Below, piece after piece: positions 1-64,000 of a DNA stretch of 64,000 nucleotides. The notes under the pieces were generated by a model. That model worked only from the letters and a program-made list of their open reading frames with translations, made no database searches and was not told where the DNA came from. How positions within the stretch are numbered: position 1 is the stretch's first letter; each line of letters opens with the position of its first letter. Position numbers and translations under genes: made by a program. This DNA is from Afipia clevelandensis ATCC 49720 (GTDB taxonomy: Bacteria; Pseudomonadota; Alphaproteobacteria; Rhizobiales; Xanthobacteraceae), in contig NZ_KB375281.1 of NCBI RefSeq assembly GCF_000336555.1, positions 434,001 through 498,000 of the forward strand, written 5' to 3'.

Positions 1-1
1 G

Positions 2-1444
2 GCCAAGCTGGGTGGTCCTGTCCTGAGTGCCGCGGCAAAAGCCGCGCAGAACGGATCGAGCCGCGAGTTTCAGACTCTGGCCGATCTGCAGCATCTGCGC
101 TCCTTCATCACCGGCCCCGTGCTTCTGACAATGTTCGATGCGCCGGTCGCTCCGGTGTATTTCGCAGTTGTTTTTCTGATCCATCCGCAACTCGGATTAA
201 TCGTGCTGTCGGCGGGCCTGGGCTTGATGACGGTCGCGTTGATCAACCAGCGGATCACCGCGGTTCCGTTCACGCGAGCCAACGCATTCGGAACCCGCGC
301 CAACCTTCAGGCGGAGTCGATGGCGCGCAATGCGCAGGTCATCAACGCGATGGGAATGATTCCCGAAGGCGTGCGCGTCTGGGGGCATGAGACAGTCGAA
401 TCCCTGAAGGCGCAGGTCGCCGGGCAGGATCTCAACATCATGATGACGGGCGTTTCCAAGTTTTTGCGCCTGTGCACACAGATCGCAATCCTTGGCTGGG
501 GGGCCTGGCTGGCTCTCGAAAGCCAGTTGACCAGCGGCATGATCATTGCCGCGTCGATCGTCGCAAGCCGGGCGCTCGCGCCTATGGAAGGCACGATCGA
601 AGGCTGGCGCGGATTCGTTCAGGCGCGGTCGGCCTACGGACGGGTCAAGAGCCTACTGCAGAACTCGCCGCTCAATCTCGACAGGCTGCGCCTGCCAAGA
701 CCGCAGGGCCACCTGAGCGTGGAGCGGATTCTTTACGTTCCGCCGCCAACCAAGAAGGTCATTCTCAACGGCATCAGCTTTCAGCTCGAGCCCGGGGAGT
801 CGCTGGCCATTGTCGGAGACTCCGGCACGGGAAAAACCATGCTCGCGCGCATGCTGGTCGGCTCGATCATTCCGACTGCGGGCAATGTGCGTCTCGACAT
901 GATGGATCTTCGCAACTGGGATACGCGGCAGTTTGGCGAGAGCGTCGGCTATCTGCCCCAGGACGTTCAACTGTTTCCGGCGTCGATCAAGGCGAACATC
1001 GCGCGAATGCGCGAAGATGCAATCGACGAAGATATTTTCGACGCGGCAGAGACCGCCGACGTGCACGAGATGATATCGAGCTTCGCTCAGGGCTATGAGA
1101 CCATCGTCGGCATGGACGGAAGTCCGCTGTCGGGAGGACAGCGGCAGCGGATCGGGCTGGCTCGTGCCTTTTACGGCAATCCACGCCTGATGGTTCTCGA
1201 TGAACCGAATTCCAATCTCGACGCAAATGGAGAACGGGCGCTTGCCAAGGCTCTGGTTCGCGCAAAGGAAAAGCGCATTACCGTTGTGACCATCACCCAG
1301 CGGGCAGCGCTGCTGATGAGCGTCGACAAGATCATGATCCTGCACAACGGCGCCATCAAGGCATTCGGCAGCCGCGAAGAGATCATCCCGATGATTACCG
1401 GGCGAAAGCCGAGCGGAGACGGACCACCCGTGCTGAACGCGTGA
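2..1444 (+). CDS. Type I secretion ABC permease/ATPase, PrtD-like (5' partial)
   Basis: This is the inner-membrane ABC component of a type I secretion system, which powers export of a polypeptide from cytoplasm to outside. The reading frame is open from base 2, so the N-terminus lies outside the window and about 480 residues are visible. The first 230 or so are membrane domain. The C-terminal nucleotide-binding domain shows Walker A GDSGTGKT (about residue 271), the signature LSGGQRQR and Walker B LMVLDEP. The Walker B is followed by NSNLD, as in PrtD-type transporters. The HlyD-family adaptor follows after 48 nt and a candidate cargo lies 3 kb downstream. The TolC-like outer-membrane partner is not in the window. 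Confidence 0.93.
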   Translation, partial: AKLGGPVLSAAAKAAQNGSSREFQTLADLQHLRSFITGPVLLTMFDAPVAPVYFAVVFLIHPQLGLIVLSAGLGLMTVALINQRITAVPFTRANAFGTRANLQAESMARNAQVINAMGMIPEGVRVWGHETVESLKAQVAGQDLNIMMTGVSKFLRLCTQIAILGWGAWLALESQLTSGMIIAASIVASRALAPMEGTIEGWRGFVQARSAYGRVKSLLQNSPLNLDRLRLPRPQGHLSVERILYVPPPTKKVILNGISFQLEPGESLAIVGDSGTGKTMLARMLVGSIIPTAGNVRLDMMDLRNWDTRQFGESVGYLPQDVQLFPASIKANIARMREDAIDEDIFDAAETADVHEMISSFAQGYETIVGMDGSPLSGGQRQRIGLARAFYGNPRLMVLDEPNSNLDANGERALAKALVRAKEKRITVVTITQRAALLMSVDKIMILHNGAIKAFGSREEIIPMITGRKPSGDGPPVLNA

Positions 1445-1492
1445 CAGGAGACGCCGGCACCGGCCGGCGCCCGCCGATATTTGAGGTGCAGG

Positions 1493-2854
1493 ATGACTGA
1501 GAAAGACACCAAAGCGCAGCCACCGGCCGGTCAGGGCGTCTGGTACGAGTCCTTGCCCCGGTCGACCCGGTTTCCAACGATTGCCGGTGCGCTGGTCATG
1601 GCCACCATGGTGATGGGATTTGGCGTGTGGGGTAACACAGCCCCGATCGCGGGTGCTGTGGTTGCCTCGGGCGTGTTTGTCGCGACGGGACAGAACAAGA
1701 TCATCCAGCATCTCGAAGGCGGCGTTATCCGCAACATCTATGTGCGTGAGGGAGACAAGGTCGAGCAGGGACAGACTCTCGTGGAGCTGGACAGCACGAC
1801 GGCGAGCGCGGAGCTGCGCCGGCTATTTTTGCGCCGGACGAGGTTGATTGCGATTGACTCGAGATTGCAATCCGAGATGCGCGAGGATGCCGAAATCAAC
1901 TTTCCGGAGGAACTGCTGAAGGACGCCGATAAGCAGGAGGTGCGTGAAATCATCGAGAGCCAGAAGCTCACCTTCACCGCGCGCCGCAACAACATGAACA
2001 GCGATATCGCGGGAATCAAAGAAGGGATCAATGCGCTTAATGAGAGAATTCAGGGATCGCAGGTGCAACTTGAAGGTGTCCGCCGTCAGATCACGTTCAT
2101 TCAGGAGGAGGTCGAGACAAAGCAGTATCTGCTTCAGACCGGTCTGGTCCGTAAGCCGGAGCTCTTGGTGCTTCAGCGCACGCAGGCCAATCTGGAGGGC
2201 GAGGTCGGCCGGATCATGGGCGATATCGGCGACGCGAAAGAGCGCATTGCCAAGGCCGTCGAACAGATCAACGGCGTGCGGAAAACCGCGATCAAGACAG
2301 CAGTCGAGCAGATGCACGAGGTTCGCGGAGAGTTGGTCGATGTGCGCGAGCGGATGCTCACGGCCAAGGGCGTGCTGGATCGCATTCACATTACGGCGCC
2401 GGTCAGCGGGGTTGTTGTCAAGCTGAGATACCACACGCAAGGCGGTGTCATCGAGGCCGGCAAGAACATCATGGAAATCCTGCCCCTCAAGGATGAACTG
2501 ATTATTGAGGCGCGCGTTCGCCCGCAGGACATCGACAGCGTCAAGCATGGACAGCATGCCACCGTGCGCCTGACGGCGCTCAATCAGCGCATCACGCCAA
2601 TGGTCTCGGGCGAGGTGATCTATCTTTCGGCCGATACCCTGGCGGACGAGCGGAAGTCTCAGCAGGTCGGTCCCACGGACATCTACATCATCCGCGTGAA
2701 GCTAAACAATGCGGAAGCCGCGGCCATTCATGGCTTTAGCCCGACGCCCGGCATGCCAGCGGAGGTCTACGTCAAGACTTCAGAGCGGACGTTCTTTCAG
2801 TATGTCGTCAAGCCGATCCACGACAGCATGTTGCGCGCCTTCCGGGAGCGTTGA
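1493..2854 (+). CDS. HlyD-family periplasmic adaptor of type I secretion
   Basis: Membrane fusion protein linking the inner-membrane ABC exporter to an outer-membrane channel. It has 453 residues, with a short cytoplasmic tail, one membrane segment at about 25-45, a lipoyl-like half ([16 protein letters not shown]), a long coiled coil (about 100-280) and the second lipoyl half ([12 protein letters not shown]). The C-terminus [15 protein letters not shown] is typical of PrtE/HlyD-type adaptors. The ATG at 1493 is preferred over a TTG 12 nt upstream because GAGG sits 6-9 nt before it. It probably shares an operon with the preceding ABC gene. Confidence 0.93.
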
Positions 2855-2929
2855 GGTTGCTCGAGGAAATGTTTTGAGAGGTGCGTTTTAGCGCGATGTA
2901 GAGGTCTAGTTCGCAAGCGAGGCCATATT

Positions 2930-4495
2930 ATGCGTGTTGATGTCATCAGTAACTTAACCGATTTCGGAAAACTCGAAAGTAACTGGAATGCGCTCTATGA
3001 CGCGGATCCGGATGCCCAGTTGTTTATATCGTGGAAATGGCTTTCCGGTTGGCTGACGCAGATTTCGAGTCCGTGGTTCGTCCTCGCCGCGAAACCGGAA
3101 GGCAAGCCGGATGCGCCTTATGTCGCCTTTCTGCCGATGCGGATTCAGACCAAGTCAGACAATGGGCGTATTCACAATGAGCTGAATATGGCGGGCAACT
3201 TCACGGCGGATTATACGGGCTTCTTGTGTGAGCCGGGGGCCGAGCATCTCGCCATTCCGGCATTCGTTCGTCATTTGAAGCAGCTCAACTGGTCCCGCCT
3301 GAATTTTGAGAACTTCCGCATTTCAGAGCCGCGCATGCGGCTTTTCCTCGCGCATTTTCCCAAAGCGAACTTTCAGACAAGCGAGACCAGCCGCATCGGA
3401 AAGACGGACGGAATTGATAATGCCCTGTGTCCCTTTGCGGTGCTGCCGCCAAGCTGGGATGGCTATCTCGAAGGATTGAGCACCAATACGCGGCAGAAGA
3501 TCAGGCGATTGCTCCGGATGGTGGATGCGTCCGAGGAGTATCGCATCACCGTTTCGACGACCGAGACCATTGAGCGCGATCTCAATACGCTGTTGCAATT
3601 CTGGGAGATCAAGTGGAAGCCGAGAAAGGGCGACCTTGTTCATACGCTGGTGCGGTCGAACCGGGCGATGCTGACCCGAAGTTTCCGGTCGGGCTTGCTC
3701 TACCTTCCGACACTCTGGCAGGGCGAGCGTCCGCTCGCGGCGCTCGCCACGCTCATGGACATGCGCAAGCGCTCCTTTTTGTTCTACATCACCGGGCGGG
3801 ATGAAACCTTCGATGGCCCGCCGCCGGGCGTTATTCTCCATGCGCACAGCATTCGTCATGCCATCGCCAACGGGATCACCGAGTATGACTTTCTCCGCGG
3901 TAACGAGACCTACAAGTATTCGTTCGGCGTGAAGGAGCGGCGGATCCGCTGCACCGTGGTCTCGACAAGGAACGGGTTGAATCTCGGCGGCAAGGTCGAT
4001 CCGCGCACAATTCCCGATGTGCTGGATGAGGCGACCAAGTTCCATCAGCAGGGCAAATTGATCGAGGCTGAACGCGGATACCGCGACGTCCTGCAAGTTC
4101 AGCCCAAGAATGCGGATGCCATTCATCGGCTCGGCCAGCTTTCCACGACAAGGGGCGATCATGCCGGCGCGAAGCGCCATTACAAGACTCTGACGACAAT
4201 CAGGCCGGATGCCTACAAGGCATGGCTGTGTCTGGCGCAATCGTGCAAGGCCCTGGATCAGCACCTCGAGGCAGCGAATGCCTACCGCGAGGTCCTTCGG
4301 CTGAAGCCGGATTTGCCGGAAGTCTTCAGCGATCTCGCAGGAGTTCTGATCAAGCTGAACCGCATGGCCGAGGTCAACGCGGCGCTGGTCGCGGCCCTCG
4401 GGACACAGGAACGCGCTCCGCAGAAGAACGGCAAGGTGCAGGCGAAACAGGTCATGCGCCATGCAATGACGCAAGACGAGGCCGTCACGATGTAG
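2930..4495 (+). CDS. GNAT (CelD/BcsL-type) acyltransferase fused to TPR repeats
   Basis: The 521-residue protein has two parts. The first 335 or so residues resemble the CelD/BcsL-type GNAT fold (Acetyltransf_6) found near polysaccharide and envelope loci, with stretches such as LSTNTRQKIRR and EYDFLRGNETYKYSFG. From about residue 360 there are at least three tetratricopeptide repeats (for example AERGYRDVLQVQPKNADA and AANAYREVLRLKPDLPEV). There is no signal peptide, so it should be cytoplasmic. It lies between the secretion genes and the FecR-domain protein, 24 nt before the latter, which suggests it acts on that protein or an associated glycan. The substrate is unknown and the fusion is uncommon. 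Confidence 0.8.
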   Translation: MRVDVISNLTDFGKLESNWNALYDADPDAQLFISWKWLSGWLTQISSPWFVLAAKPEGKPDAPYVAFLPMRIQTKSDNGRIHNELNMAGNFTADYTGFLCEPGAEHLAIPAFVRHLKQLNWSRLNFENFRISEPRMRLFLAHFPKANFQTSETSRIGKTDGIDNALCPFAVLPPSWDGYLEGLSTNTRQKIRRLLRMVDASEEYRITVSTTETIERDLNTLLQFWEIKWKPRKGDLVHTLVRSNRAMLTRSFRSGLLYLPTLWQGERPLAALATLMDMRKRSFLFYITGRDETFDGPPPGVILHAHSIRHAIANGITEYDFLRGNETYKYSFGVKERRIRCTVVSTRNGLNLGGKVDPRTIPDVLDEATKFHQQGKLIEAERGYRDVLQVQPKNADAIHRLGQLSTTRGDHAGAKRHYKTLTTIRPDAYKAWLCLAQSCKALDQHLEAANAYREVLRLKPDLPEVFSDLAGVLIKLNRMAEVNAALVAALGTQERAPQKNGKVQAKQVMRHAMTQDEAVTM

Positions 4496-4519
4496 TTCGG
4501 GAGCAGTGGAGTTATCGGC

Positions 4520-7063
4520 ATGACCAGCGTCAGCGCTCAGGCTGTAAACGCGGATAGCTTTGTCTTTGCAGACAGCAGCGCGCCAGACGTTTCCGGCGCG
4601 GACGCCGTAGCCATTGTCAGTCCGGAATTACTGTTTTCCGGCCACTATGCCCGCAACGGCCTCGATCTTGTTCTTTCCTCGCAGGAAGAAGTCCTCGTCG
4701 TGCCAGGGTATTTCAAGGGCGAAACGCGCGGGGTGCTGATGTCGCCCGAAGGCGCGACCATCTCGGGCCGTATCGTCGAAGCCATGACTGCCCGAGTTCA
4801 GTATGCGCAGGCCGATCAGATCGCAGGCGCGGTTCCGGCCGTCGGCAATGTCGCCAAGATCAGCGGGATGGCCGTCGTTACGCGGAACGGCGTGCCCGTC
4901 GAGTTGAAGCAGGGCGACAGGCTGCTCAAGGGCGACGTTGTGCAGACCGGGGCCGAGACCACGCTCGGCATCAGTTTCGTCGACGGGACGGCGCTTGGCC
5001 TCGCGTCCAATGCGCGCATCGTTCTCGATGAGATGACTTACGATCCCAACGGATCGTCGAATTCATCGCTGATGAGTCTGATCCAGGGAACCATCACGCT
5101 GGTCGCCGGTCATACGGCGAAGTACGGCAACATGCGGGTCGAAACGCCGGTCGCCACCATGGGCATCCGGGGGACCGCCATTATGGTGGAAATCGCGGCG
5201 GACAACGGGCCGAGCAAATTTTCCGTGCTGAGGGAGCCGGATGGCAAGATCGGCGCGTTTCATCTTTACGACAAGGAAACCGGCGACCTTCTTAAAATCG
5301 TATCGCAGGCAGGACTTGTCACCGTCGTCACGCCTCTTGGCGTCGGCCAGCCGGTGTCGGCTGTCGATCAACTGAAGACGCTTGCCGAGGTTCAAGCCGA
5401 GAAGGGCCTTATTCAGCAGGTCTTTCAGATTTTCTATCCCAACTATCATCCGGATGCCGGTGGCGGTGACCGCACCGGGTCCAGCGTGAACCCGCTGGCG
5501 AACCCGGCGCGAGGTTTCGCCGCGCTGGGAAGCGACTCCGGTGTGCCCGCGCTGATGGCACTTGCTGCGGGCGCGACGCTCGCTCCGGCGGCCGCGGCAG
5601 CGCCCGAGACGATATTTTATCCGCAGGAAACGCCTGTAGTGCGGGCCGTTGCGGTGGCCAATGTGGTGGATGTTCAGGCCTCACAGGGACCGGTGGCGCG
5701 AAATTTCGCCATCAGCGATCAGGTCACGGTCACGCTCGACGGGCAGGTGATCGGAGAGTCAGCCGGACGTTACGTGCCGGGAACGGGTGCCTTGCGAGGA
5801 GTGGAAAGTACAGTGCCGGCGCCTCAGGGCGTCAATCTCGCGAGTCTCGTGCATGTCGATCCGGCAACCGGCGTCGTGACCTACGACGCAAGCCAGTTCG
5901 CGTTCCTCGGCGTGGGTGAGGCCGCGATCTATACCATCGGCTTCGAGAGCCAGCCCGGGTCGTCGGCGATTCCGGAAACACTCACGCTGACCATCAACGG
6001 TCTGAATGACAGCCCCACGGTCGAGCATGCCATTCCGGACCAGCGTGCCAAAGAGGGATGCCGGTTCGAGTATGTCATTCCGGCCTGTGTGTTTGCCGAC
6101 CTCGACGCCAACGACACGCTGACGTATCGCGCGGTCCTGGCGAACGGCGATCCGCTTCCGAACTGGCTGACATTCGATCCCGCGACGATGATGTTTTCGG
6201 GAACGCCGCCGAAGGGCGAGGAATGCGTGATTCATATCAAGATCATCGCAACCGACGAGCATAACGCCACGGCGGTCGACCAATTCGACCTCGTGATCGC
6301 GGACAGTCATCCTCACCATCACCACCATCATGACCACTGGTTCGATGACGATGGTCATGGCTTTGCGTTCAGCCTGGATGATCAAGAAACCACCACCGTC
6401 ACCGACAGCCATGTCACGGAAAAGGCGAACGTGATCGTCGCCGAAGATCATGACCGTCATTGGGACGCGCGAAAAACGGAGGTCTCTGATTGCGGAGACA
6501 GTTGTTCACGCGACCGGGATGTTTCGGGCGATGACCGCTGGTCGAGCTCGAAAACAGGCCGATCATCGTCCGGCGAACACGTTGTCGTGTCGAACAAGAC
6601 CTATGACAGCGGTTCAAGCGATGTCCGAACGACAAGCTCCGTTCATGTATCCGCTTCGCCCGAATTCGATAGCGGGCGTTCCTCCGCGACTGATGTGCAA
6701 ATGCTTCCGAGGGACTTGGTCGATTATTCAAGCCAGACCAGCACGTCGCATCACAGTCATGGTTTCTTCGCAAAAGGAGGCATGTCGTTCTCATGGAGCC
6801 ATAGCTTCGAGCACCAGCACGATGGCTCTGGTGCCGAGAATTTCACCTTCCGCCTCGATATCGGAAATGCCTTGGTCAACCAGAGTCACAGCCACAGTTT
6901 CGATCTGACCCCGGTCGAAAAACCATGGTCTGGAAGCACCGTGGATGTTGCGGCTTTGGTCCACGCGATGACAGCTTTTGACGCCCATGACGGGCAGGGA
7001 ACCACGAGAGTCAGTTCGTCCGTGGAGATTCACACCCACCAGAGCGACTTTCATCTGATTTGA
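4520..7063 (+). CDS. FecR-domain, Ig/cadherin-like, His-rich protein; candidate T1SS cargo
   Basis: The protein has 847 residues and no N-terminal signal peptide. A FecR domain spans about 110-245 (VAKISGMAVVTRNG, ETPVATMGIRGTA). An Ala-rich linker and a VCBS-like segment lead to a putative Ig/dystroglycan-cadherin-like domain at about 495-593 (NDSPTVEHAIPDQ, WLTFDPATMMFSGTPP). A His/Asp-rich stretch starts at about 597 (HHHHHHDHWFDDDGHGF), followed by about 240 Ser/Asp/His-rich residues and the terminus SDFHLI. Lack of a Sec signal, repetitive acidic architecture and linkage to the ABC and HlyD genes suggest export by that system. Being cargo is inference; a membrane regulator is unlikely because no membrane segment is visible. 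Confidence 0.82.
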   Translation: MTSVSAQAVNADSFVFADSSAPDVSGADAVAIVSPELLFSGHYARNGLDLVLSSQEEVLVVPGYFKGETRGVLMSPEGATISGRIVEAMTARVQYAQADQIAGAVPAVGNVAKISGMAVVTRNGVPVELKQGDRLLKGDVVQTGAETTLGISFVDGTALGLASNARIVLDEMTYDPNGSSNSSLMSLIQGTITLVAGHTAKYGNMRVETPVATMGIRGTAIMVEIAADNGPSKFSVLREPDGKIGAFHLYDKETGDLLKIVSQAGLVTVVTPLGVGQPVSAVDQLKTLAEVQAEKGLIQQVFQIFYPNYHPDAGGGDRTGSSVNPLANPARGFAALGSDSGVPALMALAAGATLAPAAAAAPETIFYPQETPVVRAVAVANVVDVQASQGPVARNFAISDQVTVTLDGQVIGESAGRYVPGTGALRGVESTVPAPQGVNLASLVHVDPATGVVTYDASQFAFLGVGEAAIYTIGFESQPGSSAIPETLTLTINGLNDSPTVEHAIPDQRAKEGCRFEYVIPACVFADLDANDTLTYRAVLANGDPLPNWLTFDPATMMFSGTPPKGEECVIHIKIIATDEHNATAVDQFDLVIADSHPHHHHHHDHWFDDDGHGFAFSLDDQETTTVTDSHVTEKANVIVAEDHDRHWDARKTEVSDCGDSCSRDRDVSGDDRWSSSKTGRSSSGEHVVVSNKTYDSGSSDVRTTSSVHVSASPEFDSGRSSATDVQMLPRDLVDYSSQTSTSHHSHGFFAKGGMSFSWSHSFEHQHDGSGAENFTFRLDIGNALVNQSHSHSFDLTPVEKPWSGSTVDVAALVHAMTAFDAHDGQGTTRVSSSVEIHTHQSDFHLI

Positions 7064-7164
7064 CAGGATTTACAGGGTCAAAGCGACTCTGAATGCCCTT
7101 CCGTTGACGCGAAACATGCCTTAAAGCACGGCCGAAACTCGATAGTTCCGGACGCTGCATACCC

Positions 7165-8787
7165 ATGATTCGCCTCGACAATATCAGCAAGCAGAATGGC
7201 CATCAGATTCTCTTTATTGAAGCGTCCGCCGCGCTTCAGAAGGGCGAAAAGGTCGGATTGGTCGGCCCCAATGGAGCGGGCAAGACGACCCTGTTCCGAA
7301 TGATCACTGGCCGTGAACTGCCAGACGAGGGGCAGGTGGCTGTCGATCGCGGCGTAACCATCGGCTATTTCAGCCAGGATGTCGGCGAGATGTCCGGCCG
7401 TAGCGCGGTGTCCGAAGTGATGGACGGTGCGGGGCCGGTGAGCGCGGTCGCGGCCGAACTGAAGGAACTGGAAGCGGCGATGGCCGATCCGGATCGCGCC
7501 GACGAGATGGACGCGATCATCGAGCAGTATGGCGAAGTGCAGCATCGGTTCGAGGAACTCGACGGCTATGCGCTTGAGGGCCGGGCGCGTGAGGTTCTTT
7601 CCGGTCTGAGCTTCAGTCAGGAGATGATGGAAGGTGACGTCGGCGCGCTGTCGGGCGGCTGGAAGATGCGCGTGGCGCTGGCCCGCATTCTTCTGATGCG
7701 GCCCGATGTGATGCTGCTCGACGAACCGAGCAACCATCTCGATCTTGAAAGCCTCATCTGGCTTGAGGAATTTCTGAAGGGCTATGAAGGCGTGCTGCTG
7801 ATGACCTCGCATGACCGCGAGTTCATGAACCGTATCGTCACCAAAATCGTCGAGATCGACGGCGGCGGACTGACGACCTACTCCGGAAATTACGAGTTCT
7901 ACGAGCAGCAGCGCGCGATCAGCGAGAAACAGCAGCAGGCGCAGTTTGAGCGCCAGCAGGCAATGCTCGCCAAGGAAATCAAGTTCATCGAGCGGTTCAA
8001 GGCGCGGGCGTCCCATGCGGCGCAGGTGCAGAGCCGCGTAAAGAAGCTGGACAAGATCGAGCGGGTCGAGCCGCCGAAGCGCCGCCAGACGGTCGCGTTC
8101 GATTTTCTGCCTGCGCCGCGCTCCGGCGAGGATGTTGTCAGCCTCAAGAATGTTCACAAGGGCTATGGGAGCCGCAGCATCTATGAGGGGCTGGATTTCC
8201 AGATCCGCCGTCGCGAGCGCTGGTGTGTGATGGGAATCAACGGCGCCGGAAAATCCACACTGTTGAAGCTGATCGCGGGATCGGCGGAGCCGGATGATGG
8301 CTCGGTCGCGCTGGGAAGCAGCGTGAAGATGGGATACTTCGCCCAGCACGCGATGGATCTGCTCGATGGCGAACGCACGGTGTTCGAGGAACTGGAATAC
8401 TCATTTCCTCAGGCGGGGCAGGGCTCGCTGCGCGCGCTCGCCGGTTGCTTTGGCTTCTCCGGCGATGATGTGGAAAAGAGGTGCCGCGTGCTGTCGGGCG
8501 GCGAGAAGGCGCGGCTGGTGATGGCGAAGATGCTGTTCGATCCGCCGAATTTCCTGGTGCTCGATGAGCCGACCAACCACCTCGACATGGCGACCAAGGA
8601 AATGCTGATTACCGCGCTGTCGGAGTTTGAAGGCACCATGCTGTTCGTGTCGCATGACCGGCACTTTCTGGCCGCGCTGTCGAACCGGGTGCTCGAGCTG
8701 ACGCCGGACGGCATCCATCAGTATGGCGGCGGCTATACGGAGTATGTGGCGCGGACCGGCCACGAAGCTCCGGGCTTGCGGAGCTGA
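7165..8787 (+). CDS. ABC-F family ATPase
   Basis: Soluble protein of 540 residues with two nucleotide-binding domains and no membrane domain, the layout of ABC-F ribosome-associated ATPases. Domain 1 has Walker A GPNGAGKT (about 34-41) and signature LSGGW; domain 2 has GINGAGKS (about 356-363) and LSGGEKARL. The linker between them is Gln-, Lys- and Arg-rich (EQQRAISEKQQQAQFERQQ), as expected for the tRNA-interacting arm. Members act on translation or antibiotic tolerance; the specific subfamily cannot be assigned here. It stands alone, about 100 nt after the FecR gene. Confidence 0.93.
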   Translation: MIRLDNISKQNGHQILFIEASAALQKGEKVGLVGPNGAGKTTLFRMITGRELPDEGQVAVDRGVTIGYFSQDVGEMSGRSAVSEVMDGAGPVSAVAAELKELEAAMADPDRADEMDAIIEQYGEVQHRFEELDGYALEGRAREVLSGLSFSQEMMEGDVGALSGGWKMRVALARILLMRPDVMLLDEPSNHLDLESLIWLEEFLKGYEGVLLMTSHDREFMNRIVTKIVEIDGGGLTTYSGNYEFYEQQRAISEKQQQAQFERQQAMLAKEIKFIERFKARASHAAQVQSRVKKLDKIERVEPPKRRQTVAFDFLPAPRSGEDVVSLKNVHKGYGSRSIYEGLDFQIRRRERWCVMGINGAGKSTLLKLIAGSAEPDDGSVALGSSVKMGYFAQHAMDLLDGERTVFEELEYSFPQAGQGSLRALAGCFGFSGDDVEKRCRVLSGGEKARLVMAKMLFDPPNFLVLDEPTNHLDMATKEMLITALSEFEGTMLFVSHDRHFLAALSNRVLELTPDGIHQYGGGYTEYVARTGHEAPGLRS

Positions 8788-8806
8788 TTGCGGATCTCGC
8801 TGATGA

Positions 8807-10042
8807 CTACTGCGTTCGCAGCGCCAGTGGCGGCTCGGGCGGACGCAGCAGCGCAAAGGCGATCTGAACGATGCCGGCGGTCAGGCCGATGCTGACGCCC
8901 GCCTGCCATGCCAGCGTGTATGAGCCGAGCGAGTCATAGATCAGGCCGCCCCCGAGCGCGCCGAGGAAGCTGCCAAGCTGATGGCTCATGAAGGCGAGGC
9001 CGGCGATCATCGCCTGCCACTTCAAGCCGAACATCTCGACGATCGCACCCGCAACCAGCGGTCCGACGCCAAGCCACAGAAAGCCCATCAATGCGGCGAA
9101 GATCAGCGTGGTCGTAGGCGTCGGCGCCTGCATGAAGTACCACGCGAGGATGAGCGAGCGCGAGAAGTAGATTCCACCCAGCAGCGCGAGCTTGTTCCAC
9201 CTGCCGCCGGCCCAGCCGAAGAACAGGCTTCCGATCACATTGAAGCCACCGATGACGCCGAGCGTTTGCGCGCTCAACATCGGATCCATGCCGCAGATGG
9301 CGAGATAGGTCGGCAGATGCGTCGTGAGAAAGACGAGCTGCATGCCGCAGACGAAATACGCCATCGTCATTACGATAAAGGATGGATTTCCAAGCGCGCG
9401 ACCGATCACGGCTTTCGCGGGAACGCTGTCAATATCCATGGAAGGCGCCGGCGGAAGCGGGAGCCTGTCCACCTTTCCCGCGAACCATGTCGCAGGGATC
9501 AGCGCCAGCGATAACACGATGAATCCGACGATGCCGAAGCGCCAGCCATACCCCTGATTGAGCGCCTGACCGAGCGGCGCTGCGATCAGCGCGCCGAGCG
9601 AACCTGCGGCCGATACAATGCCGAGCACCAGACTGCGCGAAGACGCTGGAACGGAGCGGGCCGCGACGGCCATGCTGACCGATGAAGCGATGCAGGATAG
9701 CGACGTCCCGATCAGCAGGCCCGCGCCGATCATGATGCTGAGAAAGCCCTGGGCGAGTGCCATGAGGATTAGGCCGGCGATGTAAAGTCCGGCACCGGTC
9801 AACACCACGGGCCGGAATCCGTAGCGCGCAGCACACGCACCGGCGATCGGTTGCGTAAATCCCCAGGCCAGATTCTGGATCGCGATGGCCACCGTGAACT
9901 GGGAGATCGAGATGGCGATGTCCTGCGTCAACGGCTGCATGAAGATGCCGAGACTTTGTCTGATGCCCATGCTGAGGGTCAGCATCAGGGACGCGCCGAT
10001 CAAAATAGGAAAAGCCGGGCGAAGCGCTCGCAGCGACGTCAT
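8807..10042 (-). CDS. Major facilitator superfamily transporter
   Basis: Integral membrane protein of 411 residues with about 12 hydrophobic segments and a central hydrophilic loop near residues 195-215 (GKVDRLPLPPAPSMDIDSVP). The pattern fits the OxlT/monocarboxylate-porter-like branch of the MFS (MGIRQSLGIFMQPLTQDI near the N-terminus), often annotated as organic-anion or drug transporters. The substrate cannot be read from sequence. It converges on the ABC-F gene with an 18 nt gap and is probably monocistronic. Confidence 0.9.
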   Translation of the reverse strand: MTSLRALRPAFPILIGASLMLTLSMGIRQSLGIFMQPLTQDIAISISQFTVAIAIQNLAWGFTQPIAGACAARYGFRPVVLTGAGLYIAGLILMALAQGFLSIMIGAGLLIGTSLSCIASSVSMAVAARSVPASSRSLVLGIVSAAGSLGALIAAPLGQALNQGYGWRFGIVGFIVLSLALIPATWFAGKVDRLPLPPAPSMDIDSVPAKAVIGRALGNPSFIVMTMAYFVCGMQLVFLTTHLPTYLAICGMDPMLSAQTLGVIGGFNVIGSLFFGWAGGRWNKLALLGGIYFSRSLILAWYFMQAPTPTTTLIFAALMGFLWLGVGPLVAGAIVEMFGLKWQAMIAGLAFMSHQLGSFLGALGGGLIYDSLGSYTLAWQAGVSIGLTAGIVQIAFALLRPPEPPLALRTQ

Positions 10043-10265
10043 GAGATGGCGTTTCCCTTGTTGCTTTGCTTTTTTGGCGCATCCGGTTGACAGGTTGCCT
10101 CCCTGGATTGGGGCCGGAATATGATACTGTCAACTGGCGTCGGGAGCAGGGCAGACATCGTCTCGTGCGGCATGAGCTGGCTGCGCGCGTTTTGAAATCC
10201 TGGCCGCGTGGCGTACAACGCCGATCACCGGCATAGCTTGTCGTAACTCACTCAGAGCGGGTAAT

Positions 10266-11309
10266 TTGCGGCAGCGTCGGCGGTGTCGCACGCTTTCTGG
10301 ATCGCGGTATAAGCCATTGAAATATAGTCACATTTTCTCCGTCGCGCCGATGATGGACTGGACTGACCGGCATTGCCGCGTCTTCCATCGTCTGCTGTCG
10401 CGGCGGGCCCGGCTCTACACCGAGATGCTGACGACCGGCGCCGTGATCCATGGCGACCGTCAGCGATTGCTTGGCTTCGATGCGAGCGAGCATCCCGTCG
10501 CGCTTCAGCTCGGCGGCTCGAATCCGTGCGATCTCGCTGAAAGCGCGCGGATTGGCGAAGGCTTCGGTTACGACGAAATCAATCTCAATGTCGGCTGTCC
10601 GTCGGATCGCGTGAAGGACGGCCGTTTCGGCGCGTGCCTGATGGCCGAGCCGCGCCTCGTCGCGGACTGCGTGGCCGCGATGAAGCAGGCCGTCAAAATT
10701 CCGGTCACCGTGAAGTGTCGCATCGGTATCGACGATCAGGACCCGGAAGTGGCGCTGGATACGTTAGGCCGGGCCGTGATCGCCGCAGGCTCCGACGCGC
10801 TGGTGGTTCACGCGCGCAAGGCGTGGCTCAACGGCCTGTCGCCGAAAGAGAACCGCGATATCCCGCCGCTCGACTATGATCGCGTCTATCGGCTCAAGGC
10901 TGCATTGCCTCATGTCCCGATCATCATCAACGGCGGTATTCCGACCGTCGCGGCGGCGAAGGAGCATCTGGCGCATGTCGATGGCGTGATGCTGGGGCGC
11001 GCGGCCTATCACGAGCCGTGGCGTCTGCTTAGTGTCGATCCCGAATTGTTTGGCGAGCCGTCGCCGCACGCGACCATGCACGAGGCCATCGAAGCGCTGA
11101 TGCCTTACATCGAGCGCCAGCTTGCCGCCGGCGCGCGGCTGCATTCGATCACGCGGCATCTGGTCGGCGCGTTTCACGGTGTGCCGGGGGCGCGCGCGTT
11201 CCGCCGCCATCTCGCCGAGAATTGCGTCAAGGCGGGAGCAGGAACGGAATCGTTGCGTGCGGCGCTCGATCTCGTTGATCCGCTCACCTCAGCGTCGATC
11301 GCCGCCTGA
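10266..11309 (+). CDS. dusA: tRNA-dihydrouridine synthase DusA
   Basis: Flavoenzyme that reduces uridine to dihydrouridine at positions 20/20a of the tRNA D-loop. The N-terminal FMN-binding TIM barrel begins SVAPMMDWTDRHCR, contains the catalytic-cysteine motif NVGCPSDRV, and has VHARKAW and IINGGI for phosphate and FMN contacts. The length of up to 347 residues is normal. The start is uncertain: the frame opens with TTG at 10266 and a second TTG at 10317 would begin MKYSHIFSVAPMMDW, closer to typical members. The aspartic protease gene converges with a 6 nt gap. Confidence 0.93.
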   Translation: MRQRRRCRTLSGSRYKPLKYSHIFSVAPMMDWTDRHCRVFHRLLSRRARLYTEMLTTGAVIHGDRQRLLGFDASEHPVALQLGGSNPCDLAESARIGEGFGYDEINLNVGCPSDRVKDGRFGACLMAEPRLVADCVAAMKQAVKIPVTVKCRIGIDDQDPEVALDTLGRAVIAAGSDALVVHARKAWLNGLSPKENRDIPPLDYDRVYRLKAALPHVPIIINGGIPTVAAAKEHLAHVDGVMLGRAAYHEPWRLLSVDPELFGEPSPHATMHEAIEALMPYIERQLAAGARLHSITRHLVGAFHGVPGARAFRRHLAENCVKAGAGTESLRAALDLVDPLTSASIAA

Positions 11310-11315
11310 TCGCGT

Positions 11316-11831
11316 TTACGGATAGCCGCGCAGCATCAGCTTGTCGGGACGGACTTCCCAGCTCTCCAGCCGGTTGAGGAAGCTCATGCCGAGCAGGTTG
11401 GATTTCATCTGGCCGCGCGGCACCACAAGCGCGGGCACCGAGCGCTCCACCAGCTTGCCGACCGACAGCCGGTCCAGCGTCAGCCTGGCCGCGCGCACCC
11501 GTCCCCCGGCCGTTTCGACATCCACGCTGTAGTCGAGCAATTCCAGCGGCAGGCCCGCGGCCTTCGCGGTCTCATAGGTCAGCACCACGGAGGTCGCGCC
11601 GGTGTCGATCACCATCGGCGCGCTGACACCGTTGATTTTTGCCCGCAAGGAAAATTCGCCGCTGTCGCTGCGGGCGATTTCGACCGCACGCGCCGGTTTG
11701 GATTTCACGGCATGATCGGTGACGCGGATCAGCGCGCCCTTCACGCTGGCGAATGCAACCGGATTGGACATCGACAGCAGAATGGCGACAGCCGACACCA
11801 CGAGGGCAACGATCATGAACCCGCGGATCAT
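11316..11831 (-). CDS. Retropepsin-like aspartic protease (clan AA, TIGR02281 type)
   Basis: A 171-residue protein with an N-terminal membrane segment or signal anchor (about 5-25, IVALVVSAVAILLSM), then a single retropepsin-like domain. The catalytic motif is VIDTGATSVVL and the family-typical LGMSFLNRL occurs near the end. Such one-domain proteases act as dimers, probably in the periplasm; the substrate is unknown. It lies 34 nt downstream of the DUF1289 gene on the same strand, so the two may be cotranscribed. Confidence 0.88.
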   Translation of the reverse strand: MIRGFMIVALVVSAVAILLSMSNPVAFASVKGALIRVTDHAVKSKPARAVEIARSDSGEFSLRAKINGVSAPMVIDTGATSVVLTYETAKAAGLPLELLDYSVDVETAGGRVRAARLTLDRLSVGKLVERSVPALVVPRGQMKSNLLGMSFLNRLESWEVRPDKLMLRGYP

Positions 11832-11865
11832 GCGGCACCTGTCGTATGGGCAGATATCGGTGACG

Positions 11866-12084
11866 TCAGGAGCGCGCGCGCGGCGCGGGGATCGGCAGAC
11901 CGGCGTCCAGCATGCGCTGATGCAGCGTCGCCATCACCGCCAGGCGCTCGCTGTTGTCCATCTTGTGCCAGCGTGCGATTTCGGGAAGCGAGCGTCCGCA
12001 ACCTAGACAGAGCTTGGCCTTCGGGTCGATAAAGCACACCGCGATGCAGGGCGTCTCTTGCTTCGATATCGTATCTTGAGTCAT
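11866..12084 (-). CDS. DUF1289 family small cysteine protein
   Basis: Short 72-residue protein matching DUF1289 by its cysteine pattern: ETPCIAVCFIDPKAKLCLGCGRSLPEIARW. The four cysteines (Cx3C...CxxC) suggest metal binding, probably zinc, but the function is unknown. The family is common in alpha- and gammaproteobacteria. It sits between the histidine kinase and the aspartic protease on the same strand. Confidence 0.88.
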   Translation of the reverse strand: MTQDTISKQETPCIAVCFIDPKAKLCLGCGRSLPEIARWHKMDNSERLAVMATLHQRMLDAGLPIPAPRARS

Positions 12085-12126
12085 GGGCGGTAGTGATCGT
12101 CATTTTTATCGCTCGCGCAAGATGCT

Positions 12127-13722
12127 CTAGATGCCGGTTCCCGCATTCATGATCGGCTTGAAGCGGGGCCGGCTCTTGTCGCCGGTTATTCCTTCCGGCG
12201 GGCGATCCGGTTGCAACGGCGGGGAATCGTCCCGCATCGGGGCGAGGGCAGTCATCACGCGCTCGGGCGGATAGGTGACGATGACTTCGGTGCCGACGCG
12301 CAGGGTCGATTTGAGCGTGAATGTGCCGCCATGCATGTCGATCAGGCTCTTGGCGATCGGAAGGCCGAGGCCCGCGCCCTGTTCGGCGGACTTGATCGAG
12401 TTCGATCCCTGACCGAACGAGGCCAGCACCACCGGGATTTCATCCTCGGCGATGCCGGAGCCTGTGTCCTTGACGCTGAGATATTGCCCGCCGGATGCCG
12501 TCCAGCCGACCTTGAGCCAGATTTCGCCGCCGGGTGGCGTGAACTTGATCGAGTTCGACAGCAGATTGAGCACCACCTGCCGCGTGGCGCGCTCGTCGCC
12601 CCACAGCTTCGGCATGTCCTGCTCGAACACTTCGTGGATGGTGATGCCGCGGCTGGAGGCGCGCAGCTTCAGCAGGTGATGGCAGTCCGCCACGATATGA
12701 ACCAGCGAGATGGGTTCCTCGTTCAGTTCGTAACGTCCGGCCTCGATGCGCGACAGATCGAGAATTTCGTTGATGAGGTTCAGCAGGTGTACGCCGGAAT
12801 TGTGAATGTCCGACGAGTAGTCCTTATAAACCTCGACGGCGTGGGGGCCGAAAATTTCGCTCTTCATCACTTCGGAAAATCCGAGAATGGCGTTGAGCGG
12901 TGTCCGCAGTTCGTGACTCATCTGCGCGAGGAAGCGCGACTTCGAGACGTTGGCGGATTCCGCGCGATGGCGTGCTTCGTCCGAGATCGCCTTGGCCTGC
13001 TCGAGTTCGCCGATCAATGCGTCCTTTTCCGCGCGTGCCTCCAGCGTCGCGAGCGTCGTGGAATGGAGGCGGTGCGCGAGCAGGGCAAAGTAGCCTTCCG
13101 CGGTGATGGCAAGCGCGGCCAGGATGTAATCGTCAAACGTGCCGCGGAGAATGAAGTTGAGCGCAATCGCCGCCGAGACCGGCACCGTTGCCGCGAAAGC
13201 GGCGATCGGCAGGCTCGCCGCCAGCATGCTGGACACCGCGATGACCAGCAGCATCACGAACAGCATCAGCGTGTTGGAGACGACGTCGATGCCCGATGGA
13301 TGAACCAGAACGACCGTCCACGCCAATCCGTAGAGCAGATCCAGCCCGACGAAGCGCAGCCGCCATTTGCGCGTCGTGGCCGGTGTTGAAGACGTGATCG
13401 CAAGAAACTTGGAGCAGAACCGGATGACCACGCCATGGATGGTCAGAATGACGGCTGTCCAGACAATGGCTGCGAGTGGCGGAATCCAGAAACTCGTCAG
13501 AATGCCGGTAGAGACCACCAGCAGCACGACCACAAGCGAGGCCGAGATGCGCGTTTGCGCGTACTGTCGCAGCAGTTCGTGATCGAAGGCCGGCCGCGTT
13601 CCGCTGGTCGAGGTCAGCCGATCGCGCGCTTCGCGCACGCGCTGCGAGGCCGCCCGGCGATTCCGCGCCGGCATTTCCGCCGATGGCGCGGAAAGCTCCT
13701 TCTTGTCGGCGGTTTCACTCAT
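12127..13722 (-). CDS. Membrane sensor histidine kinase, DivJ/PleC/PdhS-like core
   Basis: About 531 residues. The N-terminal third contains several hydrophobic segments (about 55-200) and no PAS domain. A short coiled linker precedes the HisKA domain with phospho-acceptor SHELRTPLNAILGFSEVM (His about 269). An HATPase domain follows with N-box NLLSNSIKFT, DTGSGI and GAGLGLPIAKSLID. The H-box resembles alphaproteobacterial cell-cycle kinases of the DivJ/PleC group. The ATG at 13722 is preferred to a TTG 24 nt upstream. No response regulator is adjacent. Three TTAA half-sites lie 85-116 nt upstream of the start. Confidence 0.9.
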   Translation of the reverse strand: MSETADKKELSAPSAEMPARNRRAASQRVREARDRLTSTSGTRPAFDHELLRQYAQTRISASLVVVLLVVSTGILTSFWIPPLAAIVWTAVILTIHGVVIRFCSKFLAITSSTPATTRKWRLRFVGLDLLYGLAWTVVLVHPSGIDVVSNTLMLFVMLLVIAVSSMLAASLPIAAFAATVPVSAAIALNFILRGTFDDYILAALAITAEGYFALLAHRLHSTTLATLEARAEKDALIGELEQAKAISDEARHRAESANVSKSRFLAQMSHELRTPLNAILGFSEVMKSEIFGPHAVEVYKDYSSDIHNSGVHLLNLINEILDLSRIEAGRYELNEEPISLVHIVADCHHLLKLRASSRGITIHEVFEQDMPKLWGDERATRQVVLNLLSNSIKFTPPGGEIWLKVGWTASGGQYLSVKDTGSGIAEDEIPVVLASFGQGSNSIKSAEQGAGLGLPIAKSLIDMHGGTFTLKSTLRVGTEVIVTYPPERVMTALAPMRDDSPPLQPDRPPEGITGDKSRPRFKPIMNAGTGI

Positions 13723-13901
13723 ATTTACGCGACAAATCCCGAACAAATGCGAATGGCGCGCCTGAACGCGCGCAAGTTTCTGCCCGCTATTTTTGGCGCT
13801 AAATCATTAAGAGCTGGCTTAAAGGTCAATTTAATCGGGTTAAGAAAGTATGAATCGGGGTAGCCCTGTACAGCGCTGTCCACATCTGACGCAGCCGCAA
13901 A

Positions 13902-13933
13902 CAAAAAGGCGGCACGGAATACCCGCACCGCCT
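13902..13933 (-). terminator. Rho-independent terminator of the 3-hydroxyisobutyrate dehydrogenase-like gene
   Basis: Read on the minus strand, an 11 bp stem containing two G-U pairs (AGGCGGTGCGG with CCGTGCCGCCT) closes a short loop and is followed by TTTTGTTT. It lies 26 nt past the stop of the dehydrogenase gene at 13959. Confidence 0.75.
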
Positions 13934-13958
13934 TCGGACCCGTCCTGATGGGATGAAT

Positions 13959-14828
13959 TTAGCGCTGCAGCCGTGCCAGCAGACTGGATGTATCCCAGCG
14001 CTTGCCGCCCATCTTTTCGACTTCTGAATAGAAGTTGTCGACCAGCGCGGTCACCGGCAGGCTCGCGCCGTTGCGCCGGGCTTCCGCCAGACAGATCGAC
14101 AGGTCCTTGCGCATCCATTCGACGGCAAATCCGAAATCGAACTTGCCTTCGTTCATGGTCTTGTAGCGGTTCTCCATCTGCCAGGACTGCGCCGCGCCTT
14201 TCGAGATGGTGTCGATCACCGCTTCGACATCCAGTCCGGCGCGCTTGGCGAAGTGGATGCCCTCCGACAGGCCCTCGACAAGACCGGCGATACAAATCTG
14301 GTTGACCATCTTGGTGAGCTGGCCCGAACCCGCAGGGCCGAGCAGTTTGCACATCCGTGCATAGGACGCGATCACGGGCTCCGCTTTCTTGTAGGCGGCT
14401 TCATCGCCGCCGCACATCACGGTGAGCACCCCGTTCTCGGCGCCGGCCTGACCGCCCGAGACCGGTGCGTCGATGAACTGAAAACCGCGCTTGCCGGCGT
14501 CCGCGTCGAGCTGCCGCGCGACTTCTGCCGACGCGGTGGTGTGATCGACAAAAATCGCGCCGGACTTCATGGCGGCGAATGCGCCGTCAGCGCCGATGGT
14601 CACGGCGCGCAGGTCGTCGTCGTTGCCGACGCAGGCCATCACGAAATCCTGACCTTCAGCGGCTGCCTTCGGCGTCGCAGCGGCGCGGCCGCCGAACTTC
14701 TCGGCCCATGCCTTGGATTTGGCGGCGGTGCGATTGTAGACGGTGACTTCGTGGCCGCCCTTGGTGGCCAGATGTCCCGCCATCGGGAAACCCATGACGC
14801 CGAGGCCGAGAAATGCGACTTTTGCCAT
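13959..14828 (-). CDS. NAD(P)-dependent beta-hydroxyacid dehydrogenase, 3-hydroxyisobutyrate dehydrogenase/GarR-like
   Basis: A 289-residue oxidoreductase of the 6-phosphogluconate/3-hydroxyisobutyrate dehydrogenase superfamily. The N-terminal Rossmann motif is FLGLGVMGFPMAGHL, the substrate-binding loop is DAPVSGGQAGAENG, and the catalytic-lysine helix is GSGQLTKMVNQ. Candidate substrates are 3-hydroxyisobutyrate or tartronate semialdehyde, which sequence alone does not separate. The ATG at 14828 fits the family N-terminus (MAKVAFLG); the 51 extra codons upstream are not conserved-looking. It is divergent from apbC with a 168 nt shared upstream region. Confidence 0.9.
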   Translation of the reverse strand: MAKVAFLGLGVMGFPMAGHLATKGGHEVTVYNRTAAKSKAWAEKFGGRAAATPKAAAEGQDFVMACVGNDDDLRAVTIGADGAFAAMKSGAIFVDHTTASAEVARQLDADAGKRGFQFIDAPVSGGQAGAENGVLTVMCGGDEAAYKKAEPVIASYARMCKLLGPAGSGQLTKMVNQICIAGLVEGLSEGIHFAKRAGLDVEAVIDTISKGAAQSWQMENRYKTMNEGKFDFGFAVEWMRKDLSICLAEARRNGASLPVTALVDNFYSEVEKMGGKRWDTSSLLARLQR

Positions 14829-14996
14829 GTCTTGCTCTTCTGATTGGTGGAGAGTTTGGCCGGATTTCCGGCAGGTGGGATGGCAACAGCTATGCGAAGG
14901 AGGGATCGCCTTGCAAGGCCGTTGACGGGGTATGTGGCGCGCGTATGAAGGCCTCGCAGGCGGCGGCCCCCGGATCCGCATGCCGGGAGATATGTT

Positions 14997-16124
14997 GTGG
15001 CAGTCGATAAAACGCAGGTTCTTGCCGCCCTTCGCGCGATCTCATCGCCGCGCGGCGTTCCGCTCACCGAGGCGAAGGTGCTGTCCGAAATCACCGCCTC
15101 GGATGGCAAGGTGTTTTTTTCGATCAACGTCGACGCGGCCGAGGCGAGGACCTGGGAAGATATCCGTGCCCGGGCAGAGGCGGCGGTGCGGGCGATACCG
15201 GGTGTGACGACCGCGATGGTGGCGCTGACAGCCGAGCGCAAGCCCGGCGCGGCCCCGGCGGCGCATCAGCACTCTCACGGTGTGAAGCCAGTGGCCCAAC
15301 ACAGGCCTCACGGCGGCCCTGCGGATTCTCCGATGGGCCAGCAGGCGGCCATTCCGGGGATCGGCTCCATTATCGCGGTGGCATCCGGCAAGGGTGGCGT
15401 CGGCAAATCCACCACGGCGCTCAATCTGGCGCTCGCGCTGCGCGATCTCGGTCTTCGCGTGGGCCTGCTGGATGCGGACATTTACGGGCCGTCGGTCCCG
15501 CGCCTGACCGGTGTCCGCGAGAAGCCGACCGTCAATGACGCCAGGAAAATGATTCCGATCAAGCGGTTCGGCATGCCGCTGATGTCCATCGGATTTCTGG
15601 TCGAAGAACAGACCGCGATGGTCTGGCGCGGGCCGATGGTGATGTCGGCGATCCGGCAGATGCTGTGGGACGTCGCATGGGGCGAGCTGGACGTTCTGGT
15701 GGTGGACATGCCGCCGGGGACGGGGGACGCGCAATTGACGCTGGCCCAGCAGGTGCCGCTGAGAGGGGCTGTCATCGTGTCCACGCCTCAGGATCTGGCT
15801 CTGATTGATGCCCGGCGCGGGATCGCCATGTTCGAGAAGGTCAACGTGCCGACCCTCGGCATCATCGAGAACATGAGCTATTTCCAGTGCCCCGAATGCG
15901 GGACGCGCTCCGACATTTTCGGACATGGCGGCGCCCGGCATGAGGCTGAACGGCAGAAGGTGCCGTTTCTGGGCGAAATACCGCTCCACATGGCGATTCG
16001 CACGTCATCGGATGCCGGTACCCCGGTGGTCGAGAGCGAACCGGACGGCGTCCATGCCGGGATTTACCGGTCCATCGCTGCCGATATCAAAAAGCAACTC
16101 GCTGGCGTTTCAGCCTCCGCCTAG
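14997..16124 (+). CDS. apbC: Iron-sulfur cluster carrier ApbC/Mrp
   Basis: P-loop ATPase of 375 residues that carries Fe-S clusters to apoproteins. It has an N-terminal DUF59/MIP18-like domain (about 1-80), a His-rich linker (AHQHSHGVKPVAQHRPHGG) and the Mrp/NBP35 domain with deviant Walker A GKGGVGKST (about 132-140), DMPPGTGDAQLT and the cluster-binding CPEC (about 298). The start is GTG at 14997, with GGGAGA 7-12 nt upstream; the nearby ATG is out of frame. Confidence 0.95.
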   Translation: MAVDKTQVLAALRAISSPRGVPLTEAKVLSEITASDGKVFFSINVDAAEARTWEDIRARAEAAVRAIPGVTTAMVALTAERKPGAAPAAHQHSHGVKPVAQHRPHGGPADSPMGQQAAIPGIGSIIAVASGKGGVGKSTTALNLALALRDLGLRVGLLDADIYGPSVPRLTGVREKPTVNDARKMIPIKRFGMPLMSIGFLVEEQTAMVWRGPMVMSAIRQMLWDVAWGELDVLVVDMPPGTGDAQLTLAQQVPLRGAVIVSTPQDLALIDARRGIAMFEKVNVPTLGIIENMSYFQCPECGTRSDIFGHGGARHEAERQKVPFLGEIPLHMAIRTSSDAGTPVVESEPDGVHAGIYRSIAADIKKQLAGVSASA

Positions 16125-16231
16125 ACCCTTCGCAGGCTGGTCGAGTATCAATCCAACACCCTATTCGACTTTGGTTTAATAGGCTTGGGAAGCCGCGTTA
16201 CGGATTTTCCGCGGAACGACTTCCGTGCTAG

Positions 16232-18635
<2,404 letters not shown>

Positions 18636-18660
18636 TCGGGTCGCTTCGGCGGAAAAACAA

Positions 18661-18689
18661 AACCCGGCCTCGCAAAGGCCGGGTTTTTT
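18661..18689. terminator. Bidirectional terminator between TRAP binding protein and DctM genes
   Basis: Ten-bp stem AACCCGGCCT / AGGCCGGGTT with loop CGCAA, followed by a T-run on the plus strand. It is preceded by AAAAACAAAA, which gives a T-run on the minus strand, so it can serve both convergent genes. Confidence 0.85.
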
Positions 18690-18707
18690 GTGAGCCGCAT
18701 TCGCCGC

Positions 18708-20555
18708 CTATTTGCTGCCGGCGGGCGGGCCGAAGTCGAGAGCCGGCATTTCCTGCTGCTGAATCTGGATGTCGACCTTGTTGGGGTCGATCGTCGAGAC
18801 CGCGCCCTTGTAGTGCATGACCATGGCCGGGAAGGCGATGACGAGGCCGACCATGATCACCTGAATGATCACGAACGGCACCGATCCCCAATAGATTTGC
18901 CCCGTTGTCACCGGCTCCATGCGCTTGCCGCTGACGCGATCGGTATAGGCTTCCTTCGGCGCAACTGAGCGCAGGTAGAACAGCGCGAAACCGAACGGCG
19001 GATGCATGAATGACGTCTGCATGTTCACGCCGAGGATCACGCCGAACCAGATCAGGTCGATCCCGAGTTTCTCGGCTGCCGGACCGAGCAGCGGTATGAC
19101 GATGAACGCCAGCTCGAAGAAGTCGAGGAAGAAGGCGAGAACGAACACGAAGGCGTTGACGAAGATCAGGAAGCCGGTCTGGCCGCCCGGCAGCGAGACC
19201 AGCAGTTCTTCAACCCAGCGGTGGCCATCGACGCCGTAGAAGGTGAGGGAGAAAACGCGCGCGCCGACCAGGATGAAGATCACGAAGGCGGAGAGCTTGG
19301 CGGTGGATTCGGCGCCCTGCCGCGTCAGGTCGAAATTCAGCCGGCGCTTCATCATCGCCAGAATCATCGCGCCTGCCGCGCCCATCGCGCCGCCTTCCGT
19401 CGGCGTCGCGACGCCGATGAAGATCGTGCCGAGAACAAGGAAGATCAGGCCGAGCGGCGGCACCATCACGAACACGACCTGTTCGGCCAGCTTCGACAGC
19501 AGCTTGAGGCCTGTGATGCGGTTGATGACCGCGAGCACGAAGGACATCGCCACGACAATCGACATGGTGAGGACGACATAGTCCGCGCCGGCTTTCACTT
19601 CGGTGAAGCGCATGATCTCAAGGGCGATCGCCGTTGCCCCGATCAGCACGATGAACAGCGACAGCGTCATGGTGCGGATGATGCCGATGAACGGCTTGAA
19701 GAACAGTCCGGTGAGAATCACGAACCAGAAGCCGTGAAGGACCAGCGGGTTTTCGGAAATCTTGTTGAAGACGGGTGACGTCCAGTCAAACAGACCCAGC
19801 TTCACCACGAAGAAATAGGCCGTTGCCGCAGCCGAAATTGCCGCCAGCGGCAGGATGACCGGATGCTTGGCGGTTTCGGGCTCGCGAAGGGTCTGCGCTT
19901 CGAGCGGAAGTCCGGGCGTTGCACTCGGAAAGAACGTCGCGACCAGGAAAATATAGGTAGCGTAGAGGATCGACAGGACGATGCCGGGGATAAAGGCGCC
20001 TTCGTACATGTCACCGACCGAGCGGCCGAGCTGGTCAGCCATGACGATCAGCACAAGCGAGGGCGGAATGATTTGCGCCAGTGTGCCGGATGCCGCGATC
20101 ACGCCGGTAGCGACGCGGCGGTCATAGCCGTAACGCAGCATGATCGGCAGCGAGATCAGGCCCATCGAGATCACCGATGCGGCGACCACGCCGGTGGTCG
20201 CGGCAAGCAGCGCGCCCACGAAGACGACAGCATAGGCAATGCCGCCGCGGATGCTGCCGAACAGTTGCCCGATGGTTTCGAGCAGATCCTCCGCCATGCC
20301 TGATCGTTCAAGGATCAGCCCCATGAACGTGAAAAACGGGATCGCGAGCAGCGTCTCGTTGTTCATGACGCCGTAGACACGTTCGGGCAACGCCTGCAGG
20401 AAGTCCGGCCGGAACAGACCAAGTTCGATGCCGATGAAGGCGAACAGCAGGCCGTTGGCGGCGAGTGAAAACGCGACCGGATATCCCAGAAGCAGGAACA
20501 TCACCAGCGACGCGAACATGATCGGCGCCATGTAGTGGATGAACATAGCTTCCAT
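18708..20555 (-). CDS. dctM: TRAP transporter large permease DctM
   Basis: About 615 residues with well over twelve hydrophobic segments, matching the DctM/SiaM large subunit that forms the transport pathway of Na+-coupled TRAP transporters. Family hallmarks include LLAIPFFTFMGLILERSGMA near residue 70, VGVVAASVISMGLISLPIML and, close to the end, GVNMQTSFMHPPFGFALFYL. The length and the hydrophilic insertion with extra helices fit the long DctM forms paired with TakP-type binding proteins. The ATG at 20555 is preferred (AGAGAG upstream); the DctQ gene is 43 nt upstream in the same operon. Confidence 0.93.
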   Translation of the reverse strand: MEAMFIHYMAPIMFASLVMFLLLGYPVAFSLAANGLLFAFIGIELGLFRPDFLQALPERVYGVMNNETLLAIPFFTFMGLILERSGMAEDLLETIGQLFGSIRGGIAYAVVFVGALLAATTGVVAASVISMGLISLPIMLRYGYDRRVATGVIAASGTLAQIIPPSLVLIVMADQLGRSVGDMYEGAFIPGIVLSILYATYIFLVATFFPSATPGLPLEAQTLREPETAKHPVILPLAAISAAATAYFFVVKLGLFDWTSPVFNKISENPLVLHGFWFVILTGLFFKPFIGIIRTMTLSLFIVLIGATAIALEIMRFTEVKAGADYVVLTMSIVVAMSFVLAVINRITGLKLLSKLAEQVVFVMVPPLGLIFLVLGTIFIGVATPTEGGAMGAAGAMILAMMKRRLNFDLTRQGAESTAKLSAFVIFILVGARVFSLTFYGVDGHRWVEELLVSLPGGQTGFLIFVNAFVFVLAFFLDFFELAFIVIPLLGPAAEKLGIDLIWFGVILGVNMQTSFMHPPFGFALFYLRSVAPKEAYTDRVSGKRMEPVTTGQIYWGSVPFVIIQVIMVGLVIAFPAMVMHYKGAVSTIDPNKVDIQIQQQEMPALDFGPPAGSK

Positions 20556-20598
20556 TAGGAATCTCTCTTGTTGGAAGTCACTGTGGCCGCCGGGACGA

Positions 20599-21195
20599 TC
20601 ATGGTTTTTCAGGCGTGATCGCTTGCGCGAGCTTGAGGGCCTCAAGCTCGGCAATCTCGTGCGCGCTCATGGCATGCGCGTTCGGATCGGGCAGGAGGCC
20701 CTTCATCACCGCGGCGCGTTTGATGATCTCGGAGACGCCCTGAACGAGCAGGAGCGTGAGACCGATCATGATCAGCGATTTGGCAGGCCATTGCGGAAGG
20801 CCGCCTGCGCTGAACGACTGTTCGTTCTGCTGATAGGAGACGATGAAGAAGGGGATCGACGTCCAGATCAGGATCACGCAGAACGGCACGAGAAACAGGA
20901 TATGCCCGATCATGTCGATCCAGCTTCGGACCTTCAGGGGCAGGGTGTGGTTGATGATGTCGATCTTGATGTGCTCGCCGTTCAGCAGTGTCCAGGGCGA
21001 GCAGAGCAGGAATACAACGCTGAATAGAACCCATTGCAATTCAAGGTAGGCGTTCGACGAGACGTCGAACACCTTCCGGACGACCGCGTTGACCGCCGAA
21101 ATCATCACGGCGAGCACGATCAGCCACGACACCCATCGACCGACGAACGTATTGAATGCGTCGATCGCGCGGCTCAATTTGAGAAGCGATTGCAA
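20599..21195 (-). CDS. dctQ: TRAP transporter small permease DctQ
   Basis: A 198-residue protein with four hydrophobic segments (about 18-40, 53-75, 94-115 and 138-158) typical of DctQ, the small membrane subunit. Conserved features include a charged amphipathic turn after helix 2 (NGEHIKIDII). It is followed by dctM in the same orientation and converges on the binding-protein genes. Together the four genes make a complete TRAP system with two binding proteins. Confidence 0.92.
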   Translation of the reverse strand: MQSLLKLSRAIDAFNTFVGRWVSWLIVLAVMISAVNAVVRKVFDVSSNAYLELQWVLFSVVFLLCSPWTLLNGEHIKIDIINHTLPLKVRSWIDMIGHILFLVPFCVILIWTSIPFFIVSYQQNEQSFSAGGLPQWPAKSLIMIGLTLLLVQGVSEIIKRAAVMKGLLPDPNAHAMSAHEIAELEALKLAQAITPEKP

Positions 21196-21417
21196 ACCCC
21201 ATCCTCCCGAATGTGCCCCTGCGTTACTTGGCTTTGCCGGGACCGGGAAGGTGGCGGCATGCCGGCTTTTCCAGCCGAAGGGCGCATAAAGCTCGCTGAC
21301 AAAATCAGCGTGTCACGCCGCCGTCAATTGGAAGTTTGTTGATTCCAAGGCAGATTTTTGGGGTCCCGGACATTTGTGCCAATCAAACCGGCAATGCGGG
21401 AAACAATCGTGTTTTAC

Positions 21418-22455
21418 CTAGCCGCCGGTCACACTCATGTGCCGGCTGACGCTTGGCCGATTGTGGCGGCGGTCGATGACAAAGTCGTGCCCCTTCGGCT
21501 TGAGGCCGATCGCGCGGTCAATTGCGGCTGACAGGAGCGTATCCTCCTCGGAAGCGCGGAGCGGCTTGCGCAGATCGGAGGCATCCTCCTGGCCTAGGCA
21601 GGTGTGGAGTGTTCCCGTGCAGGTGATGCGGACCCGGTTGCAGGATTCGCAGAAGTTGTGGGTCATCGGTGTGATGAAGCCAAGCCGCCCGCCGGTCTCG
21701 CTGACGCGGACATAGCGCGCGGGGCCGCCGGTATTGTCGGGAAGATCGCTCAGGGTGTAACGCGCGGCAAGGCGGGCCCGGAGCAACGATAGCGGCAGGT
21801 ACTGATCAATACGTCCTTCACCGATTTCGCCCATGGGCATCACCTCGATCAGGGTAAGGTCCATGTCCTTGCGATGGGCCCACTCCATGAGCGAGGGGAT
21901 TTCCTCCTCGTTCATGTTCTTCAGCGCGACGGCATTGATTTTGACCTTGAGGCCCGCGTCCTGTGCGGCTTCGATACCGTGCAGCACTTTATCAAGGTCC
22001 CCCCAACGGGTGATCGCGCGGAATTTTTCGGCATCGAGCGTGTCGAGCGAGACATTGATCCGCCGGACGCCGTGAGCCTTGAGGTCAGACGCAAATCGCT
22101 CGAGCTGCGAGCCGTTTGTCGTCAGCGTGAGTTCGTCCAGTGCGCCGCTGTCGAGATGGCGGGAGAGGGACTGGACCAGCGACATCACATTGCGGCGGAC
22201 CAGCGGCTCGCCGCCCGTGAGCCGCAGCTTGCGCACGCCCTTGGAAATAAAGGCCGAGCACAGCCGGTCAAGTTCCTCGAGGGTGAGAAGGTCGGATTTC
22301 GGCAGGAAGGTCATGTCTTCCGACATGCAATAGAAGCAGCGCAGGTCGCAGCGATCGGTGACAGACACACGCAGGTAACTGATCGACCGTCCGAACGGAT
22401 CAATCATGGACGAAGTCACCGGGATGACCGTGGAACTTGAAACGGGTCCGCTCAT
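21418..22455 (-). CDS. moaA: GTP 3',8-cyclase MoaA
   Basis: Radical-SAM enzyme catalysing the first step of molybdenum cofactor synthesis from GTP. The protein has 345 residues. The SAM-cluster motif CDLRCFYC gives C36, C40 and C43, with [12 protein letters not shown] for SAM binding. The second Fe-S cluster cysteines lie in [19 protein letters not shown]. The C-terminal GG, which is functionally required in the family, is present. No other moa genes are adjacent. Confidence 0.97.
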
Positions 22456-22568
22456 GTCGCGCCTTGGTCTTGCTCACCCCGAGCCGGTTACGACGGCTGT
22501 GGCATGCCAGACCTCAATCTAGGCACGAAGCTGCACCGATACAATCCAATCTGTCCCCAAACCCCGGG

Positions 22569-23018
22569 TTAGCGGCCGGGCGGCGGCGGGAATGGTGAGT
22601 TGGCAGGTTCAGCAGGTGCTGCAGCAGCAGGCGCGGGCTTCGGCTTCTTAGCCTTTGGCGGCGCATGCCGCACGGCGCGCTTGGGCGGAGGGGCGATCTG
22701 CAATTCCGCGTAGACCGGATTCGGATCGACAGCGCTCGATGCCGGGCTTGCCGGGTCGCGGATGACCTGAACCGGCACGGTCTCGGGCTGATACTTCGGC
22801 AGTGTGAAAGTTACAGTGAAATCACTTTCGATCGGCACGGCGACCGCACACGGTGTTTTGCAGGTCTGACCGGTCGAGGTGCGCGCCTCTGCTCCGGCGG
22901 GGAGCGATTCCATCTGCACCGTTACCATCGGCGGCGCCGACTTGAACATTTCGGGCATGGAAAAAGATGAGCAGCCTGCGAGGCCAAGGCTCGCCGCAAC
23001 AACAACGATGATACGCAT
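22569..23018 (-). CDS. Proline-rich putative lipoprotein with PEGA-like segment
   Basis: A 149-residue protein with a lipoprotein leader: basic start, hydrophobic core and lipobox LAGC with Cys16. A beta-rich middle (VTVQMESLPAGAEARTSTGQ, then CKTPC) recalls PEGA-type surface modules. The C-terminus is Pro/Ala/Lys-rich (KKPKPAPAAAAPAEPA). The protein is probably anchored in the outer or inner membrane; function unknown. A perfect TTAA-N7-TTAA site lies about 96 nt upstream. Confidence 0.8.
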   Translation of the reverse strand: MRIIVVVAASLGLAGCSSFSMPEMFKSAPPMVTVQMESLPAGAEARTSTGQTCKTPCAVAVPIESDFTVTFTLPKYQPETVPVQVIRDPASPASSAVDPNPVYAELQIAPPPKRAVRHAPPKAKKPKPAPAAAAPAEPANSPFPPPPGR

Positions 23019-23113
23019 GGTGCATCCGTCTTGTGATGCGGTGGTAGCCGCATAGTCCCCGCGCGGACCTTAGAAGTGTCGTATGCCACGCGCAACGGGG
23101 CGCGCCGGATTCG

Positions 23114-23129
23114 TTAAGTGAAGGTTAAC
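23114..23129 (-). promoter_or_regulatory. Candidate CtrA box upstream of the lipoprotein gene
   Basis: The sequence TTAAGTGAAGGTTAAC matches TTAA-N7-TTAA(C), the full consensus for the alphaproteobacterial cell-cycle regulator CtrA. It is about 96 nt from the start of the lipoprotein gene that reads away from it, and 49 nt past the end of gph. Function is inferred from the motif only. Confidence 0.5.
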
Positions 23130-23177
23130 GCGGTGCGCGAAACGATCTGTAGAAAATTAGTATTATATTTCAATGGT

Positions 23178-23855
23178 TTAAATAAGGGGCAGCAACGTTT
23201 CGACCGCGCCGGGCAACTCGCGCATGTGACCAATGAGGACATCAGGCTTCAGTTCGGCAATCGGCGTTTCCGTATAGCCGAAGGTCACTCCGATCACGGG
23301 GACACCGGCGCGCCGCGCCACGCCGACGTCCGGACCGGAGTCGCCAACCATGATGGCCCGCGACATGTCCCCGCCGGCTTGCGCGACGGTTTGGCGAAAA
23401 ATGGTGGGATCCGGTTTCGCCACCCCAAACGTATCGGCACCGCAGATCGCGGCAAAGCGGCCGGTCATCTCCAACTGCGCGAGCAGGAGCCTTGAGAGGC
23501 CTTCCAGTTTGTTGGTGCAGACAGCGAACCGGAAGCCCCGATCCTCAAGCGTGTCGAGGGCCGCGTGCAGACCCTCGAACGGCAGCGAAGCGTCGGCGAT
23601 ATGGTCCTTGTAGTAGGCGATAAAATCCGCTGTGAGCCGATCCAGTTCCGCCACGCTGACCGTGCGGCCGTCCACTTCCAGACCGCGTTCGATCAATTTG
23701 CGCGCGCCGGCTCCGATCATGTTGCGGGCGGACGCCACCGGCACGAGCGGCAGACCCTCACGCTGAAGAACGAAGTTCAACGCTCCGACGAGGTCGGGGG
23801 CGGTATCGACGAGAGTGCCGTCGAGATCGAAGACAATGAGGGGGGACTTGGCCAT
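23178..23855 (-). CDS. gph: Phosphoglycolate phosphatase (HAD family)
   Basis: HAD-superfamily hydrolase of 225 residues with motif [11 protein letters not shown] (nucleophile Asp10, Asp12), motif II VCTNK, and motif [18 protein letters not shown]. The cap domain inserted after motif I is typical of Gph. It removes 2-phosphoglycolate, formed by DNA repair or by Rubisco oxygenation. It is divergent from rpiA, a sensible neighbour if the strain uses the pentose or Calvin pathways. Other HAD phosphatases have similar motifs, so substrate certainty is moderate. Confidence 0.88.
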
Positions 23856-24017
23856 GCCGGATCGCTACCGGGCAGGATGGGATCAGGCAAGCCCTGCGGT
23901 CGAATTGGTCTTATGTCGGCTCATTTTAGCTGTTTTTCGCCAGGAAGGCGGGTATCCACCGCCGCGAAAACCGCGCTATATGCCTCGCGTTCCCAAGGGA
24001 ACGGAACATCGAGGGCC

Positions 24018-24719
24018 ATGATGTCGATGGACGACTTGAAGCGGCAGGCGGCGGCGCGCGCGCTTGAACAGGTGCAGGACGGTATGAAACTGGGGCTCGG
24101 CACCGGTTCGACCGCGAAGCATTTCGTTGAACTGCTGGGCGAGCGCGTGAAGGCAGGCCTGAAGGTTGTCGGCGTCCCGACCTCGGAAGCGACCCGGGCG
24201 GATGCGGAGCGCTGCGGTGTCCCGCTGACCACGCTGGAAGACGTTGATCGCCTCGATCTCACGGTGGACGGGGCCGATGAAGTCGACCCCCATCTCGAAT
24301 TGATCAAGGGCGGCGGCGGCGCACTGCTGCGCGAAAAAATCGTCGCAGCGGCGTCCGACCGGATGATCGTCATCGCCGACGACTCAAAGTGGGTTGACGC
24401 CCTCGGCCGCTTTCCGCTGCCGATCGAGGTCATTCCGTTTGGCCTCGGCGCGACGCGCCGCGCCATCGAGGCGGCCTTCGCGCAAAATGGCGTTTCCGGG
24501 CCCATGGATATTCGCAAGACAAAGGACGGCCACGTTTTCGTCACCGATGGCGGCCACTGGATTATCGACGCCAGGCTCGGCCGAATCCCGGACCCACCGA
24601 AGCTGGCGGCGTCGCTGAATTCGATTCCGGGGGTTGTCGAGCATGGCCTGTTTATTGGTCTCGCGCGCACGGTCGTACTTGCCGGAGCGCAAGGTATTCG
24701 CGTTGTTGATCGGCCCTAG
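24018..24719 (+). CDS. rpiA: Ribose-5-phosphate isomerase A
   Basis: Interconverts ribose-5-phosphate and ribulose-5-phosphate. The protein has 233 residues, with [15 protein letters not shown], the catalytic region [25 protein letters not shown] and the C-terminal GLFIGLA. The ATG at 24018 is chosen because family members begin close to this point; an upstream extension in the same frame is unrelated. A possible weaker start lies at 24027. The DUF2059 gene follows after 33 nt. Confidence 0.95.
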
Positions 24720-24752
24720 GGATACTAGGCGCTGCAATCGAGGAGAATTGAG

Positions 24753-25259
24753 ATGAAGAAGTTTTCGCATGTGTTGTTCGCGGTCGGCGCCGCGCTTGTC
24801 CTCACGATGGGCAGCGCAATGGCGCAGGCCCCGAAGCCGCCATCCCCGGCCGCCATCGGCTATGCCAAGGAAATCCTGGCGTCCAAGAATGTCAGCGCGA
24901 TCTATCAGGGTGCGGTGCCCGGTCTCGTGCAACGGACCAAGGACGTGCTCCTGCAGTCGAACCTGAACTACCAGAAGGACCTCAATGAGGTTGCGGTGGT
25001 GGTCGCGAAGGAATTGGCCGGGCGCGAAAAGGAAATTGGCGAGGAAATGGCCCGCATCTACGCCAGCTCCTTTACCGAGCAGGAGCTGAAGGAGCTTGCT
25101 GCGTTCTACAAGTCGCCGCTGGGCGCAAAGGTCATCGCACAGGAGCCTGTGGCATTCACCACCGCGCGCCAATATATGGATCAGTGGGCGCAGAAGTTCG
25201 GCGAGGAAATCAATGCGAAATTCCGTGCCGAGATGAAGAAGCGCGGCAAGGACATTTAA
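24753..25259 (+). CDS. DUF2059 periplasmic protein
   Basis: A 168-residue exported protein with a Sec-type leader (KKFSHVLFAVGAALVLTMG, cleavage near AMA-QA). The DUF2059 domain has the family-typical SFTEQELKELAAFYKSPLGAKV near residues 110-131. The biochemical role is unknown. A GAGGAGA RBS precedes the ATG. It lies between rpiA and gor on the same strand with short gaps, suggesting cotranscription. Confidence 0.9.
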   Translation: MKKFSHVLFAVGAALVLTMGSAMAQAPKPPSPAAIGYAKEILASKNVSAIYQGAVPGLVQRTKDVLLQSNLNYQKDLNEVAVVVAKELAGREKEIGEEMARIYASSFTEQELKELAAFYKSPLGAKVIAQEPVAFTTARQYMDQWAQKFGEEINAKFRAEMKKRGKDI

Positions 25260-25274
25260 GCGATCGGACACTCC

Positions 25275-26660
25275 ATGGCGGACCGGGACGTTGACCTGTT
25301 TGTGATCGGCGGCGGATCGGGCGGCGTTCGTGCTGCCCGCATCGCGGCCGGCCACGGCGCGAGCGTTCTGGTCGCCGAGGAATACCGGATGGGCGGCACC
25401 TGCGTGATCCGCGGGTGCGTCCCCAAGAAGCTGATGGTCTATGCCTCCCATGTCCGGCATGAACTGGACGATGCCGCCGGCTTCGGCTGGACCATTCCGG
25501 AGGCGACCTTCGACTGGTCCACATTGATTGCCAACAAGGACAAGGAAATCGCACGGCTTGAAGCGGCGTATACGTTCAACGTCGAAAAGGCCGGCGCAAA
25601 AATCATCAAGGCGCGGGCCACCTTCGAGGACGCGCATACGCTTCGCCTGTCGACCGGTGAAACCGTCAATGCGAAGTATGTGCTGATCGCCACGGGCGGA
25701 ACGCCAAATCACGGCGCGCCAATACCGGGCATCGAGCATGTGATTTCGTCCAACGAGGTGTTTCACCTCAAGACGTTTCCCAAGCGCATCGTGATCCAGG
25801 GTGGCGGTTATATCGCGCTCGAGTTCGCCTGCATCTTCGCCGGGCTTGGCGCCGACGTCACCGTGATCTATCGCGGCGAGAACATCCTGCGCGGGTTCGA
25901 CGAGGACGTGCGCAAGCATGTCCGCAGCGAAATGGAGAAGTCCGGCATCACGATTCTGACCGGCTGCATTGTCACGAAGGTCGAGAAGCACGGCGAAGGA
26001 TTCACCGCGCATATGTCGAACGGATCGAGCGTCGCCGGCGATCAGGTGATGTTCGCCGTCGGCCGCCATCCAAATGTCAAAGGTCTTGGACTGGAGACGG
26101 CCGGCGTCGCCCTCAATCCGGTCAATGGCGGCATCGCGGTCAACGAGTTCTCGCAGACCAGCGTCCCGAACATCTATGCCGTCGGCGACGTGACCCACCG
26201 GATCAATCTCACGCCGGTCGCCATCCGCGAAGGACATGCCTTCGCCGACACCGTATTCGGCAATCGGCCGGTGAGTGTCGATCATGCCGACATCCCGACG
26301 GCGGTCTTCACACAGCCCGAAGTCGGCACCGTGGGGCTGACCGAGGCGGAGGCGAGGGCGCAGTACACCCATGTCGATATCTACAAGACCGATTTCCGGT
26401 CATTGAAATCCACGATGTCGGGCAGCCAGTCCCGCGTGATGATGAAGCTGATCGTCGATGCATCGACCGACCGCATCCTCGGGTGCCACGTCGTGGGACC
26501 GGAGGCGGGTGAATTGATCCAGGTCGTCGGCATTGCGGTGAAGATGAAGGCCACCAAGGCCGACTTCGACGCCACCATGGCCGTTCACCCGACGGCGGCG
26601 GAAGAACTCGTGACCCTGCGCACGCCAAGTGCCCGCCACGTCCGCGAGGCCGCGGAATAG
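25275..26660 (+). CDS. gor: Glutathione-disulfide reductase
   Basis: FAD-dependent class I disulfide reductase of 461 residues. The N-terminal FAD motif is VIGGGSGGVRAAR, the redox-active disulfide lies in GGTCVIRGCVPKKL (Cys43/Cys48), and the NAD(P)-binding region is IQGGGYIALEFACIFAGLGADV. The C-terminal interface motif HPTAAEELVTLR carries the acid-base histidine. CVIRGCVPKK with FRSLKSTMSG is typical of plant-like/alphaproteobacterial glutathione reductases rather than lipoamide dehydrogenase. It keeps cytoplasmic glutathione reduced. Confidence 0.95.
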   Translation: MADRDVDLFVIGGGSGGVRAARIAAGHGASVLVAEEYRMGGTCVIRGCVPKKLMVYASHVRHELDDAAGFGWTIPEATFDWSTLIANKDKEIARLEAAYTFNVEKAGAKIIKARATFEDAHTLRLSTGETVNAKYVLIATGGTPNHGAPIPGIEHVISSNEVFHLKTFPKRIVIQGGGYIALEFACIFAGLGADVTVIYRGENILRGFDEDVRKHVRSEMEKSGITILTGCIVTKVEKHGEGFTAHMSNGSSVAGDQVMFAVGRHPNVKGLGLETAGVALNPVNGGIAVNEFSQTSVPNIYAVGDVTHRINLTPVAIREGHAFADTVFGNRPVSVDHADIPTAVFTQPEVGTVGLTEAEARAQYTHVDIYKTDFRSLKSTMSGSQSRVMMKLIVDASTDRILGCHVVGPEAGELIQVVGIAVKMKATKADFDATMAVHPTAAEELVTLRTPSARHVREAAE

Positions 26661-26832
26661 CGCGACGGCCCGATCCGCGCCGGGGAGGCCCGGCCCCGGG
26701 GGCTGGCCGAACAGTCCTGTTTGCCCGGCCAAGTGCCTGATCCGGCGTGCTGATTTGCAACTGGCAAGACCGTACCCACCTGTGTATAACCCGGCGCATT
26801 GTAGGATTGCCGTTTCCTGAGGAGTTTCAGTC

Positions 26833-28221
26833 ATGTCCGAGCGGTGGACGCCCGATAGCTGGCGCAAGAAGCCAGTCATGCAGGTGCCGGAATATCCCGA
26901 TGCGAAAGCATTGGCCGATGTCGAGGCGCAGCTTGCGACGTTTCCGCCGCTGGTTTTTGCCGGTGAGGCGCGCAATCTGAAGAAGGCGCTCGCCCGAGTC
27001 GCAAACGGCGAGGCTTTTCTCCTGCAGGGCGGCGATTGCGCCGAGAGCTTTGCCGAGCACGGCGCGAACAACATCCGCGACTTCTTCCGCGTGCTGCTGC
27101 AGATGGCGGTGGTGCTGACCTATGCCGGCGCGCTGCCGGTGGTGAAGGTCGGCCGCATCGCCGGCCAGTTCGCCAAGCCGCGTTCATCGCCGATGGAAAA
27201 GCAGGGCGATATCGAACTGCCGAGCTATCGCGGCGACATCGTCAACGACACGGCGTTCACGAAGGAAGCGCGTACGCCCGATCCGCAGCGCCAGTTGATG
27301 GCGTACCGCCAGTCGGCGGCGACGCTGAACCTGTTGCGCGCATTCGCGACCGGCGGCTTCGCCAACCTCGGCAGCGTGCATCAGTGGATGCTCGGCTTCC
27401 TGAAGGACTCGCCGCAGTCCCGCCGTTACAAGGAACTGGCCGACCGCATTTCCGAGGCGCTCAACTTCATGCGCGCCTGCGGCCTCGATCTGGAAAGCCA
27501 TCCGGAACTGCGCGCGACCGATTTCTATACCAGCCACGAAGCGCTGCTGCTCGGTTACGAGCAGGCGTTCACGCGCGTCGATTCCACCACCGGCGACTGG
27601 TACGCGACCACGGGGCACATGATCTGGATCGGTGACCGCACCCGCCAGCTCGATCACGGTCACATCGAATACTTCCGCGGCATCAAGAATCCGATCGGCC
27701 TGAAGTGCGGCCCGTCGCTGAAGCCGGACGAACTGCTCAAGCTGATCGACGTGCTCAATCCCGACAACGAGCCCGGCCGGTTGACGCTGATCAACCGCTT
27801 CGGTTCGGACAAGGTCGATGCGCATCTGCCGCAGCTCATCCGTGCGGTGAAGCGGGAAGGGCGCTCCGTGGTCTGGTCGTGCGATCCGATGCACGGCAAC
27901 ACCATCACGTCCACATCCGGCTACAAGACCCGGCCGTTCGACCGCGTGCTGTCGGAGGTGAAGTCGTTCTTCACCATCCACGCAGCCGAAGGCACCCATG
28001 CCGGCGGCGTCCATCTGGAAATGACCGGACAGGATGTCACCGAATGCATTGGCGGCGCGCGCGCAATCACCGACGAGGATCTCAACGACCGTTACCACAC
28101 GGTCTGCGATCCGCGCCTGAACGCCGAGCAGTCCATCGACATGGCTTTCCTGATCGCCGAACTCCTCAAGCAGGAGCGCGCGGGCAAGGTGAAGCCGATG
28201 CCGGCCGTCGCGGGATTCTGA
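26833..28221 (+). CDS. Class II 3-deoxy-7-phosphoheptulonate synthase
   Basis: First enzyme of the shikimate pathway, condensing phosphoenolpyruvate with erythrose-4-phosphate. At 462 residues it matches the plant-like class II form. Hallmarks are [19 protein letters not shown], the metal-binding Cys in [33 protein letters not shown] and [11 protein letters not shown]. The stop overlaps the dgkA start by one base (TGATG), implying translational coupling. Confidence 0.96.
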
Positions 28222-28589
28222 TGCTCCGCAAGGTGCTGTCGCGAATGTGGAGCGCCACAATCAATAGCCGGAACGGGCTGGCCTTTGCCTTCCGTTCCGA
28301 GCAGGCCTTCCGTGAAGAGGTCGTCGCGCTTGTTATCGCCGTGCCGCTGGCTCTTCTGGTCGGCGTTTCGCCGGAACGCAAGGTCCAGCTCATTTGCATC
28401 GTGCTGCTGTTGATGGTGGTCGAACTGTTGAATACCGCCATCGAGAAACTGGCCGATCGCCTGACCACGGACCATGACAAGCAGATCGGCCGGGTGAAGG
28501 ACATGGGGTCGGCGGCCGTCGGCGTCACCTTGCTGATCGCCGGAGGGGTTTGGCTGTTCGCCATCGCCGAGCGCATAGGTCTCATCTGA
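28221..28589 (+). CDS. dgkA: Diacylglycerol kinase
   Basis: Small membrane enzyme of 122 residues that phosphorylates diacylglycerol to phosphatidate. It has three hydrophobic segments and the DgkA signature VVELLNTAIEKLADRL, carrying the catalytic Glu and metal-binding Asn/Glu. The start codon shares one base with the stop of the upstream DAHP synthase gene. The size matches the family. Confidence 0.94.
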   Translation: MLRKVLSRMWSATINSRNGLAFAFRSEQAFREEVVALVIAVPLALLVGVSPERKVQLICIVLLLMVVELLNTAIEKLADRLTTDHDKQIGRVKDMGSAAVGVTLLIAGGVWLFAIAERIGLI

Positions 28590-28644
28590 ATTGTGCTCAT
28601 GTTGAGCAATTGCGGACATCCCGCCGGGCGGGCTAAATAAGGTC

Positions 28645-30396
28645 ATGACCAAATCCCAGCTCACGATCACGCTCGCCCAGCTCAATCCCGTCGTCGGCGA
28701 TGTCACGGGGAACGCAGCGAAGGCCCGCGCCGCCCGGAAGCAGGCGAAGGCAGACGGCGCCGATCTGCTGGTCCTCTCCGAGCTTTTTATCGCGGGCTAC
28801 CCGCCGGAAGATCTCGTCCTCAAGCCGGCCTTTCAGGCGGCCTGCCGCGCGGAGATCGAGGCGCTGGCACGGGAAACCTCCGATGGCGGCCCGGCGGTGC
28901 TGATCGGCACGCCATGGGTCGAGGACGGCAAGCTCTACAACGCCTGCGCTTTGCTGGACGACGGGCGGATCGCGGCGCTGCGCTTCAAGGCCAATCTGCC
29001 GAACTACGGCGTGTTTGACGAAAAGCGCGTGTTCGCGCGCGGGCCTGCCGCGGGACCCGTGACGATCCGCGGTGTGCGGGTCGGCGTTCCCATCTGTGAA
29101 GACACCTGGATGGAAGAGTCCGGGGAATACGAGAATGTCGTCGAATGTCTCGCCGAGACCGGCGCTGAAATCCTGATCGTGCCGAACGGCTCGCCCTATA
29201 CCCGCGAGAAGAACGACATGCGGCTGTCCGTATCCGTCGCGCGCGTGGCGGAGAGCGGGCTGCCGCTGGTTTATCTCAATCAGGTCGGCGGGCAGGACGA
29301 ACTGGTGTTCGACGGTTCGTCATTCGGCCTGAATGCGGACCGCTCGCTGGCGTTCCAACTGCCGGGTTTTGAAGAAAACATCACCACGCTTCGCTTCGCC
29401 AAAGGCGAGGGCGGCTGGACCTGCAAGGGGCCTATCTCGCCTGTGCTCGATGGTGACAAGGGCGATTACGCAGCCTGTGTTCTCGGCCTGCGTGACTATG
29501 TGGGCAAGGCTGGTTTTCCGGGCGTGCTGCTTGGTGTCTCAGGCGGCATCGATTCAGCGCTGTGCGCCGCCATCGCGGTGGATGCGCTTGGCGCGGACAA
29601 GGTGCGCGGCGTGATGCTGCCGTTCCGCTTCACTGCGCAGGAATCGCTCGACGATGCGGCGAAGCTGACAAAACAGCTCGGCATCCAGTACGACGTGTTG
29701 CCGATCGCTGCGGCGGTTCATGGCTTCGAGGACATTCTCAAGCCGGTGTTCGAGGGCCGCGAGAGGGATGTCACCGAGGAAAACCTGCAGGCACGCACAC
29801 GCGGCGTGCTGCTGATGGCGATTTCCAACAAGTTCGGTTCGATGGTGGTGACCACCGGCAACAAGTCCGAAATGTCCGTCGGCTATGCCACGCTCTATGG
29901 CGACATGAACGGTGGCTACAACCCGATCAAGGATATCTACAAGACGGAAGTGTTCCGGTTGTCGACCTTGCGCAATTCATGGAAGCCTGAGGGCGCGCTC
30001 GGTCCGTCGGGCGAAGTCATTCCGCCCAACATCATCACGCGCCCGCCGACGGCGGAATTGCGTGAGAACCAGACCGACCAGGACTCACTGCCGCCATATG
30101 ATATTCTTGACGGCATTCTCGAGAGGCTGGTGGAGCGCGAGGAGTCCGTCGCGTCGATTGTGGCTGAAGGCTTCGACTACGACACGGTGACCCGCATCGC
30201 GCGCCTGCTCAACATCGCGGAATACAAACGCCGGCAGGCCGCGCCGGGCGTGAAGGTGACGCGGAAGAATTTCGGCCGCGACCGCCGCTATCCGATCATC
30301 AACAAGTTTCGCGATACCGGAAAGGCATTGCCCGCGCCGGATCATGCGCTGGTGACGCGGTCCAGCCGCGGTTCGGCGGAAGCCTTTGAAGGGTGA
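28645..30396 (+). CDS. nadE: Glutamine-dependent NAD+ synthetase
   Basis: Final step of NAD+ biosynthesis. The 583-residue protein fuses an N-terminal nitrilase-like glutaminase (catalytic Cys about 151 in VPICEDTW; Glu in LSELFIAGYPPEDL; Lys in RFKANLPNYGVF) to a C-terminal synthetase with PP-loop SGGIDSAL (about 299) and TGNKSEMSVGY. The layout matches bacterial two-domain NadE. Its stop is 6 nt from that of the convergent DUF2865 gene. Confidence 0.96.
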   Translation: MTKSQLTITLAQLNPVVGDVTGNAAKARAARKQAKADGADLLVLSELFIAGYPPEDLVLKPAFQAACRAEIEALARETSDGGPAVLIGTPWVEDGKLYNACALLDDGRIAALRFKANLPNYGVFDEKRVFARGPAAGPVTIRGVRVGVPICEDTWMEESGEYENVVECLAETGAEILIVPNGSPYTREKNDMRLSVSVARVAESGLPLVYLNQVGGQDELVFDGSSFGLNADRSLAFQLPGFEENITTLRFAKGEGGWTCKGPISPVLDGDKGDYAACVLGLRDYVGKAGFPGVLLGVSGGIDSALCAAIAVDALGADKVRGVMLPFRFTAQESLDDAAKLTKQLGIQYDVLPIAAAVHGFEDILKPVFEGRERDVTEENLQARTRGVLLMAISNKFGSMVVTTGNKSEMSVGYATLYGDMNGGYNPIKDIYKTEVFRLSTLRNSWKPEGALGPSGEVIPPNIITRPPTAELRENQTDQDSLPPYDILDGILERLVEREESVASIVAEGFDYDTVTRIARLLNIAEYKRRQAAPGVKVTRKNFGRDRRYPIINKFRDTGKALPAPDHALVTRSSRGSAEAFEG

Positions 30397-30402
30397 AGCG
30401 CC

Positions 30403-31527
30403 TTAGCGCGCCGGAATGAAGGTCGGTCCCACCGAGCGGATCGGCTTGTCGCCGTTGGTGGACGATGACGAGGCGGGTGGTGTGCCGGTTGGCAGGGCCT
30501 GCGCGTTCGGCGGCGTGGCGACGGAGCCCGCTTTCTTCTGTGCTGCGGGCGCGCCCTTCGGCTGCGACATCCGCTTCGAGCTTTCGTCGGTGACGATGAT
30601 ATCGCCCTGCTGCGCGGCGGAGGTCTTGTCGTCGATGTTCTTCAGCGCGTCCGACCAGGTCTGCCCGACAGCCTTGCAACTGCAGGACTTGTCGAATGAC
30701 TGACGATATTTGAATGCGTTAGGCGATTGCGCGTAGGGCTGGCCGCTCATCGAGACCGCCTGATTCATGTCCTCGCCGGGATTGCGATAGGTATACAGCG
30801 TGGCATCCGCTGCCGGGCACAGCGCCTTGCAGGTTCGTTCGTCGTCGGCAAAACGGCTGGGCACCGTGGCGAAGGAAATCGGGAAATAGAAGCCGTCGCA
30901 GCTTCGCGCGCAGACCGTGCGATAGGTGCCGGAGGCCGCGCCGTTGTCCATCGGCGCAGCGCCGTTGTTGTTATTGCCGCCGAACAGATTGTCGAGGAAT
31001 CCGCCACCGCCGCTGTTGCGCAACTGGGCGGCGTATTGCGGGCCGCAATTGTTCTGCGCCAGCGCCATCAGCACCGAGCGGCGCTGGTTTTCACGCTCGG
31101 AGTTGCCGAACCCGCCGCCGCGCAGCCGCTCGAGGTTGCTGGTGATCTGGTCGAGATTGGAGCGCATCTGCTGAATGCGCGTATTGATCGGGCCGCACTG
31201 GGCCGACTGGCCGGTGAACAGCGAGAAGAAGCCGGAACTGTCGCAGCCCTGACGCTTGGCCTGATCCTGAACCCGCTCCAGTTCGGCCTGTTGCCGGCTC
31301 TGGGCTTCGGCATAGCGCTGGATCTGTTCTGCCTTGGCGCTGTCGCCGCCGCCGCCATCAATGGCGGATAACTGGCCGACCAGCCGCTGACAGATGGGAT
31401 TGGCTCCGGGCTGACCGCCGGGAGGCGGGGGAAAGCCCTGCTGCGCGGCCGCGCCATAGGTCATGATCGCTGCGCCCACGAGCGCCGCGCTGGCAAAGGT
31501 CCATCGCAAGAACAAGGAATTCGGCAA
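30403..31527 (-). CDS. DUF2865 exported protein
   Basis: A 374-residue protein with a signal sequence (TFASAALVGAAIMTYGAAAQQ) and Pro/Gly-rich start. A coiled-coil region has QRYAEAQSRQQAELERVQDQ. The DUF2865 core holds paired cysteines (VCARSCDGFYFPISF, TCKALCPAADATLYTYRNPG, KSCSCKAVGQTWSDAL). The C-terminus is disordered and rich in Pro, Ser and Thr. It is probably periplasmic or cell-surface with disulfides. The family is mainly found in Hyphomicrobiales and its function is unknown. Confidence 0.88.
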   Translation of the reverse strand: MPNSLFLRWTFASAALVGAAIMTYGAAAQQGFPPPPGGQPGANPICQRLVGQLSAIDGGGGDSAKAEQIQRYAEAQSRQQAELERVQDQAKRQGCDSSGFFSLFTGQSAQCGPINTRIQQMRSNLDQITSNLERLRGGGFGNSERENQRRSVLMALAQNNCGPQYAAQLRNSGGGGFLDNLFGGNNNNGAAPMDNGAASGTYRTVCARSCDGFYFPISFATVPSRFADDERTCKALCPAADATLYTYRNPGEDMNQAVSMSGQPYAQSPNAFKYRQSFDKSCSCKAVGQTWSDALKNIDDKTSAAQQGDIIVTDESSKRMSQPKGAPAAQKKAGSVATPPNAQALPTGTPPASSSSTNGDKPIRSVGPTFIPAR

Positions 31528-31647
31528 GCTGTCACGATCCTACACGATCTGACCGCGACGCGGCCGACGGAGGCTCACATACTCGCTTCCGGCGGCAAGG
31601 TCACGTCGATTCAGCCTGCAGATAAGTCAGAGAATCGTGACGAAAAG

Positions 31648-31670
31648 AAGCCCCGGGAAGGGGCCTTTCT
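31648..31670 (-). terminator. Terminator-like hairpin after the 97-residue exported protein gene
   Basis: On the minus strand GGCCCC / GGGGCT closes a five-base loop and is followed by TCTTTT, directly after the stop codon at 31672. The stem is short, so confidence is moderate. Confidence 0.55.
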
Positions 31671-31671
31671 G

Positions 31672-31965
31672 TCAGCGCTGACAGGTAATTGCGATGAATT
31701 CGCTGCCGGAACGGCCGGTGGACGCGGGAATCGCGCCAGTCACTTCATCGGGATCGACACGGCGGTAGCCGGTGGCCTGCGCGAACTCGCGGGACTGGCA
31801 ATAGGCCCGCGCGGCATGGGCGCCGCACTTCTCGCCCTTGGCCAGGCACTCGTCGACGCCGTAACCGTCGGACTGGTTGGCGACGATGAAGACGCGGCTA
31901 TCGGCGCGGGTTTCGGACGCAACAATCACGCAAACACAGGCAATCAATGTGAACAGAAATCGCAT
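31672..31965 (-). CDS. Small exported cysteine-containing protein of unknown function
   Basis: A 97-residue protein with a Sec signal peptide (FLFTLIACVCVIVASETRA, cleavage near TRA-DS). The mature part of about 77 residues contains four cysteines (ECLAKGEKCGAHAARAYC and ITCQR), which could form two disulfides. No family is recognised with confidence; similar orphan periplasmic proteins occur in Bradyrhizobium relatives. A terminator-like hairpin follows immediately, supporting a real short transcript. Confidence 0.75.
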   Translation of the reverse strand: MRFLFTLIACVCVIVASETRADSRVFIVANQSDGYGVDECLAKGEKCGAHAARAYCQSREFAQATGYRRVDPDEVTGAIPASTGRSGSEFIAITCQR

Positions 31966-32216
31966 GGTGACACCGGTTTGGGAGAAGCACAGGCGCCTCC
32001 ATCAATAAGCCGGAAGGGTTAAGAATGATTAAGGACGGCGATTCCGTGGCAGGCGGCCCTCTGGATGCCGAAATCCATCGGGTGTGACCTTGACGCGGTC
32101 CCCCCGGCTGGACCATTGTGCGGCCCATGAACGGTTCGATCTCCATTTTCGGCATTTGCCGCGAGATTATTAGCTAGCGATTCGCTGGCTGGAGCCGTCT
32201 TTTCTCAATCGAGATC

Positions 32217-33668
32217 ATGGGACGACCCGGCCGCAAGGCAAGGGATTTTGTTTCCATGGAGCTGAAGCTCTACGACACGCTGACCAAGGAGAAGCAGCCG
32301 TTCCGGCCGCTCGATCCTAACGACGTGCGCATGTATGTGTGCGGGCCGACGGTCTATGACTTCGCCCATATCGGCAACGCGCGGCCGGTCATCGTGTTCG
32401 ATGTGCTGTTTCGGCTTCTGCGTCACGTCTACGGCGCGGATCATGTCCAATATGTCCGCAACATCACCGACGTGGACGACAAGATCAACGACCGCGCGGC
32501 GCGGGACTATCCGGGCTTGCCGCTGAACGAGGCGATCCGCAAGGTCACCGAGCAGACCGAAAAGCAGTTTCATGAAGACGTCGATGCGCTCGGCTGCCTG
32601 CGGCCGACCGTGGAGCCGCGCGCGACCGAGCATATCGCCGAAATGTGCGCGATCATTGAAAAGCTGATCGCGGGCGGCAACGCCTATGTCGAGCAGGACC
32701 ATGTGCTGTTCAAGGTCGCGTCCGATCCGAACTACGGCAAGCTGGCGCGGCGCTCGCTCGATGAAATGCTGGCGGGGGCGCGCGTCGATGTTGCGCCCTA
32801 CAAGCATGACGCGATGGATTTCGTGCTGTGGAAGCCCTCGAAGCCGGGCGAGCCGTCATGGCCGTCGCCGGGCGGGATCGCCGCGCAGGGACGCCCGGGC
32901 TGGCACATCGAATGCTCGGCGATGGCGTGGAAACATCTCGGCGAACAGTTCGACATTCATGGCGGCGGTATCGACCTGGTGTTTCCGCATCACGAAAACG
33001 AACTGGCGCAATCGTGCTGCGCGTTCCACAAGGACCGCATGGCCAATGTCTGGATGCACAACGGCTTCCTGCAGGTCGAGGGCGAGAAAATGTCGAAGAG
33101 CCTCGGCAACTTCGTCACCATCAGGGAGTTGCTGACAGGCTGGCGTGGCCGTTCATGGCCCGGCGATGCGCTGCGGTTTGCGATGATGCAGACGCATTAT
33201 CGCTCACCGATCGACTGGTCGCTGGCTGCCTGCGACAATGCTTTCAATACGCTGAAGGACTTCTTCAGCGTGGCGGCTGCTGCGGGATCGGGCGAGGTGC
33301 CTGCGTCCATCGTGGACGCGCTGGCCGACGATCTGAATACGCCGAAGGCCGTGGCGGAATTGCACGCCTTGCGCAAACAGGTTCACAGTAAGGGTGACAA
33401 GGCCTCGGTTGCGCTGGGCAATGCGCTTGCGTTTCTTGGCATAGACGCTGCGCGGTTCGCGGCATGGGTCTCCATGGCCGATGCCAAGGCTGTGTCGAAG
33501 GCGGGCAATGTCGATGAACTGATCGAGACTCGTCTCGCTGCCCGCGCGCGCAAGGATTTCAAGGAATCCGACCGCATCCGTGACGAACTCGCCGCGCGCG
33601 GCATTGTGCTGAAAGACGGTAAGGACGCGAACGGCAATCCCGTGACCACGTGGGAGATCGCGCGATGA
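32217..33668 (+). CDS. cysS: Cysteinyl-tRNA synthetase
   Basis: Charges tRNA-Cys with cysteine. Class I synthetase of up to 483 residues with zinc-ligand Cys in [10 protein letters not shown], the HIGH-type motif AHIGNARP, zinc ligands in GWHIECSAM and the KMSKS motif EKMSKSLGN. Start choice: ATG 32217 opens the frame; ATG 32256 (MELKLYDTL) is nearer the usual family N-terminus and equally possible. The stop overlaps a small membrane-protein ORF by ATGA. Confidence 0.96.
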
Positions 33669-33778
33669 CCAGGCCGGACACGCCGTTTCCGAAACACCGC
33701 TACTACTACATTGCGCTCAAGTGGGTGCTGATCGCCGCTGCCGTCGCGCTCGCGCTCAAACTGGTCAACGTCTGGTAA
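33665..33778 (+). CDS. Very small single-pass membrane protein
   Basis: An ORF of 37 codons, too short for most gene callers. It starts with ATGA overlapping the cysS stop. The product has a hydrophilic head ([19 protein letters not shown]) and one hydrophobic helix ([18 protein letters not shown]). It lies only 5 nt before the GNAT gene, so it fills the gap between two coupled genes. The combination of overlap, position and a clean membrane helix argues that it is translated; function unknown. Confidence 0.6.
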
Positions 33779-33783
33779 AGCTC

Positions 33784-34308
33784 ATGGGACAGTCCATGCC
33801 CAAAGTCGGCCTGCGGCCATTCCTCTCCGAAGACACGCCGGTGCTCGCGGCGATTTTTGTCGCCAGCATCGAAGAACTGGCCGAGGACGATTATTCCGAC
33901 GCGCAGCGCGAAGCCTGGGCGAGCGCGGCCGAGGACGAAGCCAATTTCGGCAAGCGTCTGGCCAATCAGCTCACGCTCGTTGCCACGATTGGCGGCTCGC
34001 CCGTCGGCTTTGTGTCGTTGAAAGGCAAGGATCATCTTGATCTGCTTTACGTGCTTCCGGGCTTCGCGCGGCAGGGCGTCGCCACGGCCCTGTGCGATGC
34101 GCTCGAGAAACTGGCCGCGGCGCGCGGCGCGACGGCGTTGACCGTGGAAGCCAGCGATACGGCGGAGCCGTTTTTCGCCCGGCGCGGCTACGCGGGCCAG
34201 CAGCGCAACACGGTGTCGATTGGCGATGAGTGGCTTGCCAATACGACGATGAAAAAATCACTGGGCGGCGACGCGCCGCGCGGCCAAATGCCAGGAACAC
34301 CATCATGA
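33784..34308 (+). CDS. GNAT family N-acetyltransferase
   Basis: A 174-residue acetyltransferase of the GNAT fold: FVSLKGKDHLDLLYVLPGFARQGVA contains strand 4 and the acetyl-CoA loop (R-x-x-G-x-A variant RQGVA), followed by ALTVEASDTAEPFFARRGY in the C-terminal half. The start is ATG 33784 (12 residues before a second ATG at 33796). The substrate is unknown. It overlaps the cimA start by ATGA, so the run cysS-small ORF-GNAT-cimA looks like one translationally coupled unit. Confidence 0.88.
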   Translation: MGQSMPKVGLRPFLSEDTPVLAAIFVASIEELAEDDYSDAQREAWASAAEDEANFGKRLANQLTLVATIGGSPVGFVSLKGKDHLDLLYVLPGFARQGVATALCDALEKLAAARGATALTVEASDTAEPFFARRGYAGQQRNTVSIGDEWLANTTMKKSLGGDAPRGQMPGTPS

Positions 34309-35903
34309 GCCGCGAACGCCTCTATCTGTTCGACACCACCCTGCGCGACGGCGCGCAAACCAATGGCGTCGACTTCACGCTGCACGACAAGCAGATCATC
34401 GCCAACATGCTCGACGACCTCGGCATCGACTATGTCGAGGGCGGCTATCCCGGCGCGAATCCGTCCGACACCGAGTTCTTCGCAAGCAAGCCGAAGTTCA
34501 ATCATGCCAAGTTCACGGCGTTCGGCATGACCCGGCGCGCGGGACGTTCCGTTTCGAACGATCCGGGTGTCGCAGGGCTACTCGAGGCCAAGGCCGACGC
34601 GATCTGTTTTGTGGCGAAGTCGTCGGAATATCAGGTGCGCGTGGCGCTGGAGACCACCAACGAGGAAAATCTCGCCTCGATCCGAGACAGCGTCAGCGCT
34701 GCAAAGGCGGCCGGTCGTGAGGTGATGCTGGATTGCGAGCACTTTTTCGACGGCTACAAGGAAAATCCACAGTTCGCGCTGGCCTGCGCCAAGGCGGCTT
34801 ATGACTCCGGCGCGCGCTGGGTCGTGCTGTGCGATACCAACGGCGGCACCATGCCGAACGAGATCGAAGCCATCGTCGGCGAGGTGGTCAAACACATCCC
34901 CGGCGATCATGTCGGCATCCACACCCACAACGACACCGAGCACGCGGTGGCGAACTCGCTGGCCGCGGTGCGCGCGGGCGCGCGTCAGATTCAAGGCACA
35001 TTGAACGGGCTTGGCGAACGCTGCGGCAACGCCAATCTCTGTTCGCTGATCCCGACACTGAAGCTGAAAAAGGAGTTCGCTGACAAATTCGAGATCGGCG
35101 TGTCGGACGAGAAACTTGCGACGCTGGTCCATGCCTCGCGGGCGCTGGACGATATCCTCAACCGCGCGCCTGACCGGCATGCGCCCTATGTGGGCGAGAG
35201 CGCGTTCGTCACCAAGACAGGCATTCATGCCTCGGCGGTGCTGAAGGACCCCCAGACCTATGAGCACATCGCGCCGGAAGCGGTGGGCAATCATCGCAAG
35301 GTGCTGGTGTCCGATCAGGCAGGGCGCTCCAACGTCATCGCAGAACTGGAGCGCGCCGGAATTCCGTTCGACAAGAACGATCCGAAGCTGACGCGGCTGG
35401 TCGAGGAGATGAAGGAGAAAGAGGCGGCGGGCTACGCCTACGAATCCGCCAATGCCTCGTTCGATCTGCTGGCGCGCCGCACGCTCGGCAAGGTGCCGGA
35501 TTATTTCAAGGTCGTGCAGTTCGATGTGAATGTCGAGCAGCGCTACAACGCGCTGGCCCAGCGGGTCACGGTCGCGATGGCCGTGGTGAAGGTCGATGTC
35601 GCCGGCGAAACCCTGATCTCGGCGGCGGAAGGCAACGGTCCGGTCAACGCGCTGGACGTCGCCTTGCGCAAGGACCTCGGCAAGTATCAGAAATACATCG
35701 AGGGCCTGAAGCTGGTGGACTACCGCGTGCGTATCCTCAATGGCGGCACGGAAGCGGTGACGCGCGTTCTGATCGAAAGCGAGGATGAGGCGGGCGAGCG
35801 CTGGACCACGGTCGGCGTCTCACCCAACATCATCGACGCATCGTTTCAGGCGCTGATGGATTCGGTGGTCTACAAGCTGGTGAAGTCGAACGCGCCGGCG
35901 TAG
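34305..35903 (+). CDS. cimA: (R)-citramalate synthase
   Basis: Condenses pyruvate with acetyl-CoA to citramalate, a threonine-independent entry to isoleucine. At 532 residues it fits the TIGR00977 family. The HMGL-like TIM barrel begins LFDTTLRDGAQTNGVDF, has metal ligands HTHNDTEHA and NGLGERCGNANL, and is followed by the LeuA-type regulatory domain (about 390-525). DGAQTNGVDF with the VEGGYPGANPSD region favours CimA over 2-isopropylmalate or homocitrate synthase. The start overlaps the GNAT stop. Confidence 0.92.
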   Translation: MSRERLYLFDTTLRDGAQTNGVDFTLHDKQIIANMLDDLGIDYVEGGYPGANPSDTEFFASKPKFNHAKFTAFGMTRRAGRSVSNDPGVAGLLEAKADAICFVAKSSEYQVRVALETTNEENLASIRDSVSAAKAAGREVMLDCEHFFDGYKENPQFALACAKAAYDSGARWVVLCDTNGGTMPNEIEAIVGEVVKHIPGDHVGIHTHNDTEHAVANSLAAVRAGARQIQGTLNGLGERCGNANLCSLIPTLKLKKEFADKFEIGVSDEKLATLVHASRALDDILNRAPDRHAPYVGESAFVTKTGIHASAVLKDPQTYEHIAPEAVGNHRKVLVSDQAGRSNVIAELERAGIPFDKNDPKLTRLVEEMKEKEAAGYAYESANASFDLLARRTLGKVPDYFKVVQFDVNVEQRYNALAQRVTVAMAVVKVDVAGETLISAAEGNGPVNALDVALRKDLGKYQKYIEGLKLVDYRVRILNGGTEAVTRVLIESEDEAGERWTTVGVSPNIIDASFQALMDSVVYKLVKSNAPA

Positions 35904-35918
35904 CGGGAAGGGCGGCTC

Positions 35919-36305
35919 ATGATTGATCACGTCTCGGTGGGAGTGGCTGATCTTGAGCGGGCCGCACGATTCTACGAGGCGGCTTTCGCGCCGCTGGGAC
36001 TGACCCGTCTGGTCACCCGTCCGGCGACCGTGGGGTTTGGGAAGACCTATCCGGAATTCTGGATCAATCTGCGTGCCGGCATGGCGAGGGTGCCGCCGGA
36101 AAGCGGGGTCCATATTTGCCTGCGGGCGAAGACGACCGAAGAGATCGAAGCATTTTATCTTGCCGCGCTGAAGGCCGGCGGCACCGACGACGGCCCGCCT
36201 GGCATTCGCCCTCATGATCGCGTCAAGTATTTCGCGGCGTTTGTTGCCGATCCCGACGGCAATCGGATCGAGGTGGTGACGTTCCCCAAGGACGAGCCCG
36301 CCTGA
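35919..36305 (+). CDS. VOC (glyoxalase/bleomycin-resistance) superfamily protein
   Basis: A 128-residue protein of two beta-alpha-beta-beta-beta modules. The first begins IDHVSVGVADLERAARFYEAA and the second ends FAAFVADPDGNRIEVV, the usual metal-binding His/Glu positions of the VOC fold. The reaction is unknown. It is 15 nt after cimA and probably cotranscribed. Confidence 0.9.
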   Translation: MIDHVSVGVADLERAARFYEAAFAPLGLTRLVTRPATVGFGKTYPEFWINLRAGMARVPPESGVHICLRAKTTEEIEAFYLAALKAGGTDDGPPGIRPHDRVKYFAAFVADPDGNRIEVVTFPKDEPA

Positions 36306-36320
36306 CCGCAAAGCCTGAAG

Positions 36321-36926
36321 TTACAGCCGGCTTGCGACCTGATCGTCCATCATCTTCGCAGCCTGCGGTGTCTTCGCCGCTTCCGCGCGCAGTTTCGGCA
36401 GAATATCCTCGACCCGATCGGCGGTCAGAACGTCCACCCAGAGATTGGCACGGATGAATTCCGTCTGCTTCATGTGATCGATCAGCACCAGCAGGGGATT
36501 CCAGAACCCGTCGATGTTAGCGAGCAGGATCGGCTTGCTGTGGCGGCCGAGCTGTGACCAGGTCATTTGCTCGACGAGTTCTTCCAGGGTGCCGACGCCG
36601 CCGGGGAAGGCGACGAACGCATCTGAATGCTCGAACATGAGCTGCTTGCGCTCGTGCATATCCTTGGTGACGATGACTTCCTGCGCGTCCTTCAGCACAT
36701 GCTCGCGCCGGGTCAGGAAGGTCGGGATGATGCCGGTGACCTTCCCGCCGTGAGCGAGGGCGCCCGCCGCGACCGCACCCATCAGGCCGATGGAGCCGCC
36801 ACCATAGACCAGACCGACGCCGTTTTCGGCGAGGGTTCTGCCAAAGGCCGTGGCCGCGTTGACAAATTCAGGATTGGTACCGGGACCGGAACCGCAATAG
36901 ACGCAGACGTTCTTAATCGTATTCAT
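36321..36926 (-). CDS. LOG-family (TIGR00730) Rossmann-fold nucleotide phosphoribohydrolase
   Basis: A 201-residue protein with the LOG motifs PGGVGTLEELVEQMTW and ERKQLMF and the N-terminal VCVYCGSGPGTNPEF. Family members cleave cytokinin riboside or purine 5'-monophosphates. The ATG at 36926 is chosen because the family begins near MNTIKNVCVYCGS; 66 codons upstream in the same frame are non-homologous. It is divergent from the Atm1-like gene. Confidence 0.92.
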   Translation of the reverse strand: MNTIKNVCVYCGSGPGTNPEFVNAATAFGRTLAENGVGLVYGGGSIGLMGAVAAGALAHGGKVTGIIPTFLTRREHVLKDAQEVIVTKDMHERKQLMFEHSDAFVAFPGGVGTLEELVEQMTWSQLGRHSKPILLANIDGFWNPLLVLIDHMKQTEFIRANLWVDVLTADRVEDILPKLRAEAAKTPQAAKMMDDQVASRL

Positions 36927-37139
36927 AGTCGTTATGTGGCGATTTCCTGCGACATCTTCAAGACGCGCGTTTCGCAGTGCAGGGTAGAAAGGTCTCAAAA
37001 GCCCTGATTTTGGGGGAAAGAATTGGCCGGAAAGGGTGCGAAAGCCACCCAAACGCTCTATATGACGGGACATGATCACACCCCCGAACAGGCGCCGCGC
37101 GCGGCGTGCGGTTTCGCAAGGCAAGGCGGCTGACGTTTA

Positions 37140-39113
37140 ATGGCCGACCTTCATCCTGCTGCGCCTGATGACGTCTCCAATGATGTCACGCCGCCAACAC
37201 CCGCCGATCTGAAAGCCGAGAAAGCGACGCTGTTCGGAACGCTTGCGCATCTATGGCCCTATATCTGGCCGGGCGATCGCGCCGATCTGAAGATGCGCGT
37301 GGTCTGGTCGATGGTGCTGCTGCTGATCGCCAAGGTGGCGACGCTGTTTCTGCCGTTTACCTTCAAGTGGGCGGTGGATGCGCTGACAGGCGCCGATACG
37401 GCGCCGGTCGAATCCTCGAACTGGATGCTGTGGCTGATCGCATCGCCGCTCATCATGACGCTCAGCTACGGTGCGGTTCGTATCGTCATGATGGTGCTGA
37501 CCCAGTGGCGTGACGGTCTGTTCGCGAAAGTCGCGATGCATGCCGTGCGCAAGCTGGCCTATCTCACCTTCGTCCACATGCATGAATTGTCGCTGCGGTT
37601 TCATCTGGAGCGCAAGACCGGCGGGCTGACGCGCGTTCTGGAGCGCGGACGCACCGGCATCGAGACCATGGTGCGCATGGTAATCCTGCAGCTCGCACCG
37701 ACCATTGTCGAGCTCGTGCTGATGATGGGCGTACTGCTGTGGCAATTCGACTGGCGCTACGTGCTGGTGACATTCATCACGGTCGTGGTCTACATGACCT
37801 TTACCTACTATGCGACCGAATGGCGGATCGACATTCGCAGGCGCATGAACGAGTCCGATACCGAAGCAAACACCAAGGCGATCGACTCGCTTCTGAACTA
37901 TGAGACGGTGAAGTATTTCGGTGCCGAGGCGCGCGAGGCGTTGCGCTACGACAAGTCAGTGGAGCGCTATGAGCGGGCCAGCGTCCATACCTATACATCG
38001 CTCGCGGTGCTCAACACCGGACAGGCGGTGATTTTCACCATCGGCCTCACTGCGACAATGATGATGTGTGTGGCCGGTATTCGCAACGGCACCAACACCG
38101 TCGGCGATTTCGTCATGATCAACGCCATGATGATCCAGCTTTACCAGCCGCTGAACTTCATGGGCATGGTCTATCGCGAGATCAAGCAGGCGATCATCGA
38201 CATTGAAAAGATGTTCGGCGTTCTGTCGCGCAATCCGGAGGTAAAGGATATTCCGAGCGCGCAGCCGCTGAAAATTTCAGCCGGCGCGGTTCGCTTCGAG
38301 GACGTGCGGTTTGCCTACGATCCGGAGCGTCCGATTCTGAAGGGCCTTTCTTTCGAGGTGCCGGCGGGCAAGACCGTTGCCATCGTCGGTCCCTCCGGAG
38401 CGGGCAAATCGACCATCTCCCGGCTGCTGTTCCGGTTGTACGATGTGAGCGGCGGCAAAATCACCATCGACGGCCAGAACATTCGGGATGTGACGCAAGC
38501 CTCGCTGCGGGCCGCGATCGGGATGGTGCCGCAGGACACCGTGCTGTTCAACGACACCATCCGTTACAACATTCGTTACGGTCGCTGGGATGCGAGCGAT
38601 GCCGAAGTCGAAGCCGCGGCGTCGATGGCGCAGATCGACAACTTCATTCGCATGTCGCCGCACGGCTATGAGACTGAAGTCGGCGAGCGCGGGCTGAAAC
38701 TGTCGGGCGGCGAGAAGCAGCGTGTCGCGATTGCGCGGACGATTTTGAAGGGCCCGCCGATTCTGGTTCTGGACGAGGCGACATCGGCGCTCGATAGCCA
38801 CACCGAACGGGAAATTCAGGAGCAGCTTGAGAAGGTCGCGCGCGGCCGGACGTCGCTGGTGATCGCGCACCGGCTGTCCACCATCGTCGGCGCAGACGAA
38901 ATTATCGTGCTGGATCAGGGCCGCATCTCCGAGCGCGGCACCCACGCCCAGCTTCTGGCGGCGAATGGCCTTTACGCGAGCATGTGGAACAGGCAACGTG
39001 AAGCGCAGGAAGCGCGGGAAAAGCTGGCCATGATGGCCGACGAGAACATCGCGCCCAATCGCGAACCGCCGCCGGTCGACGATCCGCTGTCCGCGCCGGA
39101 AGCCGCCGAATAG
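37140..39113 (+). CDS. Atm1/HMT1-type ABC exporter (membrane domain plus ATPase)
   Basis: Half-size ABC exporter of 657 residues that acts as a homodimer. The membrane domain spans about 30-340 with six helices. The ATPase has Walker A GPSGAGKS (about 417), signature LSGGEKQRV (about 520) and VLDEATSALDSHTE. The N-terminal FGTLAHLWPYIWPGD, RKTGGLTRVLERG and NYETVKYFGAE are hallmarks of the Atm1/ABCB7/HMT group, which exports glutathione-based sulfur or metal conjugates. It is followed by psd and pssA. Confidence 0.93.
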   Translation: MADLHPAAPDDVSNDVTPPTPADLKAEKATLFGTLAHLWPYIWPGDRADLKMRVVWSMVLLLIAKVATLFLPFTFKWAVDALTGADTAPVESSNWMLWLIASPLIMTLSYGAVRIVMMVLTQWRDGLFAKVAMHAVRKLAYLTFVHMHELSLRFHLERKTGGLTRVLERGRTGIETMVRMVILQLAPTIVELVLMMGVLLWQFDWRYVLVTFITVVVYMTFTYYATEWRIDIRRRMNESDTEANTKAIDSLLNYETVKYFGAEAREALRYDKSVERYERASVHTYTSLAVLNTGQAVIFTIGLTATMMMCVAGIRNGTNTVGDFVMINAMMIQLYQPLNFMGMVYREIKQAIIDIEKMFGVLSRNPEVKDIPSAQPLKISAGAVRFEDVRFAYDPERPILKGLSFEVPAGKTVAIVGPSGAGKSTISRLLFRLYDVSGGKITIDGQNIRDVTQASLRAAIGMVPQDTVLFNDTIRYNIRYGRWDASDAEVEAAASMAQIDNFIRMSPHGYETEVGERGLKLSGGEKQRVAIARTILKGPPILVLDEATSALDSHTEREIQEQLEKVARGRTSLVIAHRLSTIVGADEIIVLDQGRISERGTHAQLLAANGLYASMWNRQREAQEAREKLAMMADENIAPNREPPPVDDPLSAPEAAE

Positions 39114-39146
39114 TTTTGGTCACACCCAACGCAGGTTTTTCAAGTC

Positions 39147-39845
39147 ATGTCCGTCGTGAAGTCCATCCGCGATCAAGTTCCTCCAATTCATCCGGAGGGC
39201 TATCCCTTCATCGGCGCCTTCGCCTTCGCCAGCCTGATCCTGTTCTGGATCTGGACGCCGCTCGGCTGGATCGGATCGGCGCTGACTGTCTGGTGCGCGT
39301 TGTTCTTCCGCGATCCGGTGCGGGTGACGCCGGTGCGCGAGGGCGTGGTCGTGTCGCCCGCAGATGGCCGGGTGTCGATGGTGGTGCAGGCTGTGCCGCC
39401 TGCCGAGCTTGGGCTGGGCGACAAGCCGCTGCCGCGCATTTCGATCTTCATGAGCGTGTTCAATTGCCATGTGAACCGCAGCCCGGTGGCGGGGCGTGTT
39501 GATCGCATCGCCTATCGTCCCGGCAAGTTTCTGAACGCCGATCTCGACAAGGCCAGCGACGACAACGAGCGCAATTCGCTGGTCATCTCGACCCCGGCCG
39601 GGCGGATCGGTGTGATCCAGATCGCGGGCCTCGTGGCGCGCCGGATTGTCTGCTTCGTGAAGGAGGGACAGGTGCTGGGAGCGGGCGAGCGGTTCGGGTT
39701 GATCCGGTTTGGCTCCCGGCTCGATGTCTTCCTGCCCGAAGGCGCCAAGGCCCTGGTCTCCGAAGGTCAGACCGCGATCGCGGGCGAGACCGTGCTGGCC
39801 GATTTCAAGATCGGCGATGGCGGGCGGAGCTACCGGCTGGATTAA
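39147..39845 (+). CDS. psd: Phosphatidylserine decarboxylase (proenzyme)
   Basis: Converts phosphatidylserine to phosphatidylethanolamine using a pyruvoyl group made by self-cleavage. The 232-residue short form has ADGRVSMV, a membrane segment at about 25-50, [13 protein letters not shown] and the cleavage site RFGSRLDV (Gly189/Ser190). The neighbouring pssA supplies its substrate and lies 80 nt downstream. Confidence 0.96.
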
Positions 39846-39925
39846 CCACGCGCCCGGCGGGCTTTTCGCCACAATGGTGAAGCAGGGTGGGGACTGTTAT
39901 ATAAGGTCCTGTCTCACAAGGTCCT

Positions 39926-40810
39926 ATGGCCATGCTTCCCGACCCCAGAACGCCCGACCTGCGCCGCCGCCGGTTTCGCCAGATTCCGATCCGGATGCTG
40001 GTGCCAAACGTCATTACGTTGCTGGCGATCTGCGCCGGTCTGACCGCGATCCGGCTGTCCATCGAGGGCCGCAACGAACTGGCGCTTGGCGCCATCGTGT
40101 TCGCTGCGATCCTCGACGGCATCGACGGCCGCGTCGCGCGGATGATCAAGGGACAGTCCCGCTTCGGCGCCGAACTCGACAGCCTTGCGGATTTCGTCAA
40201 CTTCGGTGTCGCGCCGGCGCTCATTCTGTACTTCTGGCAGTTGCACGATCTGAAGAACGTCGGCTGGATCGCGGCGATGATCTTCGCCATCAGCGGCGGA
40301 CTGCGGCTGGCGCGTTTCAACGCCACCATGGACGATCCCAACAAGCCTGCTTTCGCCGGAAACTATTTCACCGGCGTGCCGGCTCCGCTGGGCGCGCTTT
40401 GCGTGCTGTTGCCGATGTATCTGGTGTTTATCGGCGCACCGCAGTTGCCTGCGCCGATCACGGCGGCGTTTACCCTGTCGATCGCATTCCTGATGGTTTC
40501 ACGTCTTCCGGTTTTTTCCGGCAAGATGCTCGGCGGCAGGATCGCGCCGGATATGGTGCTGCCCGTCGTCGTGCTCGTGGTGTTGTTCATCGCGGTCCTG
40601 ATCAGCTACCCATGGCACCTGCTGACGTTCGGTTCGATCATCTATCTTCTCAGCCTTCCGATTGGATGGTCTTCGTACCGGGCGCATGAGCGCCGCGCGC
40701 GGGAAGCCGCAGCGGCAACCGCGACCGGGAGCGCCGAACCGGCGGCAAATTCCGAATTCAATGTCGCAGCCCAGCCGGTCGAAGACGAGCGCCCGCCGCG
40801 CTTGAACTGA
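39926..40810 (+). CDS. pssA: CDP-diacylglycerol-serine O-phosphatidyltransferase
   Basis: Membrane enzyme of 294 residues making phosphatidylserine from CDP-diacylglycerol and serine. It carries the CDP-alcohol phosphatidyltransferase motif DGIDGRVARMIKGQSRFGAE with LDSLAD, and about eight hydrophobic segments. A hydrophilic Ala/Glu-rich C-terminal tail follows. Paired with psd. Confidence 0.96.
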   Translation: MAMLPDPRTPDLRRRRFRQIPIRMLVPNVITLLAICAGLTAIRLSIEGRNELALGAIVFAAILDGIDGRVARMIKGQSRFGAELDSLADFVNFGVAPALILYFWQLHDLKNVGWIAAMIFAISGGLRLARFNATMDDPNKPAFAGNYFTGVPAPLGALCVLLPMYLVFIGAPQLPAPITAAFTLSIAFLMVSRLPVFSGKMLGGRIAPDMVLPVVVLVVLFIAVLISYPWHLLTFGSIIYLLSLPIGWSSYRAHERRAREAAAATATGSAEPAANSEFNVAAQPVEDERPPRLN

Positions 40811-41056
40811 TCCATGCCGGGCGCATGCGGCCCTGATGGTTAACGAATTCCTGAAAATTGCATCGGACGGATGCCCGCACAGCTCAAGCCGCGCGGGAAT
40901 CGCTACCATTTGACCGTCCTGAGGACGCGCGATCCGATTTATCGCCGCGCAGCGGGCATCAATTCGATAACCTTTACCCGACCTTAATGGCCCGACCCTA
41001 GTGTTCCAAATGCGCGCTCAGAATGGGCCGCGCCGTTGGTTGCGTTGGAGTCGGTC

Positions 41057-41830
41057 ATGGATATCGCTACCGGAGCCGGATTGCTCGCGGGCATTATCGT
41101 TCTTTGTACGCTTATCCTGATGGGCGGCGATTTCCGGATGTTCTACGACGTCCACGCCGTCATTATCATTTTCGGCGGCTCGTTCGCCGCCACACTGATC
41201 CGCTTTCCCTTTTCCGCGATTATCCACGGCATGCCGCTCGGCGCCAAGTTCGCCTTCACGATGAGCCGCCTGACCGCGCGCGATCTCGTCGATGAACTGG
41301 CGCGTATCGCGGAAGTTGCCCGCAAGCAGGGGCCGGTCGGTCTTGAAAAGATCGAAGCTGACGATCCGTTCCTCGCCAAGGGCATTCGTTATATCGCGGA
41401 TGGTTACGACCTTGAGTTCATACGCGACAATCTCGAGCGCGATCGTGACAACTTCCTGATGCACCTTAACGAAGGCTCCAAGATTTATCGTGCGATCGGC
41501 GACTGCGCGCCGGCATTCGGCATGATCGGAACCTTGCTCGGCATGGTGCAGATGTTTTCCAACATGTCGGACCCGTCAAAGCTCGGCCCGTTCATGGCGG
41601 TGGCGCTGCTGGCGACGCTCTACGGCGCGCTTGTGGCGAACCTGATCTGTCTTCCCATCGCCGACAAGCTGCACGTCAAGCTGCTGGACGAAGAGACCAA
41701 CCGCACCCTGATCATCGACGGAATCCTGATGATCCGCGACGCGAAGTCGCCGACGCTCGTTCGCGAGATGCTGCTGGCCTATCTGCCCGAGAAACATCGC
41801 CACGAAGAGGGCGAGCCTGTTCCTGCATAA
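41057..41830 (+). CDS. motA: MotA/TolQ/ExbB-family ion-channel subunit (MotA-like)
   Basis: A 257-residue membrane protein with four hydrophobic segments in MotA order. It has VIIIFGGSFAATLI, a cytoplasmic region with EADDPFLAKGIRYIADGYD, and APAFGMIGTLLGMVQMF with LATLYGALVANLICLPIADKL in the last two helices. The layout matches stator A proteins of the PomA/MotA type. The start is ATG 41057 with GGAG upstream rather than a TTG 21 nt before. The MotB-like partner follows after 22 nt. No other flagellar gene is in the window. Confidence 0.88.
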   Translation: MDIATGAGLLAGIIVLCTLILMGGDFRMFYDVHAVIIIFGGSFAATLIRFPFSAIIHGMPLGAKFAFTMSRLTARDLVDELARIAEVARKQGPVGLEKIEADDPFLAKGIRYIADGYDLEFIRDNLERDRDNFLMHLNEGSKIYRAIGDCAPAFGMIGTLLGMVQMFSNMSDPSKLGPFMAVALLATLYGALVANLICLPIADKLHVKLLDEETNRTLIIDGILMIRDAKSPTLVREMLLAYLPEKHRHEEGEPVPA

Positions 41831-41852
41831 CGGCTGAAGCGGATTCGACGGG

Positions 41853-42680
41853 ATGGCCAAGAAGAAAAAAGAAGAGGCGCATGGCGGTCACGGCTGGTTC
41901 GTGACCTTCGCCGACCTGATGGCGCTGCTCTTGAGCTTCTTCGTCATGCTCGTGGCGTTCTCCAATCAGGATTCCAACAAGCTGAAGATCGTCGCTGGAT
42001 CAATGCGCGAGGCGTTCGGCATCCAGACCCATTCCCGCTTTTCCGGCATCATCGAGTCCGACGGACTTCCGACGCGTCCGCGGCTCAAGCACACGACACA
42101 CGTTCCGCCGGAGGAGCCCACCAACAACCCGACGCCGGATCAGGAAGACCAGTTCAAGATCGCCGGCGCCCGCATGAAAACGGACCGCGAGTTCGCGCTC
42201 GCGTCGGCTTCGCTGCGTCAGGCGCTGCAGGACCTGCCGGAAATCTCCGAACTGTCCAAGCACATCATGTTCGAGGAGACCAAGCAGGGTCTGAACCTCG
42301 AGATCGTGGATCAGGACGGCCGCTCGATGTTTGCCGACGGCTCGAAACAGCCGCTGGAGCGGACCCGCCGCCTGCTTCAGAAACTTGCAACGCCGCTGAA
42401 GGTGACGCCGCTGCGGGTGGTAATTGTGGGACATACCTCCGCGGGCTTTGTCCCGTCGCGATCGGGGTATGACGGGTTCGATCTGTCTGCTGACCGGGCC
42501 AACGTGGTTCGCCAGATTCTCGAGCGGGAAGGGCTGCCGACCTCCCACATCTTTTCTGTCGCCGGGAAGGCCGATACCCAGCCGCTGTTTCCAGACGATC
42601 CCTCGCTCGCCGCAAACCGGCGTGTCACCATCACATTGATGAGGGAAGACCCGCCACTACCCCCCAACCTTAGGCCTTGA
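41853..42680 (+). CDS. motB: MotB-like OmpA-domain stator subunit
   Basis: A 275-residue protein with one N-terminal membrane helix carrying the ion-binding Asp (VTFADLMALLLSFFVMLVAFS), a periplasmic linker, and an OmpA/MotB peptidoglycan-binding domain (VVIVGHTSAGFV, LSADRANVVRQIL, NRRVTITLM). The Asp and plug region are intact, so it should form a working stator with the preceding protein. It could drive flagella encoded elsewhere or a non-flagellar process. Confidence 0.88.
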   Translation: MAKKKKEEAHGGHGWFVTFADLMALLLSFFVMLVAFSNQDSNKLKIVAGSMREAFGIQTHSRFSGIIESDGLPTRPRLKHTTHVPPEEPTNNPTPDQEDQFKIAGARMKTDREFALASASLRQALQDLPEISELSKHIMFEETKQGLNLEIVDQDGRSMFADGSKQPLERTRRLLQKLATPLKVTPLRVVIVGHTSAGFVPSRSGYDGFDLSADRANVVRQILEREGLPTSHIFSVAGKADTQPLFPDDPSLAANRRVTITLMREDPPLPPNLRP

Positions 42681-42784
42681 ATTTGGGTGTATTATAATAC
42701 CGTTAATGCGATGTTTCTGGGGTTCCATGCCGGTGTCGCAGTGGACATCGGATGGCAGTGATATAAGAAGCGCCACTCTCGTGT

Positions 42785-42804
42785 GATCCCGGCCGGCCGG
42801 GATC
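42785..42804. repeat. Perfect 20 bp palindrome upstream of kup
   Basis: GATCCCGGCC followed by its exact inverted copy GGCCGGGATC, with no loop, 32 nt before the kup start codon. It could be a regulator-binding site or an mRNA hairpin near the translation start. No T-run follows, so a terminator is unlikely. Confidence 0.6.
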
Positions 42805-42835
42805 CAAGGACATCCTCAGGGCGTTTCTTTCGATC

Positions 42836-44737
42836 ATGGCTGCAAGCGACTTACCCGCCGATACGCCCCAAGAGGTGCCGGTAACCACCGGCTTTTGGGC
42901 TCTCACTATCGGAAGCATCGGCGTTGTGTTCGGGGACATCGGCACGTCGCCGCTGTATGCCTTTCGCGAAGCCGTCCACAATGCGTCGGGGGGCGGGCCG
43001 GTCTCCCGCGAGATCGTGCTCGGCGTCCTGTCGCTCATCCTGTGGTCGCTGATCGTCGTTGTGACGATCAAGTATGTTCTGTTGTTGCTGCGTGCCGACA
43101 ACAACGGCGAGGGCGGGACGCTCTCGCTGATGGCGCTGGGTCAGCGCGCACTCGGACGGCGAAGCTGGCTGCTTCTGGCGCTGGGCGTTATCGGCGGCTC
43201 GATGTTCCTCGGCGACGCCATGATCACGCCCGCGATTTCGGTGCTCTCCGCAGTCGAAGGCTTGAAGATCGCAGCGCCCGCGCTGGAGCATGTGGTTGTC
43301 CCGGTCGCCATCGTCATCCTGATCTGCCTGTTCGCGGTCCAGAGCAGGGGCACGGCCATGGTGGCCAGCGCCTTTGGTCCCGTGATGATTGTCTGGTTCC
43401 TGACGCTCGGCGTCATGGGCCTGATGCACATCAGCGATGATCCCGGCATTGTGCATGCGATCAACCCGATTTTCGCGGTCGAGTTTCTGCTCACCCATGG
43501 CGTGATCGGACTGGTGATTCTCGGCGCGGTCTTTCTCGCCGTGACCGGCGGCGAAGCGCTGTACGCCGATCTCGGCCATTTCGGCCGCAAGCCGATCCAG
43601 ACCGCCTGGTTCTATTTCGTGCTGCCGTGTCTTCTGCTCAATTACTTCGGACAGGGTGCGCTGGTTCTCTCGCATCCCGAGGCCATCGAAAATCCCTTCT
43701 ACCGCATGGTGCCGGACAAGGTGCTGGTCCCGCTGATCTGCCTTGCGACGGCCGCCACCGTGATCGCCAGCCAGGCCGTGATCACCGGCGCGTTCTCGCT
43801 GGTGCGGCAGGCGATTCAGCTTGGTCTGCTGCCACGGTTCGAGGTTCGCTACACTTCCGAGACCCATGCAGGACAAATCTATCTGCCGCGCGTCAACATC
43901 ATGCTGTTGATCGGCGTGCTGCTGCTGGTGGGTCTGTTCCGGACATCGAGCGGTCTGGCCTCGGCCTATGGCATCGCCGTATCCACCACGATGGTCTGCG
44001 ACGGCATCATGTGCTTCGTGGTGATCTGGAAGCTGTGGAACTGGCGTGCTGCGACGGCGGCGGCATTGATTCTGCCGCTGGTGGTGATCGACCTGACCTT
44101 CCTGACGGCGAACCTTCTGAAACTTCTGCAGGGCGCGTGGGTGCCGGTGCTGTTCGGAATCATGATGGCCGGGCTGATCTGGACCTGGCGGCGCGGTGCC
44201 GCGATTCTGGTCAACAAGACCCGGCGCACTGAAGTCCCGCTGCTTGATCTGATCAAGAGCCTTGAGAAGCGCCCTCCGCATATCGTCAAGGGGACGGCTG
44301 TGTTCCTGACCAGCGATCCCGAATATGTCCCGACTGCGCTGCTCCACAATCTCAAGCACAACAAGGTCCTGCACGAACACAATGTGATCCTGACCATTCA
44401 CACGGCCGAGACGCCGCGGGTCGATCTGGCCGACCGGGTCAAGATGGAGACGGTCAGCGACAAGTTCTCGACGGTCCGGTTGTCCTTCGGCTTCATGGAA
44501 TCGCCGAACGTGCCCAAGGCGCTGGCTGTCGCGCGCAAGCTCGGCTGGCAGTTCGACATCATGTCCACATCGTTCTTCGTGTCGCGGCGCTCGCTCAAGC
44601 CCGCCGCGCAATCCGGCATGCCGAAGTGGCAGGATCACCTGTTCATCGCCATGAGCCGCTCGGCGAACGACGCCACGGACTACTTCCAGATACCGACGGG
44701 CCGGGTGGTGGAAGTCGGCACGCAGGTCACGATTTGA
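42836..44737 (+). CDS. kup: Kup potassium uptake permease
   Basis: Low-affinity K+/H+ symporter of 633 residues with twelve hydrophobic segments in the first 430 and a cytoplasmic C-terminal domain. Family motifs are [20 protein letters not shown] near residue 25, [29 protein letters not shown] and [14 protein letters not shown]. The palindrome just upstream may be its regulatory site. Confidence 0.96.
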
Positions 44738-44856
44738 CCGCGCAGGCCTTTGCTTGCGCTTGATTTTCCTGCCGCAAAAAGACAGGTTGTGCGCGGTTCG
44801 CGCATAATGTTGGGGCGCGTGCCTGCGTTTCTGACATCTGCTCGGAGCGCGTCCCG

Positions 44857-45201
44857 ATGGAGGTCGATGTGTCTCAGGCTGACAAGGTCCACGATTTGAC
44901 GGCGGAAGAGGTTGCCGCGGGAATCGAGCAGGGGAAGTATCTTCTGATCGACGTCCGCGAACCGAATGAAGTTGCAGCCGAGGCCTACCCGAACGCTCTG
45001 GTCCTTCCGCTCTCGACCTTCAATCCGGACGAAATTCCCGACCCGCAGGGCAAGACGGTGGTTTTCGCCTGCCGCTCCGGCAAGCGTTCGGTCACCGCGT
45101 CGCTGGCCGCGCAGGCCGCGGGCAAGCCCTATGACTCGCATCTCGCGGGCGGGATGCTGGGATGGAAGGCAGCCGGGCTGCCATCGAAGACCGGCGGCTG
45201 A
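44857..45201 (+). CDS. Single-domain rhodanese-like sulfurtransferase
   Basis: A 114-residue protein made of one rhodanese domain. The active-site loop is CRSGKRS with catalytic Cys and the typical six-residue loop; LLIDVREPNEVAAEA is the CH2-like start. It probably transfers sulfane sulfur in the cytoplasm, though small rhodaneses also have phosphatase-like or regulatory roles. The aminotransferase gene begins at or just before its stop codon. Confidence 0.9.
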   Translation: MEVDVSQADKVHDLTAEEVAAGIEQGKYLLIDVREPNEVAAEAYPNALVLPLSTFNPDEIPDPQGKTVVFACRSGKRSVTASLAAQAAGKPYDSHLAGGMLGWKAAGLPSKTGG

Positions 45202-45206
45202 TTGCC

Positions 45207-46358
45207 GTGAACCCGATTTTCGCGGATCTGCCGAACACCATTTTCGACGTCATGTCGCAGGCCGCGCGTGACCTCAACGCTATCAATCTCGGTCAGGGTT
45301 TTCCGGAAGACCCGGGGCCGCTCGACGTCCGGCAGAAGGCCGCTGATGCGGTCCTGAACGGCTACAATCAATATCCCTCGATGATGGGCATCCCTGAGCT
45401 GCGGCAGGCCATCGCCATCCACTACGCGCACTGGCATGGCCTGCAGCTGGATCCCATGAGCGAGGTGATGGTCACCTCCGGCGCCACGGAAGCGCTCACG
45501 GGCTCGATCCTCGGTCTGGTGCAGCCTGGCGACGAGGTGCTGCTGTTCCAGCCGATGTACGATTCCTACGTTCCGATCATCCGGCTGGCCGGCGGCATTC
45601 CCAAGTTCCTGCGCCTGGAGCCGCCGCACTGGCGTTTGCCGGAGGAGGCGATCCGCGCCGCGATCACGCCGAAGACGCGCTATGTGATGCTCAACAATCC
45701 GCTCAATCCGGCGGCTGTGGTCTACCCGCGCGAAGATCTCGAAATGCTCGGACGGATTTGTCAGGAGCACAACCTGATCGCGATATGCGATGAGGTCTGG
45801 GAGCACGTCGTATTCGACGGGCGGGAGCATATTCCGCTGATCACCATTCCTGGCATGCGAGATCGCACGGTGAAGATCGGGTCGGCCGGCAAGATTTTCG
45901 GATTGACCGGCTGGAAGATCGGGTTTGTCTGCGCCGCGCCGCATATTTTGCGCGTGCTCGCGAAAGCGCATCAGTTCATCACCTTTACGACCGCACCGAA
46001 CCTTCAGGTCGCCGTGGCCTATGGTCTTGGCAAGCCGGACGACTATTTTCATCAGATGCGGGCAGAACTTGCGCGCAGCCGTGATCGACTGAGCAAGGGG
46101 CTATCCGGGCTTGGCTTCCCGGTGCTGCAATCGCAGGGGACATACTTTCTGAACGTCGATCTCGCGCCGCTCGGCCTGAACGAGAGCGATGTCGCGTTCT
46201 GCAAGCGCATCGTGCACGAGCACAAGGTGGCCGCGATTCCCGTGTCGGCCTTTTATGAAGAGAACCATGTGACGTCGGTCGTGCGCTTCTGTTTCTCGAA
46301 GAGCGACGCCACGCTCGACACGGCGCTGGAGCGTCTGACGCACGTCCTTCACGGTTGA
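45207..46358 (+). CDS. Class I/II PLP-dependent aminotransferase (kynurenine/methionine aminotransferase-like)
   Basis: Fold-type I aminotransferase of about 383 residues: INLGQGFPEDPGP at the N-terminus, SGATEALTGSI, NNPLNPAAVVY and the PLP-lysine motif SAGKIFGLTGWKIGF. The pattern matches the YbdL/kynurenine-aminotransferase-like branch that uses methionine or aromatic amino acids. GTG 45207 begins MNPIFADLPNTIF, as in homologs; an ATG at 45162 inside the rhodanese gene is the alternative. The stop is 11 nt before the next start. Confidence 0.9.
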   Translation: MNPIFADLPNTIFDVMSQAARDLNAINLGQGFPEDPGPLDVRQKAADAVLNGYNQYPSMMGIPELRQAIAIHYAHWHGLQLDPMSEVMVTSGATEALTGSILGLVQPGDEVLLFQPMYDSYVPIIRLAGGIPKFLRLEPPHWRLPEEAIRAAITPKTRYVMLNNPLNPAAVVYPREDLEMLGRICQEHNLIAICDEVWEHVVFDGREHIPLITIPGMRDRTVKIGSAGKIFGLTGWKIGFVCAAPHILRVLAKAHQFITFTTAPNLQVAVAYGLGKPDDYFHQMRAELARSRDRLSKGLSGLGFPVLQSQGTYFLNVDLAPLGLNESDVAFCKRIVHEHKVAAIPVSAFYEENHVTSVVRFCFSKSDATLDTALERLTHVLHG

Positions 46359-46369
46359 GGAGAAAACCG

Positions 46370-47482
46370 GTGTCTGTCGACATGAAAAGGGGGCTGGCCG
46401 TCGCGGCGGCCGTTGCAGGCTTTCTTTCTGCTAGCGCGCCGTTGGCACAGGCGCAGCAGCGCAGCGTCAATTTCTACAACTGGTCGAACTATATGGCCCC
46501 CGGTGTTCTTGAGGAGTTCACCAAGGAAACCGGCATCAAGGTCACGTACGACACGTTCGACGCCAACGAAACCGTGGAGACGCGCCTTCTCGCAGGCAAG
46601 TCAGGTTACGATGTCGTAGTGCCGACAGCCTATTTCCTGCAGCGTCAGATCGCGGCCAACATTTTCCAGAAGCTCGACAAGTCGAAGCTCCCCAATCTCG
46701 CCAACGCATGGCCCGAGGTGACCAAACGCCTCGCGATCTATGATCCCGGCAACGCTTTCGCCGCGAATTACATGTGGGGCACCACCGGTATCGGCTACAA
46801 CGTCAAGAAAGTGCAGGAAATTCTTGGGCCTGAGGCGAAACTCGATTCATGGTCTGCCGTGTTCGTTCCGGAGAACCTTGCGAAGTTCAAGGATTGCGGC
46901 ATTCACATGCTGGATTCCGCGGACGACATCCTGCCGGCGGCGCTGAACTATCTTGGTCTCGACCCGAATTCGACCAAGCAGGCCGATCTCGAAAAGGCCG
47001 CGGAGCTTGTCAGCAAGGTGCGGCCTTATGTGCGCAAGTTTCACTCGTCCGAATATCTGAACGCGCTCGCCACCGGCGAAATCTGTTTCGTGGTCGGATG
47101 GTCGGGCGACATCAAGCAGGCGCAAAGCCGCGCCGCAGAAGCCAGGAACGGCGTCGAGATCGGATATACGATCCCGAAAGAGGGCGCGCAGATGTTCTTC
47201 GACAACTTCGCCATCCCGGCGGACGCCAAGAATGTCGCCGAGGCGCACGAACTGATCAACTATCTTTACCGGCCGGATGTCGCTGCGAAGAACTCGGACT
47301 ATCTGTCCTATGCCAACGGCAACCTTGCCAGCCAGAAGCTGATCGACCCGAAGATCATGAACGACAAGACGATCTATCCGGACGATGCGACGCTGAAGCG
47401 CCTCTTCGTGATCACCGCGCGCGATCCCGCCACCCAGCGCATCATCAATCGCCTGTGGACGCGGGTGAAGACCGGGCGATGA
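46370..47482 (+). CDS. Polyamine ABC transporter substrate-binding protein (PotF/SpuD-like)
   Basis: Periplasmic binding protein of 370 residues with a Sec signal (GLAVAAAVAGFLSASAPLAQAQ). The mature domain begins SVNFYNWSNYMAPGVLEEFTKETG, typical of PotF/PotD, and WSGDIKQA and QMFFDNFAIPADAKN match the polyamine-binding cleft region. GTG 46370 is favoured by GAGGAG 8-13 nt upstream. No permease or ATPase genes adjoin it, so it must work with subunits encoded elsewhere. Confidence 0.9.
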   Translation: MSVDMKRGLAVAAAVAGFLSASAPLAQAQQRSVNFYNWSNYMAPGVLEEFTKETGIKVTYDTFDANETVETRLLAGKSGYDVVVPTAYFLQRQIAANIFQKLDKSKLPNLANAWPEVTKRLAIYDPGNAFAANYMWGTTGIGYNVKKVQEILGPEAKLDSWSAVFVPENLAKFKDCGIHMLDSADDILPAALNYLGLDPNSTKQADLEKAAELVSKVRPYVRKFHSSEYLNALATGEICFVVGWSGDIKQAQSRAAEARNGVEIGYTIPKEGAQMFFDNFAIPADAKNVAEAHELINYLYRPDVAAKNSDYLSYANGNLASQKLIDPKIMNDKTIYPDDATLKRLFVITARDPATQRIINRLWTRVKTGR

Positions 47483-48415
47483 CTATCGCCAGCGGCGATG
47501 CAGCCAGAGCCATTGCTCTGGATGTTCGCGGACCCATCCCTCGATCACGCCGTTGATGGCCTGTGTGGTGCCTTGCACGTCGATCTTGCCGTCGGCATCG
47601 CGCACCGGTTTCACCTCGTCCGACATCTCGATGCGGAAGCGGTGATTCGGAAGGCGCATGATCCGGACGCCGTGAATCGGGACTTCGATCTGCCGGGCAA
47701 GACGCGCGAGGAGCGGGTTGGCTTTCGTCTTTCGCCCAAAGAATGTGATATCAACGCCTCGCCCGAAATGCTGATCCACCAGCATGCCGACATGGACACC
47801 ATTCTGCAGCGCCTGCGCCAGACGTAACGGCGCATCGTGCGTGGTCGCGACCATCGTGCCCATGTTGACGGAGCGGATATCCTGAACCGCGCGGTCAACA
47901 GCCGCGATGTTCGGACGGCGGAACAGCACGGCGGATTCGAGACCGTAAGCCGGGGCGGCGAGGGCAGGCAACTCCCAGTTGGCGAGATGCGACGCGAAGA
48001 TCAATGCGCCTTTGCCATCGTCACGCAGCGCCACGAATTTCTCGATGCTGCCGGGAGCCGGTTCGATGCGTCCGCTCTCCCAGTTGTCGGGATTGAGATC
48101 CCACAGATGGTCGATATGTGCGAATTCCGCGCCGACGCGGCCGAGATTTTCCCAGACGCCCATCAGGATCGTGTCGATCTCGGCAGGTGACTTTTCCGGA
48201 AAGGCCGCGGTCAGGTTGGCGCGGCCGATCTTGTGCTCGCGCAGCCACGGACCCACGGTGCGTGTCACCGAGCCGAAGAAATTGGCGGTCTTGTCGGGAT
48301 CGAAATAGCGGGTCGCGCGCAGCAGGCCGACCGCAATCGCGCCGACCATGGCGTCCGTCACGGGTTTGAACGCATCGCGCAGGATCGCTCGGGTGCGGAG
48401 GAGGACGCGGCGCAT
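47483..48415 (-). CDS. lpxXL: Lipid A very-long-chain acyltransferase LpxXL
   Basis: LpxL/HtrB-family acyltransferase of 310 residues, with an N-terminal membrane anchor (about 20-35) and the catalytic HX4E motif HLANWE (His143/Glu148). It contains VDQHFGRGVDITFFG, a family acyl-binding region. As last gene of the acpXL cluster it should transfer the 27-hydroxyoctacosanoyl-type chain from AcpXL to lipid A. It overlaps the adhXL stop by one base. It converges with the polyamine-binding gene directly at base 47482/47483. Confidence 0.9.
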   Translation of the reverse strand: MRRVLLRTRAILRDAFKPVTDAMVGAIAVGLLRATRYFDPDKTANFFGSVTRTVGPWLREHKIGRANLTAAFPEKSPAEIDTILMGVWENLGRVGAEFAHIDHLWDLNPDNWESGRIEPAPGSIEKFVALRDDGKGALIFASHLANWELPALAAPAYGLESAVLFRRPNIAAVDRAVQDIRSVNMGTMVATTHDAPLRLAQALQNGVHVGMLVDQHFGRGVDITFFGRKTKANPLLARLARQIEVPIHGVRIMRLPNHRFRIEMSDEVKPVRDADGKIDVQGTTQAINGVIEGWVREHPEQWLWLHRRWR

Positions 48416-49440
48416 CAGAAAGTCACGACGATCTTGCCGAACACCTGCCGGCTTTCCATTCGCTTCAGCGCGGTTTCTACATCGCTGATCGGGACTTCGG
48501 TATCAATCACGGGCTTCATGCCTTGTGCCATCTTGTCGAGGCTGTCAGCGATATTCCTGATGGTCGCGCCGAACGACCCGAAGATGCGGTATTGCTGCTG
48601 AAACAGCTGCATCAAATTGATCGTGGTGGTGGGGCCGGAGGTCGAACCGCAGGTCACCAGCCGTCCGCCGCGCTTCATGCAGAGCAGCGAGCCGTTGAAG
48701 GTGTCCGCGCCGACGTGCTCAAACACCACGTCGACACCCTTCTTTTTTGTGATCTTGCGCGTCTCGCCTTCAAAACGATCCTTGCGATAGTTGATGACGT
48801 AATCGGCACCGAGCTTCTTCACGCCTTCGATCTTTGAGTCGTCGCCGACAGTCGTAATGACGGTGCAACCGATCGCCTTGGCCATCATGATCGCCACTGT
48901 GCCGATGCCGGAGCCGCCGGCATGAACCAGCACGGTTTCGCCGGGCAGTAGTCTGGCGTTGTCGAACAGCATGTGCTGGACGGTCGAATAGGCAATCGGC
49001 GCGCAGGCTGCGTCGCGGTCCGAGACACCATCCGGAACGGGAATGACCAGCCGCTCATCGAGGTTCATCAGTTCGCGCGCGAAGCCGTCGACATGAAAGC
49101 CCATGATACCCGCGACATTTTCGCAGAGATTGTCGCGGCCTGCCTGACATGCCGGACAGGTGCCGCAGGTCAGCGCGCCATACATCACGACCTTCTGTCC
49201 CGGCCTGAAGCGCGTGACGCCTGCGCCGACCGTGGCAATCTCGCCCGAGGCTTCCGCGCCAACCACGAGCGGCAGCTTGCGCTTGGCGAAAGCCATGCCG
49301 CGATAGCCCCACACATCGATATGGTTGAGAGCGACGGCCTTGACGCGGATCTGCACCTCGCCCGCGCCGGGCGGAGGGGGAGGCGGTGCATCCGCGACCA
49401 CAAGCTGGCGGTCGGCAACGAGGGTGAGCGCGCGCATCAA
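48415..49440 (-). CDS. adhXL: Zinc-binding alcohol dehydrogenase of the VLCFA cluster
   Basis: Medium-chain dehydrogenase/reductase of 341 residues. A structural zinc site is formed by four Cys in TCGTCPACQAGRDNLC, and the nucleotide fold is VHAGGSGIGTVAIMMAKAIG. In the rhizobial acpXL operon the equivalent gene sits between fabF1XL and lpxXL, as here. Its exact step in very-long-chain fatty acid synthesis is not settled. Confidence 0.88.
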   Translation of the reverse strand: MMRALTLVADRQLVVADAPPPPPPGAGEVQIRVKAVALNHIDVWGYRGMAFAKRKLPLVVGAEASGEIATVGAGVTRFRPGQKVVMYGALTCGTCPACQAGRDNLCENVAGIMGFHVDGFARELMNLDERLVIPVPDGVSDRDAACAPIAYSTVQHMLFDNARLLPGETVLVHAGGSGIGTVAIMMAKAIGCTVITTVGDDSKIEGVKKLGADYVINYRKDRFEGETRKITKKKGVDVVFEHVGADTFNGSLLCMKRGGRLVTCGSTSGPTTTINLMQLFQQQYRIFGSFGATIRNIADSLDKMAQGMKPVIDTEVPISDVETALKRMESRQVFGKIVVTF

Positions 49441-49535
49441 GGCGTCCTGGAAGGCTGATTTTTCTTGCAGAATTGGACGTCGGTATCGCCGGTTCGGCGC
49501 AGGCCGTCAACCGCCGGACCCCTTACCGCGAGCCT

Positions 49536-50813
49536 TCAGACCGGCTCGCGGGTGAGGATCAGGGAAGCGTTCTGACCGCCGAAACCGAATGAGTTCGACA
49601 TCACCCCGGTCACGCGCGCGTCGCGCGCCTTGTTGGGCACCACATCGAACGGAATGGCCGGATCCGGCACATCGTAGTTGATGGTCGGCGGGATGCGCTG
49701 GTTCTCCAGCGTAAGCAGGGAGACCACGGCTTCCACAGCGCCTGCTGCCGACAGTGTGTGTCCGATCATCGACTTGTTGGACGAGACGGGAATCTGCTGC
49801 GCGCGCTCGCCGAACACCGTGGAGATGCCAAGATATTCCATCTTGTCGTTTTCCGGCGTGCTGGTGCCGTGGGCATTGATGTAGTCGATCTGTTCGATCC
49901 CCATACCGGCGTCCGACAGCGCATTCTTCACGCAGCCGACGATCGGCTTGCCGTCAGGGCTCGAGCGCGTGCGATGGAAGGAGTCCGCCAACTCGCCGCA
50001 TCCTGCGACGACGCCGAGAATCTTCGCGCCGCGCGCGGTTGCGGACTCGAGACTTTCCAGCACGAGCGCGCCTGCGCCTTCGGCCATCACAAAGCCGTCG
50101 CGGTTCTTCGAGAACGGACGTGCAGCCGCTTGCGGCGGATCGTTATGGGTCGAAAGCGCCGACAGAAGCGAGAAGCGGATCAGCGCTTCCGCATTCACCG
50201 AGCCGTCCGTTGCCACGCAGAGCGCGGCATCGGTTTCGCCGCGGCGGATCGCTTCGACACCGAGCTGGATCGCGGTTGCGCCCGAGGCACAAGCCGTCGA
50301 CAGCGAAATTGGAGAGCCCTTGGTGCCGAACGTCTCGATCAGATGGTCGGCCACGGAGCCGAACAGGAAGCGGCGATGCAGACCGGTGAAGCGGCCATTG
50401 CCGCTGACCTTGAGCAGTGCGTCGTAGTCGATGCCTGCATCCAGTCCGGTTGCGCGCGCGATGTCGTTGCGCGGCTCCCATTCGAGTTCGATGGGGGCGA
50501 CCGCGAGAAACAGCGGGCCGGGGAAGTCGCCCTTGCTGCCGATGCCGGACTGCGCAACGGCTTCCTCGACAGCCATATCGGCCAGCCGCTCCGAAAGCGA
50601 TGTCGAGGAGAACGGCTCGACCGGGATGAAGTCGACAGTCCCGGCAATTGTCGTCTTGAGGCCATCGGTCGGAAAACGGGTGATGGTGCGGATACCGGAT
50701 TCGCCCGCAGTCAGTTTCGCCCAGTTATCGGCCTTGCCGGCGCCGAGAGAGGTCACGACGCCCATGCCGGTGACAACAACAATAGGCCGTCCGAATTTGT
50801 CGCGAGTCGCCAT
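49536..50813 (-). CDS. fabF1XL: Beta-ketoacyl-ACP synthase FabF1XL (catalytic)
   Basis: KAS II-type condensing enzyme of 425 residues with the full Cys-His-His triad: Cys175 in STACASGATA, His315 in NAHGTSTPEND and His352 in MIGHTLSAAGAVEA. In the VLCFA cluster it should elongate acyl chains on AcpXL. The gene lies 15 nt downstream of a second ketosynthase homolog that lacks the Cys. Confidence 0.93.
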   Translation of the reverse strand: MATRDKFGRPIVVVTGMGVVTSLGAGKADNWAKLTAGESGIRTITRFPTDGLKTTIAGTVDFIPVEPFSSTSLSERLADMAVEEAVAQSGIGSKGDFPGPLFLAVAPIELEWEPRNDIARATGLDAGIDYDALLKVSGNGRFTGLHRRFLFGSVADHLIETFGTKGSPISLSTACASGATAIQLGVEAIRRGETDAALCVATDGSVNAEALIRFSLLSALSTHNDPPQAAARPFSKNRDGFVMAEGAGALVLESLESATARGAKILGVVAGCGELADSFHRTRSSPDGKPIVGCVKNALSDAGMGIEQIDYINAHGTSTPENDKMEYLGISTVFGERAQQIPVSSNKSMIGHTLSAAGAVEAVVSLLTLENQRIPPTINYDVPDPAIPFDVVPNKARDARVTGVMSNSFGFGGQNASLILTREPV

Positions 50814-50828
50814 CGTGTGTTTCCCCGC

Positions 50829-52013
50829 CTAAACGGCTTCGACCAGCGCCATGCCTTCGCCGCGCCAGTGACCGGCCCCGATCACAACAATCTGGGATGG
50901 CGCCTTGGTCGTTTCAATCTCGACGCCGCTATTATCGTTCGCCGGGAACAGGCCGCCGCGGGAGAGCGAGAGGGCCGCCAGCGCGAGGCCAAGCGGAAAC
51001 TGCGCTTCGACCACATGACCGAAGGCGGTGCCGGTGCTGCGCACGGGCACATCGCGGTGCTTTTCAAGGAAGGCGCGTTCTTCACCGGTGACAGGGGCGG
51101 CACCGGTCGCGCCGGTGATGATCGCAGCGTTCGAGTCCGGCTTCAGTTTCGACCACAGGCCGTCGAGCGATGCGGTGACATCGCCAGTGGTCTTGCGCCG
51201 CGCATGATCGGAGACGACGTTGGTGAGTTTCGCGTAAGGCTTGGCGCCGCGCGCGAGCGCGTGCTCTTTGGACTCGATCACGAGAAACACGCCGCCGGAC
51301 CCGAGCGCGAAGCCGTTGTCGCGCTCCCAGACCGGCTTGAACTTGTCTTTCAGGTTGAAGTCGCCGAACTCGTAGAGCATCAGCATTTCCTTGCGCTCGC
51401 TGTTCTGTGCAGCGCCCACAAGGGCAATGTCGCTCTGGCCGGAGGCGATCCGCGCCAGTGCGATCCGCGCGGCATCGAAACCGGCTGCTTCCTCGCCCAT
51501 GAAGGTGCGGGACGATCCGGTCACGCCATGGACGATGGAGATGTTTCCGGCGAGCAGGTTGGACAATTGCGCCAGAAACAGCGTCGGCCGCAGATCGTTC
51601 ATCAGCCGCTCGTTGAACAGCGCAGGATTCGCGTTGCCCTGGATGTTCGCGTTGACGATCGATGAGTCGACGGCAAGGTCACGTTCACCCCCGCCGGCGG
51701 CGACGATCATGTCCATGCGCGAAAGAATCTCGGCATTGCCTTTGACGCCCGCGGAGTCGAGGGCAAGGCCGGCCGCATAGGTGCCGATGCGCTGCCATGC
51801 TTCCATCTGACGCTGATCGCCCTTCTTGGGGATCTGCGCGTCGAAACTCAGCTTCGTCATCGGGTGGACGATGTAGGGCGCGAACGTCGTCTCGTCGACA
51901 TTCACCGTCTTGGCCTGCAGCGCGGCCCAATGTGCATCCAGTCCTTCGCCAAGCGAGGTCGCAAGGCCGATGCCTGTGATCCAGGCTTCACGCGATGGGG
52001 AAGTTTCAGCCAT
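50829..52013 (-). CDS. fabF2XL: Beta-ketoacyl-ACP synthase homolog FabF2XL, catalytic Cys absent
   Basis: A ketosynthase-fold protein of 394 residues in the fabF2XL position of the cluster. The nucleophile region reads SIVHGVTGSSRT (about 159-170) in place of a TACASG-like motif, and the whole protein contains no cysteine. The first catalytic His motif is replaced by ITGATGAAPVTGEE, while a His remains in TAFGHVVEAQFPLG. It therefore cannot use the normal thiolase mechanism and probably acts as a partner of FabF1XL, like the chain-length factor of type II polyketide synthases. It overlaps fabZXL by 8 nt. Confidence 0.85.
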   Translation of the reverse strand: MAETSPSREAWITGIGLATSLGEGLDAHWAALQAKTVNVDETTFAPYIVHPMTKLSFDAQIPKKGDQRQMEAWQRIGTYAAGLALDSAGVKGNAEILSRMDMIVAAGGGERDLAVDSSIVNANIQGNANPALFNERLMNDLRPTLFLAQLSNLLAGNISIVHGVTGSSRTFMGEEAAGFDAARIALARIASGQSDIALVGAAQNSERKEMLMLYEFGDFNLKDKFKPVWERDNGFALGSGGVFLVIESKEHALARGAKPYAKLTNVVSDHARRKTTGDVTASLDGLWSKLKPDSNAAIITGATGAAPVTGEERAFLEKHRDVPVRSTGTAFGHVVEAQFPLGLALAALSLSRGGLFPANDNSGVEIETTKAPSQIVVIGAGHWRGEGMALVEAV

Positions 52014-52476
52014 GAGCGACCTGTTCGGGAAAGCCGATCCGCTTGGCCATGGCTTCCATGTGGACGCGCAAATCGGGATGCGGAAACGGGGTGTGCCGGA
52101 AGGTCAGCGTCGCGTTGCACTTCATCTTGCCGGCAACGTGGACCTTGGCGTCGGTCACGGCGAAGCCGGAGCCGTCATGAACAAGGCTGGCATCAATCGT
52201 CAGCAATTCGCCGGGCTTCACGAAGTCGCGCATCTTGGCTTCCTTGACGCTGGCCAGGAAGGGCATGCGCTCGAACTTCAAAAGCGCGATCAGAAGCCAG
52301 CCGGAGGTCTGAGCCATGGCTTCGGTCAGAAGCACGCCGGGCATTAACGGATAGCCGGGGAAGTGCCCCTCGAAGACCGGGCTGGTTTGCGGGACCTGCG
52401 ACTCGACACAAATGGTCCGCTTACCGATGTCGAGATCGGTAATGCGGTCCACCATCTGGAAGTATTCGAGCTGCAT
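52006..52476 (-). CDS. fabZXL: 3-hydroxyacyl-ACP dehydratase of the VLCFA cluster
   Basis: Hot-dog-fold dehydratase of 156 residues. The active-site motif is FEGHFPGYPLMPGVLLTEAM with His38 and Glu52, as in FabZ. The start is ATG 52476; upstream codons in this frame belong to the opposite-frame acpXL gene. It lies 11 nt after acpXL and overlaps the following ketosynthase start by 8 nt, so the operon is tightly coupled. Confidence 0.93.
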   Translation of the reverse strand: MQLEYFQMVDRITDLDIGKRTICVESQVPQTSPVFEGHFPGYPLMPGVLLTEAMAQTSGWLLIALLKFERMPFLASVKEAKMRDFVKPGELLTIDASLVHDGSGFAVTDAKVHVAGKMKCNATLTFRHTPFPHPDLRVHMEAMAKRIGFPEQVAHG

Positions 52477-52487
52477 GGCCGGGCGCG

Positions 52488-52769
52488 TCAGGCGCCCTTG
52501 GCGGCGACCAGTTCGTCGATGCGCGCGCTGAGGTTCTTCAGAACAAAGTACTGCTCGGTCGTCGCCTTGCCGTCGTTGACCTCCTGGGTCCACTTTTCCA
52601 GCGGGAGCTTGATACCGAATGCCTTGTCGATGGCGAAAGCGATGTCGAGGAAGTCGAGGCTGTCGATGCCCAGATCGTCGATGGCGTGGCTTTCCGGAGT
52701 GATCGTGTCGCGGGGAATGTCGCACGTTTCCGCAATGATCGTGGCGACCTGATCGAATGTAGACGACAT
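52488..52769 (-). CDS. acpXL: Acyl carrier protein AcpXL
   Basis: Specialised acyl carrier protein of 93 residues carrying the very-long-chain fatty acid destined for lipid A. The phosphopantetheine site is GIDSLDF (Ser37). It is longer than the housekeeping ACP (about 78) and has the C-terminal extension [16 protein letters not shown] typical of AcpXL. ATG 52769 is chosen over a 33 nt upstream start. It is first gene of the six-gene minus-strand cluster down to 47483. Confidence 0.94.
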
Positions 52770-52931
52770 GCTAAACCTTTGAGATTTTTGAGAAAATGCC
52801 ACTTTTTGGCGTGGGTCGCGGGCTTGGAACAGATGCCACGACCCTCTCAGGACGGGTTGAATCCCCGTATAACGGAGCGGTGAGGCGAGTTCAATGGCGC
52901 AGCGGGGCCGGAGGGGAACCGGTTTTCGAGG

Positions 52932-53138
52932 CTAGTTGTGGCGAATCAGATCGATCTTCTGAGCCGAAATATGGGCGCAGTCGCGCCGGCCCATCAGGAC
53001 GCAATCCTGGGCGTTGCGCAGATCGGCGAGAGTTATCGCGAGCCAGACGCCGAGGCCGGTCAGGAGGGCCGTAAAGCCAATTGCGGCGGCATTGGCGACC
53101 ATGCGCTGCCGGTAATCGTCACGGCTCTCGCGCGGCAT
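52932..53138 (-). CDS. Small single-pass membrane protein of unknown function
   Basis: A protein of about 68 residues from ATG 53138: a basic, hydrophilic N-terminus (MPRESRDDYRQRM), one hydrophobic helix (AIGFTALLTGLGVWLAITLA), then NAQDCVLMGRRDCAHI with two cysteines. The frame is open to 53327, but the extra part is Arg/Pro-rich and unlikely to be translated. The minus strand is preferred over an overlapping plus-strand frame because of the membrane helix and the paired cysteines. No family is recognised. Confidence 0.6.
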   Translation of the reverse strand: MPRESRDDYRQRMVANAAAIGFTALLTGLGVWLAITLADLRNAQDCVLMGRRDCAHISAQKIDLIRHN

Positions 53139-53383
53139 TTCATAGCGGGACAGGTCAGGCGCCAGATGTCCCGCACGCTGAAGCGCGGGCAGCGGAGTAT
53201 GGGTGCGGGGGCGATATTTCAGTATGCGATGCTCGCCTTCAATCATCGGCAACAGTCCCAAATCAGCACGCGCAGGGCGGTTTTCCCGCCACGTTTCTTG
53301 GGCGATACGATAGCCCCGCAATATCAAAAAGGATAGAAGGAACGAAATCTATCGGCTGGACCTGCGGCGCGATCAGGGGGCAG

Positions 53384-53847
53384 TTAGTCTTCCGGGTTTT
53401 GGTCAGGCTCGCCGCGGAGAATGCGATGCACGGCGCGCTCTATCGGGCCGCCGAGCGCAAGGAGCAGCAGTGCGATCAAAAGGGCGACAAGGACCAGCCG
53501 CCACAGTCCGAGACCGCATACAATTCCGATACAAGCCGTGAACCAGACGCAGGCAGCGCTGGTGAGGCCCTTACCTTCGACTGATCGGCGTGGACGATTA
53601 CGCCCGCGCCGAGAAATCCGATTCCGGTCAGCAGCCCCTGAATGACCCGGCTTGTTCCGTCGGACAGCCGCCCGGCTTCCAGCGCCGCAGGGCTTGCGAG
53701 CAGCACGACAGTTGCGGTGGCAAGGCCGACGAGACCCAGCGTGCGAAGGCCGATCGGCTTGCCGTGCAGATCCCGGTTCAGGCCAATAACTCCCGACGCC
53801 AGCGTCGCGACGCCGAGCCGCAGGATGATGTCCCACCAGTCAAGCAC
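53384..53847 (-). pseudogene. mgtC: MgtC/SapB-family membrane protein gene, disrupted by a 1-nt deletion
   Basis: The first part (from ATG 53847) reads DWWDIILRLGVATLASGVIG, GLRTLGLVGLATATVVLL and GIGFLGAGVIVHADQSK, as in MgtC. Near 53570-53575 the frame is lost. The rest continues in another frame as GKGLTSAACVWFTACIGIVCG and LWRLVLVALLIALLLLALGG, ending HRILRGEPDQNPED. The total of 464 nt is one base short of 155 codons, so a single missing base (within GTAAGGG) explains it. It is either a true inactivating mutation or a sequencing error. Confidence 0.8.
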
Positions 53848-53875
53848 TGCAACAGGCCTCTAGCTCGGGGGCCGT

Positions 53876-54457
53876 TTACGCCTTCGGCACGCGGCCCATC
53901 ATATAGAACTCGTCGTTCGGCCGCATCTCGGTGATGCTCGCCATACGGTTCGACAGCGCGAAAAACGCGGCGATCGCCGCGATATCCCAGATATCGTCGT
54001 CGCTGAAGCCATGACCGCGCAAGGTGTCGAAATCCTGCTGCGAGGTCTTTTGTGCTTCAAGGCAAACCTTGATCGCGAAATCCAGCATGGCGCGCTGACG
54101 CGGTGTGATATCGGCCTTGCGGTAGTTGTTGGCGATCTGATCCGCGATCAGCGGGTTCTTCGCGCGAATGCGCAGGATTGCACCGTGCGAGACGACGCAG
54201 TAGTGACATTGATTGGCGGCGCTGGTCGCGGTCACGATCATTTCGCGCTCGGTCTTGCTGAGGCCACCGTCCTTCTCCATCAGAGCGTCGTTGTAGGCAA
54301 AGAACGCGCGAAATTCGTCCGGCCGATAGGCCAGCGCGAGAAACACGTTCGGCACGAAGCCCGATTTCTCCTGCACGCCGAGAATCCGGGTGCGGATGTC
54401 GTCCGGTAGCGTATCGAGTGCGGGAACAGGGAAGCGGCTGATGGGCGGTGTGGTCAT
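53876..54457 (-). CDS. Carboxymuconolactone decarboxylase/AhpD-like peroxidase-related enzyme
   Basis: A 193-residue protein with the AhpD-type active site NQCHYCVVSHG (Cys84, Cys87, His91). It fits the uncharacterised peroxidase-related branch of the CMD superfamily, whose members reduce hydroperoxides through the CxxC pair. ATG 54457 starts MTTPPISRFPVPALD, the usual N-terminus. It is separated by about 28 nt from the mgtC remnant. Confidence 0.9.
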   Translation of the reverse strand: MTTPPISRFPVPALDTLPDDIRTRILGVQEKSGFVPNVFLALAYRPDEFRAFFAYNDALMEKDGGLSKTEREMIVTATSAANQCHYCVVSHGAILRIRAKNPLIADQIANNYRKADITPRQRAMLDFAIKVCLEAQKTSQQDFDTLRGHGFSDDDIWDIAAIAAFFALSNRMASITEMRPNDEFYMMGRVPKA

Positions 54458-54556
54458 GGCGGTGTCCAGTGCAGGCAACGGAATGTCTGCATGGACCATA
54501 ATCGAGGATAGCACCGGCGCAAGCGTCCGCCTGCGCAACGCAGGGCTACGTCTGCC

Positions 54557-56338
54557 TTAACGCAGCGGCTTCTTCAGAAGCGAGAAGCGGTCCGGATCGA
54601 GACCGAGCGAGGGTTGCAGCAGCGGCGCTTCCGGGACACGCGGAATAGGCCGATCCATGCCAAGGCTTCGGTCAAATCCAGGGCTGCGGTCGAATGTCGG
54701 ATCGTTCGGCGTTTCGCGGTGTGAGGTCGCGCCACGCCAGCGCTCCAGCACGGAACTGACGAAATTGATGTCATGACCGCCGAACGTTGAGGGTGTCGTC
54801 GCGATGGTTGCCTCGCTCCGCGGCAACTGATGCACCGGGACCTCCTTGAAGCGAAGCCGTGTCGGCAACGCAACGCCTTCGCCGAAGGCCAGCACTTCGC
54901 GGGTGCCGAGCGATGGCACGAATGACAGCAGGTTGGCGGCGGCATCGGAGACAGCGGAGCGCAGCAAGGCCTGGTCGCGGTCGTTGGCGAGCCGCATCGC
55001 GAATAGCGTGTTGCACTGGGAGATGATCGTTGCGTCCAGTTCCGCCGGACGCTGTGTGATCAGCGCCAGATGGACGCCATACTTGCGGCCTTCCTTGGCG
55101 ATGCGGGATACGGCCTTGCGCGTTGGGCCGAAGCCGACACCACGGTCGGCGGATGCATAACGGTGCGCTTCCTCGCAGACGAAGAGAAGTGGCGAGGCGC
55201 CATCGCTCCACAGTCCGAAATCGAAGGCCATGCGGCACAAGACCGAAACGACGGAATCGACGACTTCGGCGGGGAAGCCGGCGAGCTGCATCACGGTCAT
55301 GGGACGGCCATTCGCCGGCATGCGGAACAGATGACTGATGACTTCCGCCATCGTGTCGCCGCCGACATTGGCGTTCTCGAACATGAAGGCGTAGCGCGGA
55401 TCGTTCTTCACGGTTTCGATGCGCGTAATCAGCTTGTGGTAGACAATGCGCGACGAGCGGTTTTCAAGTTTGCCCATGCGTTCGTCGATCAGCGAAATCA
55501 GATCGACCAGCCGATAAGGCACAGGTGTATCGGCGGTGTAACCGACAGTTTTCGGGTCAATGCGCTTCAGGCCGACGCGATCCGTGTTCTGGTATTGGAT
55601 ATAGGTCGCCTTCGCCACCGGAATCAGTTCGACGAGGACTTCGAGTTCTTCAGGAACGCCCGGGCGTCCACCGAAGATCACGTCCACGAACTCTTCAAAA
55701 TTGAACAGCCAGAACGGCAGCTTCAGATTGCGGGGGTTGAGCACCAGCGATTTGTCGCCGAAGCAACGGCCATATTCGTTATGCACGTCGAGCAGGAACA
55801 CGCGCAGGTTCGGCCGAACGCGCAGCACTTCGTTGAGCAGCAGCGACACGCCGCTGGATTTGCCGACGCCGGTGGAGCCGAGCACGGCGAAATGCTTGCT
55901 CAGCATTTCCTCGACGTCGACATAGGCGATAACCGAGGGATCCTGCTGCAACGTGCCGACGTTGATCTGCTCGGCTTTCGACGGTGCATAGACCGTGCGC
56001 AGTTGCTGATTGGTGAGAACGTCGACCAGATCGCCGATAGTCGGATAGCTTGTGACACCGCGTTGAAATCGCCCCGACGGACCAGCGGCGATTTCGCCGA
56101 GCAGGTCGACGGAGGCGATCGCGATATAGTTGTCTGTCGTCGGCAGGTTTTCCCGGCTGACCTCGGTAATCATCGCAACGATAATCGTCGTGGACGTGCG
56201 AATGCCGAAGAACTGACCGACGGTGGCGCGGACGTTGGAATCGTTGATCTGGCTTGTGGCCATCAGGCCGACGCGCGCCTGTGAACCGCGCACCGAGATG
56301 ACACGTCCGAGCGAGGCGGGCTGGGGTGAAGTCAACAT
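54557..56338 (-). CDS. HerA-like (DUF87) hexameric ATPase/helicase
   Basis: A 593-residue protein: an N-terminal HAS-barrel (about 1-110), then a DUF87/HerA ATPase core with Walker A VLGSTGVGKSSGVSLLL, Walker B region LLFVCEEAHRY and arginine-rich AKEGRKYGVHLALITQRPAEL. In archaea and some bacteria HerA pumps DNA with the nuclease NurA; no NurA-like gene adjoins here. The alphaproteobacterial form is often a lone gene of unknown role. ATG 56338 is preferred over the 42 nt longer frame. Confidence 0.9.
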   Translation of the reverse strand: MLTSPQPASLGRVISVRGSQARVGLMATSQINDSNVRATVGQFFGIRTSTTIIVAMITEVSRENLPTTDNYIAIASVDLLGEIAAGPSGRFQRGVTSYPTIGDLVDVLTNQQLRTVYAPSKAEQINVGTLQQDPSVIAYVDVEEMLSKHFAVLGSTGVGKSSGVSLLLNEVLRVRPNLRVFLLDVHNEYGRCFGDKSLVLNPRNLKLPFWLFNFEEFVDVIFGGRPGVPEELEVLVELIPVAKATYIQYQNTDRVGLKRIDPKTVGYTADTPVPYRLVDLISLIDERMGKLENRSSRIVYHKLITRIETVKNDPRYAFMFENANVGGDTMAEVISHLFRMPANGRPMTVMQLAGFPAEVVDSVVSVLCRMAFDFGLWSDGASPLLFVCEEAHRYASADRGVGFGPTRKAVSRIAKEGRKYGVHLALITQRPAELDATIISQCNTLFAMRLANDRDQALLRSAVSDAAANLLSFVPSLGTREVLAFGEGVALPTRLRFKEVPVHQLPRSEATIATTPSTFGGHDINFVSSVLERWRGATSHRETPNDPTFDRSPGFDRSLGMDRPIPRVPEAPLLQPSLGLDPDRFSLLKKPLR

Positions 56339-56671
56339 GGATAGCCTGTCGTGAGGGGCGGATTTCCCTCGACTGTACAAAGGCTTGTTGCAGGAATTGT
56401 TAAACAGCCTGGCGGCTTTGCGCGCATCCGCGGCATTGGCCGGCGCACCGGAGGGCGCCCCGGGGCCGCTAAGACCCGATGATTCAAGGGGTATTTTTAT
56501 ATTGGATGGCGACCGCCGGAATTTGCACCGGTCAGAAATTAAGCGTCTGTTTACCTTGCATTGTTGCTGGCGGCGCCGTTGTCCGGAGTGAGGCGTGGGC
56601 AGTTCTGTCCGGGTGGACCTGTTCGTCTGGCTGATGGCCCGCCCGGCTTGGCGCGGAGCGGGCCATTTTCA
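56339..56671. other. Gap of 333 nt without a recognisable protein gene
   Basis: No convincing coding frame is seen. It contains the shared upstream region of the HerA-like gene, an AT-rich patch (about 56490-56505), a TTGCAC element near 56522 and the plus-strand hairpin/T-run at 56634-56670. The last two frame a possible small RNA. Confidence 0.5.
56634..56670 (+). terminator. Plus-strand terminator-like hairpin with no upstream plus-strand gene
   Basis: Nine-bp stem ATGGCCCGC / GCGGGCCAT with a 15-base loop followed by TTTTCATT. It is just beyond the stop of the minus-strand small cysteine-rich protein gene, but the T-run is on the plus strand. No plus-strand CDS lies within several kb upstream. 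Confidence 0.5.
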
Positions 56672-56971
56672 TTAGAGCGCAGGCTCTTCATGCTCAGGAT
56701 GATGGCCGGTGCCGCACAGCGAGCCGTGGGCGCAATCGCATCCGCTGCCGCAGTCGCTATCGACGCGGCAATATCGGGCTGCGCAGGTCGCGGCCATGTC
56801 TTTCTGTGGCAGCAATTTTTGCACCCGGCTCTCCGCAGTTACAGGAACAGCGTAGGGCGCAAACAAGACCGGACTCGCATTCTTGGGCGGGAAAATCTGT
56901 TGTGTCCCTGCCGTCGCAGGAAGAACAAAGGCCAGGCAGATGGTGGCAATAATCGCAAATACTCGCTTCAC
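56672..56971 (-). CDS. Small secreted cysteine- and histidine-rich protein
   Basis: GTG start at 56971 with a strong GGGAGG RBS gives 99 residues: a Sec signal (MKRVFAIIATICLAFVLPATAG), a linker, and a compact C-terminus with six cysteines (TCAARYCRVDSDCGSGCDC, then SLC) followed by the His/Glu tail GHHPEHEEPAL. The pattern suggests a disulfide-knotted or metal-binding exported peptide. No family is recognised. It is next to the tRNA-Gln gene at the edge of the accessory region. Confidence 0.7.
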   Translation of the reverse strand: MKRVFAIIATICLAFVLPATAGTQQIFPPKNASPVLFAPYAVPVTAESRVQKLLPQKDMAATCAARYCRVDSDCGSGCDCAHGSLCGTGHHPEHEEPAL

Positions 56972-57161
56972 TATAGCCTCCCTCAAATCGCCGGCGGACT
57001 GCCGGCTCGTTTGAGTATGAGGCAATATAATACCTCGCGCCAGCCTTTGACTGCGTCGGCCGGTCAGCGCTCTCTGGTCGCCACGCCAAGGTCCTGTTGC
57101 AGTTGACTAGATCAGGCGACAGCGCCATAAGGGCGAACCGCGAACGGGATTGGCAGATCGC

Positions 57162-57197
57162 TTGACCGCGATTCATAAAACCACTTTCTAAGTGGTT
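57162..57197 (+). promoter_or_regulatory. Candidate tRNA-Gln promoter and inverted repeat
   Basis: TTGACC at 57162-57167 is followed after about 17 nt by TTTCTA. The inverted repeat AACCACTT-TCT-AAGTGGTT (57179-57197) overlaps the presumed -10 region and ends 10 nt before the tRNA. Promoter assignment rests on spacing only. Confidence 0.35.
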
Positions 57198-57206
57198 GAA
57201 ATCCTT

Positions 57207-57280
57207 TGGGGAATGGTGTAACGGTAGCACAACAGACTCTGACTCTGTTTGTCTAGGTTCGAATCCTAGTTCCCCAGCCA
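57207..57280 (+). tRNA. tRNA-Gln (anticodon CTG)
   Basis: A 74-nt cloverleaf. The acceptor stem is TGGGGAA/TTCCCCA, the D-arm begins GGTGTAACGGTAGCAC, and the anticodon stem ACAGA/TCTGT encloses CTCTGAC with anticodon CTG at 57239-57241. The T-arm has GGTTCGAATCC, the discriminator is G, and CCA is encoded at 57278-57280. The first base pair T-A is characteristic of tRNA-Gln. It borders the mobile region and is a plausible integration target. Confidence 0.95.
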
Positions 57281-57671
57281 GCCAGTTCAGTCTCTCGGAT
57301 AGAAACTGGCTCTGCCTAAGAGCGCTTTATTTTTCAGCGGGTTAGCGGGCATCGGACCGGTCTCTGCGACGGATTCGGCCGCGTCGGTCTCCCATTGGAG
57401 GCTGTTTGACACATAAATCTCTGGCGTCGATTTTTGATATCCGAATTTCGACGTCTTGGACCGCTGAGACTGGTTCGTTTTCGCGTGAGACCGGGTTTGA
57501 AATAGCGATTTGAGCGCGAAGGCGGCACTCAAAGTGCTGAGTGAGCAATTGCAGGGGTGATTGGCCCGCGCACCAGCTGGAAGTGAGCCCAGCTTCCAGT
57601 TCGGCTCGACGGTCATGACCGCAGGCACACTGGTGAACGTCACTAAATGTGTTGTGTCGGCGATTTTTACA
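57281..57671. other. Gap of 391 nt between tRNA-Gln and the recombinase gene
   Basis: Several overlapping minus-strand frames (up to 118 codons) are open, but none has a convincing start, RBS or recognisable domain. An imperfect hairpin GCCAGTT...AACTGGC lies just after the tRNA (57281-57311). The stretch may contain the element end or attachment core, but no direct repeat of the tRNA 3' end is found in the window. Confidence 0.5.
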
Positions 57672-59297
57672 TCAACGTTTTGAACTGACCTTTAGCAGGT
57701 GGTGTTGTTGGCGCCAGGAATGCACGGACGATTTTGCCAGTTCGGTGATTGTGAGGTTGGCAGGCGCCGTCCCTTCGATGATTGATTGCACGATGGATGG
57801 CGCGACAAACGCAAGCGGCGCAAGCAGGCGGATGTGACGTTCAACCTTTTTCTCTTTTGTGGCGATGTCTGCGAATGATTTCACACGTCCCGACGTCATG
57901 TCGCCGACCCATTGCCGCGCCTTGGCAATCGCGTTCAGGAGCGCGTCACGCGTGTCCGGGGTCAATGTAGGACCGGTCGGATCCGGTGCGTAAGCGATTC
58001 CTTTCACCGCGGAGAATACTTTGGCGGTCCAGGGGATTGAGATCGTATTTGAGCTTGCTGATGGCGAGTCCTTTGTTTTGCGAATTCCTGGAATGGTGTT
58101 CCTTAATGCGGATTCGGTCTCAAGAAGTTTGATCTCAAGGACCTCCCGTCTCACGACTATTTTTTCAATATGCGCAATGATAGCTTCCTGATCCGAGGGA
58201 GCGTCCGGATTGCAGCTGGATAAATTCTGCCGAACCGCCTGCAGGACGAGGTTTTCTATCTCGGTTGCAGGAACGCGATTGACGGAGCCTGCATCACGTT
58301 TGCGTCCCTGGATTAATGCGTGTGAGACATAATACCGGTATCGCACGCCGCGTTTGTTTGAATGGCTCGGCGTCATCCGATTGCCGATGTCATCAAAAAT
58401 ACGCCCCATCAGGAGCGCAGGTGAACCTTTGAGGCGCATTGCACGATCGACCGTGTTCTTCGTCAGCTTTTCCTGAACGTTGTCGAAAAGCGCATGGTCG
58501 AGAATGGCCTCGTGCTCTCCAGCGTGGATCTCACCACGATAATCGATCTCGCCGGTGTAAAATCGATTACGCAGCAAATGGGCGAGGGCACCGACGCCGA
58601 ATGGAATCCCGCCCCGGCTTTCTCCATTCGACAGAGGCCTGATTTTTGTCCGGATTCCCTTGCGCTCCAGGACTTCAGCAAGAGCTGCGATTGAATCGGC
58701 TTCAAGATACAATGCAAAAATCAGACGTACGATTTTCGCTTCCGCCGGAACGACAACAAGCTTCTTGTTCTCAGTGGCATAGCCGAGCGGCACGGGTCCG
58801 CCCACCCACAACCCCTTACGCTTGGACGCCGCGATCTTGTCCCGAACCCGCTCGCCAATGACCTCTCGTTCGAACTGGGCAAACGACAGCAGCACGTTAA
58901 GGGTCAGGCGGCCCATGCTGCTTGTGGTGTTGAACGACTGGGTAATCGAGACAAAGGAAACGCCGTGCTGATCGAACAGTTCGACCAGCTTGGCGAAGTC
59001 GGCAAGCGAGCGTGTCAGTCGATCGACCTTATAGACCAAGATGATGTCGATCTTGCCATCGCGCACGTCGTCGAGCAATCGTTGCAGCGACGGTCGGTTG
59101 AGGGACGCGCCCGAGAGTCCGCCATCGTCAAAATGATCGGGAATGAGTCGCCAGCCTTCATGGGCCTGGCTCTTGATATAGGCCTCGCAGGCTTCCCGCT
59201 GCGCATCGAGTGAGTTGAACTCAAGGTCGAGGTTATGTTCGGTGGATTTTCGGGTGTAGATCGCGCAGCGCTGCCGTTTTGGCGATTGAGGCGTCAT
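57672..59297 (-). CDS. Large serine recombinase
   Basis: A 541-residue site-specific recombinase. The N-terminal resolvase domain has the nucleophile Ser18 in AIYTRKSTEHN, FDDGGLSGASLNRPSLQRLL and YKVDRLTRSLADFAKLVEL. The recombinase domain follows at about 170-270 (GPVPLGYATENKKLVVVPAE). A C-terminal third has GRIFDDIGNRMTPSHSNKRG and a coiled region, without an obvious zinc-ribbon Cys set. Its ATG overlaps the DUF2924 stop by 4 nt. It is probably the integrase of the accessory region next to tRNA-Gln. Confidence 0.93.
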   Translation of the reverse strand: MTPQSPKRQRCAIYTRKSTEHNLDLEFNSLDAQREACEAYIKSQAHEGWRLIPDHFDDGGLSGASLNRPSLQRLLDDVRDGKIDIILVYKVDRLTRSLADFAKLVELFDQHGVSFVSITQSFNTTSSMGRLTLNVLLSFAQFEREVIGERVRDKIAASKRKGLWVGGPVPLGYATENKKLVVVPAEAKIVRLIFALYLEADSIAALAEVLERKGIRTKIRPLSNGESRGGIPFGVGALAHLLRNRFYTGEIDYRGEIHAGEHEAILDHALFDNVQEKLTKNTVDRAMRLKGSPALLMGRIFDDIGNRMTPSHSNKRGVRYRYYVSHALIQGRKRDAGSVNRVPATEIENLVLQAVRQNLSSCNPDAPSDQEAIIAHIEKIVVRREVLEIKLLETESALRNTIPGIRKTKDSPSASSNTISIPWTAKVFSAVKGIAYAPDPTGPTLTPDTRDALLNAIAKARQWVGDMTSGRVKSFADIATKEKKVERHIRLLAPLAFVAPSIVQSIIEGTAPANLTITELAKSSVHSWRQQHHLLKVSSKR

Positions 59298-59803
59298 CGG
59301 GCGCTCCCCCTGCCGCGACGAGGAGAACTCCGCGCTGCCTTCTCTGTTTTGTCCACTTCGCTGATGCCCAATCTCAGGCCAAAGAATTTTGGACCGTTCC
59401 AGTTGGTGCCGGTGATCAGGCGCGCGATGATCGAGAGACTGGCATAGGTTTCCTCCCTCCAGACGAATCCGTCCGATGCCACGACCACTGAATGCCGCTC
59501 GCCTTGGTATTCTCGAACCAGAACGGTGCCGGGCTTCAAGCGTCGTTGCGCTGTTTCGACCGCGGATTTACCCCGTCCGATGTCGTTCAAAATTCGCTGC
59601 GACGCCCGGCTTAAACTGCCGAGCGCCTTCTCTTGCATGTGGAAGCAGATCATGCGCCCCAACATGTCCTTGCCGAACGCGGACGGTGGGGACGATTTAA
59701 ACGTCTGCCGCCAAATTATCCGAAGCTGATCGACCGGCAGAGATCGGATCTGTTCGATCTCTGCCTCAAGCGCCGCTTCGCTCTTACTCGATATGTCGCT
59801 CAT
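59294..59803 (-). CDS. DUF2924 protein, recombinase-associated
   Basis: A 169-residue protein. The N-terminal part [25 protein letters not shown] and the later [49 protein letters not shown] are the recognisable DUF2924 features. The latter half looks like a small DNA-binding or beta domain, but its role is undescribed as far as I know. It overlaps both neighbours by 4 nt (ATGA), so all three proteins should be made in fixed proportion from one message. Confidence 0.88.
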
Positions 59804-60252
59804 ACCTTCTGGGATGGCCTGTGGTCGGCGATCCGGTACGATCGTTCGCTGCCGGATTTATCTGACACCAGATTCAAACTCAGTCGTTTGCGGACGACCC
59901 CAGCAAAGAAGCCGCGCACCGAATGCTGCTGCCAGCCGGTCGCCTTCATAATGTCGGCAATGGTCGTGCCTTTTGGCTGGCGCAGCATCGTGAGCACAGT
60001 GGCTTGCTTTGAAGAGTCGCGTGCGGGCTTTGCCACTGCGGGGTGGAGAGAAGGTCCTTTGGCTGGCTTCGACTGAGGGGCAGTTTCGAAGGAGCGTGCG
60101 GAGGGCTGTTCAGCGACGCCTCGAACGCGGGAGCGTGCTGCCTTGTCTGAACGAGTTGTTTTTACCACCTTCGATGGTTGTCGTACCGTGACAGCGGGTT
60201 TGCGCGTTACACCTGCTTTGCGGGCAGTACCTTTAGCTTTCTGGATGTTCAT
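59800..60252 (-). CDS. DUF3489 protein with winged-helix-like C-terminus
   Basis: A 150-residue protein with a basic, disordered N-terminal half (Lys/Arg/Ala/Pro-rich) and a C-terminal DUF3489 domain: [20 protein letters not shown] followed by [21 protein letters not shown]. The domain reads like a winged helix-turn-helix. The AGGAGA RBS at the ATG marks it as first gene of the three-gene cassette. It is a candidate regulator or directionality factor for the recombinase; this is inference. Confidence 0.88.
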
Positions 60253-60356
60253 GGAATCTCCTGTGGGTCAACGGCAACATCGGGTGCTGCCACTGACCCG
60301 GCCCGCCGATCGCAATGCGAGGGCGGGGGGAGGGTCCCAGCTAGGGAAAACGCTGA

Positions 60357-60620
60357 CTATGCGGTCTCAGCAAACAGGTTGCGTTTGATTGTCAGCGCTG
60401 CCTTGAACAGGTCCCGTGCCTCATGCACCAGGCCCTCAAAGTCCATCAGGATCTGTACCGCGCGATCCACGCTGCCATCGCGCGCGCAGCTTTCTGCGGC
60501 TTTCGCGATACTAAGAGTTTCTTCCAGCTTGCCGCGGATTTCCGTTACGAGTGCGGGGCGACCACGATATTTGCGGCGACATCGGTCATCAGGGTGCTCT
60601 TTTTGCGTACCACCACACAC
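60357..60620 (-). pseudogene. Small cassette-associated ORF, probably 5'-frameshifted
   Basis: The 87-codon frame opens with GTG at 60620. Its last 65 or so residues look coherent (VTEIRGKLEETLSIAKAAES, AVQILMDFEGLVHEARDLFK, ALTIKRNLFAE), predicted helical. The first 20 or so are Arg/Cys-rich and odd. An ATG at 60589 in the next frame begins MTDVAANIVVAP and would join the conserved part if one C were restored to the CCCC run near 60555. Thus the natural N-terminus is probably lost by a 1-nt deletion. Function unknown; located upstream of the DUF3489-DUF2924-recombinase genes on the same strand. Confidence 0.55.
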
Positions 60621-60703
60621 GCTCCGTTCGCCGCCGAAGTCGAGCGGATTGTGAGCAATCTTGTGGCTCTTATCGAACGGTTCGGATCACAAAATGCTCG
60701 GGG

Positions 60704-61498
60704 TTAGCTTTCCTTGGATCTGACTACGATGACGTGCTGCAGGAAGTCTATACAAGCGGCATAGCGGAAAGACTCGTCGACAGCCCCAATTTTCTGCACG
60801 TATTGTTTGGGGCAGGGTTGTTCGGCAATACCCGATTGCGGGAGCTTGTTGCTCGCTATGTCGGCCAAGAGGCTCTGGCGGCCGTCGCCGAGGAATCCGC
60901 TAAGGGCCGACGATTGCTTGTCGCGACGACCGACCTTGATACTCAGCGCACAGCGATTTGGGATATGGGCCGTATCGCCGAGGTTGGGACGGCCGAAGCA
61001 CTCAGCCTCTTTCGTGATGTCATGGCTGCATCTGCGAGCATACCGCTCGTGTTCCCGCCGATTTTGATAAGCGCGAAGGCTGATGGTAAAGAGTTCCAGG
61101 AGATGCACGTCGATGGTGGCGTCACGGCACCGATCCTGACGTTACCCGATGCGTTTTTATTGGAGGGGCGTTCACTTCCCGCAGGTCATCGGCTCAACAT
61201 TTATCTTCTCTTGAACAACAAGTTAGAACGGGACTTCGAGCTTGTCCCGAATAGTACAATTGATGTTGCGTCGCGCGCTATCTCTTCGGTTACGAAATCC
61301 CAAACTCGGTCCATTGTTTTTTCAACTTATGAGTTTGCTCGTCGCAATCGACTAGACTTCCACCTGACTTTTATCGATCGCAAGATCCCTTCGCCTTCGT
61401 CGCCAGGCTTCGATACGACTTATATGCGCGGGCTTTACCAATACGGCTACGAAAAGGCGCGTGGCGATCATGCTTGGACGGGCACCCCTCCAGGGTAA
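60704..61498 (+). pseudogene. Patatin-like phospholipase, 5'-truncated
   Basis: About 264 codons match the second half of a patatin-like lipase: LAFLGSDYDDVLQEVYTSG, ATTDLDTQRTAIWDMG, VMAASASIPLVFPPIL and the catalytic Asp in HVDGGVTAP. The upstream part with oxyanion GGG and nucleophile GxSxG is missing; codons before 60704 in this frame are unrelated. With only the Asp of the Ser-Asp dyad it should be inactive. The breakpoint coincides with the 5' side of the recombinase cassette, implying loss by insertion or deletion. Confidence 0.78.
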
Positions 61499-61574
61499 CC
61501 CTCCAGATAAAGGCGTGGGGTGTAACAAAGTCGCAATATTCTCGACATTTTCACGGTATCCCGATGAAAAGCCG

Positions 61575-62357
61575 ATGACCCCGGCCGCGAAGCACGATAT
61601 CGATTACCGGCAAACGCCACTCAAACAACAAGCGGGATCCCTAGGCATGGGCGCTAATCACTATGCAGCGAAGCCTAGACAGGCGGTGAAGCGAAAATTC
61701 AGTGGTGGCCGCCCCACAAGGGACGCTGCAGCGTTGCGTGACCAGCATCTCCTTGCTGTAGCCACGGCACTGTTTCTAGAGCGCGGGTTCGATGCGACAT
61801 CTATAGATGCAGTCGCTGAGGCTGCGCATGTGAGCAAGCCGACGGTCTATGCGCAATATCAGGATAAACGGGGCCTGTTCAGCGCAGTGCTAAGGCAACA
61901 GATAGGGCAATTTCTTGCCCCCCTCGCTACCGCAGCGGAAATGCCGGTCAGCGCGCGCTCTAAGGCGTCTGTCGAGAGGACATTAATCGATCTCGGCCGC
62001 AAGCTACAAGCGATCACCAGCGGAGCGCGTCATGCGTCTGTCCGCCGAATCCTCGCGGCACAGGCGGCTAACTTCCCCGAGCTTGCGTTATTGGCACATG
62101 AGGAAGGGTGGTCAAAAGCTGTTAAAACCACGGCGCGCTTTTTTGACCATCTTGTCGCCGAAGGCGTTTTGGAATTGTTCGATTCGGAGATTGCAGCGGA
62201 AAATTTTCTCAACATAGTGATGGGTCACACTACGCGTTTCGTGCATTACGGTATCGCGATTGATCCAAAAGAGCAGGACCGGCGCCTGCGTCTCTCCATT
62301 CGCATGCTCCTTACGGGCTTTTCCGCAAAGGCAGTAAGGGCGCTGGGGGACCGTTAA
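61575..62357 (+). CDS. TetR-family transcriptional regulator
   Basis: Up to 260 residues. A basic, disordered N-terminus (KPRQAVKRKFSGGRPTRDAA) precedes the TetR helix-turn-helix (ALFLERGFDATSIDAVAEAA, HVSKPTVYAQYQDKRGLFSAVL), then an all-helical ligand domain of the TetR_C/AefR type. ATG 61647 (MGANHYAAKP) is an equally possible start. The gene that it regulates is not obvious: downstream there is a 200 nt AT-rich region and then an IS element. Confidence 0.88.
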   Translation: MTPAAKHDIDYRQTPLKQQAGSLGMGANHYAAKPRQAVKRKFSGGRPTRDAAALRDQHLLAVATALFLERGFDATSIDAVAEAAHVSKPTVYAQYQDKRGLFSAVLRQQIGQFLAPLATAAEMPVSARSKASVERTLIDLGRKLQAITSGARHASVRRILAAQAANFPELALLAHEEGWSKAVKTTARFFDHLVAEGVLELFDSEIAAENFLNIVMGHTTRFVHYGIAIDPKEQDRRLRLSIRMLLTGFSAKAVRALGDR

Positions 62358-62405
62358 CGGTTTGAAACGCCATCAACTTGCGGATTCTTACCGATGTGCA
62401 AATCG

Positions 62406-62433
62406 TTGACAATCAAAAAACAACACATATCGT
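62406..62433 (+). promoter_or_regulatory. Promoter-like sequence ending against the IS3 element
   Basis: TTGACA, 16 nt spacer, TATCGT in an AT-rich stretch after the TetR gene, reading toward the IS element. No gene follows before the IS end, so an original target gene may have been displaced. Confidence 0.35.
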
Positions 62434-62571
62434 TTTGTTATCTGCTCCTGTCAGAATAAGCGTACGCATAGCGTGATGCTGTGGACCGATGGTGCCGCTC
62501 CCCAAATTCACGGCCGGCTAGGATGAATGCAAGGTGCCATTTTGGAGCTGCCCCGTTTTGTGGTCCAGGTT

Positions 62572-63414
62572 CTAGGCAATTTCTCGGACTGTTTGAGTTT
62601 GTCGTGCGAACTCGTTCGGCGTCAAGTTGCCAAGCGAGGTATGGGGTCTGTCGTTGTTGTAGTGGCACCTCCATTCTTCGATCCGGTCGGTGGCGTCTGC
62701 CATCGACAGGAACCATGATGCGTTGAGACACTCTGCACGTACGCGACCATTGAAGGCTTCACAAAATGCATTGTCGGTTGGCTTTCCTGGCCTGGAGAAC
62801 TCGATCTCAATGCCGTTAAGATAGGCCCATTGATCGAGCATCCTGCCGGCAAACTCCGGACCGTTGTCGCAGCGAACAGTTTTTGGCTTGCCGCGCTCCT
62901 TTGCCAGCCGCTCAAGAACATCGACGACCTGGAAGGCCTTGAAGTTCGCTCTCGGAACGATCGCAAGTGATTCTCGTGTGTGGCAGTCGACAACCGTCAA
63001 AAGCCGGAATGAGCGGCCGTCGAACAGCGCATCCGACATGAAGTCCATCGCCCAGCATTGGTTCTGGTCTGCGATCTCTGGCCGACCTGAACGATAGCGC
63101 CAGGCTCGCTTGCGCTTCGGGGCTTTGGACCTGATGGAGAGCCCTTCTTCGCGATAGAGCCGATAGATTCGCTTGTGGTTCAAACGGTAGCCTTCGCGCA
63201 GAAGCAGCACATGAAGACGCCGATAGCCGTAACGTACGCGACTGGCCGCGAGGTCCCTCAACCGAATGCGCAGTTCAGTTTGTGGATCGCCGCGCGACTT
63301 GTAACGCTGCGAAGAGCGATGGAAGCCGGTCGCCTTGCAGGCCCGTCGTTCGCCGATATCGTAGACCTTCTGAAGATGATGCACGATCTCGCGTCGGACG
63401 GCGGGCCTCACCAT
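62572..63414 (-). CDS. IS3-family transposase OrfB (DDE integrase domain)
   Basis: A 280-residue integrase domain of the IS2/IS407-like part of IS3. It has an HTH_21 N-terminal segment ([20 protein letters not shown]) and a DDE triad Asp124 ([10 protein letters not shown]), Asp183 (VRCDNGPEF) and Glu219 ([12 protein letters not shown]), with the canonical 35 residues between the last two. All three residues are intact. It is read by -1 frameshift from orfA at the A7 run (63414-63420) or from its own ATG at 63414. Confidence 0.93.
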
Positions 63415-63674
63415 TTTTTTCTTAAGACATCCTGCAGCATCGCTTTGTCCAGCGTCAGATCCGCCACCACACGCTTCAGCTTTGTGTTCTCATCCTCAAG
63501 CTGCTTCAGCCGTCGGATCTCGGCCACACCCATGCCGGCGTAGACTTTCTTCCAGCGATAGAATGTCGGCTCCGACACCCCCATCTTGCGGCAGATCTCC
63601 TCGATCGTCGTGCCGCTCTCAGCTTGCCTCAATGCAAAGGCAATCTGCTCCTCCGAAAACCGCTTTCGCTTCAT
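63408..63674 (-). CDS. IS3-family transposase OrfA (helix-turn-helix)
   Basis: An 88-residue DNA-binding protein: [20 protein letters not shown], then the HTH_8/transposase_8 segment [19 protein letters not shown] and a leucine-zipper-like end ([19 protein letters not shown]). It ends LRKKW at the AAAAAAA slip site where OrfB begins in the -1 frame. Confidence 0.93.
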
Positions 63675-63747
63675 GGCATCCTCCCTCCATGGGGTTCAGA
63701 ATGCCCGAAAAAATTGCCCTCAACATGGACCAGTTAGATGGGTCAGG

Positions 63748-63969
63748 ATCACGCTCGCGGCACGCGACATCACAGCCGTGATCCCGCCCAAAGCCAACCG
63801 CAAGATTCAGCGCCGATGTGATTTCGCGCTTTACCGCGAACGCAACCTCGTCGAGCGCTTCTTCAATAAGCTCAAGCAATTTTGTGGCATCGCCACCCGA
63901 TATGACAAGCTCGCCAGAAATTACCTCGCCGCAATTCAATTGGTCGCTGGTACTATGCTCCTCAACTGA
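63748..63969 (+). pseudogene. IS5-family transposase, C-terminal remnant
   Basis: A 73-codon fragment beginning exactly at the IS3 right end. It carries the catalytic-Glu region Y(2)R(3)E(6)K as YRERNLVERFFNKLK and ends IQLVAGTMLLN, typical of IS427-group IS5 elements. The N-terminal two thirds with the two catalytic Asp residues are absent and are not found on the other side of the IS3 element. Confidence 0.85.
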
Positions 63970-64000
63970 AGACACGCCCTAGTGGAGTCCGAGGCGATGC

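Follow-up and report, generated by a model that had tools for sequence, protein, structure and literature searches.

The serine recombinase gene and the two coupled DUF genes of the 64,000-nucleotide window (the whole stretch of Afipia clevelandensis ATCC 49720 DNA analysed) probably form a module for integration and excision that serves a whole family of genomic islands, in which a serine integrase specific for tRNA 3' ends would act with two DNA-binding proteins as its presumptive dedicated cofactors. As read from the sequences, the recombinase gene lies towards one island end, attP consists of a CCAGCCA core flanked by a conserved P arm and a P' arm, and the CCA-terminated 3' end of a tRNA gene provides attB. 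Several islands can follow one another in tandem at one tRNA, and one module occupies differing sites in differing genomes.

Organization of the trio and its island

The recombinase, DUF2924 and DUF3489 genes are consecutive on the - strand and coupled by two ATGA overlaps, which read as tcat on the + strand at 59294-59297 and 59800-59803. This is exactly the arrangement given by the first-pass annotation, with ORF calls, overlaps and domain matches in agreement. The small ORF that it described ahead of the trio is also present; a family search returned no match above the cut-off for it, an ORF of 32% identity occupies the same position in one relative's island, and it is a probable fourth member of the module. 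The features are as follows.

57207-57280, + strand: tRNA-Gln(CTG), probable integration target, left intact (ARAGORN; left flank to 3' end conserved in relatives)
57255-60706, no strand: 3.4-kb module (also in three relatives, in elements located at other sites; 87-93% identity)
57274-57280, + strand: attL core CCAGCCA, the tRNA 3' end (7-nt repeat at attR)
57281-57671, no strand: island P' arm, from the tRNA to the recombinase gene (homology to the elements of three relatives, starting at the tRNA 3' end and running inward)
57281-64000, no strand: left portion of the 66.3-kb island, which runs beyond the window to genome position 557553
57672-59297, - strand: serine recombinase (integrase), 541 aa (ORF call; Resolvase and Recombinase domain matches)
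59294-59803, - strand: DUF2924 protein, 169 aa (ORF call; DUF2924 family match; predicted fold)
59800-60252, - strand: DUF3489 protein, 150 aa (ORF call; DUF3489 family match; predicted fold)
60357-60620, - strand: small ORF, 87 aa, GTG start (ORF call; position kept in a relative)

A 66.3-kb island adjoins the 3' end of tRNA-Gln(CTG); the trio lies at its left end, and its right end falls outside the window. CCAGCCA was located at genome position 491274 (attL) and at 557553-557559 (attR), the attR copy being preceded by the P arm. The tRNA-Gln gene, beside which the module had been noted, appears to serve as the attachment site. The proposal of a self-contained module held for an integration module next to this tRNA, but the window cassette is only one end of the island. 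The island contains IS elements, and its part beyond the window carries genes for fatty-acid/CoA catabolism and branched-chain ABC transport as well as IS66. For 53 of the 61 ORFs of this island (island A), the 25 Pfam families listed, out of 28, include no relaxase or conjugation genes.

Comparison of occupied and unoccupied sites, the approach suggested for mapping the element ends, revealed unoccupied alleles in relatives. tRNA-Gln(CTG) stands without a P' arm in five genomes (G065 and G209, with a shared flank at 88%, G106, G198 and G210), and P'-arm homology is found at it in seven (G168, G179, G188, G205, G206, G211 and G214). No allele joining both flanks of the window island was found among the relatives compared. 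In the one matching relative, 7.9 kb separate the right flank from the tRNA, so a deletion or rearrangement is likely; the flanks of the two tRNA-Gln islands likewise suggest rearrangement.

Recurrence of the trio and mobility of the module

The host genome holds four trios. Across 198 family genomes, with loci of one genome and of close relatives counted separately, a recombinase gene lies within 1.5 kb downstream of DUF2924 in 117 of 134 places (13 of the 117 being partial matches), and DUF2924 is directly downstream of DUF3489 in 81 of 98. These synteny counts rule out chance proximity and bear out the recurrence of the trio noted in the first-pass annotation. Both partners are upstream of 61 of the 69 full-length recombinases, recombinase counts being lower bounds since at most seven candidates per genome were scored.

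The DUF genes are thus mostly accompanied by the recombinase in the family, whereas many DUF3489 genes of the wider sample have no trio next to them (27/80 genome loci and 45/80 viral contigs, some cut by contig ends). Junction lengths in the wider sample were taken from the start codon nearest a 4-nt overlap, a choice favouring 4 nt. Among phage-type relatives, DUF2924 accompanies the recombinase in 35 of 37 places, but DUF3489 is adjacent in only 2 of 37 and lies 3.6-20 kb off in 8. DUF2924 is therefore the closer partner of the recombinase, and DUF3489 is dispensable for the recombinase family as a whole, given the 35 of 37 phage-type places without it in adjacency.

Two relatives carry the same 3.4-kb module at tRNA-Gln(TTG), and a third carries it within a tandem array. 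This variation in site, at 87-93% identity, rules out a fixed chromosomal relic and, together with the unoccupied alleles, argues for the mobility that had been claimed over a single fixed site without empty alleles. In G197:C5, five trios alternate with four P-arm junctions across 190 kb. One other copy, at genome positions 2297508-2300184, consists of the trio alone between 13-nt repeats, with a tRNA-Gln-like sequence rather than a P arm before the left repeat; it may be a remnant, since that P arm is missing and the two-copy 13-nt repeats are possibly due to chance.

Attachment sites

Genomes of the genus repeatedly show a conserved attP arm with the core CCAGCCA, which also sits between tandem islands. 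A pattern search returned 66 matches in 21 of 29 genus genomes against 2 for the reversed control, some of the 3-mismatch matches being other sequences. In 30 non-identical stretches (3 of 33 candidates, with more than 6 mismatches, were left out), bases 50-80, which lie outside the search pattern, had a mean identity of 0.88-0.96. The P arms are rich in TTCCCTG (19.7/kb vs 0.10/kb in the island background) and GAGAC[CG]GG (6.0/kb vs 0.08/kb). TTCCCTG is absent from all 9 P' arms counted; in the window P' arm, GAGAC[CG]GG occurs twice within 386 counted bases. A methylation reading of the arms was discarded, as GATC showed no enrichment (6.55/kb in P and 4.17/kb in P' vs 8.03/kb in the background), and the same reading via GANTC was dropped (1.71/kb and 5.39/kb vs 2.72/kb).

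Two collections together gave 88 trio loci. In 17 of them a tRNA 3' end (Gln, Val, Lys, Met or Tyr) faces the recombinase gene, while no tRNA was found upstream of the trio at any of the 88 loci (376 kb scanned). All 17 facing tRNAs end in CCA, followed in 10 by NNCAGT. In 50 of the 65 trio loci with room, no facing tRNA was found within 450 bp, and tandem junctions or cargo account for some of these. At two trio loci a tRNA-Ile faces away. tRNA targeting by the phage-type relatives was rejected: among 20 sampled places of the 37, a tRNA (a tRNA-Met, which faces the recombinase gene) was present in the 3.5-kb stretch of only one.

The serine recombinase

The recombinase matched Resolvase (PF00239; 139.1 bits, E 1.4e-40) and Recombinase (PF07508; 53.8 bits, E 2.5e-14), both above cut-off. 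An SCCmec recombinase identity was rejected, the NCBIfam matches being far under cut-off. Its C-terminus, read by eye, has an HTH-like segment, and its C-terminal domain, likewise by eye, seems to leave little room for a coiled-coil motif. A zinc ribbon is usual, though not universal, among large serine recombinases. In the window enzyme the zinc ribbon PF13408 reached only 16.3 bits (cut-off 25.3), and the 285-400 region has no cysteine in 56 of 76 aligned recombinases and a single one in the other 20. PF13408 is also missing in 10 of 42 streptococcal serine integrases (PMC4701971).

The catalytic serine S18 and D92 R93 L94 T95 R96 (DRLTR), active-site residues of the enzyme, are kept in at least 95% of the 76 aligned recombinases. 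With these residues kept, the three frames open, the core and both arms present and the module 87-93% identical to copies elsewhere, loss of mobility by the window copy, which would then be an inactive relic beside the tRNA, is a possibility of some weight but not the favoured one. This possibility draws on the IS elements of the island, the lack of a terminase among the families listed and a right flank unlike that of the one matching relative.

Predicted folds and roles of DUF2924 and DUF3489

The two proteins match the DUF2924 (E 2.6e-40) and DUF3489 (E 2.6e-27) families, and both were modelled. DUF2924 is predicted to have a helical SAP/Rho-N-like N-terminus and a RAMA-like C-terminal part, with middling structural matches (Z 9.0 for SAP, 6.5 for RAMA). 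SAP shares its fold class with the Rho N-terminus and with the C-terminus of EndoVII. The C-terminal part aligned with MPND 7ydw (Z 6.5, rmsd 2.5, 70 aligned residues, 23% identity); beyond a second MPND entry, the next matches fall to about Z 3.3. Pfam RAMA scored 17.9 bits on the protein, below its cut-off of 35.2, and Foldseek gave nothing under E 0.001 for this model, the SAP/RAMA reading coming from a second structural comparison. DUF3489 models as a low-confidence N-terminus followed by a winged helix at 77-141, in line with the winged-helix-like domain first ascribed to it, and this predicted domain resembles ArsR/MarR, DriD and NiaR proteins; Foldseek again gave nothing under E 0.001 (best 7.3e-3, probability 1.00). 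The alignment profiles of the two proteins had no match under E 0.04 among solved-structure sequences.

In the proposed mechanism, the recombinase would exchange strands inside CCAGCCA and thereby rebuild the tRNA. DUF2924, SAP-like and RAMA-like and translated in overlap with the recombinase, would assist it as a dedicated partner that binds DNA, either on the attP arms or in the synapse, while DUF3489, encoded first, may bind the arm repeats or the operon promoter through its winged helix and set expression or direction. One of the two may, at most, be the directionality factor for which both had been named as candidates and which would switch the integrase from attP x attB to attL x attR. 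The ATGA overlaps equally fit plain operon coupling, and it is conceivable, though somewhat unlikely, that both proteins are transcriptional regulators or DNA-protection proteins sharing the operon rather than recombination cofactors. The resemblance of the modelled winged helix to ArsR/MarR, DriD and NiaR and the frequent occurrence of DUF3489 without an adjacent trio would suit such a role, as would the ability of RAMA domains to touch DNA without base-specific contacts (PMC9963953). A generic regulator is nevertheless disfavoured because so tight a pairing with a recombinase, kept by DUF2924 in 117 of 134 family places and in phages AcaML1 and Wolbachia WO, would be unusual for one.

Terminase genes in sister islands

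Three sister islands carry a methylase-DUF5681-terminase block. In island D, genes for TerL (phrog_38, E 3.8e-95), DUF5681 and ParB/methylase lie upstream of the trio, and the block is likewise upstream in islands C and F (by sequence reading, in F also by scan). Of 48 TerL places, 28 have a trio gene at a distance of no more than 12 kb and 6 have one further off, while the other 14 are on contigs that lack trio genes. In PHROG scans of islands F, A and D (28/33, 53/61 and 44/68 ORFs; 25 of 27-29 families listed), none of the families listed is a capsid, portal or tail family.

These genes raise the alternative that a defective prophage or a phage satellite uses the trio as its integration module, with the terminase block packaging the island into a helper capsid and DUF3489 belonging to the phage programme. 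The DUF3489 gene of phage AcaML1 adjoins terminase genes, and the Vibrio PLE satellite likewise uses a large serine recombinase (PMC6002521). We regard this as unlikely: no terminase family is among those listed for the window island (island A), and none of the three block genes occurs in 31 of the 50 trio loci with room upstream. The islands, at 43-68 kb, are also large for phage satellites, and we know of no helper phage for them.

Relation to known systems

The trio together with its attachment sites was not found in print, whereas a DUF2924 gene by a serine recombinase in Wolbachia phage WO and RAMA in DUF2924 are already published, the latter as a partial match (PMC11342252). In WO (gp31/gp30 region, AB036666), the DUF2924 gene lies directly beside the recombinase (PMC11376236, PMC10299305), as here, but WO is a phage, its recombinase is 33-35% identical to the window enzyme, and no DUF3489 match was found in its records at E 0.01. 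Acidithiobacillus phage AcaML1 (JX507079) resembles the trio in having a recombinase whose gene abuts that of a DUF2924 protein, with a DUF3489 gene on the same strand; it differs in that DUF3489 lies 18 kb off by the terminase genes, the recombinase match is limited to residues 8-379 and an excisionase is annotated. The presence of the latter beside DUF2924 and DUF3489 speaks against either being the directionality factor in AcaML1.

The phiC31, TP901-1, A118 and SPbeta integrases share the Resolvase and Recombinase domains, and the window enzyme matches solved chains by sequence. Unlike them, the window system has no zinc-ribbon cysteines and has a tRNA 3'-end target, a long conserved attP arm and two constant neighbours. 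Tyrosine-integrase islands at tRNA genes likewise leave the tRNA intact and accrete in tandem, and they have attP arms. Their target site is the same (PMC4701971 and PMC11476347), but their enzyme is unrelated to serine recombinases. As tRNA 3' ends are usually the targets of tyrosine integrases (PMC4701971, PMC11476347), one would not expect on mechanistic grounds to find a serine enzyme there whose attP has a long conserved arm. The V. cholerae PLE satellite is also an island with a large serine recombinase, but its directionality factor is phage-supplied, and the portion of PMC6002521 available does not mention DUF2924 or DUF3489.

A broader reading, which we hold to be quite improbable as a whole, is that of a distinct serine-integrase class for tRNA 3' ends which has lost the usual zinc-ribbon control element and instead depends on a pair of dedicated DNA-binding proteins at long attP arms, in the manner of tyrosine integrases; the islands, many with methylase and terminase but without capsid, would then be a new helper-packaged family that carries genes for defence, metal resistance and catabolism among alphaproteobacteria.

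Under the preferred reading of an integration/excision module, two domains of unknown function become testable integrase partners, and an alphaproteobacterial serine recombinase gains a defined att system made up of the CCA end of a tRNA, a core of 7 nt and a conserved arm. A serine integrase acting at tRNA 3' ends could become an insertion tool, and the module allows islands with defence systems and metal-resistance genes to be delimited in many genomes. Overall, a compact module appears to place large islands with defence, metal-resistance or metabolic genes at tRNA gene ends, which would represent a little-described route of DNA acquisition.

Organization of the trio at its locus

The four minus-strand ORFs described in the first-pass annotation were recovered at their positions, as were the two 4-nt ATGA overlaps joining the trio genes, and domain searches agreed with the assignment of these genes to a serine recombinase, DUF2924 and DUF3489. 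The proposed proximity to tRNA-Gln also held, with a tRNA-Gln(CTG) gene whose 3' end faces the 3' end of the recombinase gene.

Features of the window island and of two further trio islands (window positions unless marked genome)
57207-57280: tRNA-Gln(CTG)
57274 (genome 491274): attL core of the window island
57255-60706: 3.4-kb module common to relatives
57672-60252, minus strand: trio
60357-60620, minus strand: small module ORF, 87 aa, upstream of the DUF3489 gene
60551-61498, opposite strand to the small module ORF and overlapping it: patatin-like ORF, 5' end apparently missing
62572-63674: IS3-type transposase of two ORFs (HTH_Tnp_1 and rve), within the island
genome 557553: attR core of the window island, which the attP arms likewise delimit; 66,279 bases core to core
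genome 4106556-4174735: island D, starting at tRNA-Gln(TTG), delimited by its attP arms
genome 4174735-4230787: island C, in tandem with island D, delimited by its attP arms

Recurrence and gene order

The source genome, searched as one contig of 4,399,548 bases with the window at 434001-498000, contained four DUF2924 genes, four DUF3489 genes and four matching full-length recombinases, forming four trios. Among 198 family genomes, DUF2924 was present in 63 and DUF3489 in 48; seven of the 12 sampled genomes belonging to the genus possessed DUF2924. At 117 of 134 DUF2924 places, a same-strand recombinase (69 full-length, 35 phage-type and 13 partial) followed no more than 1.5 kb downstream, and DUF2924 lay directly downstream at 81 of 98 DUF3489 places. 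Full-length recombinases had DUF2924 upstream in 67 of 69 cases and both partners in 61, in line with the recurrence in Alphaproteobacteria noted in the first-pass annotation. For the 37 phage-type recombinases, whose match stops at residues 351-361, DUF2924 was upstream in 35 and DUF3489 adjacent in only two; eight more had DUF3489 3.6-20 kb upstream. These neighbour counts mark DUF2924 as the constant partner and DUF3489 as the movable one. In the Acidithiobacillus phage AcaML1 (L423:21337-22479), the DUF3489 gene is back to back with a terminase small-subunit gene and 18 kb distant from the recombinase.

In a wider sample of the best 80 DUF3489 loci from genome contigs and the best 80 from viral contigs, the ordered trio was found at 53 and 35 loci, respectively (88/160, with 92 trios in total), and was absent at 72, some of which are cut by contig ends. 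DUF2924 and recombinase genes overlapped in 81 of the 92 trios; 46 offer a start codon at precisely -4. DUF3489 and DUF2924 genes overlapped in 41. According to record titles, the genome trios were mostly alphaproteobacterial; a few came from metagenomic bins labelled Acidobacteriaceae and Marinimicrobia, which may be misbinned, and none of the beta- and gammaproteobacterial DUF3489 loci among those listed had an ordered trio.

tRNA targets and island ends

A tRNA was located downstream of the recombinase in 19 of the 88 trio loci, with its 3' end facing the recombinase in 17, and upstream in none (376 kb scanned), these and the trio-locus counts below not being independent as some loci share a genome or recur from island-end comparisons. 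Sixteen of the 17 facing tRNAs (Gln, Val, Lys, Met and Tyr) were within 431 bases of the recombinase; all 17 ended in CCA, continued by NNCAGT in 10. Where at least 520 bases of room were available, 15 of 65 loci had a facing tRNA within 450 bases. Among 20 sampled phage-type places, one had a tRNA within the 3.5-kb stretch.

Left of tRNA-Gln, relatives have conserved chromosomal sequence as far as the tRNA. The 3.4-kb module was common to three relatives (87-93% identity), at tRNA-Gln(TTG) in two and inside a tandem array in one. The distal P arm (an attP arm), TTCCCTGTAAAATTCCCTGTTAGCAGGGAATTC....GGAGAC.GGTGCGATCAGCACTGCGTCG and then the core CCAGCCA, occurred in 30 non-identical stretches. 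Searching with this pattern gave 66 matches in 21 of 29 genus genomes, some of the 3-mismatch matches being other sequences, and two matches with the reversed control. On one contig of a relative (G197:C5), five trios alternate with four P-arm junctions along 190 kb, and an additional tRNA-like repeat without P arm is present at 58629.

A trio alone at genome 2297508-2300184, flanked by 13-nt repeats 2,664 bases apart, is either a minimal cassette or a remnant; its 13-mer occurs four times in 401 kb of chromosome, always at att-like sites. The right flanks of both tRNA-Gln islands (genome 557645-559180 and 4230800-4234000) have homologues on relatives' tRNA-Gln(CTG) contigs, a hint of rearrangement between these two tRNA-Gln sites.

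Island backbone and cargo

The trio islands D, C and F carried a ParB/methylase gene, DUF5681 and a terminase large subunit upstream of the trio, as detected by family search in D and read from sequence in C and F (in F also by PHROG scan). Of the 48 terminase places in the family, 28 had a trio gene no more than 12 kb away, six had one at a greater distance and 14 were on contigs lacking any trio gene; all three backbone genes were missing in 31 of 50 trio loci with upstream room. In island F, PHROG scans took in 28 of the 33 ORFs; in the window island they took in 53 of 61, and in island D 44 of 68. Capsid, portal and tail families were absent among the families listed (25 of 27-29 each), as was terminase among those of the window island.

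The window island carried genes for fatty-acid/CoA catabolism and IS66, island F encoded Wadjet JetABCD, and island D harboured metal efflux genes (read by eye) and, at L017:3650-7453 (genome 4107650-4111453), a DEAD helicase along with a fused Cap4 nuclease-HamA protein. The latter two, encoded between tRNA-Gln(TTG) and the recombinase gene, form a Hachiman-like defence pair. Island cargo at L173-L174 (G025:C2, about 1516767-1528442) includes the Wadjet JetABCD genes accompanied by SbcC-like genes and by genes read by eye as SIR2-like.

Predicted properties of the proteins

The recombinase kept the serine motif and had none of the zinc-ribbon cysteines. The winged-helix-like domain proposed for DUF3489 was borne out by the predicted model (helices from 77, strands to 141; pLDDT >90 over 81-140), resembling ArsR/MarR proteins, DriD, NiaR and NolR. 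In the DUF2924 model (mean pLDDT 81.6), the N-terminal helical domain matched a SAP domain (4qoz; Z 9.0, 56 aligned), T4 endonuclease VII (Z 7.1) and Rho (Z 5.8). For its C-terminal part, the match was to MPND, in the latter's RAMA domain (Z 6.5, 70 aligned). RAMA is reported to touch DNA without specific base contacts, its binding not being significantly raised by 6mA (PMC9963953). The RAMA reading of DUF2924 is not new, since a Wolbachia paper already gives a partial match between the two (PMC11342252).

In the literature searched, no paper naming both DUFs was found; DUF2924 appeared in three Wolbachia papers and no others, two of which put it next to a recombinase (PMC11376236, PMC10299305), and DUF3489 in a single remote-homology study. 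A description of the module was not found in the accessible literature on serine integrases and tRNA genes, most subscription papers lying outside the search. On comparative sequence evidence, the trio is a real, mobile, tRNA-targeting serine-integrase module, in which the DUF2924 and DUF3489 proteins would have cofactor roles in recombination.
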